Of a stretch of DNA of 40,391 nt, positions 1-40,391 are shown one piece after another; positions within the stretch are counted from its first letter, which is position 1; each line of letters begins with the position of its first letter. Source of the DNA: Paracoccaceae bacterium (GTDB taxonomy: Bacteria > Pseudomonadota > Alphaproteobacteria > Rhodobacterales > Rhodobacteraceae); the NCBI GenBank assembly GCA_902633655.1, contig CACPHA010000009.1:1-40391 (forward strand). Reading direction: 5' to 3'. Both the position numbers and the translations under genes were made by a program. Below the pieces are notes generated by a model that worked only from the letters and a program-made list of their open reading frames with translations, searched no databases and was not told where the DNA came from.

Positions 1-2
1 CA

Positions 3-86
3 GTTGGGGTAGGGCAAGCCTATGGAAAGGGCCATGATTTGCAAATTAAGTCCAAATGGATGGAAAAGATAAATAAGTATGATTAG
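3..86 (+). CDS. C-terminal tail of a gene cut by the window edge
   Basis: One frame is open from the left edge to a TAG at 84-86 and reads VGVGQAYGKGHDLQIKSKWM followed by EKINKYD. The composition (Gly-rich, then basic and amphipathic) looks like a real protein end rather than random reading. Only 27 residues are visible, so no family can be named. It would converge on the DUF924 gene, whose stop lies 43 bp further on. Confidence 0.4.
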   Translation, partial: VGVGQAYGKGHDLQIKSKWMEKINKYD

Positions 87-128
87 CGTTCATAATGAAT
101 TCACGTTTATTTTTGGATAGACAATCCG

Positions 129-884
129 CTATTTGATTTTTTCGTCGATTGAAAGGTTTCCACCAGCCCAGATAGGCAAGTTTTCCTTATCGCTTAGCCA
201 AAGGTGCTCTTCTTCAGTGTTCGCTCGCCCAAATTCAGCATTTCTTTGCGGGTACCTCCCAAACTTTTCTAGAACTTCGCGGTGCTGTCGTACTGCCTGT
301 TTGTTACGGCCATCAAACAAATTAAAGTTAGGATAGGCTGAGATAGCAATATCAATAATCTCACAAGCGCGTTCCAAATCGCTTAAGTCTTCAGAATGTG
401 CCAAAGCCCACGGAAGTAAATAGAGTAGTGCTGCGGGCAGTTCTAATGTTGCTTGAATTGCATCTTCTTTCACGAGTTCGCGTACTAACTGCCTGCCAAG
501 TGAATCAAAAGAAAATGCTTCTGGTGTGCCGCGAAAACAGGAGCGTGATAGTTGGTCAGCCAATAATACTTTCGCCACCTTTCCCTCAACCGTGTCCCAT
601 TCCTCTCCAATCAAGGTTGGCGGAGTAGCCTTGAGTTCTCGAACTACTTCTGCAAAAGGCTGACACAGCTCGTCTAATGACTTACCGCTTGCAAACCAAA
701 TGTTTAAAAGAGGATCTACAAATTCTTCCGTACTTAACAGCATGCGACTTTCAGGATCAGCAGTGTCGCAGGCACACATATAGTTTAAAACGCTACGGGC
801 AGATCGGGGGTTCTTCAGCGCGTTGAGAACTGCAGGTAAAGTATGCATTTCCTCGGCAGTCAAGTGTTTCGACGGTAACATCAA
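129..884 (-). CDS. DUF924 family protein
   Basis: A 251-aa protein of the DUF924 family (PF06041), a helical TPR-like family of unknown biochemical role that is common in proteobacteria. The family core is clear in the second half: ADQLSRSCFRGTPEAFSFDS around residues 110-130, LPWALAHSEDLSDLERACE around 157-175, and HREVLEKFGRYPQRNAEFGR around 200-220. The N-terminal ~50 residues are less typical and could include a later true start. It is a single gene with no close co-directional partner. The family assignment is secure; the function is not known. Confidence 0.85.
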   Translation of the reverse strand: MMLPSKHLTAEEMHTLPAVLNALKNPRSARSVLNYMCACDTADPESRMLLSTEEFVDPLLNIWFASGKSLDELCQPFAEVVRELKATPPTLIGEEWDTVEGKVAKVLLADQLSRSCFRGTPEAFSFDSLGRQLVRELVKEDAIQATLELPAALLYLLPWALAHSEDLSDLERACEIIDIAISAYPNFNLFDGRNKQAVRQHREVLEKFGRYPQRNAEFGRANTEEEHLWLSDKENLPIWAGGNLSIDEKIK

Positions 885-886
885 TC

Positions 887-1388
887 ACCTTCTTTGAACT
901 ATATTGAGAGCTTTTTTAATTACCCTATGACACTAGAAACAGTCACTTTGATCGTGGTCCGCGGACCGTGGAACTTGGAAAATGGCGCACCGGGGATGGG
1001 GTTCGATGCCCGTCCCAAGCGCCAATTTGTGACGGTTCCCAATTATATCAGTAGGTTAGCATAACGGTAGTGCAGGTCAACTATCAAAACCTTACCCGCA
1101 ACCTTACCTGCACTTCAATCTGCGAGAAAAAAAACGACAGGTGCCCGTGAGCCACGGCTCGCGGAGCAGGACTAAGGCTCAATCAGAATTGAGCAAAAAC
1201 TGGTGGGCGGTTCACGGGCCGCGGGCCAAGGGCTGGGTTTAGGTCTGATATCCTGCGAGAGGATGATACAAGAAATGCTGAAAAATTTCTGAAGTAAGTA
1301 ATGCTGCAGCTAGTGGAGCCAAAGACAGATAGCACAGGCTATAAAGGCGGGTTGTTGACGATAGCTCCGATTGAAAAACAAATTTCAC
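887..1388. other. Gene-free 500-bp interval with GC-rich inverted repeats
   Basis: No reading frame here looks coding. The interval is richer in GC than its surroundings and holds several inverted repeats. There is a perfect 12-bp palindrome GGTCCGCGGACC at 956-967. A two-part hairpin spans 983-1024: outer TGGCGC/GCGCCA, inner GGGATGGG/CCCGTCCC with one G-U pair, and loop GTTCGATG. GTGCAGGT at 1070-1077 pairs with ACCTGCAC at 1106-1113. ACCTTACC is directly repeated at 1089-1096 and 1101-1108. The 983-1024 element resembles a tRNA T-arm plus CCA end but has an 8-nt loop, so it is not called as a tRNA. Confidence 0.5.
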
Positions 1389-1742
1389 TTAACACTCGAT
1401 CCAGTAAAAAAGACTAAAAAAAAATGCAACAAGTATTGAGAGGCACAATGCTGACGCCTTTGCAGCTGACAGGGCGAAAACAATACCATTCATCCACCAA
1501 AATCCAGATGACATTTTATATTCAAGAAATTTAAAAACTAAAATCGCCAAGGTGCAGTAAATTAGTCCAAGCCTAATTACGCATTGCGTTAAGAATGTGT
1601 TGGTAAGAGGCTTTGAGAATTCTATAAGAAACTTATTGGCACAAAACAGGATTGGATCAGTAAATTTAAGCGGGTTTCCTCTAATCAGAATAACGCCTCC
1701 GAGCCATCCCATATTACTCCTATGACAGTCAAATAATGGCAT
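1389..1742 (-). CDS. Hypothetical small membrane protein
   Basis: A 117-aa frame with at least two hydrophobic spans: LGLIYCTLAILVFKFL near residue 60 and ALCLSILVAFFFSLFYW at the C-terminus. I do not recognise the family. Its ATG lies directly beside the 18-bp repeat at 1745-1762, so the repeat would sit in its leader. No good Shine-Dalgarno sequence is seen. It may be a truncated relic: the stretch GVILIRGNPL resembles SYLLFRSNPL in a degraded frame at 14549-14830. Low confidence that it is expressed. Confidence 0.3.
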   Translation of the reverse strand: MPLFDCHRSNMGWLGGVILIRGNPLKFTDPILFCANKFLIEFSKPLTNTFLTQCVIRLGLIYCTLAILVFKFLEYKMSSGFWWMNGIVFALSAAKASALCLSILVAFFFSLFYWIEC

Positions 1743-1744
1743 AG

Positions 1745-1762
1745 TTTTAGAGGGCTAAGACA
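1745..1762 (+). repeat. Direct repeat copy 1 (18 bp)
   Basis: TTTTAGAGGGCTAAGACA occurs here and identically at 5755-5772 in the same orientation. The flanks on the left side also share scattered identity (ATTATTT when read on the minus strand). The two copies enclose the 4-kb segment of decayed oxidoreductase genes. Confidence 0.75.
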
Positions 1763-1851
1763 CTCAGTCACTGGTATCGTGGATAAGGGGCTAGATAAGT
1801 TTATTATTTCAGTGACATCATTTACAGAGGTTATTTTAGATTAATCATGAT

Positions 1852-2649
1852 TTGATCGTGAAAGCCGCCAGACAAGTAGCATTTACTAGGGGCGACCTTT
1901 CCGGAATTGGTCTCGCAGCAGCAATTAAAATGTTGGAACGAAGTGTCGCAGTATGCGTTGCATCTAGAAGAGCTAAAACTTCGCGTGCTAAGAATGCTCA
2001 AGATCGTATCGAAGCGGTCGCATCTAAAACACAAATACATCGTCTGATTCGTCAGCTAGATTTACAGAACCCTTCCAGCGTTGATCGCACAGTAAGTACA
2101 ATTGACCATGAATTAGGTCCAATAAGTATTCTTGTGAATGCCGCTGGAATTTATAGTCATCAGCCTATTTCCTCACATGATTAGGAAATTTGGAATAGTA
2201 CTCTTGGTAGTAATCTTACAAGGCCCTTTGTAGTAACCCGTGCGGTTTGGACTCAAATGCTTAAAGCAGGTCGAGGAAGGATAATAAACATAGCTTCGAC
2301 TGCTTCACACAAAGGAGCGGAAAACTATGCTGCTTATTGCGCCTCAAAGGCAGGTTTGCTCGGACTTACCCGCGTTACGGCACTATAGGGTGCGAAAGTT
2401 GGAATTCTTGCGAATAGTATAAGTCCTTCTTGGGTTGATACTCCGATGATGGCAGCGAGCATGGAGCGTTAAGCCAAAATCTATTCTAAAAGTGCACTTT
2501 CAATTTACGAAGAGGTAAAAGCCAGCAATTCGCAAGAGAGGATAATTTCACCCGAAGAAATAGCAAAGCAGATTATTTGGCATGCATTAGATGCACCTAG
2601 AGCAATTACTGGTGAAGACATTCTTATGACCGGCGACGCAACCTGGTAA
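1852..2649 (+). pseudogene. SDR-family dehydrogenase/reductase, inactivated
   Basis: One frame reads as a short-chain dehydrogenase of about 265 aa (FabG-like) but carries three in-frame stops, at 2182-2184, 2386-2388 and 2470-2472. SDR landmarks remain: a damaged N-terminal cofactor motif (RGDLSGIGLA, where TGxxxGIG is expected), LVNAAGIY, the catalytic region YAAYCASKAGLLGLTRV (YxxxK intact) and the C-terminal ITGEDILMTGDATW. No intact ATG fits the start: the nearby ATG at 1847 meets a stop one codon later. Because all pieces stay in a single frame, decay seems to be by point mutation. It lies inside the repeat-bounded 4-kb segment with other oxidoreductases, so it probably once served the same catabolic route. 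Confidence 0.9.
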
Positions 2650-2758
2650 CCCGATCTAAGATAATTTTTTACCGAAGTGATACCATTCAGCTACGCAACT
2701 CAACAAATCAGAACCTACGGGCCGCCAATTATTATCAGACACTCCTACCATCGAGATA

Positions 2759-3913
2759 TCATTCTCTAATTGCCTGATAACAGAGTTTATGGAAGTGAAA
2801 GACTAAGTGTTCACTCTGGTTTGGAAGATTTTCATCGATTAAATAGCGGCCGGATCCAAAGCCGAAGGAGTGGAGGCCTTTTTGGTTTGTTACATTCAGC
2901 TCGATATCCTCTGGGCCAAGCTGTGTGTTCATCCACGCAATTGCTGCCTTAGTAACATCTGGCACTTCGCGACCCTTTGGCACATAATAACCAAACCGAA
3001 GTAAAGACTTTTCCGGCGCTAGCGGAATCATAATGAAGGTGCCAATCATATCCGTGTAAGGAAATGAATAAAATGTAGTATTCGGCCATAAGCCGAGATT
3101 GAAAAACCAGTCAGTTTGCCATGTTGCGCCTTCAAGAGGTTTACCATAAGCGTGCGAAACTTCAGTATTGGGAGGTCCAGTATAGGTCCACCACTTGTCA
3201 AAAGCTGTAAGTCTGTAATCTTTAAAATCAATTAATGCGGCAAGATCCTTGTGAACAGGCCCGCTTAGGTCAAAGTGATAACCCTCGATGGAATTCTCTT
3301 GGATCACCTTCCAGTTTGCGTCAACAATAAAGTCTGTTTCCTCAAGTAGCTCCACGTTATCCATATCGGGCAGGAAACGGTGCAAAATTTTTTCTGAATC
3401 CGCGGCCAATTCAGATATTGGCTGGGCATCATTATCGAGCGTTATATATACCCAGCCAGCAAAAATTTCTAACCTAACTTTCTTCAGGCTATGGTCTTCC
3501 TTAGAAAAATTGCTCAGATGCTCAGTGCGAGGCGCTGCACGTAGTGCGCCATCCAAATTGTAACACCAGGAATGATATTTACAGCGTAGAACACCTCCAA
3601 CCACGCCGCGGCGCTCAGTCATCAATCGGTTGCCCCTGTGGCGGCATACGTTATGCCAAGCATGAATATCACCCGATTTATCGGTGGTTACGACGATGCT
3701 CTGTTCAAAAATATCCTGTACAATGTATTTGCCGGGCTCATTAAATTCGTTAACGTGACCGACTAAGTGCCAACATTTCATGAAAATCCGTTCTTTTTCC
3801 TCAGCAAAGATGGAAGGGTCGTAGAAAAACGGAGCTGGAATGGTTGGTCCATTTACTGGATCGCTATAATCCCAGGTAAGATCAGTCTGACTGAATGGTT
3901 GATCGGTTCCCAT
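2759..3913 (-). CDS. Rieske [2Fe-2S] ring-hydroxylating oxygenase, large subunit
   Basis: A 384-aa protein with the two-domain layout of the alpha subunit of Rieske non-heme iron oxygenases, which insert oxygen into aromatic or quaternary-amine substrates using electrons from a separate reductase. The Rieske cluster ligands are visible as C90-x-H92 and C111-x2-H114 (NVCRHRGNRL, CKYHSW). The mononuclear iron site follows NWKVIQENSIEGYH, with H213 and probably H221. These lie eight residues apart, against five in naphthalene dioxygenase, so the loop is longer than in the textbook enzymes. AAAGGACT precedes the ATG. No reductase or beta subunit gene is nearby; its neighbours are a dead SDR gene and a dead TauD-type gene. 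Substrate cannot be deduced. It appears intact. Confidence 0.88.
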   Translation of the reverse strand: MGTDQPFSQTDLTWDYSDPVNGPTIPAPFFYDPSIFAEEKERIFMKCWHLVGHVNEFNEPGKYIVQDIFEQSIVVTTDKSGDIHAWHNVCRHRGNRLMTERRGVVGGVLRCKYHSWCYNLDGALRAAPRTEHLSNFSKEDHSLKKVRLEIFAGWVYITLDNDAQPISELAADSEKILHRFLPDMDNVELLEETDFIVDANWKVIQENSIEGYHFDLSGPVHKDLAALIDFKDYRLTAFDKWWTYTGPPNTEVSHAYGKPLEGATWQTDWFFNLGLWPNTTFYSFPYTDMIGTFIMIPLAPEKSLLRFGYYVPKGREVPDVTKAAIAWMNTQLGPEDIELNVTNQKGLHSFGFGSGRYLIDENLPNQSEHLVFHFHKLCYQAIRE

Positions 3914-4069
3914 TTATAAAGTCCTTTTTTCGCCACGACTGAAGATTATCGTGATGAAAGAATATTTTCCAAGTTAATTCTTGACTTAGGAAACTAGTCT
4001 TTTCCACCTTTTTAAGGTCTTTATAAACGTTATGGAATTTGTCTTATGTTGGGTATAAAAAGGTTGATA

Positions 4070-4890
4070 ATGAGTGCGTGGGTTACAGAAAGAATGGCGG
4101 GGCATTGCGGTGCGCGTCTGAGTGGAGTGTCACTTTCGAGTGCTACTAATTCTGATTTAGAAAAACTGGTCGGCTCTTTTTGCAAATGGTGTTATATAAA
4201 TGCCAGGTCAAAACTTAACTCCCAAGGATCACATCAGGCTTGCTGAATTTTTCGGTGAGATAGATGTTAATCGTTTCTTTGCGCCCGTTTTAGATTATCC
4301 GCTAATAGCAGAATTCCGCACTTCAGCGAATCAAAGCGAAGTCATTGGTGGGACTTGGCACGCGGACCACTCTTAAGACTAGGCTCCGGCGATGTCTTCA
4401 ATCGTTAGCGCTCGGCAGGTACCGCCCTATGGGGGGATACAAATTTTGCTTCAATGGCTGCCGCCTATCGTGCGATGTCTCCTGGATTGCAAAAAATGCT
4501 ATGCGGTTTAAGTGCTTGGCATTCAGACAGCAGCTTTCTCGATAGCAATGTGGCATTGGAAAATAACCCAGACGCTTTTCGCGATCCTGTACTTCACCCA
4601 GTCATAATAAACATCTGGTTACTGGTAAGCCATGTTTTTATGTTAATGGAGATTTTACAAATCATTTCGAGAATTGGAGTATCGACGAGAGCACATCCTT
4701 GTTAGAGTATATTTATGGATTTGTAACTAAACCAATTTTTACTGCGAGAGTAGAATGGGAGCCTGGTATGGTCGCAATTTGGGACAATAGATTAGTGCAA
4801 CATTATGCAACGGCAGATTATTCCGAACATCCATGTCTCATGCATCGAATAAAGGTTGAGGGAGTCCCGCTAGAAGGTTTCGATTATTAG
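4070..4890 (+). pseudogene. TauD/TfdA-family 2-oxoglutarate dioxygenase, frameshifted
   Basis: Fragments in all three forward frames join into one TauD/TfdA-type Fe(II)/2-oxoglutarate dioxygenase of about 275 aa. The start is ATG 4070 after AAAAAGG, giving MSAWVTERMAGHCGARLSGV. The frame changes near 4180-4206, where GQNLTPKDHIRLAEFFGEID begins. The HxD iron motif is present as GGTWHADHS but is followed at once by TAA (4374-4376). A run of six G near 4434, where seven would keep frame, shifts again before FASMAAAYRAM. A further shift near 4610 leads into GKPCFYVNGDF. The last part holds the distal His (NRLVQHYATADY). At least three frameshifts and one stop make a product impossible. Confidence 0.88.
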
Positions 4891-4929
4891 AGTAAGAAAC
4901 CCCATCTGCTCCAATATCTAAGAGGTCAA

Positions 4930-5169
4930 ATGAAAAAAATTACTTGTGCAGAATTAGGTGGTGGCTGCTACATATCCCTTTTTGCTGGAAGCGTTGAAGA
5001 AGCAGCAAAACAGGGTCAAGAACACACAATGCAGATGTTTAAGCAAAGAGACAAAGCTCATCTTGATGCGGCGGAAAAAATGAAAACTCTGATGTCTTCT
5101 CTACGAAAAATGGATAATTGGATGGAGGATAGACGAGCCTATTCCAATAATCTCATCGCCGAACGCTGA
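4930..5169 (+). CDS. DUF1059 small protein
   Basis: A 79-aa protein whose first half matches DUF1059 (PF06348-type small proteins): MKKITCAELGGGC with two cysteines, then AGSVEEAAKQGQEH. Function of the family is unknown; the paired cysteines suggest a metal or redox site, which is inference. AGAGG lies five bases before the ATG. The charged helical C-terminus is longer than usual. The next gene begins four bases after its stop, suggesting co-translation. It seems intact even though the gene before it is dead. Confidence 0.75.
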   Translation: MKKITCAELGGGCYISLFAGSVEEAAKQGQEHTMQMFKQRDKAHLDAAEKMKTLMSSLRKMDNWMEDRRAYSNNLIAER

Positions 5170-5173
5170 CCAA

Positions 5174-5674
5174 ATGCACAACATACTCATAGCAATGGTG
5201 ATAACGTTCGCTACAGAGGCGGCGTCTAAAGAACAATGTGATGTTTTAGGCTCTCTTCAAGCTGATTCAATGGCTGTTGCAGAACCAGTTGATTTTGTGA
5301 ATATCGAACCCTTAGCGCTTATTGAGGCGTGTGAAAGAGCGTTAATAAGAGATGGCGGAAATAAGGCTCGATACATTTTGCATAGAGCGTGCGGCTATTG
5401 GAGGCTTGGTGAAAGTTCTAAAACTATTGCAGAGATAAAACGATCTCATGCACTAGGTTACCCTGCTGCTACGTTTGCTCTCGCTACAGTATATTTTCTT
5501 GGAGACGATACCGAACAAAATTTTGCAAAAGCAGAAGAGTTGTTTTTACAAGCTTATGACAAAGGCGTGTTTTGGGCTGCACGTGGGCTTTCCGCAATCT
5601 ATTCAGATGAGTTTTCTGTTTTTTCAACGAGCAAAAATCTGTTGAATGGTCGACAAAGTTTGATACTGCAGTGA
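5174..5674 (+). CDS. Sel1/TPR-like exported protein
   Basis: A 166-aa protein with a short hydrophobic N-terminus (MHNILIAMVITFATEAAS) that could be a signal peptide. It then has helical repeats, the clearest being ATFALATVYFLGDDTEQNFA continuing to KAEELFLQAYDKG (residues ~100-133), which fits the Sel1 repeat pattern. Sel1 proteins are protein-binding scaffolds. Only one or two repeats are visible and the end (LLNGRQSLILQ) does not look like a repeat, so it may be truncated. It starts four bases after the DUF1059 stop without its own clear ribosome site, so it is probably coupled to it. Specific role unknown. Confidence 0.6.
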   Translation: MHNILIAMVITFATEAASKEQCDVLGSLQADSMAVAEPVDFVNIEPLALIEACERALIRDGGNKARYILHRACGYWRLGESSKTIAEIKRSHALGYPAATFALATVYFLGDDTEQNFAKAEELFLQAYDKGVFWAARGLSAIYSDEFSVFSTSKNLLNGRQSLILQ

Positions 5675-5735
5675 AAGCTTGAGAACCGGTAGACTCAATT
5701 CAGACGCTTGTTAGCATCTCAAGCTCACTCCTTTT

Positions 5736-5753
5736 ACCAGAAATAATTGCTTA
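5736..5753 (+). repeat. 18-bp repeat shared with 24926-24943
   Basis: ACCAGAAATAATTGCTTA occurs here and identically at 24926-24943, where it lies inside a small coding frame. Here it stands one base before the direct repeat at 5755. In one frame both copies read TRNNCL, so this may be a relic of the same small gene. Confidence 0.5.
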
Positions 5754-5754
5754 A

Positions 5755-5772
5755 TTTTAGAGGGCTAAGACA
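5755..5772 (+). repeat. Direct repeat copy 2 (18 bp)
   Basis: Identical to 1745-1762 and in the same orientation. It lies 20 bp beyond the stop of the MFS gene, which is read leftward, and marks the right edge of the 4-kb segment. Confidence 0.75.
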
Positions 5773-5792
5773 GTCGGTGCAGCTTCGAATGT

Positions 5793-6968
5793 TTATTCGT
5801 CTGGGTTTGCATGGAGGCGCACCCACGAGATCACTAGATAGAAGACGCCGATGCTGATCATGAAAATTGGTAGGCCAAGCCGAATGTTAATATCAAGTAG
5901 AACACCTGCAATCCCGGGCCCCATAAGGTTTGCAGCTTCAAAGATGATTACAAAACCGGCATTAGCCGCAATAATTTCGCCGTTAGCGAACCGTTTAGAG
6001 AGCATAGCAAGTCCTATTGAATAAAGTCCGTAAACAAGACCCGCCCCGAGGAATGCTATTCCAATGGCGATGACGATTGAATCCAGGAAAAATGGAATTA
6101 GACTACAAAGAGAAAGACCAGTCGTAGCGACGATAATGCTTACTTTAAGTAGCCCATAACGATCGGCGACGATGGCGATTGGGTATTGTAGAAGCATTGT
6201 ACCAAGCGCCATTGCTGGAACAAGCGCCAGAGCTAAGACTGGCTCGGCATCAGGACTCCGCGCGACCATCGCTGGAACGAGGTTGATCAAAGCAAGATCA
6301 ACTCCACCGGCAACGATACAAGCCGAGGCAACGGTTGGTGCTCTTCGGATCAAGAGCAAGGGCGATCCGCCGCTAGAAAATTCTGCCTTTGGTTCGTGTC
6401 TGCGAAGTCTGTAAATGGGCCAGGCCGCAACAAGTAAAAACAAGGCGATTAGGTAGAATGGTGTTGGTGTGGAAAAACCGAATAACCAGATGATGGCTGG
6501 GCCGGCGGCGAAGCCAACAGAAATGCCGGTGGCATAAATTGCCATTACCCGTGTACGTCCGTGGTCTGAAACGATATTTGCAAGCCATGCTTCGGTTAGA
6601 ACCCAATGCAGGCCAATGCCTAGCCCACCGGCGAACCGGATCGCCAGCCACGCAGCGCAATTTTCGGTGTAGCGAAATAACACCGTCATGACTGCGGCGA
6701 GAACTAATCCAATATTTATTGTGACAACATAGCCATATTTTTGGGTAAGTTGTGGTGCAAAATACGCGCTGCAAATGATACCAAGCGCGCTGGTGCCGCT
6801 AACAATGCCAATTTTTTGGAATGAAACTTCTAGGGTTTCCATCCACAGAGCGATTAACGGCAGATAGCCACCGAATGCTGCGCCAAGTGCGATTGCTGAC
6901 AATGAAATCATAGCCATGCCCGGCGCAATGGTCATGGAATCTGCGGCATTGGTTGATTTACGGAACAT
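5793..6968 (-). CDS. Major facilitator superfamily transporter
   Basis: About 391 aa with twelve predicted membrane spans in two halves, typical of a drug/sugar-efflux type MFS permease. Family features are GFAAGPAIIWLFGF (a motif-C-like Gly/Pro segment in the middle of the first half) and the charged ADRYGLLK loop in the second half. I place the start at ATG 6968 (MFRKSTNAADSMTIAPGMAM) because the 23 residues upstream of it (MTHFLRLENSCEASDILLFF...) are unlike an MFS N-terminus; no strong ribosome site helps decide. It is a lone gene next to the repeat-bounded segment. Direction of transport and substrate are unknown. Confidence 0.85.
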   Translation of the reverse strand: MFRKSTNAADSMTIAPGMAMISLSAIALGAAFGGYLPLIALWMETLEVSFQKIGIVSGTSALGIICSAYFAPQLTQKYGYVVTINIGLVLAAVMTVLFRYTENCAAWLAIRFAGGLGIGLHWVLTEAWLANIVSDHGRTRVMAIYATGISVGFAAGPAIIWLFGFSTPTPFYLIALFLLVAAWPIYRLRRHEPKAEFSSGGSPLLLIRRAPTVASACIVAGGVDLALINLVPAMVARSPDAEPVLALALVPAMALGTMLLQYPIAIVADRYGLLKVSIIVATTGLSLCSLIPFFLDSIVIAIGIAFLGAGLVYGLYSIGLAMLSKRFANGEIIAANAGFVIIFEAANLMGPGIAGVLLDINIRLGLPIFMISIGVFYLVISWVRLHANPDE

Positions 6969-7037
6969 AAAATGGCCAAAAAAGAGTAAGATGTCAGAGG
7001 CCTCGCAAGAATTTTCTAAGCGCAGAAAATGGGTCAA

Positions 7038-7672
7038 CTCCCAATCGTATCACTCCCCAAACATCTGAAGCTTTGGCCAGCGTTTTATCTTCTAACAAAA
7101 ATACTAATACGTGTGTTTTGTCATGCTTTTTATTCTGCTTTTCATTTAAAATTCCCTGTTTTCGCTAATTAAATTCCCTGTTAAATGCGGAAGCAAAATC
7201 AGCTATGCCCAATAAATACTGAGGTTTGAGGGCCACATGGAAGCTGTTTGCGTTTAATTGCCCTGTTATTTTCCCTGTTAACAAGGAATTTTGTGAGAGC
7301 AGGGAGCTTTCAGCACTGAGCACAGCGCCACTAAGCAAAACCCAAGTCCCAAAGTCAATGGACCATTGGCTACGTGTCGGTTTTTATATTTCAACAGGTT
7401 AGAAAAAGACATTGCCTGATCGACTATGAAAAACTTAAGTGGAATTTACACGCAAAGGGTGTCGAATTCCGAAATTTTGTAGCCCGCTATGGAAAGCAGG
7501 CAAGCAACCGTCGGATGGATCACCGCGCCAACGGGGTCGTTGAAATCATTATTAATTGTTGCGTTGTGAGTGCTTTTCATGGGATGCAATTCGGGGATTA
7601 ATACATTTTAAAAACCTATCACAGTCATCTTAAAGTTATTTTTCATGATTTTATCGCCTCGTTTTGTTTCAG
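7038..7672. other. Gene-free interval with clustered CCCTGTT motifs
   Basis: Nothing convincingly coding is present. TTCCCTGTT occurs at 7152-7160, 7174-7182 and 7271-7279, with a shorter CCCTGTT at 7261-7267: four copies in 128 bp. Read on the minus strand they give repeated AACAGGGAA. A 75-codon frame at 7374-7601 lacks family features and is left out. Confidence 0.5.
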
Positions 7673-7694
7673 TTTGCAAGTCAGCTTGTGCAAA
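7673..7694. promoter_or_regulatory. Imperfect inverted repeat, possible operator
   Basis: TTTGCAAG and CTTGTGCAAA face each other across four bases; one inserted T breaks the symmetry. The element ends three bases before a promoter-like -35 hexamer at 7698, so a repressor or activator bound here could control the PreA-like gene. No regulator gene lies nearby. Confidence 0.4.
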
Positions 7695-7697
7695 GAG

Positions 7698-7726
7698 TTG
7701 ACTTTTGAGGGATTTTTTTTTACCAT
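7698..7726 (+). promoter_or_regulatory. Candidate sigma-70 promoter of the PreA-like gene
   Basis: TTGACT (7698-7703) and TACCAT (7721-7726) are 17 bp apart, five of six and four of six matches to consensus. The gene starts 26 bp further downstream after GGGAA. Confidence 0.45.
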
Positions 7727-7751
7727 TAAGTAAAAATCGGGAATTTTTTAA

Positions 7752-8846
7752 ATGAGTAGATTGATTACAACTTTTACGGGACTGGAATTTGAAAACCCGT
7801 TCATCTTGGCATCAGCACCTCCAACGGAAAGTAAGCGAAAAATCTTGAAAGCCTTTGAGGCTGGCTGGGGTGGGATCGTGACTAAAACTATTGGTCTACA
7901 CCCTGTAGAGAATGTTGCTGGACCAAAAACGATTTATCAAAGAACAAGCGAGACAAAGCCTTACGTCTCACGGACGAAGCGCCCGGAAACTGTCTCGCAT
8001 TCTTCATGGAATTGGGAATTAATATCGGACCAACCGCTTGACATGTGGTTGCCTGACTTGGAAGAAATAAAGACTACTTATCCAAATCGAATGGTTATCG
8101 CTTCTATCATGGCTGGAGCCGGCAGTGAAGAAGAAATGGATAATTGGAAAAAGCTTGCTAGAGCCTGTGTAAATGTGGGTTGCGATGCAATCGAGTTGAA
8201 TATGTCTTGTCCTCATATGGATCGCAAAGACATGGGTGCTAACATAGCCAACGATGAAGACATTATCAAATCCGTTTTGCTAGCAGTCACAAGCGCAGTC
8301 AGCGTACCTATTTGGGTAAAATTAACGCCATCTACTTCTAAACTTGTCGATGCAGCCGGAGTTGCATACGCTTCTGGTGCGGCGTCGATATCACTTTGCA
8401 ATACGTTTCCATCTCTTCCGTTGATGGACCCAGAAACAATGAAATTCGAAGTTGAGGTTGATGGGCTGGTAACCTCTGGAGGATTAGGTGGTTTGGCAAT
8501 ACTGCACCAAGCCCTGCAGCGTGTTTCAGATATTTCTAAGGCTTTTCCAGATCAAGCTATTTCTGGGATTGGTGGGATCAGAGGTTTCCGTGAAGCGTTT
8601 AATTTCGTTGTGCACGGCGCTGGAAATTTACAGGTTTGTACAGCTGCTATGGAAGAAAAAGGGAGTGGTGGCATCGGCATAAAGCTTATTCAAGAGCTAA
8701 AACAAGACCTGAATGAATATTTGGAGCGAAAAGGTTATTCATCGATTGAACAGATACGGGGTGTGGCCCGCGAACGCATTGTTGAGCACTCTCAGGTTCG
8801 CAGGAAAAGTGCCAGTTACAACGGAGGATACGCGCTAGCATCTTAG
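7752..8846 (+). CDS. PreA-like dihydroorotate/dihydropyrimidine dehydrogenase family flavoprotein
   Basis: A 364-aa FMN-binding TIM barrel most like the catalytic subunit PreA of bacterial NAD-dependent dihydropyrimidine dehydrogenase. Matching segments are the N-terminal LEFENPFILASAPPT, ELNMSCPHMDRKDMG (N150, C153), IWVKLTPSTSKLVD, and the phosphate-binding end ISGIGGIRGFREA with GAGNLQVCTAAM. PreA is normally about 410-440 aa and ends in a two-cluster ferredoxin domain with eight cysteines; here the protein stops after the barrel and that domain is absent. The active loop and the later THGGYCG segment (here VTSGGLGG) also diverge. No preT partner is adjacent. It may be a different dihydropyrimidine or dihydroorotate-type oxidoreductase; the family is sure, the reaction is not. 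Confidence 0.8.
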   Translation: MSRLITTFTGLEFENPFILASAPPTESKRKILKAFEAGWGGIVTKTIGLHPVENVAGPKTIYQRTSETKPYVSRTKRPETVSHSSWNWELISDQPLDMWLPDLEEIKTTYPNRMVIASIMAGAGSEEEMDNWKKLARACVNVGCDAIELNMSCPHMDRKDMGANIANDEDIIKSVLLAVTSAVSVPIWVKLTPSTSKLVDAAGVAYASGAASISLCNTFPSLPLMDPETMKFEVEVDGLVTSGGLGGLAILHQALQRVSDISKAFPDQAISGIGGIRGFREAFNFVVHGAGNLQVCTAAMEEKGSGGIGIKLIQELKQDLNEYLERKGYSSIEQIRGVARERIVEHSQVRRKSASYNGGYALAS

Positions 8847-9609
8847 AGCTGTAACCTCTTGTATTTTTCAGTGATCAGTTAATCTTGCACTAAATTGGTA
8901 TGTTCCAAAAATAGATCAATGCTTTACTTTTCAGGGTCTACCAACATGTAGCAGGAACATCAGTGCAAACTGGACCCCAAAAATATCCACTTGATGGTTC
9001 GGAGGCCCGGCTACTCTTAGCAAGGAAACATGTTTTTTAAATATACAGAACGAAAACGAATGAAGCTTATATGATAACCCCAATAAAGTTTTCCGGTATT
9101 TCATAATAACTTTACTCAACAATCCTTTGGCAATGCTCTCTCTGCGGAGTAAAATGACGTAACAACTAAGAACAGCCAGTCCATAGCAAAATAAAATAAA
9201 GGTAGTTAAAAAGTATTTTTCGTTGTAGTAACTTTTTTGCCATCTTCTTAATAATTCATTCTGGCACACAATTGGAATAGGTAGTTCCAATCTAAAGATA
9301 GTACTATTATTCGCACTGAAAAAGATAAATGCCATTCAAGTTATTTTACACCATACTCAAATCTAATTGGTAGTTTTCTTGCTAAATGAAAAGAAAAGGT
9401 CTTAGCTCTTAGATATTTATTACCACACACCTAAAAATATGGTATTTCCCATGCTCTGCAACGACAAAGGTGGCATATTAAACCTTTTGGATTATCTAAA
9501 AACTTATCGATCTGTTAACTGACTGCATGAGTGGATCTACGCAGACTTTATCATAATAGACTGTAAGCGCACAAAATTTATTGTTTGAACGTGATTTGGA
9601 GTAGGCTTA
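8847..9609. other. Interval with no confident gene
   Basis: A 134-codon frame on the minus strand at 8931-9335 contains one hydrophobic stretch (YFLTTFILFCYGLAVLSCYV) but has no recognisable family, no Shine-Dalgarno sequence and many Cys/Phe/Ser codons typical of chance frames. I do not call it a gene. The rest is AT-rich and should contain the promoter of the ABC operon starting at 9610, which has TTGGAG nine bases upstream of its ATG. Confidence 0.4.
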
Positions 9610-10266
9610 ATGGTACTGGCATTCGATGAAGTCAAAAAAAGTTACTTTGACATTGAAGGCGAGATTCCAATTCTACGTGAAGTAAGTTTTGAATTGATGC
9701 CCGGCGAAACTCTTGCAATCACCGGCGAGTCGGGAAGTGGTAAAAGTACAGTTCTTCATATCGCAGGTGGACTGGAAGCCCCCACAAATGGTAGTGTACT
9801 ACTTTCCGGACGGGATTTGACTGCTATGGATGATGCGGGACGAGCAGCCATGCGCCGACATGATGTTTCATTGGTATTTCAGCAATTTAACCTCATACCT
9901 TCTTTGACTGTTGCGGCCAACATATCTTTTCATGCAGCGCTTTCGGGGCGTAAAGATGAAAATTATATTGGACAACTTGTGGAAGCTTTAGGACTTGGAG
10001 ATCATTTAATTAAGTATCCAGAGGTTTTGTCGGGTGGTCAGCAACAGCGTGTGGCGATTGCGCGAGCGATTGCCATGAAACCGAAACTTTTATTGGCCGA
10101 TGAGCCAACGGGGAATCTCGATGAAGCGACCGCCGATGATGTTCTCGATCAGATGTTGAGCCTTGTGGCTGAAACCGGTGCAGCTTTGATGATCGTAACG
10201 CACTCACCAAAAATTGCATCTGCTATGGATCGTGAACTTAGATTGCAGGGCGGTTTTTTAAAATGA
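9610..10266 (+). CDS. ABC transporter ATPase, LolD/MacB type (AttE-like)
   Basis: A 218-aa ATPase of the LolD/MacB/FtsE group, which powers FtsX-type permeases in mechanotransmission or lipoprotein release rather than classic import. Visible motifs are Walker A GESGSGKST (39-47), the Q-loop FQQFNLIPSLT, signature LSGGQQQR, Walker B LLLADEPTGNLD and the switch His in IVTHS. It overlaps the permease gene by ATGA at 10263-10266, so the two are translationally coupled. With the third gene it forms the ATPase-permease-AttH arrangement known from the Agrobacterium att region and many other proteobacteria. The substrate of these systems is not established. Confidence 0.92.
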   Translation: MVLAFDEVKKSYFDIEGEIPILREVSFELMPGETLAITGESGSGKSTVLHIAGGLEAPTNGSVLLSGRDLTAMDDAGRAAMRRHDVSLVFQQFNLIPSLTVAANISFHAALSGRKDENYIGQLVEALGLGDHLIKYPEVLSGGQQQRVAIARAIAMKPKLLLADEPTGNLDEATADDVLDQMLSLVAETGAALMIVTHSPKIASAMDRELRLQGGFLK

Positions 10267-12641
10267 CCCGCGTTTGCCTTGGAGCTGTCCTCTCCCATTG
10301 GCGGCATAATCCTTTGCAGCTTTTTACCCTTATCGCTGGTTTGGCAATCGCAACGGCTTTATGGTCCGGTGTGCAGGCAATAAATTCTGAGGCGCGGGCA
10401 AGCTATGATTCAGCGGCAGCGATTTTGAATGATGGCCAGTATGATCTATTGCTTCCAAAACAGGGTAATTCGATTCCGCAAGAATTATATGTCGATTTAA
10501 GACGGTCTGGTTGGCTAGTTTCGCCGATTATTGAGGGAAGTTTAGAGAACATCAAATTAATCGGTATAGACGCTCTTACGGCGCCTAGTGGATTGGGCTT
10601 TTTTTCGATAGACAATTTGACCACAATTTTACGACCTAAAGCAGCACCAGTTCTCATTGCAAATGCCGAAACTGCGCGGTTGCTTCGGGGCAGGGTGAAA
10701 GTTCAGATCGACTCAACAATAGCACCGGGTATGGCTGTAGGTGATATAGGCGTTGTGCAGACTTTACTAAGCCGCAACGATCTTAGCCGTTTGCTTATTT
10801 TACCTTTTCAGCCGATGGGACAGCCGAAGTTGGAGAGCTTAGCACCCGAACTAAATTTACAGCCGTCAGGGCAAGCTGCCGACATGACGCAGCTAACTAA
10901 AAGTTTTCACCTCAACTTGACGGCTTTTGGTCTGCTCAGCTTTGCAGTAGGTCTGTTTATAGTCTATAGTACAATTGGTCTAGCATTCGAGCGTCGCCGA
11001 GCACTAACTCGCACTTTACGCTCTCTTGGCGTCCCACTCCGCCTTTTGATCAAGATCTTGATTGTCGAGATGCTAAGCCTAACCTTGCTTGGCGCCTGTT
11101 CAGGGATTATTTTTGGTTATCTCATAGCAGGGCTTCTACTGCCGGATGTGGCTGCAACGTTACGCGGCCTTTACGGCGCTAGTATTGCTGACACGCTTGA
11201 ATTACGGATTGAATGGTGGCTTTCTGGATTCTTGATTTGCTTTCTCGGTTCTAGCGCAGCTTTTACCGGTAGAATATGGCACATCTGGCGTATGCCAATT
11301 TTGGAAAGTGTGAAACCTCGAGCTTGGGCCGTAGCGAGTCGTTCTAGTATCCGGCAATTAAGCTTTTTGGCATTTATCTTGCTAGGTACAGCACTGGTGT
11401 TGGGCATTTGGGGTAGTGGTTTATCGATCGCTTTTGCAGTATTAGCTTGCTTATTGATTGGAGCTGCATTGGCTCTGCCTATGTTAGTGTTGTTGGCGCT
11501 AAACTTTACTCATGGGCGCTCTGGGGAAACAATCCAGAACTGGTTTTGGGCAGATATGCGGCATCAATTTCCGGGATTGAGTCTCGCGTTAATGGCACTG
11601 CTTCTAGCAGTGGCGGCGAATATCGGCGTTTCAACGATGGTTTCAAGCTTCCGTTTAACCTTTAATAACTTTTTGGATCAGCGCCTCGCACCTGAACTTT
11701 TCATTGAGGTGGATAATGCAGATCAAAGCGCTGAGCTTGAGGCTTATCTTATAGAAAGAAATGTTGAAGTGCTACCACTTTTGAGCATGTCGCGGCAAAT
11801 TGCTGGGCAACCAGTTCGTTTGTTTGGAGTGCGAGTTTCTCGGACTTATAGAGAAAGCTGGACCTTTTTGAACGCTAAGGCCGATGCATGGGATCGTGTG
11901 GAGGGGGGAGTAGCAGTCGTAATCAATGAGCAGCTTGCTCATCGTTCAGAGTTAAAGGTCGGTGATTTAGTTGAAATATCGGCCGATCTGAGCTTGGCCA
12001 TCGCTGCTGTGGTCGGCGACTACGGTAATCCAAAAGGACAAGTTATTGTGTCTGAGGAAGTGATTAAAAATTTACAACCTGACATTTACGCTACTCAATT
12101 TGGAGTGCGTTCAGACAGTCCATCTTCCTTGCGAAAGCAGATCATCGAGGGTCTTGGAATTTCATCCAAAAACATAATTGATCAGGCCTCAATCAAAGCA
12201 ATTTCAATGGAAGTTTTTGAGCGGACATTTACCGTTACAAGAGCATTAAATGTACTAACCTTAGGGGTTGCGGGGTTTTCTTTGCTAATGAGCCTTTTGA
12301 CCCTATCAGATCTGCGTATCCCGCAGCTTGCCCCGATGTGGGCTCTGGGTTTAACCAGGCGTCAGCTTGGTTGGATGGAGCTTCTGCGCGCTTTGGCTTT
12401 GTCATTTCTTGTGTACTTATGCGCTTTGCCTGTAGGTCTTTCCTTGGCTTGGGTTCTGCTCAGTATCGTGAATGTTGAGGCATTTGGTTGGAAGTTACCA
12501 ATGTATCTATTTCCGTTGGAGTATGTAAAATTGGGCGGCTATGCATTCGTTGCGGCTTTGCTTGCCGCGTCATGGCCAGCCTTAAAACTTATGCGCACTC
12601 CACCATCAATTTTGCTTAAGGTTTTTGCTCATGACCGTTAG
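10263..12641 (+). CDS. FtsX-family ABC permease, two-domain
   Basis: A 792-aa inner-membrane permease containing two FtsX-type units in one chain. There is an N-terminal span (TLIAGLAIATALW), a periplasmic region of about 170 residues, and membrane segments around 215-240, 265-290 and 315-335. A central pair follows near 370-415 and another span near 440. A second periplasmic region (about 460-640) is followed by the last three spans (LNVLTLGVAGFSLLMSLLTL, the ALALSFLVYLCALPVG region, YAFVAALLAASWP). It corresponds to AttF and AttG fused, or to the single long permease found in many Att-type operons. It overlaps both neighbours: ATGA at the start, and its TAG falls 11 bases into the next gene. 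Confidence 0.9.
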   Translation: MTRVCLGAVLSHWRHNPLQLFTLIAGLAIATALWSGVQAINSEARASYDSAAAILNDGQYDLLLPKQGNSIPQELYVDLRRSGWLVSPIIEGSLENIKLIGIDALTAPSGLGFFSIDNLTTILRPKAAPVLIANAETARLLRGRVKVQIDSTIAPGMAVGDIGVVQTLLSRNDLSRLLILPFQPMGQPKLESLAPELNLQPSGQAADMTQLTKSFHLNLTAFGLLSFAVGLFIVYSTIGLAFERRRALTRTLRSLGVPLRLLIKILIVEMLSLTLLGACSGIIFGYLIAGLLLPDVAATLRGLYGASIADTLELRIEWWLSGFLICFLGSSAAFTGRIWHIWRMPILESVKPRAWAVASRSSIRQLSFLAFILLGTALVLGIWGSGLSIAFAVLACLLIGAALALPMLVLLALNFTHGRSGETIQNWFWADMRHQFPGLSLALMALLLAVAANIGVSTMVSSFRLTFNNFLDQRLAPELFIEVDNADQSAELEAYLIERNVEVLPLLSMSRQIAGQPVRLFGVRVSRTYRESWTFLNAKADAWDRVEGGVAVVINEQLAHRSELKVGDLVEISADLSLAIAAVVGDYGNPKGQVIVSEEVIKNLQPDIYATQFGVRSDSPSSLRKQIIEGLGISSKNIIDQASIKAISMEVFERTFTVTRALNVLTLGVAGFSLLMSLLTLSDLRIPQLAPMWALGLTRRQLGWMELLRALALSFLVYLCALPVGLSLAWVLLSIVNVEAFGWKLPMYLFPLEYVKLGGYAFVAALLAASWPALKLMRTPPSILLKVFAHDR

Positions 12642-13671
12642 GATCTTCTTAATTTTTTGTGTCGTTCCCTTTGCGCTCATGGCAGATGGGTTTTCAGGCT
12701 TGGGGAGCAATGCGGATGGCTTTGTAAAACCGGTGCCGGATGCTGTATTCCATTTTCCTGCTGATCATGGGCCACATCCTGACTATAGGATTGAATGGTG
12801 GTACCTAACTGCTAATCTAACGGGGCCGAATGGAACAGCATACGGATTGCAGTGGACGCTTTTCCGATCTGCGCTCGCGCCGGGGGAAGCTGAGAGTTGG
12901 GGCTCTCCACAAGTTTGGTTTGCTCATGCCGCAATTACAACACCAAATAAACATTTCGCCACAGAGCGTTTTGCTCGCGGTGGTATTGGACAGGCTGGTG
13001 TAGAGGTAGAACCTTTCCATGCATGGATAGACGACTGGAGCATGCAAGGGTCTGATCTAAATTCTCTAAAACTCCGCGCCACTGCACCCCAATTTAGCTA
13101 TGACATGGTGTTAAACGCAAGAGGGCCACTAGTTTTTCACGGTAAGAATGGCTATTCTGTCAAATCAGCTGAAGGTCAGGCCAGCTACTACTATTCGCAA
13201 CCCTTTTTTCAGATTGAAGGAACCTTGCGTCTACCCGAGGGCGATGTCGAAGTCACAGGGCAGGCATGGCTTGATCGAGAGTGGTCATCTCAGCCTCTTG
13301 CAGAAACACAATTGGGCTGGGATTGGTTTTCCCTTTCATTCAAAGGGGGGGCTAAACTGATGGGTTTTCAACTGCGCCAAACGGATGGAAGTATTTTTAG
13401 CTCGGGGACTTGGATCAATCCGGACGGCAAAACAGTTTCCTATTCTGATGGTACATTTGTTGCGGAACCGTTAGCAATGTCGTCAGTCTCCGGTCGTACT
13501 ATTCCAACAGAGTGGCTGATCAGTCTGCCTGAGCAGGAAGTAAGCGTGAATGTGACAGCATTAAATAGGCAGTCATGGATGGATATATCTATTCCTTATT
13601 GGGAAGGCCCGGTGCGGTTTACAGGCAGTCATGAAGGTTATGGCTATCTAGAGATGACAGGGTATGAATGA
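12631..13671 (+). CDS. AttH/CrtC-like lipocalin-fold exported protein
   Basis: About 346 aa, belonging to the AttH / CrtC-like family (PF07143, carotenoid 1,2-hydratase-like lipocalin fold). Family signatures are IEWWYLTANL, YGLQWTLFRSAL, WFAHAAIT, GQAWLDREWSSQPL and GWDWFSLSFKGG. The N-terminus MTVRIFLIFCVVPFALMADG looks like a signal peptide, placing it in the periplasm. I use ATG 12631 rather than the TTG six bases earlier. It overlaps the permease gene, so it belongs to the same transcript. In the carotenoid pathway CrtC hydrates lycopene or neurosporene, but AttH proteins occur without carotenoid genes, and none are present here. The likely role is binding or hydrolysing a hydrophobic molecule handled by the ABC pair; this is inference. 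Confidence 0.9.
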   Translation: MTVRIFLIFCVVPFALMADGFSGLGSNADGFVKPVPDAVFHFPADHGPHPDYRIEWWYLTANLTGPNGTAYGLQWTLFRSALAPGEAESWGSPQVWFAHAAITTPNKHFATERFARGGIGQAGVEVEPFHAWIDDWSMQGSDLNSLKLRATAPQFSYDMVLNARGPLVFHGKNGYSVKSAEGQASYYYSQPFFQIEGTLRLPEGDVEVTGQAWLDREWSSQPLAETQLGWDWFSLSFKGGAKLMGFQLRQTDGSIFSSGTWINPDGKTVSYSDGTFVAEPLAMSSVSGRTIPTEWLISLPEQEVSVNVTALNRQSWMDISIPYWEGPVRFTGSHEGYGYLEMTGYE

Positions 13672-13682
13672 TTGTCGCGGTC

Positions 13683-13880
13683 CTAGGCCATGATAATTAT
13701 GAACATTATTCCCTCACATAGCCTGGACTGTCTGAAAAAAATCGATCTATACATTAAATAACCTGCAATAAGTTTTATCTCCCTACTTTGAGCCTTTAAA
13801 AAGTTCGCGCAGTAGACTTTTTTGTCTCCTTCACCGGTGGACATGCAGTCTAATAAAAATTCGTATTCAGCTGTCTCCAC
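13683..13880 (-). CDS. Hypothetical 65-aa protein
   Basis: A GTG-started frame (METAEYEFLLDCMSTGEGDK...) preceded by GAAGAGAT. The first two thirds have the composition of a real small cytosolic protein; the last third (RLCEGIMFIIIMA) is less convincing. It faces the AttH gene and starts the gene-poor region. I do not recognise it. Confidence 0.3.
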   Translation of the reverse strand: METAEYEFLLDCMSTGEGDKKVYCANFLKAQSREIKLIAGYLMYRSIFFRQSRLCEGIMFIIIMA

Positions 13881-15574
13881 ATCTCTTCATAGCTTAACCA
13901 AACTGATCCATTAGCCTAATAACAACGTCTAAAAAATATCTTTAAAAGTATTCACACTCGGCCTAAGCCTGATGCTCTTGATAGAGCAGAAAAGTGTACA
14001 GAAGTACTCTCAAAATCCCCCCACTTACTTTTTGGTGCCGCAATATGGGCTTACGGTGCGTATTGTCTACTCACAGTTTGAGTACTGGCGTAACCAAAAG
14101 ATTTCTATAAATGCCAGAAGTGATTGATAAAAGCATTGTATCCCATTTGTCTGCAGTAAAAGCTGCTGCACCTGATCCAGCTAAAAAAGAGCCCAATGAA
14201 CCAATCAACTGGAGGACGCCTGGTCATACAAGAAGTGTAAAAGTTTTATTAATCAGGAAGCAATGAGTCTTAGAACAAGAAGGTAAATGATTTGCTTAAG
14301 AAGGTTATTTAGGCTTTACGGATAATGAAAACCAACACAAACTTCAGCAATCTCCAATGCAGTTGTAATGATAACCGTTGCAAGAGTGGTAACGGGAGGT
14401 CAGCAGTCTAAATAGCTCTAAGCTATTCAGTTTGTTTACATAATTAGTAAAAATTTCTGGAATTATTATCAGATCAGGCCCAAGAGTACTTCTACTTACT
14501 GGTACATTTAAGTAACGAGTTCTTCGTCTTTAAAATGCTGTCTTACGGTTAAAAAATAAAGCATCCCAGCGACAAAACCTTGTGCCACGAAAAAAACGGT
14601 GAAGCGATATAGAATATTAGCCAATAGAAAAGATTTTTATTTATCTCAATTGGATTAATTATTTCGCTCATGAATCTAAAAGCAACGAAAAGCAAAACTA
14701 ATGGAGCGAACAGCCTCTTACCCAATGGATTGGACCTAAAAAGCAGATAGGAGACAACCTAATAACCGGCTGAAAATTGAGAAAACAGTACTCTACCTAA
14801 GTCTGTCAAATTGTTCCTGTTAGGATTCATTGCGTAGCATACTTTAACAGTGCTACCGCATATAATAATGAGAAGAAGCATCCTAGTTTGAAACAAGATC
14901 AAGCGTTTAAAAATTTTATCTTGTGTCACCAGTTCTGTGCTTCATCGAAAGCTTGCATTTTGCAAAACTCATACTTTAATATTTGGGATATACCTAACGA
15001 CTTTCTCTAGCCATATTGAGGCCGGATCGCCAGCTATATCTTTTATGTTCCATGAGATTTCATTGTTCTCATAGGTCGGTACGCGTTGAGTGCCTAGCTC
15101 ACCCGTCTAGTATGTTGCCATCAGTAATAAATCAGAATTACAAAGTACAAAGCAAGCGGATGCCTATGTTATACTTACAGTATGCCTATGGATCTTTAAG
15201 TTTATTTTTGATTGCATAGAGTAATCCCATTTTCCTTTTCGCTTTAACCATTTTGAGGTAGCGTTGTGATAAAAAATACGAGTGTCTCAAAAATATACGT
15301 TTTAATATTCCTGTTCCGCATTAAGGGGATTTATGGTTTTTCCTGGAGTTTATAGTAATTGCTCTGAGTGCTAGCAAATATATACTGACGGAATTTTTAC
15401 TAAAATGGTTTTGCTCATTTCTTTGTGGCATTTGTAAAATAATCACCGGAATACTCACGAAAATTTAAGATGACATTTGAGCTCTTAGAGTTTACTGCGC
15501 TTTCTCATGGGTAAAAGCGATTAAACGATGTTTGGTGTTATATTTTTGAAAAAAGTATATGGCAATGAACCTAA
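13881..15574. other. 1.7-kb gene-poor, decayed interval
   Basis: No frame of convincing length or family is present. Short pieces with protein-like composition remain: a 51-aa frame at 14111-14266 (MPEVIDKSIVSHLSAVKAAA...), the reading LLFGAAIWAYGAYCLL near 14030, and the relic at 14549-14830 listed separately. The last 300 bp are AT-rich and must include the phnM promoter, but no clear -35/-10 pair or ribosome site was found. Confidence 0.5.
14549..14830 (-). pseudogene. Relic of a small membrane protein with one in-frame stop
   Basis: Reading leftward from ATG 14830 gives MNPNRNNLTDLGRVLFSQFS then AGY, a TAG at 14759-14761, and then an open stretch in the same frame: VVSYLLFRSNPLGKRLFAPL, a hydrophobic span VLLFVAFRFM, NPIEINKNLFYWLIFYIASP and a TAA at 14549-14551. 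Hydrophobic segments and charged turns alternate as in a two- or three-span membrane protein, which supports former coding. The family is not recognised; RSNPL is echoed by RGNPL in the frame at 1389-1742. Confidence 0.45.
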
Positions 15575-16714
15575 ATGACTGAGCAAATTTTTACTAATGC
15601 AAAATTAATTTTGGATAATGAAATAATCAATGGATCCCTTGTTATCGACAATGGTGAAATTAATGATTTGCAAGAAGGACGTTCTGCAGTTCCGTCAGCA
15701 TTTGATTGTGGGGGTACATATATAGCGGCTGGTCTAATAGAACTTCATACCGATAACATGGAGAGGCACATTAGACCGCGCCCTAGCGTCCAATGGCCAA
15801 TGGATAAGGCAATTCTTGCTCACGATGCCGAGCTAGCATCCTGTGGTATCACTACGGTGTTTGACGCAATGCGCATCGGGTCAATTCCTGGAAGCCAAAA
15901 TTCTACAAAAACGATGGCTCGCCAATTCGCGAATGCAATATTGAATTTGAGAAAGAAAGATATTTTAAAAATAAGCCACTTTATCCATTTGCGTGCTGAA
16001 ATTTGTTCGAATAATCTTAATTATGAACTTCAAAGGTTTGGTAAATCCGATCGGGTTGGCATAGTAAGTTTCATGGATCATACCCCTGGAGAAAGGCAGT
16101 GGAGGGACATTGAAAAGTGGCGTGCCTTTACGATAGAGAGAAATTCAATTAGCGGTTTAGTATTAGATGATCACTATGAAAACCTTATAAACATGAAAGC
16201 CAAATATGGCTCTGAAAATGAAACTCGAGTTGTTGCTGAAGCCACTCGTCTTGGCGCGGTTTTAGCAAGCCACGATGATACAACTAAAGAGCATGTCCGA
16301 TCTGCAGCTAGGTATGGTGTCAGAATAGCTGAATTTCCAACGACCCTCGAAGCGTCTCAAAACTGTCGTGCAAATAATATTTCTATTTTGTTGGGGGCTC
16401 CAAATTTCATTTGTGGTAGGTCACATTCAGGAAATATATCAGCAACCGCATTAGCTGAAAAAGATCTTCTAGACATTTTGTCGTCTGACTACGTTCCTGC
16501 GGCGCTTCTAAATGCCGCCGTAAAGCTCGGTGATTTATGGGGGAATTTAGCCAAGGGACTAACAACGGTTACCTTAGCGCCAGCGGCTGCAGTAGGTCTT
16601 AAAGATCGAGGTGCGTTGCGTATCGGGCTACATGCGGATTTTATTTTGTTTGATCGGGTTGGAAATAGTGTTGTGATAAGAGAGACTTGGTCAAAGGGGG
16701 GACGCGTTAGTTAG
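15575..16714 (+). CDS. phnM: PhnM, ribose 1-methylphosphonate 5-triphosphate diphosphatase
   Basis: A 379-aa amidohydrolase-fold enzyme. PhnM removes pyrophosphate from alpha-D-ribose 1-methylphosphonate 5-triphosphate to make the 5-phosphate, the step just before C-P bond cleavage by PhnJ in the cytoplasm. Diagnostic segments are GLIELHTDNMERH (metal ligands H58 and D60, then H65), SFMDHTPGERQWRD, the ASHDDTT loop, EFPTTLEAS and GAPNFICGRSHSGNISA followed by LSSDYVPAALL. Length is normal for the family. No strong ribosome site precedes the ATG. The usual phnGHIJKL genes are not in the window; the only phosphonate-linked partner is the DUF1045 gene 750 bp downstream. Confidence 0.93.
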   Translation: MTEQIFTNAKLILDNEIINGSLVIDNGEINDLQEGRSAVPSAFDCGGTYIAAGLIELHTDNMERHIRPRPSVQWPMDKAILAHDAELASCGITTVFDAMRIGSIPGSQNSTKTMARQFANAILNLRKKDILKISHFIHLRAEICSNNLNYELQRFGKSDRVGIVSFMDHTPGERQWRDIEKWRAFTIERNSISGLVLDDHYENLINMKAKYGSENETRVVAEATRLGAVLASHDDTTKEHVRSAARYGVRIAEFPTTLEASQNCRANNISILLGAPNFICGRSHSGNISATALAEKDLLDILSSDYVPAALLNAAVKLGDLWGNLAKGLTTVTLAPAAAVGLKDRGALRIGLHADFILFDRVGNSVVIRETWSKGGRVS

Positions 16715-16768
16715 CTCAGTAAAAAAAATGACCGATTATTTTTTATAACTTGTTTCGCTCAATTTTTT

Positions 16769-17230
16769 TTAATCATTTTTTTCTGAGATCTGATTTACTG
16801 AAGATTTGTAACGTTCTAGTTCAAAGTCACTTAAGTTATCTCTCCAAATAAAGTATTCTTGGCGAAGGCGTGATCGTACTAATTCATATTTTTTGGGAGT
16901 TCCTCGGGTTTCAAACCAATTTTGGACGGCTCTTATGGCGTTTTTCTGCAAATTTTTTCGTTTCTTGCCAGTTTTAAATTCAGTCTCACGCCAATAAACA
17001 TAGAACATCCAACTGTCATCTACGGCTAATGTCTTCTTACTTGACAAAGGATACGCTGCATCCAACAGATCTGCTATCTCAAAAGCTAACTTATTTGGTA
17101 ATTTAACATTATTGATAGCACCTGAGCGAATGCAATCGGACAAAATCTTGGCATCGCCTGTTTTCTTATACTTTTTAAATACTTCTATAAGTTTTTCTTG
17201 TTTTTCTTTTTCGTTATTCATTTTCTGCAA
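16769..17230 (-). CDS. Hypothetical protein, 153 aa, basic and helical
   Basis: A lysine- and arginine-rich, mostly helical protein with a tryptophan-rich centre (DSWMFYVYWRETEF; AIRAVQNWFETRG; YFIWRDNLSDFELERY). I do not recognise the family. The start is either TTG 17230, five bases after GGAG, or ATG 17221. It is inserted on the opposite strand between phnM and DUF1045 and converges on phnM, with only a T/A-rich 50-bp gap between the stops. Being very basic and unlike its neighbours, it may be acquired; a DNA- or RNA-binding role is a guess. Confidence 0.65.
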   Translation of the reverse strand: MQKMNNEKEKQEKLIEVFKKYKKTGDAKILSDCIRSGAINNVKLPNKLAFEIADLLDAAYPLSSKKTLAVDDSWMFYVYWRETEFKTGKKRKNLQKNAIRAVQNWFETRGTPKKYELVRSRLRQEYFIWRDNLSDFELERYKSSVNQISEKND

Positions 17231-17463
17231 TGGCGCTCCATGTTAATTCAAGTATGCTGGTTCATACATTTTAACTTAAGTTTATTATATTTTGGTTAAA
17301 AATTGGAAGTTTAATTGGCTGAAATTTATTTGTATTGAAATTTTGAATGACTCCTAATTGGTAAGCGTAAAACCCGTGGCCCTAAATTCGTCAACCTTAT
17401 AGCATTTCTTAACTTCGTGTTAAAAAATAGCTAGACATCAGTTTCCATTGGCTGGAATTCAAA

Positions 17464-18147
17464 ATGAGATTTTCACGGTATTCTATCTACTATGTCCCGG
17501 ACGGACTTTTGGGAAAATTTGGTGCTTCCTGGTTAGGCTGGGATATTCAAGCCCGTAAATCTGTGCCTTTTTTGCAGATTCAGAACACCGAGATTGATTT
17601 AAACCAACTCACAGAGAAGCCGCGGAAATATGGTTTTCACGGAACGTTAAAAGCTCCATTTCGCCTAAAGTCGTGCAAGACTGAAAAAGAATTGATTGCA
17701 GATTTTGAAGGTTTTTGTCGAAACCAATCGTCAGTCTCTTCAGACAAACTAGTTCTTCAAGTCATTAATGATTTTCTTGCACTAGCTCCAGGCAAACAAT
17801 CAAAACAGATTAATCGATTGGCCCAAAACTGCGTTACTTACTTTGAGCGATACAGAGCTCCACTTAACAAAATGGAACTGGCCAAAAGGCGCAGCAAACC
17901 ATTAACAATTTATCAACAGGAAATGCTATCAAAATGGGGATACCCATATGTTTTTAAGGACTTTAAATTTCACCTCACGCTTACAGGCAAAATATCCAAA
18001 ACTCATGTTGATGAACTTTTGTCTTTCTTGGGACCTAAAATTAAGCCGATTGTTGGGGACCGTTTCAGTATCAAAGAATTAGTCCTAGTCGGCGAAGATC
18101 GAGAGGGTTTATTCCACGGACTTATTCGAAGAAAGCTTAAATATTAG
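17464..18147 (+). CDS. DUF1045 2H-phosphoesterase-like phosphonate metabolism protein
   Basis: A 227-aa member of DUF1045 (PF06299), often annotated 'putative phosphonate metabolism protein' because the gene sits in alphaproteobacterial C-P lyase clusters. The fold is that of 2H phosphoesterases: the two H-x-T motifs are H59-G-T61 in KYGFHGTLKAPF and H170-L-T172 in FKFHLTLTG. The N-terminal YSIYYVPDG and the mid-protein motif RAPLNKMELAKRR are also typical. A cyclic phosphate such as the 5-phosphoribosyl 1,2-cyclic phosphate made by C-P lyase is a reasonable substrate, but that is inference. It probably works with PhnM, from which it is separated by an opposite-strand gene. Confidence 0.88.
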   Translation: MRFSRYSIYYVPDGLLGKFGASWLGWDIQARKSVPFLQIQNTEIDLNQLTEKPRKYGFHGTLKAPFRLKSCKTEKELIADFEGFCRNQSSVSSDKLVLQVINDFLALAPGKQSKQINRLAQNCVTYFERYRAPLNKMELAKRRSKPLTIYQQEMLSKWGYPYVFKDFKFHLTLTGKISKTHVDELLSFLGPKIKPIVGDRFSIKELVLVGEDREGLFHGLIRRKLKY

Positions 18148-18338
18148 GCTTACAAAGCCACCGTTACTATTAATCGAAATCAAGCACCTTAGAATATAAC
18201 TTCAGCGCAGATGGCCTCTTTAGGGTGTGGTTGTTGATGTTTAATTAATGGTTTTTTGTAAATTAGAATTAGTGTTTAGTTTTTATGAACATTATTATGC
18301 TAGTCCGAAACGAAAAAGCAGTGTGGCAAGGGGAAATT

Positions 18339-20045
18339 ATGCCATCTAATAAAGTTTTAAATTCGACCCTTTTTGTAGGGAATAATGCCAGGGGTCCGAT
18401 TCTACATTGTCAGGAAGGGTTAAGTTTCTGGGGTGGAGTTGACCCTGATACTGGTACCATCATTGATGTCCATCACTCAAAACATGGCTCCTCACTTTCT
18501 GGAAAAGTAGTACTTATGCCAACTTCACGAGGTTCGTGTAGTGGTAGCGGTGTACTGTTGCAGTTGGCGCTAAATGGAAATGCTCCGGCAGCGTTGGTAT
18601 TTCGTGAGAAGGAAAATATATTGACGTTAGGAGCGATAATTGCCACTCAGCTATTTAATAGTCCGCTTTCTGTGGTGCGACTGGAACCCACCATCTATAG
18701 TGCTTTGGCCAACGCCGATGAAGCCAAAATTCTCGATAACAATCTAATTTTTGGCTCGCAAAAGGTTGTGCTGTTGAAACCAGAAATTGATTCTTTGACG
18801 TTGAGCAATAAAGATTTGGAGATGCTTGGAGGATATCGTGGGCATGCACAAAAAATTGCGATGGAAACTTTGTGTTTAATGGCTGCTGCGCAAGGTGCGG
18901 ATGGATTAATTGATGTCTCCCGCGCACATATAGACGGTTGTATTCTGGCCCACGATGCAAATCTAGATTTTGCGGAAAAAATGAATGCAATTGGTGCAAA
19001 AACCTGCATTCCTACTACTATCAACGCAATTTCAGTTGACCGGGAAAACTGGCAAAAACAGGGCGTGGAACCGGATTTTGGAGCAAAAGCAAGCCGGCTT
19101 GCAGATGCGTACGTAGACATGGGCGTGCGCCCAACTTTTACCTGTGCACCATATTTTTTAAAAGATTTACCGGAGACAAATGAAGCCATTGGCTGGTCTG
19201 AGTCCAACGCTGTTATTTATGCTAATTCGATTTTGGGCGCCCGTACAGAAAAGCATCCAGACTATCTTGATCTATTCATAGCGATTACTGGGCGTGCACC
19301 AAATTCAGGAGTATATTTGGCTGATAATAGGGTGCCCGAATGCGAAATTAAAGTAAACTTGCCCTTGACCTTCGATGATGCAATTTGGCCAATGCTTGGT
19401 TGGCTTGCTGGTGCTAAATCCCCAAATAAAATTCCACTAATAACAGGGCTTGAGGCAGCTTCACCATCGCCTGATGAACTACAGGCTTTATGCGCGGCTT
19501 TTGGCGTAACGTCAGCCGTGCCAATGCTGCATATTCGTGGGCACACACCAGAAAGCCATCTCATGCCACTTCGCTGTTTAAAGCGATACTACATAACGGT
19601 TGAAGAAATGAAGCAGCTTTGGAATAAATTTAATGCGTCGGGAACTCGGATTGACCTAGTGGCAATTGGAAGTCCTCACGCCTCCTTGGCAGAATGTAGG
19701 CGTTTTGCAGAATTTTTTGCAAGGAAGACATGCAATTACGCCACCCAAACAATTTTAACTGTAGGAAGAAACGTATTTTCTGATGCCTCCAACGAAGGTA
19801 TTTTAGCACATTTAATTAGGGCAGGTGTAAAGGTAATTCCTGATCTTTGTTGGTGCTCAATGACAGAGCCAATTTTTCCGAAGAACGCTAAAGTTGTTAT
19901 GACTAATTCTGGTAAGTACTCTCATTATGGAAAAGGATTGACTGGTCGAGACATTCGCTTCGGTAGTTTAAAAGATTGCGCACTTGCTTCACAAACCGGT
20001 AAAGTACCATCAGGGATTCCAAAATGGCTCATCAATCAAAGATAA
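18339..20045 (+). CDS. Aconitase X, fused small and large domains
   Basis: About 568 aa. The N-terminal ~130 residues match the swivelling AcnX small domain (DUF126; PTSRGSCSGSGVLLQLALNG), and the rest matches the AcnX large domain (DUF521; MLGGYRGHAQKIAMETLCLM, DVSRAHIDGCILAHDANLDF, AIGWSESNAVIYANSILGAR). AcnX enzymes are Fe-S dehydratases. Characterised bacterial forms dehydrate cis-3-hydroxy-L-proline, and archaeal two-subunit forms act on mevalonate 5-phosphate. I choose ATG 18339 because AAGGGGAAATT precedes it; an in-frame ATG at 18285 would add 18 residues unlike the family. Neither proline racemase nor the downstream imine reductase is adjacent, so the substrate is open. Confidence 0.88.
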   Translation: MPSNKVLNSTLFVGNNARGPILHCQEGLSFWGGVDPDTGTIIDVHHSKHGSSLSGKVVLMPTSRGSCSGSGVLLQLALNGNAPAALVFREKENILTLGAIIATQLFNSPLSVVRLEPTIYSALANADEAKILDNNLIFGSQKVVLLKPEIDSLTLSNKDLEMLGGYRGHAQKIAMETLCLMAAAQGADGLIDVSRAHIDGCILAHDANLDFAEKMNAIGAKTCIPTTINAISVDRENWQKQGVEPDFGAKASRLADAYVDMGVRPTFTCAPYFLKDLPETNEAIGWSESNAVIYANSILGARTEKHPDYLDLFIAITGRAPNSGVYLADNRVPECEIKVNLPLTFDDAIWPMLGWLAGAKSPNKIPLITGLEAASPSPDELQALCAAFGVTSAVPMLHIRGHTPESHLMPLRCLKRYYITVEEMKQLWNKFNASGTRIDLVAIGSPHASLAECRRFAEFFARKTCNYATQTILTVGRNVFSDASNEGILAHLIRAGVKVIPDLCWCSMTEPIFPKNAKVVMTNSGKYSHYGKGLTGRDIRFGSLKDCALASQTGKVPSGIPKWLINQR

Positions 20046-20141
20046 ATTATTTTGAATGAAACCAAATTTTTATGGATTATTTTCGCAAACGTACTTCAGA
20101 CGTTGCAACGTAAACTGAAAAAATAATATGGAAAGTTAAAA

Positions 20142-20735
20142 ATGGATTGGGATGATAGATTTTCAATTGACGACTACCTTTTTGGTAAAGAACCAGCAAA
20201 AGCTCTTTTGAAACTAGAAAATTATTTGGTGCCCAATGGTGAAACTTTTGTGGTCGCCGACGGGGAGGGCCGCAATTCAGTTTACCTCGCCAGCAAAGGC
20301 TACAAAGTCACGGCATCGGATTCTTCAAAGGTAGCAAACGAAAAGGCACAAGAGCTTGCTTTGAGCCGAAGCGTCAAAGTGAATTACAGAGTTGAAGATT
20401 TTTTTGATATAGATTGGTCAGAGAAACAGTATGACAACGTAGTTGGTATATGTTTCCAATTTGTCCCTCCGCAAAAGATAAATGAAGCACTTTTAGGTTT
20501 GAGAGCAGCGACTAAAAAAGGCGGCATCCTATTAATTCATGGGTATACTCCTGATCAAATAGAATTGGGCACTGGTGGGCCCAAAGACGTTTCACTGATG
20601 TATACTAAAAAAACATTTACGAACGTTTTCAAAGACGATGAAATTATTGTGAATGAAGAGTATAGGGCCAATTTGTCAGAAGGCGTTGGGCATAATGGGA
20701 CATCAGCAATGATTGATTTTGTTGCCAGAATCTGA
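20142..20735 (+). CDS. Class I SAM-dependent methyltransferase, TehB-like
   Basis: A 197-aa Rossmann-fold methyltransferase. The N-terminus MDWDDRFSIDDYLFGKEPAK is typical of the TehB-like group in proteobacteria. Motif I is VVADGEGRNSVYLASKGYKV (about 37-56), followed by TASDSS (the acidic residue that binds the ribose) and VEDFFDIDW before motif IV. Closely related genes are annotated as tellurite-resistance or thiopurine-type methyltransferases, but the substrate is rarely known. It follows the AcnX gene by 96 bp on the same strand and may share its transcript. Confidence 0.85.
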   Translation: MDWDDRFSIDDYLFGKEPAKALLKLENYLVPNGETFVVADGEGRNSVYLASKGYKVTASDSSKVANEKAQELALSRSVKVNYRVEDFFDIDWSEKQYDNVVGICFQFVPPQKINEALLGLRAATKKGGILLIHGYTPDQIELGTGGPKDVSLMYTKKTFTNVFKDDEIIVNEEYRANLSEGVGHNGTSAMIDFVARI

Positions 20736-20838
20736 CAGAAATTAGGATCAACCTCTTGAGTAGAACTTAAATAGGAGCTTGCAAACTTGCTATTAAACGA
20801 ATTTGACTTGCCTTAGCTAGAATTTGAAATTTGTCACT

Positions 20839-22464
20839 TCAACGACGCATTCGGGGCACTTGGTCAGGATCTAGTTTTAACTCAATCAAATTCGGACCAG
20901 ATTGCTGTTTCATTAATTTAACCGCCAATTCCAAGTCTTCATTAGAAGCCACCGTAAAGCCATTTCCTCCCATTGCTTTGGCCATATTGGCGAAAGAGGG
21001 CCATTTGAATTCTGAAATGGCAGGTGACATTTGCCGATCCCGAAATTGAATATGTTCGGCGCCGTAGGCAGAGTCGTTGCAGACAATAATTTGCAAGTCT
21101 ATACCGGTTCTTACTGCCGTATTAAATTCATTTATGCCTCCCAGCATAAAACCACCATCTCCGATAAATAGACAAACCGTTTTATCTGGATTGGCATGTG
21201 CCGCTCCAATGGCTTGCTGAAGTCCCTGTCCAATCGCTGCAAAGTTTGCGCTATGAATGAAACTAAGTGGATCAGGCGCAGATACGCGGCACCACACTTC
21301 TGTCATGAAGCGTCCTCCATCTGTTACCAGTATCCTGTCTTTGGGTAGTATTTCATTTAAGCGATCCAAAGCGAAGCAAAAGTTGATATACCCATCGCAA
21401 AGATTATGATTGATTTGAGTATCTAGTTGCATCAATTCATTCATTTTAAGTTCTTTTGAAAAACCGGTTCCAGGCATTTCTGCCTCATTAAGCCAATAGA
21501 TGATATTGTCGGCAGCCAATTTAGGATCAGAGATCAAGGCCGCATCGGGCAGAAAAGTTCTACCAACATCGTTAGGATCATCGCTAATTTGGATTACCCG
21601 CTTGCCTTTGAATAGGTTCCCCTTATCAGTTGTAAAAGTATGCAAACTTGCTCCAAAAGAGACGATGCAGTCTGATTTTGATATCATTTCATATGCAGCC
21701 GCGTTGCTCAATGTACCACAAATGCCAATATTGTTGGGATGATGTGTAAATAGCCCATTAGCTTTGAGTGTAGTTGCTAAAACTGCATCCAAACGTTCAG
21801 CTAATTGAACTATACTATCTTTTGCTTTGATTGCTCCAATTCCGCCAAGAATTAAAGGGCGTTTTGCAGACATAATCATGCCAAGGGCTTGATCAAAAAG
21901 GTCTCCGGTCGAAACCAATGCTTCGGATTTGAAAATAGGCTTGATAATTGGGTGATATTGAGTTTCTTTCCACATGAAATCGATTGGCATATTTAATACG
22001 ATTGGGCGCTTTTCCTTCTCGGCCCTGAAAAATGCATTAGCAACATCGTCTGCTGTTGTTTCTGGAGATCGCAATTGCTCAAAGCCAGCGCCGGTAGCCT
22101 TTACTACTTCTCGTTGATCAATATTCTGCAAACCGAGATGATTACTAACTGCTGTATCTCCACATAACAAAACTATTGATTGTCTCGCTCTGACACCTTC
22201 CGTCAACGCAGTTACGCAATTGGTCAGGCCAGGTCCGTGTGTTACAGTGGCAACACCCGTTTTGCCAGAAGTATGAGCATATGCTATAGCCATAAGAACT
22301 GCGCTGCCCTCGAAAGCAACAGGGATATACGATGCGCCACAGGATTCCACAAAGTCATTTATCATAAAGAGGTTGGCATCGCCCATTAAGCCAAACATGG
22401 TTTCAATTTTATGCTCATTTATTGAACGAGCGATGGCCTGATGTACATAAAGAGTTACTGACAT
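20839..22464 (-). CDS. ThDP-dependent acetolactate synthase-like enzyme
   Basis: A 541-aa three-domain thiamine diphosphate enzyme of the IlvB/benzoylformate decarboxylase type. The N-terminal Pyr domain has the catalytic Glu in IPVAFEGSAVLMAIAYAHTS. The central domain begins near RPLILGGIGAIKAKDS. The C-terminal PP domain carries the ThDP/Mg motif GDGGFMLGGINEFNTAVRTG ending in CNDS. True catabolic or biosynthetic acetolactate synthases have a similar size, but no ilvH regulatory subunit is next to it and the FAD-binding features of IlvB are not obvious, so a decarboxylase or lyase of a keto acid is as likely. GAGG lies about ten bases before the ATG. It reads toward the methyltransferase gene. 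Confidence 0.85.
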   Translation of the reverse strand: MSVTLYVHQAIARSINEHKIETMFGLMGDANLFMINDFVESCGASYIPVAFEGSAVLMAIAYAHTSGKTGVATVTHGPGLTNCVTALTEGVRARQSIVLLCGDTAVSNHLGLQNIDQREVVKATGAGFEQLRSPETTADDVANAFFRAEKEKRPIVLNMPIDFMWKETQYHPIIKPIFKSEALVSTGDLFDQALGMIMSAKRPLILGGIGAIKAKDSIVQLAERLDAVLATTLKANGLFTHHPNNIGICGTLSNAAAYEMISKSDCIVSFGASLHTFTTDKGNLFKGKRVIQISDDPNDVGRTFLPDAALISDPKLAADNIIYWLNEAEMPGTGFSKELKMNELMQLDTQINHNLCDGYINFCFALDRLNEILPKDRILVTDGGRFMTEVWCRVSAPDPLSFIHSANFAAIGQGLQQAIGAAHANPDKTVCLFIGDGGFMLGGINEFNTAVRTGIDLQIIVCNDSAYGAEHIQFRDRQMSPAISEFKWPSFANMAKAMGGNGFTVASNEDLELAVKLMKQQSGPNLIELKLDPDQVPRMRR

Positions 22465-22938
22465 TACTTTTTATCCTCGAAAAATCGCGTACAAGGTACG
22501 CTAAATGATAAGCCTATACTAAGAAAAATGCATATTGGCTCAGTTTCTTTATAAGATTCGGATTTAGGGCCAAATTAGGTGCGCCCAGTACATTCTTAGC
22601 GATATCAATATGTTAGTGATCGAGAAATAAAACGCAAGTTCCTAATTTTATACAATGTTTCCCCCGATGAGTTTGAGGGGAAGACTGGTCAGTGGCACTT
22701 GATGCAAAAAAGAGTTGTTTAACCGAAATAATAGCAACCACTGACGACAGGCTGTGCCCTTGCTCTGAGTTTAGTACCCAGCTAGTCTATGAAATTGATC
22801 TTTGGGTTGCCAAGTAAGTATAACTTTTTCCTAATATCATAATAAAACTGGAGCGTTTAAAAATAATAAAGTATGAAATTTAAAATCATTTGTGTCCGAT
22901 CATTAGACGGTAATGCAAATTCGCTTTTTAATAAACAT
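22465..22938. other. Intergenic interval, nothing coding seen
   Basis: About 470 AT-rich bases between two leftward genes; it should hold the promoter of the ThDP enzyme gene. A small hairpin, TCCCC...GGGGA around 22660-22680, is the only structure noticed; it has no U-tract. Confidence 0.4.
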
Positions 22939-23826
22939 TCATTTTTCAAAAACGCCAGAAGCCAATAAGACGCCAAAAGCAACAAGGCAAACGCCAACCG
23001 TTTTTGTTAGTGTGATTGCTTCCTCGAGAAATAGTACCCCACCTATTAATGCTAAGATGGGTGTTAATGCACCGAACGCCCGAGCTTGGGCCGCACCGAT
23101 CTGCTGCACTGCAATTGAGTAAAAAAGAAGCGCTAATACAGCGTTAAGGAGGCCCTGTAAGATTGACATATTTAAAATATCGTACCAATTTACTTCCTGA
23201 AAGCCTATATTTCCCGATAATGTAAGTATGGGCAGAAAAGTAATTGTCCCCCAAAATAAACCTATAACTAATCCATGAGTTGGGCTCAGGCCGCTCCGCC
23301 GAAAATGTATCGTATAGACAGAAAATAAGCCTGCACCCAAGAGAAATAACAAGTGACCTTTCCAAACACCTGACTCAGACCCACTTACTATCTGCCATAG
23401 GCCCACAACCAATGCTCCAAATAAGATGAAACCCAATCCCATAATCCGGCGGTTGCTGACAACTTCACCGAGTAATATCCATGAAAATAACGCTGTCCAA
23501 AACGGAAGCATGCCGGGAGCAATAGCGCCGGCATCAGATGCCGGCGCGTAGAATAATCCAAGTGATACAAAGTAAGGGAAAACAGCACTACTACCTATAG
23601 TTAGCATTAATGTACTGATCAAACCTTGATTACGTACTAAAACGCCGAGTTTTATCATAAACGGAATTGTAATTAATGCGCCACTTAGCAAGCGAAGAAA
23701 TAAAATTTCTTCCACTGTGAAAATACCCCTCACGCCCCAGCGGGTGCCGAGCAGAAAAACTGCCCAAATAGTAACTGCGGCCAGTGCCGTGGATATTCCC
23801 ACGAGACGTGGCGAATGGTATTTCAT
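22939..23826 (-). CDS. EamA/DMT-superfamily exporter
   Basis: A 295-aa protein with ten predicted membrane spans in two EamA repeats (drug/metabolite transporter superfamily, like RhtA or YdcZ-type exporters). Typical features are AVTIWAVFLLGTRWGVRG in the first span, PYFVSLGLFYAPASDAGAIA at the end of the first half, and the second-half counterpart IAVQQIGAAQARAFGALTPI. It would sit in the cytoplasmic membrane. It is co-directional with the ThDP enzyme gene but 470 bp apart, so an operon is doubtful. Substrate unknown. Confidence 0.88.
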   Translation of the reverse strand: MKYHSPRLVGISTALAAVTIWAVFLLGTRWGVRGIFTVEEILFLRLLSGALITIPFMIKLGVLVRNQGLISTLMLTIGSSAVFPYFVSLGLFYAPASDAGAIAPGMLPFWTALFSWILLGEVVSNRRIMGLGFILFGALVVGLWQIVSGSESGVWKGHLLFLLGAGLFSVYTIHFRRSGLSPTHGLVIGLFWGTITFLPILTLSGNIGFQEVNWYDILNMSILQGLLNAVLALLFYSIAVQQIGAAQARAFGALTPILALIGGVLFLEEAITLTKTVGVCLVAFGVLLASGVFEK

Positions 23827-24829
23827 TTTTATGGGTCTTATGTGGAAATGGAGTTATCTATGAGTCTTTTTGACACGCTTAGACACCCTAGTACAAGCTA
23901 TCACGGGCTTGAAGAATTCACTTATTTACTGGCTGCTGCGTCTTGGAAGTTGATGCTGCAGGTATCCGACTGAATCCCTGTAAGGTTTCTTAAACTCATT
24001 TTCATAATCCTTGGATAATTTCGAAAAGGTGGTAAATGAAATCTAATATTTTGGATAATTAAATGCTTGAAAAAATCTTTCGAGGGTAAAAGTGCAAAGC
24101 TCGCATTAAGGAGTCTCAAAATCTACCTCTCCTGAGGAATTTAGGCTTAAAATAAACTTATATCTCAAATAGAACGGAAATGAATGCAGGTCAGAAAATG
24201 AAAAAATAGTGGGTAAGCATCGCCGTCTTAGTTGATATAAAAGGGATACACTTCGATGTTAGGAATTTAATCATGTGACAGGCGATGGCGTTCCACAACC
24301 GCGACATCCATCCAACCCATTTTGGCTAGGTAGTATAAACAGATGCGCCCACAACCCCTTGTTCGATGACAGCAAAGCGATATTGTGACTTCAATCTACG
24401 ACCGTAGTCTACTTCTAAACTTTAAAGACCGTGCTTGAAGTTATAATCAATATATTTTTGGTTTTTTTGTAACAACACACCTATTTTGCACTCAGTTTTT
24501 ATTCTAGCTTTGAATTAGTCCTATAATCTAATCCCCTGGTATTTGTTGGACACTCCATGAAGTGAAAGTTAGACAACTGGTCCGGAAAGATAATAATAGC
24601 TTCTGGTAGCGCTAAATTTATTTGAAGTTTTCTGGAAAGTGGCGCGATAAGGAGATTCTTAGAGGTGGTTTACAAAATTCAAATAGCCACCTTTAAAGTT
24701 GATTGGCAAAATCAGTATTCGGTATTTCGGAGTGGAAAAAACGTTAATAAAAAATTTTACTTCTTTCTTAATTGTGTTATTATTTGACTGTAGCCAACTG
24801 GACTGACTCGAAACTGTTAAGGACAGACC
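23827..24829. other. 1-kb interval with no confident gene
   Basis: Short frames on both strands lack family features. AGAGGTGG near 24660 faces CCACCTTT near 24690 as a 7-of-8 inverted repeat. A stretch on the minus strand near 24340-24280 reads YYLAKMGWMDVAVVERHRL before a stop and may be a gene relic, but it is too short to name. Confidence 0.4.
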
Positions 24830-25057
24830 ATGGTCGCTTTTTCCCGAGCTTTTGTTTTTAGGTTAATGATGCGCGATGATCGACAAAATTTGTCCTCTGA
24901 GCAGAAAAAAAGCTCCCAGAAATTAACCAGAAATAATTGCTTAGATACACATGCCCAAAATATGGGTTACTTAGATGATGAGGGAAACTTAACTGACCTA
25001 GGAAAACGGCTCTGGCATGTTCTCGCGTCAGACAAAAATAATAATGTACTACAGTAA
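24830..25057 (+). CDS. Hypothetical 75-aa protein
   Basis: A small frame with AAGGA eight bases before its ATG and a plausible soluble composition, ending MGYLDDEGNLTDLGKRLWHV plus about ten residues. It lies 33-45 bp upstream of the DUF465-like gene on the same strand, suggesting a two-gene operon. It contains the 18-bp sequence also found at 5736-5753. Family not recognised; the LDDEGNLTDLGKRL segment resembles the wing of a small DNA-binding fold, which is only a suggestion. Confidence 0.55.
   Translation: MVAFSRAFVFRLMMRDDRQNLSSEQKKSSQKLTRNNCLDTHAQNMGYLDDEGNLTDLGKRLWHVLASDKNNNVLQ
24926..24943 (+). repeat. 18-bp repeat shared with 5736-5753
   Basis: ACCAGAAATAATTGCTTA, identical to the copy at 5736-5753, here inside the 75-aa hypothetical frame where it encodes TRNNCL. 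Confidence 0.5.
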
Positions 25058-25102
25058 ATCTATAATTTTACATGATCTAAAACCAGGAAAATGGAGGCCA
25101 AA

Positions 25103-25300
25103 TTGAGCATAACCGCCCACATAAAGCAATTAAAAATAAAGCACTATGAGCTTTCGCAGCAAATAGAGGTAGCTCAAAGAATACCTTTTAACGACCAGTT
25201 TCGAATTATTGATATGAAAAAACGAAAGCTTCGTCTAAAAGAAACTATAGTGAGGCTACTTAATCTTAATCACAGTGCCAGCCCAGAACAATCTCTCTGA
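25103..25300 (+). CDS. YdcH/DUF465-like small coiled-coil protein
   Basis: About 65 aa, matching the DUF465 (YdcH) pattern of a short helical hairpin: SITAHIKQLKIKHYELSQQI, then an acid/polar turn, then RIIDMKKRKLRLKETIVRLL. The 'KKRKLRLKxxIxRL' end is the family hallmark. I prefer TTG 25103, six bases after GGAGG and giving the usual MSxxxHI start, over ATG 25091. Function of the family is unknown. Confidence 0.75.
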   Translation: MSITAHIKQLKIKHYELSQQIEVAQRIPFNDQFRIIDMKKRKLRLKETIVRLLNLNHSASPEQSL

Positions 25301-25429
25301 TTTTATCGCATCAATACGATACCTCTTACGACTCGCATAAAGTTTTGCGCTCTCTATGGTTAGCAATGTGTTTCAACGTAACTTAAAGTTTTATAGTTGG
25401 ATCTGGCTCTTAGGGAGAGGCTGAATCTA

Positions 25430-26611
25430 TTGAGTCCTTGGAAAAAATTGCCGATAAACGAGTCGATAAATGCTTTTGTTGCCTTTATGTTTGCAGCATC
25501 AGCACCTGTCGCAATCATTCTGAGCGCTGGATTGCGAGGTGGGCTTGATGAAATTGATCTTGCATCTTGGATTTTTGCCGCATTTGTGATCAATGGTCTT
25601 TTGACTATCGGGATGTCATTCGTATTCCGGCAACCTCTGGCATTTTTTTGGACGATCCCCGGCACTGTGCTTGTTGGGACAGCGCTGCAAACACTTACAT
25701 TAGCAGAGGTTGTGGGTGCCTATTTTCTGACTGGTATATTGCTTCTTATATTTGGCTTGACTGGTTGGATCAAACTAGTGATGGAACGGCTCCCAATGCC
25801 TATTGTTATGGGTATGGTGGCTGGTGTTTTTGTCGAATTTGGCCTAGATTGGATCCGGGCATTCGAAACAGATTTTATTCTAGTATCGGCAATGACAGTT
25901 GTTTTCTTTACCCTTACGGCGTTACAAAATTATCAAAAGATTTTCCCACCTATGATAGGTGTTCTTGTCGTTGGCGCATTTTTTATTTTTTTCCAGGATT
26001 ATGATGTGACAACGGAGCCGTATCACGGAGCAATATTTGCTACGCCGCGCATAATTGTTCCTGCATTTTCTTTGCCAGCGGCTTTCGAACTTGTACTACC
26101 ATTAGCGATTACAGTAGTTGCCGCACAAAATGCGCAGGGAATAGTTATATTGCGGTCCGCGGGACATTTACCACCGGTTAATGCTATTACTACAGCGTGT
26201 GGGACCGCATCGTTGTTTACCACGTTTTTTGGTTGCGTATCTAGTTGTTTGACGGGCCCATCCAACGCCATATTGGTTTCCAGTGGTTCCATTGAGCGGC
26301 ACTGGATAGCAGCAATTATTCTAGGAGGTATGGCGATAGTTTTTGGTATTTTTGCGCCAGCAGTCACCAATCTATTGATCGCAACGCCGGCTGCATTTCT
26401 TAGCACACTTGCAGGCCTTGCATTAATTCGGACATTACAGTCGGCATTTCAAACAGCTTTTGGAGCTGGTTTTCCAGTCGGTGCACTGATAGCCTTTCTT
26501 ATTACTTTTGCCGGGTTGCCAATTCTTAATATAGGCTCACCGTTTTGGGGTCTTTTATTTGGTTTAATTGCAAGCTTTCTACTTGAGAAGGATTCATATT
26601 CGAAGAAATAG
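25430..26611 (+). CDS. BenE-family (benzoate/H+ symporter type) transporter
   Basis: A roughly 393-aa inner-membrane protein with about twelve hydrophobic spans, matching BenE (PF03594). Typical segments are NAFVAFMFAASAPVAIILSA, FFWTIPGTVLVGTAL, MPIVMGMVAGVFVEFGLDWI and VVAAQNAQGIVILRSAGHLP, which is followed by the conserved small-residue stretch ITTACGTASLFTTFFGC. No ATG opens the frame: I place the start at TTG 25430, nine bases after GGAGAGG; TTG 25397 is the alternative. BenE of Acinetobacter moves benzoate, but many homologues have other or unknown substrates. No benzoate genes are present in the window. Confidence 0.85.
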   Translation: MSPWKKLPINESINAFVAFMFAASAPVAIILSAGLRGGLDEIDLASWIFAAFVINGLLTIGMSFVFRQPLAFFWTIPGTVLVGTALQTLTLAEVVGAYFLTGILLLIFGLTGWIKLVMERLPMPIVMGMVAGVFVEFGLDWIRAFETDFILVSAMTVVFFTLTALQNYQKIFPPMIGVLVVGAFFIFFQDYDVTTEPYHGAIFATPRIIVPAFSLPAAFELVLPLAITVVAAQNAQGIVILRSAGHLPPVNAITTACGTASLFTTFFGCVSSCLTGPSNAILVSSGSIERHWIAAIILGGMAIVFGIFAPAVTNLLIATPAAFLSTLAGLALIRTLQSAFQTAFGAGFPVGALIAFLITFAGLPILNIGSPFWGLLFGLIASFLLEKDSYSKK

Positions 26612-27331
26612 TGCCGGCGCAAGTATATCGTTTTGTCCCACTCAAAATATTTTTATTGATTTTCTAATAAGCTCCAAACTAGCCTTCGCTTTATGGGCTA
26701 TCGGCATGTACCTTAAAATTTTTGAGAGCAGTTCAAGTTGTGGTCAATTTTATAATATATAAATGAGACACTAGGGGGAATGATCGTTTTGGTGACGATG
26801 AGGAATGTAAGTTTTTGTAAAATTTTCGTGATATACTGATTACGTTGGGATCTGAAATAATTTTTATTCCAGTCGGTATTTTTAAGATAGATGCAAAGTG
26901 CCAACTTTTAACGCGTGTTTTCTGAAAATTTAGTCATTGTAAATAAGTAATGCTGTGTGCAGGCTTTGTTTTTAACATAAAGAGTATGATCATTCTCGCC
27001 TGTAGCCACTACGGGAAAAGGCTTGAGTATTAATGGTTGGGTCTTTTGGGAGGATGACTCAGCCATGCCATAAACAAAAACACTTGTGGTCTAAGAAAAG
27101 AATTAAATTTTCTATCGATAGTGAAAAATAAATCGAAAATAATAAATTTAAAATATAAAGGCCTTTGTGCGTTACATGTCAGTTATCTCTTTAGCAATTT
27201 TTAAGAAAACTATCCGAGTGTTGTGTCGATAAAATAGTTTGCATTTTGCGGCTTTTAATTTTCTTTCATTAGATTTTTTCGTCACTATTCATTACACTTA
27301 ATAATATCGATTAATTTTAAAAGGTTGCAGC
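26612..27331. other. Intergenic interval, nothing coding seen
   Basis: About 700 bp of very AT-rich sequence. Short frames lack family features. It should contain the promoter of the aldolase gene, whose ATG follows AAAAGG, but no confident hexamers were found. Confidence 0.4.
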
Positions 27332-28132
27332 ATGGATACGTTAAAAAATGACTTACTTACAGTTGAATATCCGCGAAAGCCAAAACAGTTTTCTGAGGAT
27401 GAGTGGCGCGCGCGGGTAGATCTGGCTGCTATCTATCGCCTGACTGACTATTATGGTTGGACTAGCGTAGTTTACAATCACATTACATTGAGAATCCCAA
27501 ATACTGACACCTTTCTTATCAACCCTTTTGGGCTTAGATATGATGAAATCAGGGCGTCAAATTTGGTAAAAATAGATTTGGAGGGCAACAGAATTGGTGG
27601 CGATGATTGGCCAGTAAATAAAGCTGGTTATAACATTCATTCGGCCATTCACCAAGCACGCCCAAATGATCTACATTGTGTAATGCATACGCATGAACCA
27701 ATAAGCCAAACTATTTCAGCCTTAGATCTTGAAGTTTTTCCTATGGTTCAAGAAGGATGCCAACTATTTGAAAGGGTCGGGTACCATGATTTCGAGGGTA
27801 TTGTTTTAAACAGTGATGAAAAAGAAAGATTAATAGAATCTCTTGGTCAAAAGAATCATACTTTGGTTTTGAAAAACCATGGCTTACTCACCGCGGGCCC
27901 TAGTCCAATTTGGGCATTTGTAAGACACCAAGTTTTTATTCGAAATAGCGATATTCAACTTCGCGCTCTTGCATCAGGAAAGAGATTAAACAAGATTCCT
28001 CATGATATTATAATTCACACAAGAGAACAATTTGAGGGAGGAAGCGCACAAGCTGGAGCAGTTGTAAGACATCCAGAATGGCCGGCTTTTGTCAGGTTGT
28101 TAGATAAAATCGATTCATCCTGGAAAACCTAA
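27332..28132 (+). CDS. Class II aldolase/adducin family protein
   Basis: A 266-aa member of the class II aldolase/adducin family (PF00596), zinc enzymes that split or epimerise phosphorylated sugars; the eukaryotic adducin group is related. The zinc ligands are H119 and H121 in HCVMHTHEPI and H183 in LKNHGLLTAGPSP. The N-terminal YGWTSVVYNHITLRIP and the loop FLINPFGLRYDEI are typical of the bacterial 'class II aldolase and adducin N-terminal domain' proteins of unknown substrate, often found in catabolic loci. AAAAGG precedes the ATG. The acidic catalytic residue was not located with confidence. Its transcription unit is apparently single. Confidence 0.88.
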   Translation: MDTLKNDLLTVEYPRKPKQFSEDEWRARVDLAAIYRLTDYYGWTSVVYNHITLRIPNTDTFLINPFGLRYDEIRASNLVKIDLEGNRIGGDDWPVNKAGYNIHSAIHQARPNDLHCVMHTHEPISQTISALDLEVFPMVQEGCQLFERVGYHDFEGIVLNSDEKERLIESLGQKNHTLVLKNHGLLTAGPSPIWAFVRHQVFIRNSDIQLRALASGKRLNKIPHDIIIHTREQFEGGSAQAGAVVRHPEWPAFVRLLDKIDSSWKT

Positions 28133-28379
28133 TAACTTAAGCAACATTTTAGTTCAGAGGCTAGCGTAACAGGTAATAGGCTGCCTTGGATATGACTCGC
28201 GGTTTGAGATATATAATTGGCGGATAATGTTGAAGCCCCAGTAAAATTGCTAGAAAATCCTAGGACTAAACGCGAAAATTGCTGCATGCAGAAGATATCT
28301 GAGAACTTTTCAGATGATGTAATACAGAATTCCTTTTTTGGGCTGATTACTTTTTATCAAGTAATTGAGAAAAAAGCTT

Positions 28380-28721
28380 TCAGGGTTTTAACCCCCTGAG
28401 GATGAGTTGAGTGACCTCACTGACGATTAGATCTACGTCCATGACTTCATCATCTTTTAGGTCCAACATGAAACGCAATTCCTTGTCCATGGTCGCATAT
28501 TGTTCCGTGAGGGCCAATACGTGAAATTGGAATAGAATTGGGTCGACTTTTCGAATACTTCCCTCTTGGCACCACGCCAAAATTTGTTCTGCAGCTTTAA
28601 GCGTCATCTCTCGAGAGCCGGCCCAGTATTTTTTCGACCATTCGGCACCGCGCATCACTTCGTGAACAAACAGCTTTACCTTTTCAAGCTGCTCCAAAGA
28701 AAATCGCATTTTGCATTTCAT
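28380..28721 (-). pseudogene. C-terminal half of a RutR/YcdC-like TetR regulator
   Basis: A 113-aa frame matches only the ligand-binding half of the RutR-type TetR subfamily (TetR_C of YcdC). Landmarks are KVKLFVHEVMRGAEW near the start, where full-length relatives have 'xVFxNEIMRGA', then QEGSIRKVDPILFQFHVLAL and the closing VSEVTQLILRGLKP. A full RutR-like protein is about 200-220 aa with an N-terminal helix-turn-helix of about 60 residues; no such helix-turn-helix is readable in the 140 bp upstream. The protein could not bind DNA, so I treat it as a truncated gene. RutR senses uracil in E. coli; ligand here unknown. Confidence 0.65.
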
Positions 28722-28863
28722 GGATCTGCTTAGACATGTTAAGCGACCTTTAGATCTTACTTAAAGGAAGGCCATGGGCCCATTAGTTCGAGCGGTAATA
28801 TGAATTATAGGAAATTAGAATTGAAAAAATCAGGTTTAATAGGTTAGGGTAGCTTCTCAGACA

Positions 28864-30600
28864 TCATGCAACCTGTTTTATCAGAAACATTGGTGCAATT
28901 TTGGCTTTCATATCTTCGAGCCTATAGCTTTCACCATCAAATAAGCGTTGAACTGGTATTCCGTAATCGCTTTCAATCTTAGCCATCCTTGTCTTTGCTG
29001 TTTCTTTTTCTCCGATGTAAAACTCTGCTGCAGCTATAAAAAATAGAGTCATAGGACTAGGAATGCGTATTTCGTTAAGCAAAATTCTACTAGTGGTATA
29101 GTCCTCTTGCCAAAACTTTAATGTACCTTCGATCTGGAGTAGTAGATCAGACCCTGTTGGATTTATTTCTTTAGCTCTTGTCAACTCCTTTTCGGTTTCT
29201 TCTAAACGACCATCATACATAAATACTTCACAAAGTTTAGATGAAATGTACAGGTCGGATGGACATAGCTCTGCTGCGTGTTTATGGTGTCTGATTGATA
29301 AATCAAAATTGCCTTTGGCTCGCTGAATGGAGCCCATTATTCTGTTTGCTTCAGCATCATCGGGATCAATTTCTAAGGCCCTTTCAATCAATAAGTCTGC
29401 GTCATCAATCCATGTATCTGGGAAAGCGTTGGGAGCCCAATTTTGATAATTTGCCATGGAACACACTTTCCATGCCATAGCTCTCGGATAATTAGGTTCT
29501 AATTCAAGGGCTCTGGAAAAAAGAGTGTAAGCTTTTTCGGCATCACCATATGAAGTAATAGAGTTTCTATGGTGCTTAAGGCCCTTCAAAACGAGATCAT
29601 AAGCTCTTGCATCCTCCGGTGGCTTATTCGCGGAAGACCTGATTTCGTCTGCCTCTACTTGACCCACTATTTGATACGCAACAGATGAAGCGAGGTTTTC
29701 CTCAAGATCCCATAGGTCATCTTTTGAAGATTCGAACTTTTCTGACCAAATTGTATGATTGGTTTCTGTATTATCTAATTTAATATTAATTCTGATCCTT
29801 GAAGTGGTGCTTCTAACGCTTCCAGACAGAATATACCTGACCGATAATGCAGTGCCTATTTCTTTCGGCGAATGCTTGCCAGCACTAAAAGAAAAACTGG
29901 CATTGCTGGATGTGACCCTAAGTGATTTATATCTTGATAATGTGTTTATTAATCCCTCTGAAACACCCTCGCAGAAATACTGTTGTTCTTCGTCTGAGCT
30001 AAGATTTTTTAATTCTAAAATAGCTAAAGAACCTGGCACAACCTCAGGCTCAGATATTTTTTCTGTATCTGAAAACCCGTATCGGCCAGTTTGATGACCC
30101 GGTGACCAAACAAAAACCTCTGTTCGTTCAGAGATATTCTTTAAAGATATTGGTCCAACGTATTCAAAATTTTCTTTAGTTTTGGCGGTTAAGTTTTCCT
30201 GAGCGTTTTTGCTTATGTACACGCCTTCTGGTGATGAGGCAGCCTCGAGCCTTGCGGCAATGTTCACTGTATCTCCAAAAACATTTCCGTCAGAATCCAT
30301 TACATCGCCATGATGTATTCCAATTCTGAACAGCATTTTTCTATTTGCTGCTGACCCCATATTGAGACGAGCCATATCCGTTTGAATGTCAATCGCAGAA
30401 AGAGCTGCGGGTTCACTTGATGCGAACTCGGATACGATGCTGTCACCTGCCTCGTTAAAAACCTTTCCGTTGTGGTTTTTTATAAGTGCGTGCACATTCT
30501 TACGCCTAGCTGATAGAGTTTCCACAGTAGTTTCAGGATTTTCTCCCATCATTTTCGAAAAACCAACTACATCTAAAGCCATCACAGTTGCTTTACGCAT
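28864..30600 (-). CDS. Class III nucleotide cyclase with TolB/FlgO-like and TPR regions
   Basis: A 578-aa protein. Residues ~1-165 form a class III cyclase domain: metal Asp D10 in MALDVVGFSKMM, second Asp D53 in FNEAGDSIVSEF, and the transition-state region VFGDTVNIAARLEAAS with Asn and Arg. The Lys that usually selects adenine (KxxGD) is Asn here, as in many rhizobial relatives, so cAMP production is not certain. Residues ~190-320 resemble the TolB/FlgO-like domain (LAILELKNLSSDEEQQYFCE, ILSGSVRSTTSRIRI). Residues ~330-560 contain TPR helices (YTLFSRALELEPNYPRAMAW). This cyclase-TolB-TPR chain is common in alphaproteobacteria with unknown signals. GAGAAAAG precedes the ATG. No membrane span is seen, so it is probably cytosolic. 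Confidence 0.88.
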   Translation of the reverse strand: MRKATVMALDVVGFSKMMGENPETTVETLSARRKNVHALIKNHNGKVFNEAGDSIVSEFASSEPAALSAIDIQTDMARLNMGSAANRKMLFRIGIHHGDVMDSDGNVFGDTVNIAARLEAASSPEGVYISKNAQENLTAKTKENFEYVGPISLKNISERTEVFVWSPGHQTGRYGFSDTEKISEPEVVPGSLAILELKNLSSDEEQQYFCEGVSEGLINTLSRYKSLRVTSSNASFSFSAGKHSPKEIGTALSVRYILSGSVRSTTSRIRINIKLDNTETNHTIWSEKFESSKDDLWDLEENLASSVAYQIVGQVEADEIRSSANKPPEDARAYDLVLKGLKHHRNSITSYGDAEKAYTLFSRALELEPNYPRAMAWKVCSMANYQNWAPNAFPDTWIDDADLLIERALEIDPDDAEANRIMGSIQRAKGNFDLSIRHHKHAAELCPSDLYISSKLCEVFMYDGRLEETEKELTRAKEINPTGSDLLLQIEGTLKFWQEDYTTSRILLNEIRIPSPMTLFFIAAAEFYIGEKETAKTRMAKIESDYGIPVQRLFDGESYRLEDMKAKIAPMFLIKQVA

Positions 30601-31082
30601 ATCTTTTCTCGCCTAATAGAATCTCAAAAAGTAATAAATTCATTTCGACTCATGAGCCGTTACTTGTAGTGAGTTAAGCATAACTTAAAGTGGTTTGTGT
30701 AGCCTTAACTCTTACATTTTAACAGAATTGAACGCCAAATTTCACCAAGGTAATTGAATTAGAGATTCCAAAATGGATACGATTAAATATTTTGGATGAC
30801 TGCTTGTTCAAGTTGTTCCATTCGCCATCAATGCGATTTGGCCAAAAAACTATAAATTCAATAAAAATACATATTAAAATCAGGGCAGGATGTAATATCC
30901 TCCTATATTTCTTATAATCAGGTAGAAATCTAGACTGATAGCATGGGCATTTTATCTGAAGTGATAAGGCTAGTAAGGAAGTAGGATAGCTTCTTCTAGA
31001 ACAAACTTTCTTTGCTGCGTCCATAACACAATTGAAAGTATCTAAACTATTAATTACTTTGAAAAAAAATTGAGGAAATGAG
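30601..31082. other. Intergenic interval between divergent genes
   Basis: About 480 bp separating the leftward cyclase and the rightward ABC genes, so it should contain both promoters. A 136-codon minus-strand frame at 30719-31129 runs into the ABC gene, is Cys/Phe/Ile-rich and has no family features; it is not called. Confidence 0.4.
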
Positions 31083-32012
31083 TTGGACCACGTAATTTCG
31101 ATTAAAAACTTGAATAAAACTTTTGCCAATGGAGTAATGGCATTAAAGAACGTATCACTGGACGTAAACTCGGGTGAAATACTTGCTTTATTGGGCCCAA
31201 ATGGAGCAGGTAAAACTACATTAATTTCTATCGCTTGTGGATTGACCTATGCCTCATCTGGTCAAGTTTTTATCGCAGGCTACGACATTCGTAAAGATTA
31301 TAAAGCTGCTAGGCGGTTAGTAGGTTTGGTTCCACAAGAGATAGCACTGGAACGTTACGAAAATGTTCTTGATACAGTGCATTTTTCTCGTGGCCTCTTT
31401 GGTCTGCCTCCGGACAATGCTTTAGTTGAGAAAACTTTAAGATTGTTATCTCTTTGGGATAAGCGTGAAAGTTCTTTAAGAGCTCTTTCAGGAGGCATGA
31501 AACGTAGAGTTTTAATCGCTAAAGCACTAGTGCATGAGCCAACGATTATTTTTTTGGATGAGCCAAGTGCCGGTGTGGACGTGGAGCTCAGAAAAGAGAT
31601 GTGGGACGTAATTAAAGGGCTGAGAGATCAAGGGGCCACCGTAGTTTTAACAACCCATTATATCGAAGAAGCTGAAGAATTGGCTGATAGAATAGCGATA
31701 ATTGACAAGGGCGCAATCTCGTTGATCGAGCAGAAAGATCAATTAATAAAGCAAATGGGTGGTAAAAAAATCCACATAGATTTAACCGAGCCGTGCAGCT
31801 CTATTCCTGCTAATTTGCAAAAATATGATACACATGTAACTAGAGACAAGAAGAGTTTGGTTTATGTCTGTGATACCAAATATCGCGAAAAAGAAATTGG
31901 CCTATTTTTAAATGATTTGCATAAAACAAATCTGAATATTCGAGATATTACGACCAAAGAAAAGACATTAGAAGAAATTTTTATGTCCATTATCGAAGAA
32001 AGAAAACCATGA
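31083..32012 (+). CDS. ABC-2 type exporter ATPase, YadG-like
   Basis: A 309-aa ATPase matching the length and layout of YadG/NodI/DrrA-type export ATPases: Walker [11 protein letters not shown]-loop [11 protein letters not shown], signature LSGGMKRR, Walker [13 protein letters not shown] and switch His in [14 protein letters not shown]. It also has a C-terminal regulatory tail ending [16 protein letters not shown]. The start is TTG 31083 after GAGGAAATGAG; no ATG fits. The stop overlaps the permease start as ATGA. Together they should form a two-gene exporter in the inner membrane. The substrate is unknown; polysaccharide, lipid or drug export are all seen in the family. Confidence 0.9.
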
Positions 32013-32770
32013 ACCTATATTCAATTCGAGCTATTTATATATTCGAAATGAGTAGAACTTTTCGTACTTTACTTCAGTCAGTAATTGCACCCATTATATC
32101 AACCTCTTTATATTTCGTAGTTTTTGGGTCCGCTATCGGAAGTAGGATCCAGGCAATTGATAATGTCGATTATGGTTCCTTCATTGTGCCAGGCTTAATC
32201 ATGCTGACAGTTTTAGTACAAAGCACTAGTAATGCCGCTTTTGGCATTTATTTCCCAAAATTCATTGGCACGATCTATGAACCGCTTACTGCACCGATCT
32301 CATATTTTGAGATAGTTATAGGGTACGTGGGTGCAGCGACAACAAAGTCATTTAGTATTGGCTTGATAATATTACTTACGTCAAATTTATTTGTAGATGT
32401 AACAATCGCACATCCAGTATGGATGTTTTTATTTCTGTTGATGACCTGTGTTTCCTTTAGTCTATTCGGATTTATAATTGGTGTTTGGGCTAAAAACTTT
32501 GAACAATTAAGCTTGGTCACATCTCTGATGATAACCCCCCTTGTTTTCTTAGGAGGAAGTTTCTATTCGATATCGATGCTTCCGGAAATCTGGCAAAAAA
32601 TATCTTTATTCAACCCTATCTTCTATTTGGTATCAGGCTTTCGTTGGTCTTTCTATGAAACCGCAGATGTAGCTGTACATGTTAGCTTTATTGCAGTGCT
32701 GGCTTTCAGTCTGCTGAACTTAAGTCTAATTGGATTAATTTTTAAGACAGGTTATAAAATAAAGAGCTAA
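32009..32770 (+). CDS. ABC-2 type exporter permease, YadH-like
   Basis: A 253-aa ABC-2 permease with six predicted spans, close in size to E. coli YadH (256 aa). The family features are [20 protein letters not shown], the ABC-2 signature region around [20 protein letters not shown] followed by [11 protein letters not shown], and [18 protein letters not shown] near the end. It is coupled to the ATPase by a 4-bp overlap and its stop lies three bases from the stop of the convergent DUF1289 gene. Confidence 0.9.
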
Positions 32771-32773
32771 TAT

Positions 32774-32962
32774 CTATTTACTCTTCGTGTCAGTGATCTG
32801 TGATAAACGTTTCCTGAGCTCTTTTACGATGACATTGATTTCATATGGTTTCATTTTCTTCCATCGTTGACATTCTTGCCGAGTACGTCCACAGCCGGAG
32901 CACCAACCTTTCAGACCGGAGAAGTCACATATATCGATGCATGGACTTTTGCGGCGTTTCAC
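32774..32962 (-). CDS. DUF1289 tetracysteine protein, 62 aa
   Basis: A 62-aa protein of the DUF1289 family (PF06945). Four cysteines are arranged as CIDIC...GWCSGC, presumably a zinc or Fe-S knuckle, followed by a basic helix (RQECQRWKKMKPYE). It is the last gene of the leftward string that starts with the CobW GTPase, 43 bp after the 83-aa gene. Function unknown. A second DUF1289 protein lies at 39111-39989, on the far side of the zinc cluster. Confidence 0.85.
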   Translation of the reverse strand: MKRRKSPCIDICDFSGLKGWCSGCGRTRQECQRWKKMKPYEINVIVKELRKRLSQITDTKSK

Positions 32963-33005
32963 TTAATGCACCTATTAGTTTCCAAATTTCTCAACCAAAT
33001 TAATT

Positions 33006-33257
33006 TTATTCCAGAATATTTATATCGGTATCGACTATTTCGCTAATCGATTTGGCGATACGCCAATCTTTCCTTGAGCCATCTGCGTACCGCGCTGTTA
33101 TTACAGTTTCCACTGGTGGGCAATTAGGCTCATGGCACCTGAGTTCGGCAACAGCTATTACCGTGGAATCGGGCAGGTCAAACTGCGTGGAAACCAGGTC
33201 CTTAATCCAACGGACTGCATTACCGTCTGGCCGTTTTCGCTCAAATAGATTTTCCAC
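33006..33257 (-). CDS. Conserved 83-aa protein with HEPNCPP motif
   Basis: An 83-aa protein with the motif LRCHEPNCPPVETVITARYA at its centre. I recognise this as a conserved alphaproteobacterial small protein that tends to sit beside CobW genes, but I know of no assigned function. The Cys-His-Cys cluster could bind a metal (inference). Its start overlaps the end of the WD40 gene by 17 bp, so translation is probably coupled. The rest has a mixed alpha/beta look (VRWIKDLVSTQF; DWRIAKSISEIV). Confidence 0.8.
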   Translation of the reverse strand: MENLFERKRPDGNAVRWIKDLVSTQFDLPDSTVIAVAELRCHEPNCPPVETVITARYADGSRKDWRIAKSISEIVDTDINILE

Positions 33258-34320
33258 TTATGTCTCCTGCCCATAACTTTGCCCATAAAATGTGCCCATT
33301 ATCATCTCCTATCAGCACATGAGACAAAGATTCTGTAACAGCTATTGCGGTAACCGCTCCATCACTAGAACCCTTTAAGACAATTGGTTCCTTAACCTCG
33401 TCTATTTCTGCTAGAAGAACAGCACCATCGCCAAATCCAGCAAAAACAGCATTTTCACTTGAAAGAGATTGCACACAGGTTACTAGTTGTTTTCCTCCGT
33501 CTGCAACACAAACCGGCGCCCGTCCTAATGGTCCATCTTTACCATCGAATGGCCAACAAATTGCTTCGTTAGCTCCAGATGTAACGAGATGAGGCGTGCT
33601 GCCCACCCAAGAAAAGCTTTTAATCTTTGCCGGATATCCCGACATCGCAAGATCTGCTTTGTCTCGTAAACGCCAACCGTGTAATGCGTTTTCTTGCATT
33701 GCTGTTATGACATACTTACCGTCAGGGCTAAATGAAGCTGCGCCATGAAATCCTTTCCAAATCAGTTTAGATGATTTCCATTTTCGCTCTTTACTCTCCC
33801 AAATGGTTGCGCCCCCGTAGTGCGTAATCGCAAGACGCCTTCCTTTTGCGTCAAAAGCAAGCCCGCCCACTGTGCTCACATGTTCCAGGGCTGTTGCCTT
33901 ACTCTGTCCAATCGACCAAATGTGGGCTGTCTTGCCCGATGAGCAAGCATACTTACCTTTGGTAGCAGCCACGCAATCGACCCATTTTGTTCCGAATTCG
34001 GCAATTTCTTCTATTTGACCGTCCGATGATATTCTGAGGAATCTTCCATCATCACCTCCGGTGAAAACATTATGTCCGTCTGTGGTCATACAGAGGACTA
34101 CACCTTTGTGGGCCTTTAGTGTTGAGTGTGAAATCCCAGGCTGAAAGAACCTAATAGTACCATCTCCAAAGCCCACCACTATTGCCTCAGATAAGGTCAC
34201 TGCTGCAGTTACTGGAGCATCTAGTGTGAACTTTGTGCCTCTTCGCTCCAGTTCAGTCTCTTCAAAGCCGAACCGCCGCATCTTCCTGCGTGGCAGATTT
34301 TCTGTCACGCCGCTTTGCAC
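33241..34320 (-). CDS. WD40 repeat beta-propeller protein
   Basis: Up to 359 aa, with six or seven WD40-like blades readable as repeated 'GD...I..W' units, for example [74 protein letters not shown] and [19 protein letters not shown]. Such propellers are scaffolds for protein complexes. No signal peptide is visible, so it should be cytosolic. The GTG at 34320 overlaps the cobW stop by 16 bp; starts at GTG 34308 or ATG 34281 (just after AGGAAG) are also possible. It stands between the COG0523 GTPase and the 83-aa gene, an order I know from other alphaproteobacteria, but its role is not established. Confidence 0.85.
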
Positions 34321-35276
34321 GCTTCAAAGCCTTCTTTCAAACCCATATTTTCGACACCACGGCCAATAAAAACAACACGCGAGTTACGTGGTTTGTCTTC
34401 CGGCCAAATGCCCATCGGTGCTCCATCCATAAGCATGTGCACGCCTTGAAACACATAACGGTCATCAATACCCTCAAAATCCATTATTCCTTTAGATCGT
34501 AAAATATCTTGGCCTTTGGTTTGGAGTAGAGCTCCAAACCACTTTTGGAATTTCTCAAAGTCAAGTGGGGTGTCGGAAACGAACGAAACGCTTGTGATGT
34601 CATCGTCATGCTCATGGTCGTGATCTGAGTCCAGAAAATCAGGCTCTACTTCTAAAACTCGATCTAAGCTGAAAGCGTTTAGTCCAACTATTTCGTCCAG
34701 TGGAACTGTGCAATGTGATGTTCTTTTTATCTTCGCATATGGATTTATTTTTCGAATACGGGCTTCCACGCCTTCAAGATTTTTGCCTTCAATAAGGTCA
34801 GTTTTATTTAAAAGAACCACATCCGCGAATGCAATCTGTTCCTCAGCTTCATGGTGCTCCCCTAATTGGTTGTCTAAGTGCACAGCATCTGCCACGGTTA
34901 CAATTGCATCCAATTTAGTGCGATCTGCAACATCCTGATCTACAAAAAATGTCTGGGCCACGGGTGCTGGATCTGCAAGTCCAGTAGTTTCGACAATTAT
35001 TGCATCAAGCTGATCAGCTCGTTTCATAAGGCCGCTAAGTATCCTAATAAGGTCACCACGGACGGTGCAACAAATGCACCCATTGTTCATTTCAAATACT
35101 TCTTCATCCGCATCGACAACAAGATCGTTGTCGATACCCTCTTCGCCAAACTCATTTACGATTACTGCATATTTTTTACCATGACGCTCCGTAAGAATAC
35201 GATTAAGCAGTGTGGTTTTTCCAGCACCCAAAAATCCTGTCAAAACCGTCACGGGCACCTGTGAAGACTGAGTCAT
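34305..35276 (-). CDS. COG0523/CobW-family zinc metallochaperone GTPase
   Basis: About 323 aa. G3E GTPase motifs are Walker [11 protein letters not shown] (13-22), Walker B region ETTGLADP and NKTDL. The metal-binding CxCC motif is at 67-70 ([13 protein letters not shown]). A His/Asp-rich loop ([11 protein letters not shown]) links the GTPase domain to the CobW C-terminal domain. COG0523 proteins deliver metal, and several are Zur-regulated zinc chaperones (ZigA, ZNG1); the proximity of znuABC-zur argues for zinc rather than cobalt. I choose ATG 35276 because AAAGGA lies eight bases before it and the family N-terminus fits; an upstream frame to 35345 adds atypical residues. It leads the string cobW-WD40-83aa-DUF1289. 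Confidence 0.9.
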
Positions 35277-35482
35277 TGTATTTTCCTTTCTAGTATTTGA
35301 ATTTTTTAAGCCACCTTTAAAAGTTTTCCTTATTTCTTTGACCAAAGGTCATGGATATAAAAAGGATTGAGAAATATCAATTTCATTATGTAATTTTAAA
35401 ATCCATATAGGGAATTACCTCAGAATGCTGCTTGGCGTTTTAACATGTCCCTGAATGCTTTCTTCCAAATAGACCGTTTTTT

Positions 35483-35728
35483 TCATAAGTTTCTGTCGCG
35501 GGAAAGGTGTTCACTCTGTAATAAATTTAGGTACTCAAGGGCACTTTGTTGATCACCGGTTTTCATTAAAGCTTTTTGGTAAGCACGATGAACGGATACA
35601 GGTCGCCAGGGAAGTGCTGCAGTATTCAGCCAATCTCTTAATGTCTTTGGCATACGATCAAATTCCGACATAGGATTTGATGTCCTACGCTTTTTACGTA
35701 GCTTTGTTTCACCTAAATTACGTCTCAT
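35483..35728 (-). CDS. DUF6525-like small protein
   Basis: An 81-aa basic protein, MRRNLGETKLRKKRRTSNPM at the start, then FDRMPKTLRDWLNTAALPWR and RAYQKALMKTGDQQSALEYL. I match this by memory to a conserved alphaproteobacterial family annotated DUF6525, normally of the same length. Function unknown. It is co-directional with znuA and cobW but separated from both, so its operon membership is open. Confidence 0.7.
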   Translation of the reverse strand: MRRNLGETKLRKKRRTSNPMSEFDRMPKTLRDWLNTAALPWRPVSVHRAYQKALMKTGDQQSALEYLNLLQSEHLSRDRNL

Positions 35729-35801
35729 TACTTTTTGCCTGGGTCAGCAACATCTCGTAATTATCAACCGTTTGGCTATCCCTTTAAGCCGCCATTTAAT
35801 G

Positions 35802-35836
35802 CATCTAGCCAGCCGTGAAATTTGGCTGGCTAGATG
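35802..35836. terminator. Perfect 13-bp hairpin downstream of znuA
   Basis: CATCTAGCCAGCC (35802-35814) pairs perfectly with GGCTGGCTAGATG (35824-35836) around a 9-base loop. It begins six bases beyond the znuA stop in the direction of znuA transcription. No U-tract follows on either strand, so it may be a weak or factor-assisted terminator or an mRNA-stabilising 3' hairpin. Confidence 0.7.
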
Positions 35837-35842
35837 ATTTGT

Positions 35843-36841
35843 CTATAGACACCCCGCCAATGTCTTGGCCATATTACGCAACAGATTTTCATAAAGACTT
35901 GCACCAGGTTCCAAGGTTACACCCAAAGGATCTATTACCCCAGTCTTGGACTCAGTGCCGGCCAAAACTGTTTTTACTAACCCGGGGTTATATTGAGGCT
36001 CTGATAGAACGCAATTTATACCCTCATTTTGTACGCGTTCCTGAATTTCAGAGATGCGTGCTGGGCTTGGATCAGTAGCATCACCCAAAGATATTGCGCC
36101 TGAAGCTGGAAATTTAAAACTTGTCTCGAAATATTGGTACGCATCGTGGAATACTACGAAGCTCTTTCCTCTTACAGGATCAAGAGTTGCGTTTATCTCT
36201 CCAATTAGAACGTCAATCTCCTCGCGCCCTTTAGCCGCATTCGCGAAATAGGTACCTGCGTTTTCTGGATCGATGGCAGACAGGCGTGCAGCGATTAGAT
36301 TTAGCCAAGTTTTCGCATTTTCCGTTGATAACCATGCGTGAGGATCGTGCTCTCCATGATCGTGTTCTGCATGATCATCATGATCATCTTTTTTGTCGTG
36401 GTCGTGATCATCGTGGTCATCATGATCATCTTTTTTGGCAGGATCGTCGTGATCATCATGATCACTGTGGTCGTGCTCTTCGAATAGTGCTCCCTCTCTG
36501 AAATCTAAAAGCTTAGTTTCGGGTTGCTCTAAGAGTGTCACTACATCGGCGTTAGCTGCCAGTGTTTCGACAGCTCCCTCCATCCAAGGAGTTAAGTCTT
36601 CTCCAATCCAAAAAACAACGTTAGCCTCTTGCAAGGACTTCGCGTCAGAGGGTTTTAAAGAATATGAATGAGGCGATGCACCAGCCGGTATAATTAAATT
36701 TGGTTCCCCAACGCCTGACATTATCCGGGCTACGAGTGAATGGACAGGAGCAATATCAGCTGCGACAGATGGTACATCGGCAACAGCTGTGCTCGCCATT
36801 AATAAAGAGATTGCTGACAAAGAGATTACTTTTCTGGACAC
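35843..36841 (-). CDS. znuA: ZnuA, periplasmic zinc-binding protein
   Basis: A 332-aa cluster A-I substrate-binding protein of the zinc ABC importer. A signal peptide (MSRKVISLSAISLLMASTAV) is followed by the mature start. Likely zinc ligands are H58 in AGASPHSY, H168 in EHDPHAWL and the His of FVVFHDAYQYFE. Between them, residues ~121-168 form a very His/Asp-rich loop (about twenty His), longer than in E. coli ZnuA and typical of zinc- rather than manganese-specific members. The protein works with ZnuB and ZnuC, encoded divergently across the zur promoter region. At DNA level the loop is a low-complexity GATCAT-rich stretch at 36350-36480. Confidence 0.95.
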   Translation of the reverse strand: MSRKVISLSAISLLMASTAVADVPSVAADIAPVHSLVARIMSGVGEPNLIIPAGASPHSYSLKPSDAKSLQEANVVFWIGEDLTPWMEGAVETLAANADVVTLLEQPETKLLDFREGALFEEHDHSDHDDHDDPAKKDDHDDHDDHDHDKKDDHDDHAEHDHGEHDPHAWLSTENAKTWLNLIAARLSAIDPENAGTYFANAAKGREEIDVLIGEINATLDPVRGKSFVVFHDAYQYFETSFKFPASGAISLGDATDPSPARISEIQERVQNEGINCVLSEPQYNPGLVKTVLAGTESKTGVIDPLGVTLEPGASLYENLLRNMAKTLAGCL

Positions 36842-36853
36842 TTGCGACTCCGC

Positions 36854-36866
36854 GTTATATTATATG
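36854..36866. promoter_or_regulatory. Zur-box-like site 1
   Basis: GTTATATTATATG matches 11 of 13 positions of the alphaproteobacterial Zur consensus as I recall it (GTTATAWTATAAC). It is 12 bp upstream of the znuA ATG, so bound Zur would block znuA. Confidence 0.6.
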
Positions 36867-36877
36867 ATGGATAAGAT

Positions 36878-36890
36878 GTTATATCGTAAC
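36878..36890. promoter_or_regulatory. Zur-box-like site 2
   Basis: GTTATATCGTAAC, extended symmetrically to ATGTTATATCGTAACAT (36876-36892), lies midway between znuA and zur. It shares the GTTA...TAAC arms with site 1. Binding here could repress both znuA and the zur-znuCB operon when zinc is sufficient. Confidence 0.65.
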
Positions 36891-36936
36891 ATCCTATAGC
36901 TGTACAAAAATGGGCTTGCAATAGGAGTTTGTAGTT

Positions 36937-37419
36937 TTGGCAAATAATACCGATGGCCAAACCAAAAGGACTTCAACTTTTCGTGAAAAAATGATTTTTG
37001 CAGAACAATATTGCGCTAAAAACGACCTTCAATTTACACCTGTTAGGCGAAAAGTTTTAGAGCTTCTCTTGAAGAGCGATAGAGCACTTGGTGCATATGA
37101 ACTGCTTGATCTCCTGCGTGAGGTAGGTTTCAAACCTCAGCCACCAGTAGCTTACAGAGCCCTGGAATTTCTGATCAAATACGGATTTGCTCATAAGGTC
37201 GAACACCTGAATGCATTTGTAGCATGCATCCACCCTGGAAAAGAGCACTCGCCTGCGTTCATGATATGTCGAAGCTGTGACTCTGTGTCAGAGATGGATA
37301 CATTACGGTCAGATTCTATGTTAGCTGAGAACTTAATTTCTCAGGGGTTCAAAGTGGAAGAAGCAGTGATAGAAGCTCGAGGACTCTGTGAAGCTTGCGC
37401 TGATGTCGAAGTAAAATGA
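36937..37419 (+). CDS. zur: Zur, Fur-family zinc-uptake repressor
   Basis: A 160-aa Fur-superfamily protein. The N-terminal winged helix spans about 15-90 (FTPVRRKVLELLL, then PPVAYRALEFLIKYGFAHKV). The dimer/metal domain has the structural zinc pairs CRSC and CEAC, and His residues in HLNAFVACIHPGKEHS, typical of Zur rather than Fur. The start is TTG 36937 with AGGAG nine bases before it. It is the first gene of a rightward operon: its stop overlaps znuC as ATGA. Together with the two palindromes in front of it this implies autoregulation and control of znuA. The gene order zur-znuC-znuB divergent from znuA is standard in alphaproteobacteria. Confidence 0.92.
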   Translation: MANNTDGQTKRTSTFREKMIFAEQYCAKNDLQFTPVRRKVLELLLKSDRALGAYELLDLLREVGFKPQPPVAYRALEFLIKYGFAHKVEHLNAFVACIHPGKEHSPAFMICRSCDSVSEMDTLRSDSMLAENLISQGFKVEEAVIEARGLCEACADVEVK

Positions 37420-38162
37420 CCCTAATAAGGGTTGAAGATTTAAGCGTTCAGTATGGAAAGATTACCGTGCTGCGGGACGTTAGCCTAAGTATTGAGGCTG
37501 GCGAGATATTAACTGTAGTAGGTCCAAATGGCTCGGGAAAAACCAGTTTACTGAGGGCTATTATAGGTTCAGTTACACCAGCTAAGGGAACTATTATATT
37601 TAAGCCAGGAATAAAAGTTGGATACGTACCACAACGTTTGAATATAGAGCGCACACTGCCGATGACGGTTAAGAGATTCCTTAGCCTTACTCATAGATTG
37701 GATGAACGTACATGCATAGACGCCCTCGAGAGGGCCGGTGTTTCGCGCGTTTTAGAATCACAGATGTCAGGACTTTCTGGTGGGCAATTTCAAAGAGTTC
37801 TCCTGGCGAAGGCTTTGCTAGGAGAACCGGAGGTTTTGATTTTAGATGAGGCAACACAGGGACTTGATCAACCTGGGAGTGCAAAATTTTATCAGCAAAT
37901 TGAGAGGGTTCGCTCTGAAACGGGTTGTGCTGTCTTAATGATTAGCCACGATCTCCACGTTGTGATGAGTGCGTCAGACCATGTAATTTGCTTAAATGGT
38001 CACATCTGTTGCAGTGGCCCCCCGGCGTCAGTTGTAAGTGCGCCAGAATATCAAGATCTTTTTGGTACTGGTTCATACGGTACGTTTGCTCTTTATGGAC
38101 ACAGGCATGATCATACTCACGATGAACATACTCCAGAAGTTGGAGAAAATCATAAATGCTAG
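37416..38162 (+). CDS. znuC: ZnuC, zinc ABC importer ATPase
   Basis: A 248-aa ATPase with Walker A GPNGSGKTS, Q-loop VGYVPQRLNIE, signature LSGGQFQR, Walker B VLILDEATQGLD and switch His in MISHDLH. The region after about residue 205 ends in a His-rich tail (YGHRHDHTHDEHTPEVGENH) that may bind zinc near the transporter; similar tails occur in other ZnuC proteins. It overlaps zur (ATGA) and znuB (7 bp), so the three are co-translated. Confidence 0.95.
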   Translation: MTLIRVEDLSVQYGKITVLRDVSLSIEAGEILTVVGPNGSGKTSLLRAIIGSVTPAKGTIIFKPGIKVGYVPQRLNIERTLPMTVKRFLSLTHRLDERTCIDALERAGVSRVLESQMSGLSGGQFQRVLLAKALLGEPEVLILDEATQGLDQPGSAKFYQQIERVRSETGCAVLMISHDLHVVMSASDHVICLNGHICCSGPPASVVSAPEYQDLFGTGSYGTFALYGHRHDHTHDEHTPEVGENHKC

Positions 38163-38950
38163 ATGATTTTATGAACCGAGCAGCCTTGGCAGGCCTCGGT
38201 GTAGCGGTTGCGTCTGCACCTTTAGGATGTTTTGTTGTATGGCGCCGGATGGCCTATTTTGGAGAAGCCACTGCACATGCCGCGATGCTTGGAGTCGCCC
38301 TATCCCTAGCACTAGAGCAATCCATATTTCTAGGCCCTCTTTTTATAGCACTGATTATGGCCTGGACAGTAACGCAGCTCTCGGGTCGTGTTTACGCTAG
38401 TGATACCCTCCTAGGGGTATTCGCACATTCTGCTTTGGCTGTGGGATTAGTGGTTGTATCATTTGTGACAGGTGTGAGAATAGACTTAATGGCATATTTG
38501 TTTGGTGATATTCTAGCGGTATCAACTGATGACCTTAAAATAATTTGGAGTGGGATAGCAATTATTGGTGCATTGATTTTGTGGAGATGGAGGCCTTTGC
38601 TGCTCTCTACAATGAATGAAGAAATTGCCTATGCTTCTGGATATAATCCCAGAAGGGAGCAACTCATACTCACTGTTTCATTGGCAATAACTGTGGCCGT
38701 ATCAATTAAAGTTGTTGGTATCTTGTTAATCGCATCAATGTTGATAATACCTGCTGCTGCAGCCCGCAATCTTGCCCGCACGCCTGAGTCAATGGTGGGA
38801 ATTACTCTTTTTGTGAGCAGTCTTGCAGTCTTTATAGGATTGCAGGCATCTTATTTTCTTGATACCCCAACAGCTCCATCTATCGTCTGCGTAGCCACTT
38901 TTATTTTTGTTGTATTCAATATTATTGGCACGCTTCTGCAAAATAATTAA
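38156..38950 (+). CDS. znuB: ZnuB, zinc ABC importer permease
   Basis: A 264-aa ABC-3 family permease with about eight membrane spans. Family landmarks are APLGCFVVWRRMAYFGEATA near the start (followed by HAAMLGVALSLAL), the DLMAYLFGDILAVS segment and, late in the protein, KVVGILLIASMLIIPAAAAR. It forms the membrane channel for ZnuA-delivered zinc. It overlaps znuC by seven bases and is the last gene of the zur operon; an AT-rich ATTAAC/GTTAAT repeat follows its stop but has no U-tract. Confidence 0.95.
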   Translation: MLDDFMNRAALAGLGVAVASAPLGCFVVWRRMAYFGEATAHAAMLGVALSLALEQSIFLGPLFIALIMAWTVTQLSGRVYASDTLLGVFAHSALAVGLVVVSFVTGVRIDLMAYLFGDILAVSTDDLKIIWSGIAIIGALILWRWRPLLLSTMNEEIAYASGYNPRREQLILTVSLAITVAVSIKVVGILLIASMLIIPAAAARNLARTPESMVGITLFVSSLAVFIGLQASYFLDTPTAPSIVCVATFIFVVFNIIGTLLQNN

Positions 38951-39110
38951 CCCGAAAGTTAATAAGCTAGAATGGACAGGAGCAAAGAATTAAAGTGAAA
39001 TCTTATCTGTTTTTTTGCCCTATAAATGGAAGCCTAGATAAAGAGCTGTCAGGAGCACTTCAGCCTGTAGTTTTTGTTTATAACGAAAGATTAAAGCCAT
39101 AAAACTTTAA

Positions 39111-39989
39111 TCACATAGCTGGATAAAAGATAGCGCCAGGTAGGTATGCCCTTGGTAGCTCCATTCCAACAGGAAGTGCGCGTTCGGATAAAAGATGATC
39201 TGGTAAAAGGTGAGTGTGGGGGCCAATGGGTGAATTAGCGTTTGGTGTAGGAATTTGTCCCTGTACTTCGATTCTACCTAGGGCAGTTTCAACAACTCGC
39301 GTTGGACTATCATATCTGAGTGGTCCAGAAATTTTGGGTAGCGCAACATCAAAACTTTGTCCACTACATCGGGTAAGAGCTTTCTGTGACTCACCTTCGT
39401 TTACCCGAACGCAAAAGCGCGCTTCTTTGCGGCCCAGCCCAAGATCAAAAACCCTTTTGGCACTCTCTAGGATTAGTGGATTTACATCCTCACCGAGGTC
39501 AGCAACATTTTCAGTAATGGGAAGCCTGCCTCGGTCCCGTTTTACTGCTAAAACTACATGGGGCCTAAGCAGTTCATTAGGCGGATCAAAATTCAACGCT
39601 CTTACATCGTCATTTATCAACATTTTTATAGCGCCATTTTGGGTAAATGCGGTTATCATGCCATCTGTGCATTCAGCAAGTTTAGGCGCGTCACCTACCA
39701 CTGTAAATTCTGCTACAGCTCCAACGACACCCATCACCCAAGTTCCTTGGCAATTATTCAGTGAGGAAAGCACAAAATTCTGTATTTCTTCAGTTGTCCA
39801 AGGGAACCTGCGGCATTTCACACCTAACTCATCAAGACGCTGCGGAATTTTTTTCCAGATGCGTTGCCTCCATGCTTCAGACTTTGTACGCCAATGATCC
39901 AATTCTGAACGACTGCGCCCGCAACCTAGACACCATCCTGTCTTTTCATCAAGTCTACAGATACCAGTACATGGGCTCGATGCTCTCAT
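39111..39989 (-). CDS. DUF1289 protein with ~240-aa C-terminal domain
   Basis: About 292 aa. The N-terminus carries the DUF1289 tetracysteine module SPCTGICRLDEKTGWCLGC followed by GRSRSELDHWRTKSEA. The remaining ~240 residues form a separate domain I do not recognise (TWVMGVVGAVAEFTVVGDAP; RPHVVLAVKRDRGRLPITEN; GPHTHLLPDHLL near the end). I prefer ATG 39989 (AAAGGCG six bases upstream) over ATG 40043, which adds 18 residues before the module. It faces znuB, separated by 160 bp. The two DUF1289 proteins flanking the zinc genes may both handle metal, but this is inference. Confidence 0.75.
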   Translation of the reverse strand: MRASSPCTGICRLDEKTGWCLGCGRSRSELDHWRTKSEAWRQRIWKKIPQRLDELGVKCRRFPWTTEEIQNFVLSSLNNCQGTWVMGVVGAVAEFTVVGDAPKLAECTDGMITAFTQNGAIKMLINDDVRALNFDPPNELLRPHVVLAVKRDRGRLPITENVADLGEDVNPLILESAKRVFDLGLGRKEARFCVRVNEGESQKALTRCSGQSFDVALPKISGPLRYDSPTRVVETALGRIEVQGQIPTPNANSPIGPHTHLLPDHLLSERALPVGMELPRAYLPGAIFYPAM

Positions 39990-40243
39990 AAAAACGCCTT
40001 TAAGTATTGGACCACTTTCATTACCTTTAAAATTGGATCGCATTTTCCCATTGGGTATAAGTTGACCAAAAATTTTAACTAATTAAGGTGATAATACTTT
40101 TGCCTTTAAAGTGGCCGAAAAATTTTGGCTCACTCGTTGGTTTAGAGTATTATTCATTTAAGGTAGCTATTGATTTAATTCTGTACTATCTTCCCTGGCA
40201 AAGAATTTACGGTCAAGGTCTGGTCTGGTTGAAAATGAATTAC

Positions 40244-40391
40244 TCAACGAATAGACTCTCCGGCTTTCAAGAGTTCAAAAGCTGTGTTGATTTGATCATG
40301 ATGCATGTGGTGAGTTATATAAGGGTCAACACTAAAGTCTCCGCGAAGCCACTCGTCAACCATTCCAGGTAATTGACTCCGGCCCAATACA
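40244..40391 (-). CDS. Zinc-dependent alcohol dehydrogenase, C-terminal part (cut by window edge)
   Basis: The minus strand from the right edge reads GRSQLPGMVDEWLRGDFSVD, then PYITHHMHHDQINTAFELLK and AGESIR before TGA at 40244-40246. This matches the C-terminus of class III / S-(hydroxymethyl)glutathione dehydrogenase-type zinc alcohol dehydrogenases (GR...VPG.VD...G.... D..ITH...L..IN.AF.LM..GKSIR). Members usually continue SVVxF or similar. In this frame the codon after the TGA begins VIHFQPD, so the last residues seem to be cut off by a stop where Ser is expected. Catalytic and cofactor regions lie outside the window. Confidence 0.8.
   Translation of the reverse strand, partial: VLGRSQLPGMVDEWLRGDFSVDPYITHHMHHDQINTAFELLKAGESIR

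What the first reader, a model, noticed from the sequence alone, without database searches (positions are those of the whole stretch)
32774..35728. Candidate undescribed zinc-allocation operon: COG0523 GTPase, WD40 propeller, HEPNCPP protein and DUF1289
Four leftward genes follow each other with overlaps (cobW/WD40 16 bp, WD40/83-aa 17 bp) and a 43-bp gap to DUF1289, right beside znuA-zur-znuCB. The GTPase has CxCC and a His-rich loop and is the likely metal source. The WD40, 83-aa and DUF1289 proteins have no assigned function; two of them carry conserved Cys/His clusters that could be clients or acceptors. WD40 propellers commonly scaffold transfers between proteins. I infer one pathway that moves zinc to a target under zinc starvation.
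Basis: partly seen in the sequence, partly recalled or inferred. Interest (0 to 1): 0.6.

Follow-up and report, generated by a model that had tools for sequence, protein, structure and literature searches.

The report
Small partner protein of zinc GTPases
Bacteria short of zinc keep three genes together (a zinc-handling GTPase, a propeller-shaped protein and a small unnamed protein), and the small protein turns out to sit beside such GTPases in many different settings, which makes it a likely missing partner in how cells hand out scarce zinc.

Summary
The four genes are real, at the stated coordinates and overlaps. Three of them, COG0523 GTPase, WD40 propeller and the 83-aa protein (P83), form a conserved operon: 77 of 80 named-genome loci carry them in this order, and the other 3 contigs end too soon. 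It belongs with zinc starvation: in 21 of 27 loci the best Zur box lies just upstream of a COG0523, zur or znu gene (2.4 expected). In the window the box is at znuA/zur, none at cobW. GTPase-WD40-znuABC clustering was reported in 2009 (PMC2770081), so that part is known. New here: P83 belongs to a family without Pfam or NCBIfam model that accompanies COG0523 GTPases. Of 57 P83-family places in sampled genomes, 45 have a COG0523 gene within 3 kb (0.17 expected for the first 35), 6 only the WD40, 3 only znu/zur or hisI genes close by, 3 none of these. These GTPases fall in several clades. DUF1289 is a lineage-specific extra. Best reading: P83 is a dedicated zinc-relay or adaptor partner of COG0523 GTPases, WD40 a cytosolic scaffold. 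Biochemistry is untested.

The parts
34305..35276 (-). COG0523 (CobW-type) GTPase: Walker [17 protein letters not shown], His-rich DHDHEHDDD loop, CobW_C domain
   Evidence: nearest solved structure E. coli YjiA 1nij, E 6e-58; the only CobW_C gene found in the held 55.6%-complete genome
33241..34320 (-). WD40 beta-propeller, probably cytosolic (no N-terminal hydrophobic stretch by eye); AlphaFold2 mean pLDDT 88.8
   Evidence: conserved WVD, CSSG, MQEN, WKGSH, TSGA, WPFDGKxGPMGR stretches
33006..33257 (-). P83: 83-aa protein, alpha-beta-beta-beta-alpha model (pLDDT 86.1), conserved ELxCHEPxCPPxET loop (Cx4C); member of an unnamed family linked to COG0523 GTPases
32774..32962 (-). DUF1289 protein (PF06945), lineage-specific accessory gene
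36875..36893 (.). Zur box GATGTTATATCGTAACATC in the divergent znuA/zur promoter region; best site in the 40 kb (19.8 bits, next 10.6)
   Evidence: matrix from 5 Caulobacter Zur sites printed in PMC4176598
35483..35728 (-). DUF6525 protein between znuA and cobW; not part of the conserved trio
   Evidence: E 4e-26; also near znuA in L027 and L099
35802..35836 (.). 14-bp hairpin after znuA; possible terminator or attenuator, no T-run on the minus strand
   Evidence: sequence
35843..36841 (-). znuA, zinc-binding protein of the uptake system, possible first gene of the transcript
   Evidence: PF01297 E 2e-63
36937..37419 (+). zur repressor, divergent from znuA
   Evidence: NF008646, E 6e-37, 127 bits, below its cut-off of 167

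Best explanation
The trio is a zinc-starvation module. Shown: COG0523 GTPase, WD40 and P83 genes form a conserved, mostly overlapping operon in zinc-uptake/Zur contexts, and P83 homologues accompany COG0523 GTPases of several clades. Inferred: the GTPase is a GTP-gated zinc carrier; P83 is its dedicated small partner, which through its Cx4C loop takes zinc from (or positions it on) the GTPase and hands it to particular apo-enzymes, a role like that of HypA beside HypB or UreE beside UreG; the WD40 propeller is a cytosolic docking platform that holds P83 and the GTPase, in some lineages, at a client. DUF1289 is an optional lineage-specific addition.
For: Order cobW-WD40-P83 in 77 of 80 loci, the other three (L034, L057, L077) being cut by the contig end before cobW (80 kept of 256 relatives); all three frames read out on one strand in 74 of 80. 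57 P83-family places in sampled genomes: 45 with a COG0523 gene within 3 kb; for the first 35 places 25 observed against 0.166 expected from each genome's own COG0523 count. Of 17 places not met before the family model was made, 16 have COG0523 or WD40 nearby and the other znuA/zur. Linked GTPases fall in at least four groups of a COG0523 tree. Plasmids: of 17 matched records 10 have COG0523 directly before P83 and one the full trio. WD40-P83 pairs without cobW and cobW-P83 pairs without WD40 both exist, so each pair stands alone. P83 also sits beside zinc enzymes: a second hisI copy (G033, G145) and a zinc-type alcohol dehydrogenase (six genomes, five plasmids). Cys pair kept in 27 of 35 genome places and 17 of 17 plasmid places (80 of 80 contigs too, but those were found with a CHEPxCP pattern). 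Best Zur box at a COG0523, zur or znu start in 21 of 27 loci against 2.4 expected.
Against: No physical interaction, metal content or phenotype is known. P83 is rare: 14 of 385 sampled class genomes have it, while 29 of 31 genomes checked have COG0523 genes, mostly several, so it is no general requirement. Two genomes with P83 have no CobW_C gene (G048, G432), and three places (G432, G651, G748) show no COG0523, WD40 or znu gene. Eight of 35 lack the full Cys pair, six of them dehydrogenase-linked, at least four of which end in -CC instead, so Cx4C relay cannot be universal. On five plasmids P83 stands beside the dehydrogenase with no COG0523 match in the 8-10 kb fetched. P83's model matches nothing clearly in the PDB. 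In the window no Zur box stands at cobW itself.
Confidence: 0.5

Rival explanations
1. P83 is a client: a small zinc protein (or a zinc-sparing substitute) that the GTPase metallates, with WD40 as its working partner. The gene pair then reflects chaperone and target.
For: Nha3-type COG0523 genes sit next to their client genes (PMC2770081 passages); WD40-P83 pairs exist without a nearby GTPase (G475, G696, G718, G703, G811, G917); Cx4C loop conserved.
Against: P83 accompanies GTPases of several clades and also other zinc-enzyme genes, a hisI copy and an alcohol dehydrogenase, which are better clients; dehydrogenase-linked members that lost the cysteines stay close to the GTPase.
Confidence: 0.22
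2. Co-regulation only: the genes share Zur control and travel as a zinc-starvation island, but P83 and WD40 do unrelated jobs such as buffering zinc.
For: Other genes lie in the same islands: znu, zur, FecB/FecCD-type ABC transporter, DUF1636, DUF1826, hisI; G048 and G872 have P83 beside znuA/zur only.
Against: Those neighbours vary, while the order of the trio does not; adjacency to COG0523 also holds in dehydrogenase clusters where no znuA or znuB match was found in the fetched stretch (G133, G298, G403, G492, G569, G572).
Confidence: 0.18
3. One reading: one linear zinc hand-over GTPase to WD40 to P83 or DUF1289 as acceptors.
For: All four genes follow each other here and in L031, L032, L040, L049, L091, L099; trio-linked DUF1289 tends to be an extra copy: of 17 genomes, 7 with a DUF1289 beside the trio hold 2-3 DUF1289 matches (one of L038's two reads with stops), and the other 10 hold 0-1.
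Against: DUF1289 was not found at the locus in 68 of 80 relatives; L103's genome has one copy only, on the other strand of a trio; WD40 is missing from many GTPase-P83 loci.
Confidence: 0.07

Closest known systems
COG0523 subfamily 5 clusters (Haas et al. 2009, PMC2770081; passages read)
   Same: COG0523 GTPase next to WD40-repeat genes and znuABC, several downstream of predicted Zur sites; the subfamily that holds most eukaryotic members
   Different: The passages seen name no small P83-type gene; the supplement could not be opened, and the window protein's place in that clade was not tested on a tree
HypB/HypA and UreG/UreE (G3E GTPases with a metal-handling partner)
   Same: Proposed logic: GTPase plus partner that passes metal on (PMC9164220, passages read)
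   Different: P83 has no family match in Pfam or NCBIfam and no clear fold match; zinc instead of nickel is inferred
AztD, periplasmic beta-propeller zinc chaperone (PMC6689063, passages read)
   Same: Beta-propeller in zinc-uptake loci, CobW genes nearby
   Different: AztD is periplasmic; the WD40 here has no visible signal peptide and no hit to the AztD model, which an AztD-like control does hit (E 5e-111)
ZNG1 with methionine aminopeptidase 1 (PMC10642216, passages read)
   Same: COG0523-family protein thought to deliver zinc to an enzyme in deficiency
   Different: Eukaryotic; no such companion genes in the passages seen; client here unknown
Paracoccus denitrificans pden1338-1340 (PMC5387054, passages read)
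   Same: COG0523 gene with a Zur motif plus two hypothetical genes, induced 13.2-, 10.6- and 8.6-fold in zinc-depleted medium
   Different: Whether the two are WD40 and P83 could not be checked here

Membership tests
COG0523 / G3E GTPase | P-loop, CxCC motif, NKxD, cobW and CobW_C domains | tested here: met
COG0523 subfamily 5 (Haas 2009) | genome clustering with WD40 genes and znuABC, Zur sites | tested here: met
COG0523 subfamily 5 (Haas 2009) | place in the subfamily 5 clade with eukaryotic ZNG1 | not testable with these tools
   the paper's tree files are supplements (0 look-ups); no eukaryotic reference set held
WD40 repeat proteins | WD40 repeats, beta-propeller fold | tested here: met
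   PF00400 34.3 bits over cut-off 27; model and Foldseek E 4e-14
AztD | exported propeller, AztD family model | tested here: not met
   no hydrophobic N-terminus by eye (no signal-peptide program run); no hit to NF038015 AztD at E 1, while the AztD-like L025 protein hits it at E 5e-111 (370.8 bits, cut-off 400)
HypA / UreE-type partner | sequence or fold relation to HypA or UreE | tested here: inconclusive
   no family or PDB sequence match; no clear fold match
HypA / UreE-type partner | binds the GTPase and the metal | not testable with these tools
   needs protein work
DUF1289 (PF06945) | family score over cut-off | tested here: met
   53.1 bits, cut-off 27
Zur regulon (window operon) | Zur box in the promoter of the transcript | tested here: inconclusive
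   box at znuA/zur only; read-through past the hairpin 35802-35836 unknown

The most novel reading that the evidence does not exclude
P83 defines an undescribed family of small COG0523 partner proteins, the zinc counterpart of HypA/UreE, used by several COG0523 subfamilies to pass zinc to chosen apo-enzymes (HisI, zinc alcohol dehydrogenases and others), with the WD40 propeller as a cytosolic assembly platform in Zur-regulated versions, including those of streamlined ocean bacteria.
Probability: 0.33. Interest if true: 0.8.

Novelty: new variant of a known kind. Interest (0 to 1): 0.62.

Why it matters
How COG0523 GTPases find and load their targets is an open question; PMC9164220 (passages) states that many are uncharacterized and their clients unknown. 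A small conserved companion gene gives a concrete handle: it can be deleted, purified and used as bait. Several loci point to testable clients (the second HisI, a zinc alcohol dehydrogenase). The family has no Pfam or NCBIfam model and is annotated 'hypothetical' or, in three plasmid records, 'nitrate reductase', so it is easily overlooked. The trio also occurs in ocean bacteria labelled SAR116 and Pelagibacteraceae, some with small genomes, which hints at value in zinc-poor water (inference).

Tried and rejected
Zur box directly upstream of cobW in the window: none convincing (best 9-11 of 16-18 positions, rank 38 or lower). Known fold for P83: Foldseek best E 0.05, VIA-align best Z 5.6 (YpeB), HPF/RaiA near 4; too weak to use. 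PDB sequence search with the P83 profile: nothing under E 0.45. P83 in viral contigs: 18 pattern matches, none a relative. Gene fusion as proof of partnership: of 154 P83 domains, 18 lie in frames with over 90 further residues; only L022 showed COG0523-like residues after P83, and that copy looks degenerate, so it is not used. L005/L028 (G054) looked like a chance match, was not found again with the profile and was dropped. The ABC-2 genes 31083-32770 were considered as znuGHI-like zinc genes; only a weak site (10.6 bits at 30708, below the shuffle mean maximum of 12.7) lies before them.

Limits of the tree (quick method, SH-aLRT only): the row L102_trio is a mis-picked neighbouring GTPase; the six 'unl2' rows, labelled unlinked, are further GTPases from fetched P83 or WD40 loci, some of them near P83; long branches meet. 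Only the separation into groups is used.

Relatedness: places in one clade are not independent, so the P value printed overstates; the expected count does not depend on this. Of the 22 new places, five lie on contigs of the same length as L037, L082, L091, L093 and L095 already seen, and L037 was a row of the model.
Full report
WHAT IS THERE. znuA (35843-36841, -) and zur-znuC-znuB (+) are next to it; DUF6525 (35483-35728) stands between znuA and cobW. P83 matches no Pfam or NCBIfam model, and the 19 family members scanned gave only stray hits of single members at E 0.05 or worse.

THE TRIO IS A CONSERVED UNIT. A scan of 84,980 species genomes with a P83 alignment gave 256 relatives; the best 80 became loci. 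All 80 have the WD40 gene directly before P83, and 77 have the GTPase gene directly before WD40; in the other three (L034, L057, L077) the contig ends first. In 74 of 80 all three frames were read out on one strand, mostly with gaps of -16/-17 bp or -4/+10 bp. The records are labelled Rhodobacteraceae and kin, SAR116, Geminicoccaceae, Pelagibacteraceae and unclassified Alphaproteobacteria; one short contig (L035) is labelled Anaerolineae, perhaps a binning error. Many of the 80 are close kin, so the count is not 80 independent cases; at 90% identity 30 WD40 and 33 P83 sequences remain among these, the window and the genome loci. The trio is patchy: the WD40 was found in 4 of 196 genomes of the window's order.

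ZINC CONTROL. A matrix from five Zur sites printed for Caulobacter (PMC4176598, passages) finds its best window site at 36875-36893, GATGTTATATCGTAACATC, 19.8 bits against 10.6 for the next; the site lies between divergent znuA and zur. In 30 mononucleotide shuffles of the window the highest chance score was 19.5, so the site's place counts as much as its score. In 27 loci examined, the best site lies within 450 bp upstream of a COG0523, zur, znuA or znuC start in 21, against 2.4 expected. Depending on lineage the box stands before cobW (L038, L092, L021), before zur followed by cobW (L031, L037, L093) or at znuA/znuC (L043; L107, labelled Pelagibacteraceae). The six misses are L049, L082, L036, L103, L023 and L102; in L049 and L082 the top sites lie about 470-530 bp before cobW, probably at a zur start that the script did not catch, and in L036 the second-best site lies 131 bp before cobW. 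In the window itself nothing comparable stands before cobW, and a 14-bp hairpin follows znuA, so joint transcription with znuA is possible but not shown.

P83 IS A WIDER FAMILY TIED TO COG0523 GTPASES. With profile searches P83-family genes were found in 7 of 196 genomes of the order, 14 of 385 of the class, 14 of 299 of the phylum sample and 23 of 280 of the family, nearly one genome per genus: 57 different places in all, the window included. For the first 35 the distance to the nearest CobW_C gene was measured in each genome: 25 lie within 3 kb, 0.166 expected from each genome's number of such genes. Of 22 further places 20 have a COG0523 gene and one only the WD40 nearby, and the last (G872, with a stop codon in the match) is beside znuA/zur. 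Altogether 45 of 57 with COG0523, 6 with the WD40 only (G475, G696, G718, G703, G811, G917), 3 with znu/zur or a second hisI close by (G033, whose nearest COG0523 is 5.8 kb away, G048, G872), 3 with none of these (G432, G651, G748). Kin are not independent, and five of the 22 were contigs already seen; of the 17 others 16 are linked to COG0523 or WD40.

THE GTPASES DIFFER. On a quick tree of 57 COG0523 proteins the P83-linked ones fall into separate groups: the window's group (SH-aLRT 99), a group with longer GTPases such as the 405-aa one of G696 (96), a group beside hisI or azt genes (80), and a group beside a zinc-type alcohol dehydrogenase (87); linked and unlinked labels change 9 times, one change being due to the mis-picked L102 row. 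Arrangements seen: cobW-WD40-P83; cobW-P83 without WD40 (for example G634, G616, G762, G655); WD40-P83 without cobW; and cobW-WD40 without P83 in the stretch fetched (L026, L173, L179, L187; in L190 the stretch ends too soon). In G033 and G145 P83 follows the second of two hisI genes. In G133, G298, G403, G492, G569 and G572 it faces a zinc-type alcohol dehydrogenase that is followed by the GTPase.

NAMED ORGANISMS. Among plasmids, 17 records match the window P83, and all 17 best places were opened. Gemmobacter aquarius has the full trio after metal ABC transporter genes and a Fur-family gene. Ten have COG0523 directly before P83: Sinorhizobium numidicum (two strains), S. chiapasense pSchITTGS70b, Phyllobacterium zundukense (two plasmids), Shinella and Mesorhizobium huakuii with azt genes close by, Mesorhizobium B1-1-8 with a metal ABC permease, Sinorhizobium RAC02 (unannotated; znu-like genes and COG0523 by tblastn), and Agrobacterium rubi, where a Fur-family gene and two more GTPase genes are near. 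Five (L195, L200, L203, L207, L208) have P83 facing a dehydrogenase 64-65% identical to that of G569, with no COG0523 match in the 8-10 kb fetched. One, on a Calothrix plasmid, lies among metE, smtB and cation-transport genes. Three of these proteins bear the product name 'nitrate reductase'.

PROTEINS. P83's model is helix-strand-strand-strand-helix, pLDDT 86, with the Cx4C loop between strands 1 and 2; no solved structure matches well. The cysteines are kept in 27 of 35 genome places and 17 of 17 plasmid places; six of the eight exceptions are dehydrogenase-linked, and four of those are seen to end in -CC. The 80 contigs all keep them, but they were found with a pattern containing them. The WD40 model is a beta-propeller, pLDDT 89.

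DUF1289. It follows the trio on the same strand in 6 of 80 loci and lies on the other strand close by in 6. The 17 genomes checked have 0-3 DUF1289 matches, so closeness is unlikely to be chance; 7 genomes with a DUF1289 beside the trio have 2-3 matches, the other 10 have 0-1. Most relatives do without it at the locus. It is an accessory, not core.

MECHANISM AND NOVELTY. The best-supported reading is a Zur-linked zinc-allocation module in which P83 is a dedicated partner of COG0523 GTPases and the WD40 protein a scaffold. Everything beyond gene linkage, conservation and control sites is inference. The GTPase-WD40-znu cluster is known (PMC2770081, passages). For P83 I found no description in ten searches of the held library (listings); most subscription papers and the Haas supplement were not readable, and a COG0523 review sought as PMC8360895 is not held. 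A published lead is P. denitrificans pden1338-1340, a Zur-motif COG0523 gene with two hypothetical genes induced 8.6- to 13.2-fold by zinc depletion (PMC5387054, passages).

Recounting changed the DUF1289 copy count, the plasmid count (10 directly adjacent plus one trio) and several wordings; searches confirmed the dehydrogenase loci, the AztD control and the FecB/FecCD and DUF1636 neighbours.

Noticed in passing
window 39111-40043 (-): DUF1289 fused to DUF6925, convergent with znuB; so both DUF1289 genes found in the held genome lie about 7 kb apart, either side of the znu/zur genes.
   Followed up: partly
window 35483-35728 (-): DUF6525 gene beside znuA; the same family lies near znuA in L027 and L099, and 3.3 kb after P83 in L102.
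   Followed up: no
L031, L037, L041, L049, L091, L093 and L193: An iron/metallophore-type ABC transporter (Peripla_BP_2 and FecCD shown for L037) sits beside the zur-cobW-WD40-P83 operon or trio; DUF1636 genes are there in L031 (shown), L049, L091 (same cluster) and L193, DUF1826 in L193.
   Followed up: partly
L120, L138-L142; L195, L200, L203, L207, L208: Clusters in which P83 faces a zinc-type alcohol dehydrogenase, with a COG0523 GTPase after it in the first six and none seen in the plasmid five; in the first six P83 has lost Cx4C, in the five it is kept.
   Followed up: partly
L199 (Calothrix plasmid AP018291.1): P83-like gene in a cyanobacterial cluster with metE, smtB and cation transporters, the only clear one seen outside Alphaproteobacteria apart from the doubtful Anaerolineae contig L035.
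   Followed up: no
L196, L197, L205: P83-family proteins carry the product name 'nitrate reductase' in three plasmid records, most likely a mislabel.
   Followed up: no
   Followed up: partly
L022 (G342 contig 117) 1041-1601: A degenerate P83 copy runs in frame into COG0523-like C-terminal residues.
   Followed up: partly
window 28864-30600 (-): Adenylate/guanylate cyclase domain joined to TPR repeats.
   Followed up: no
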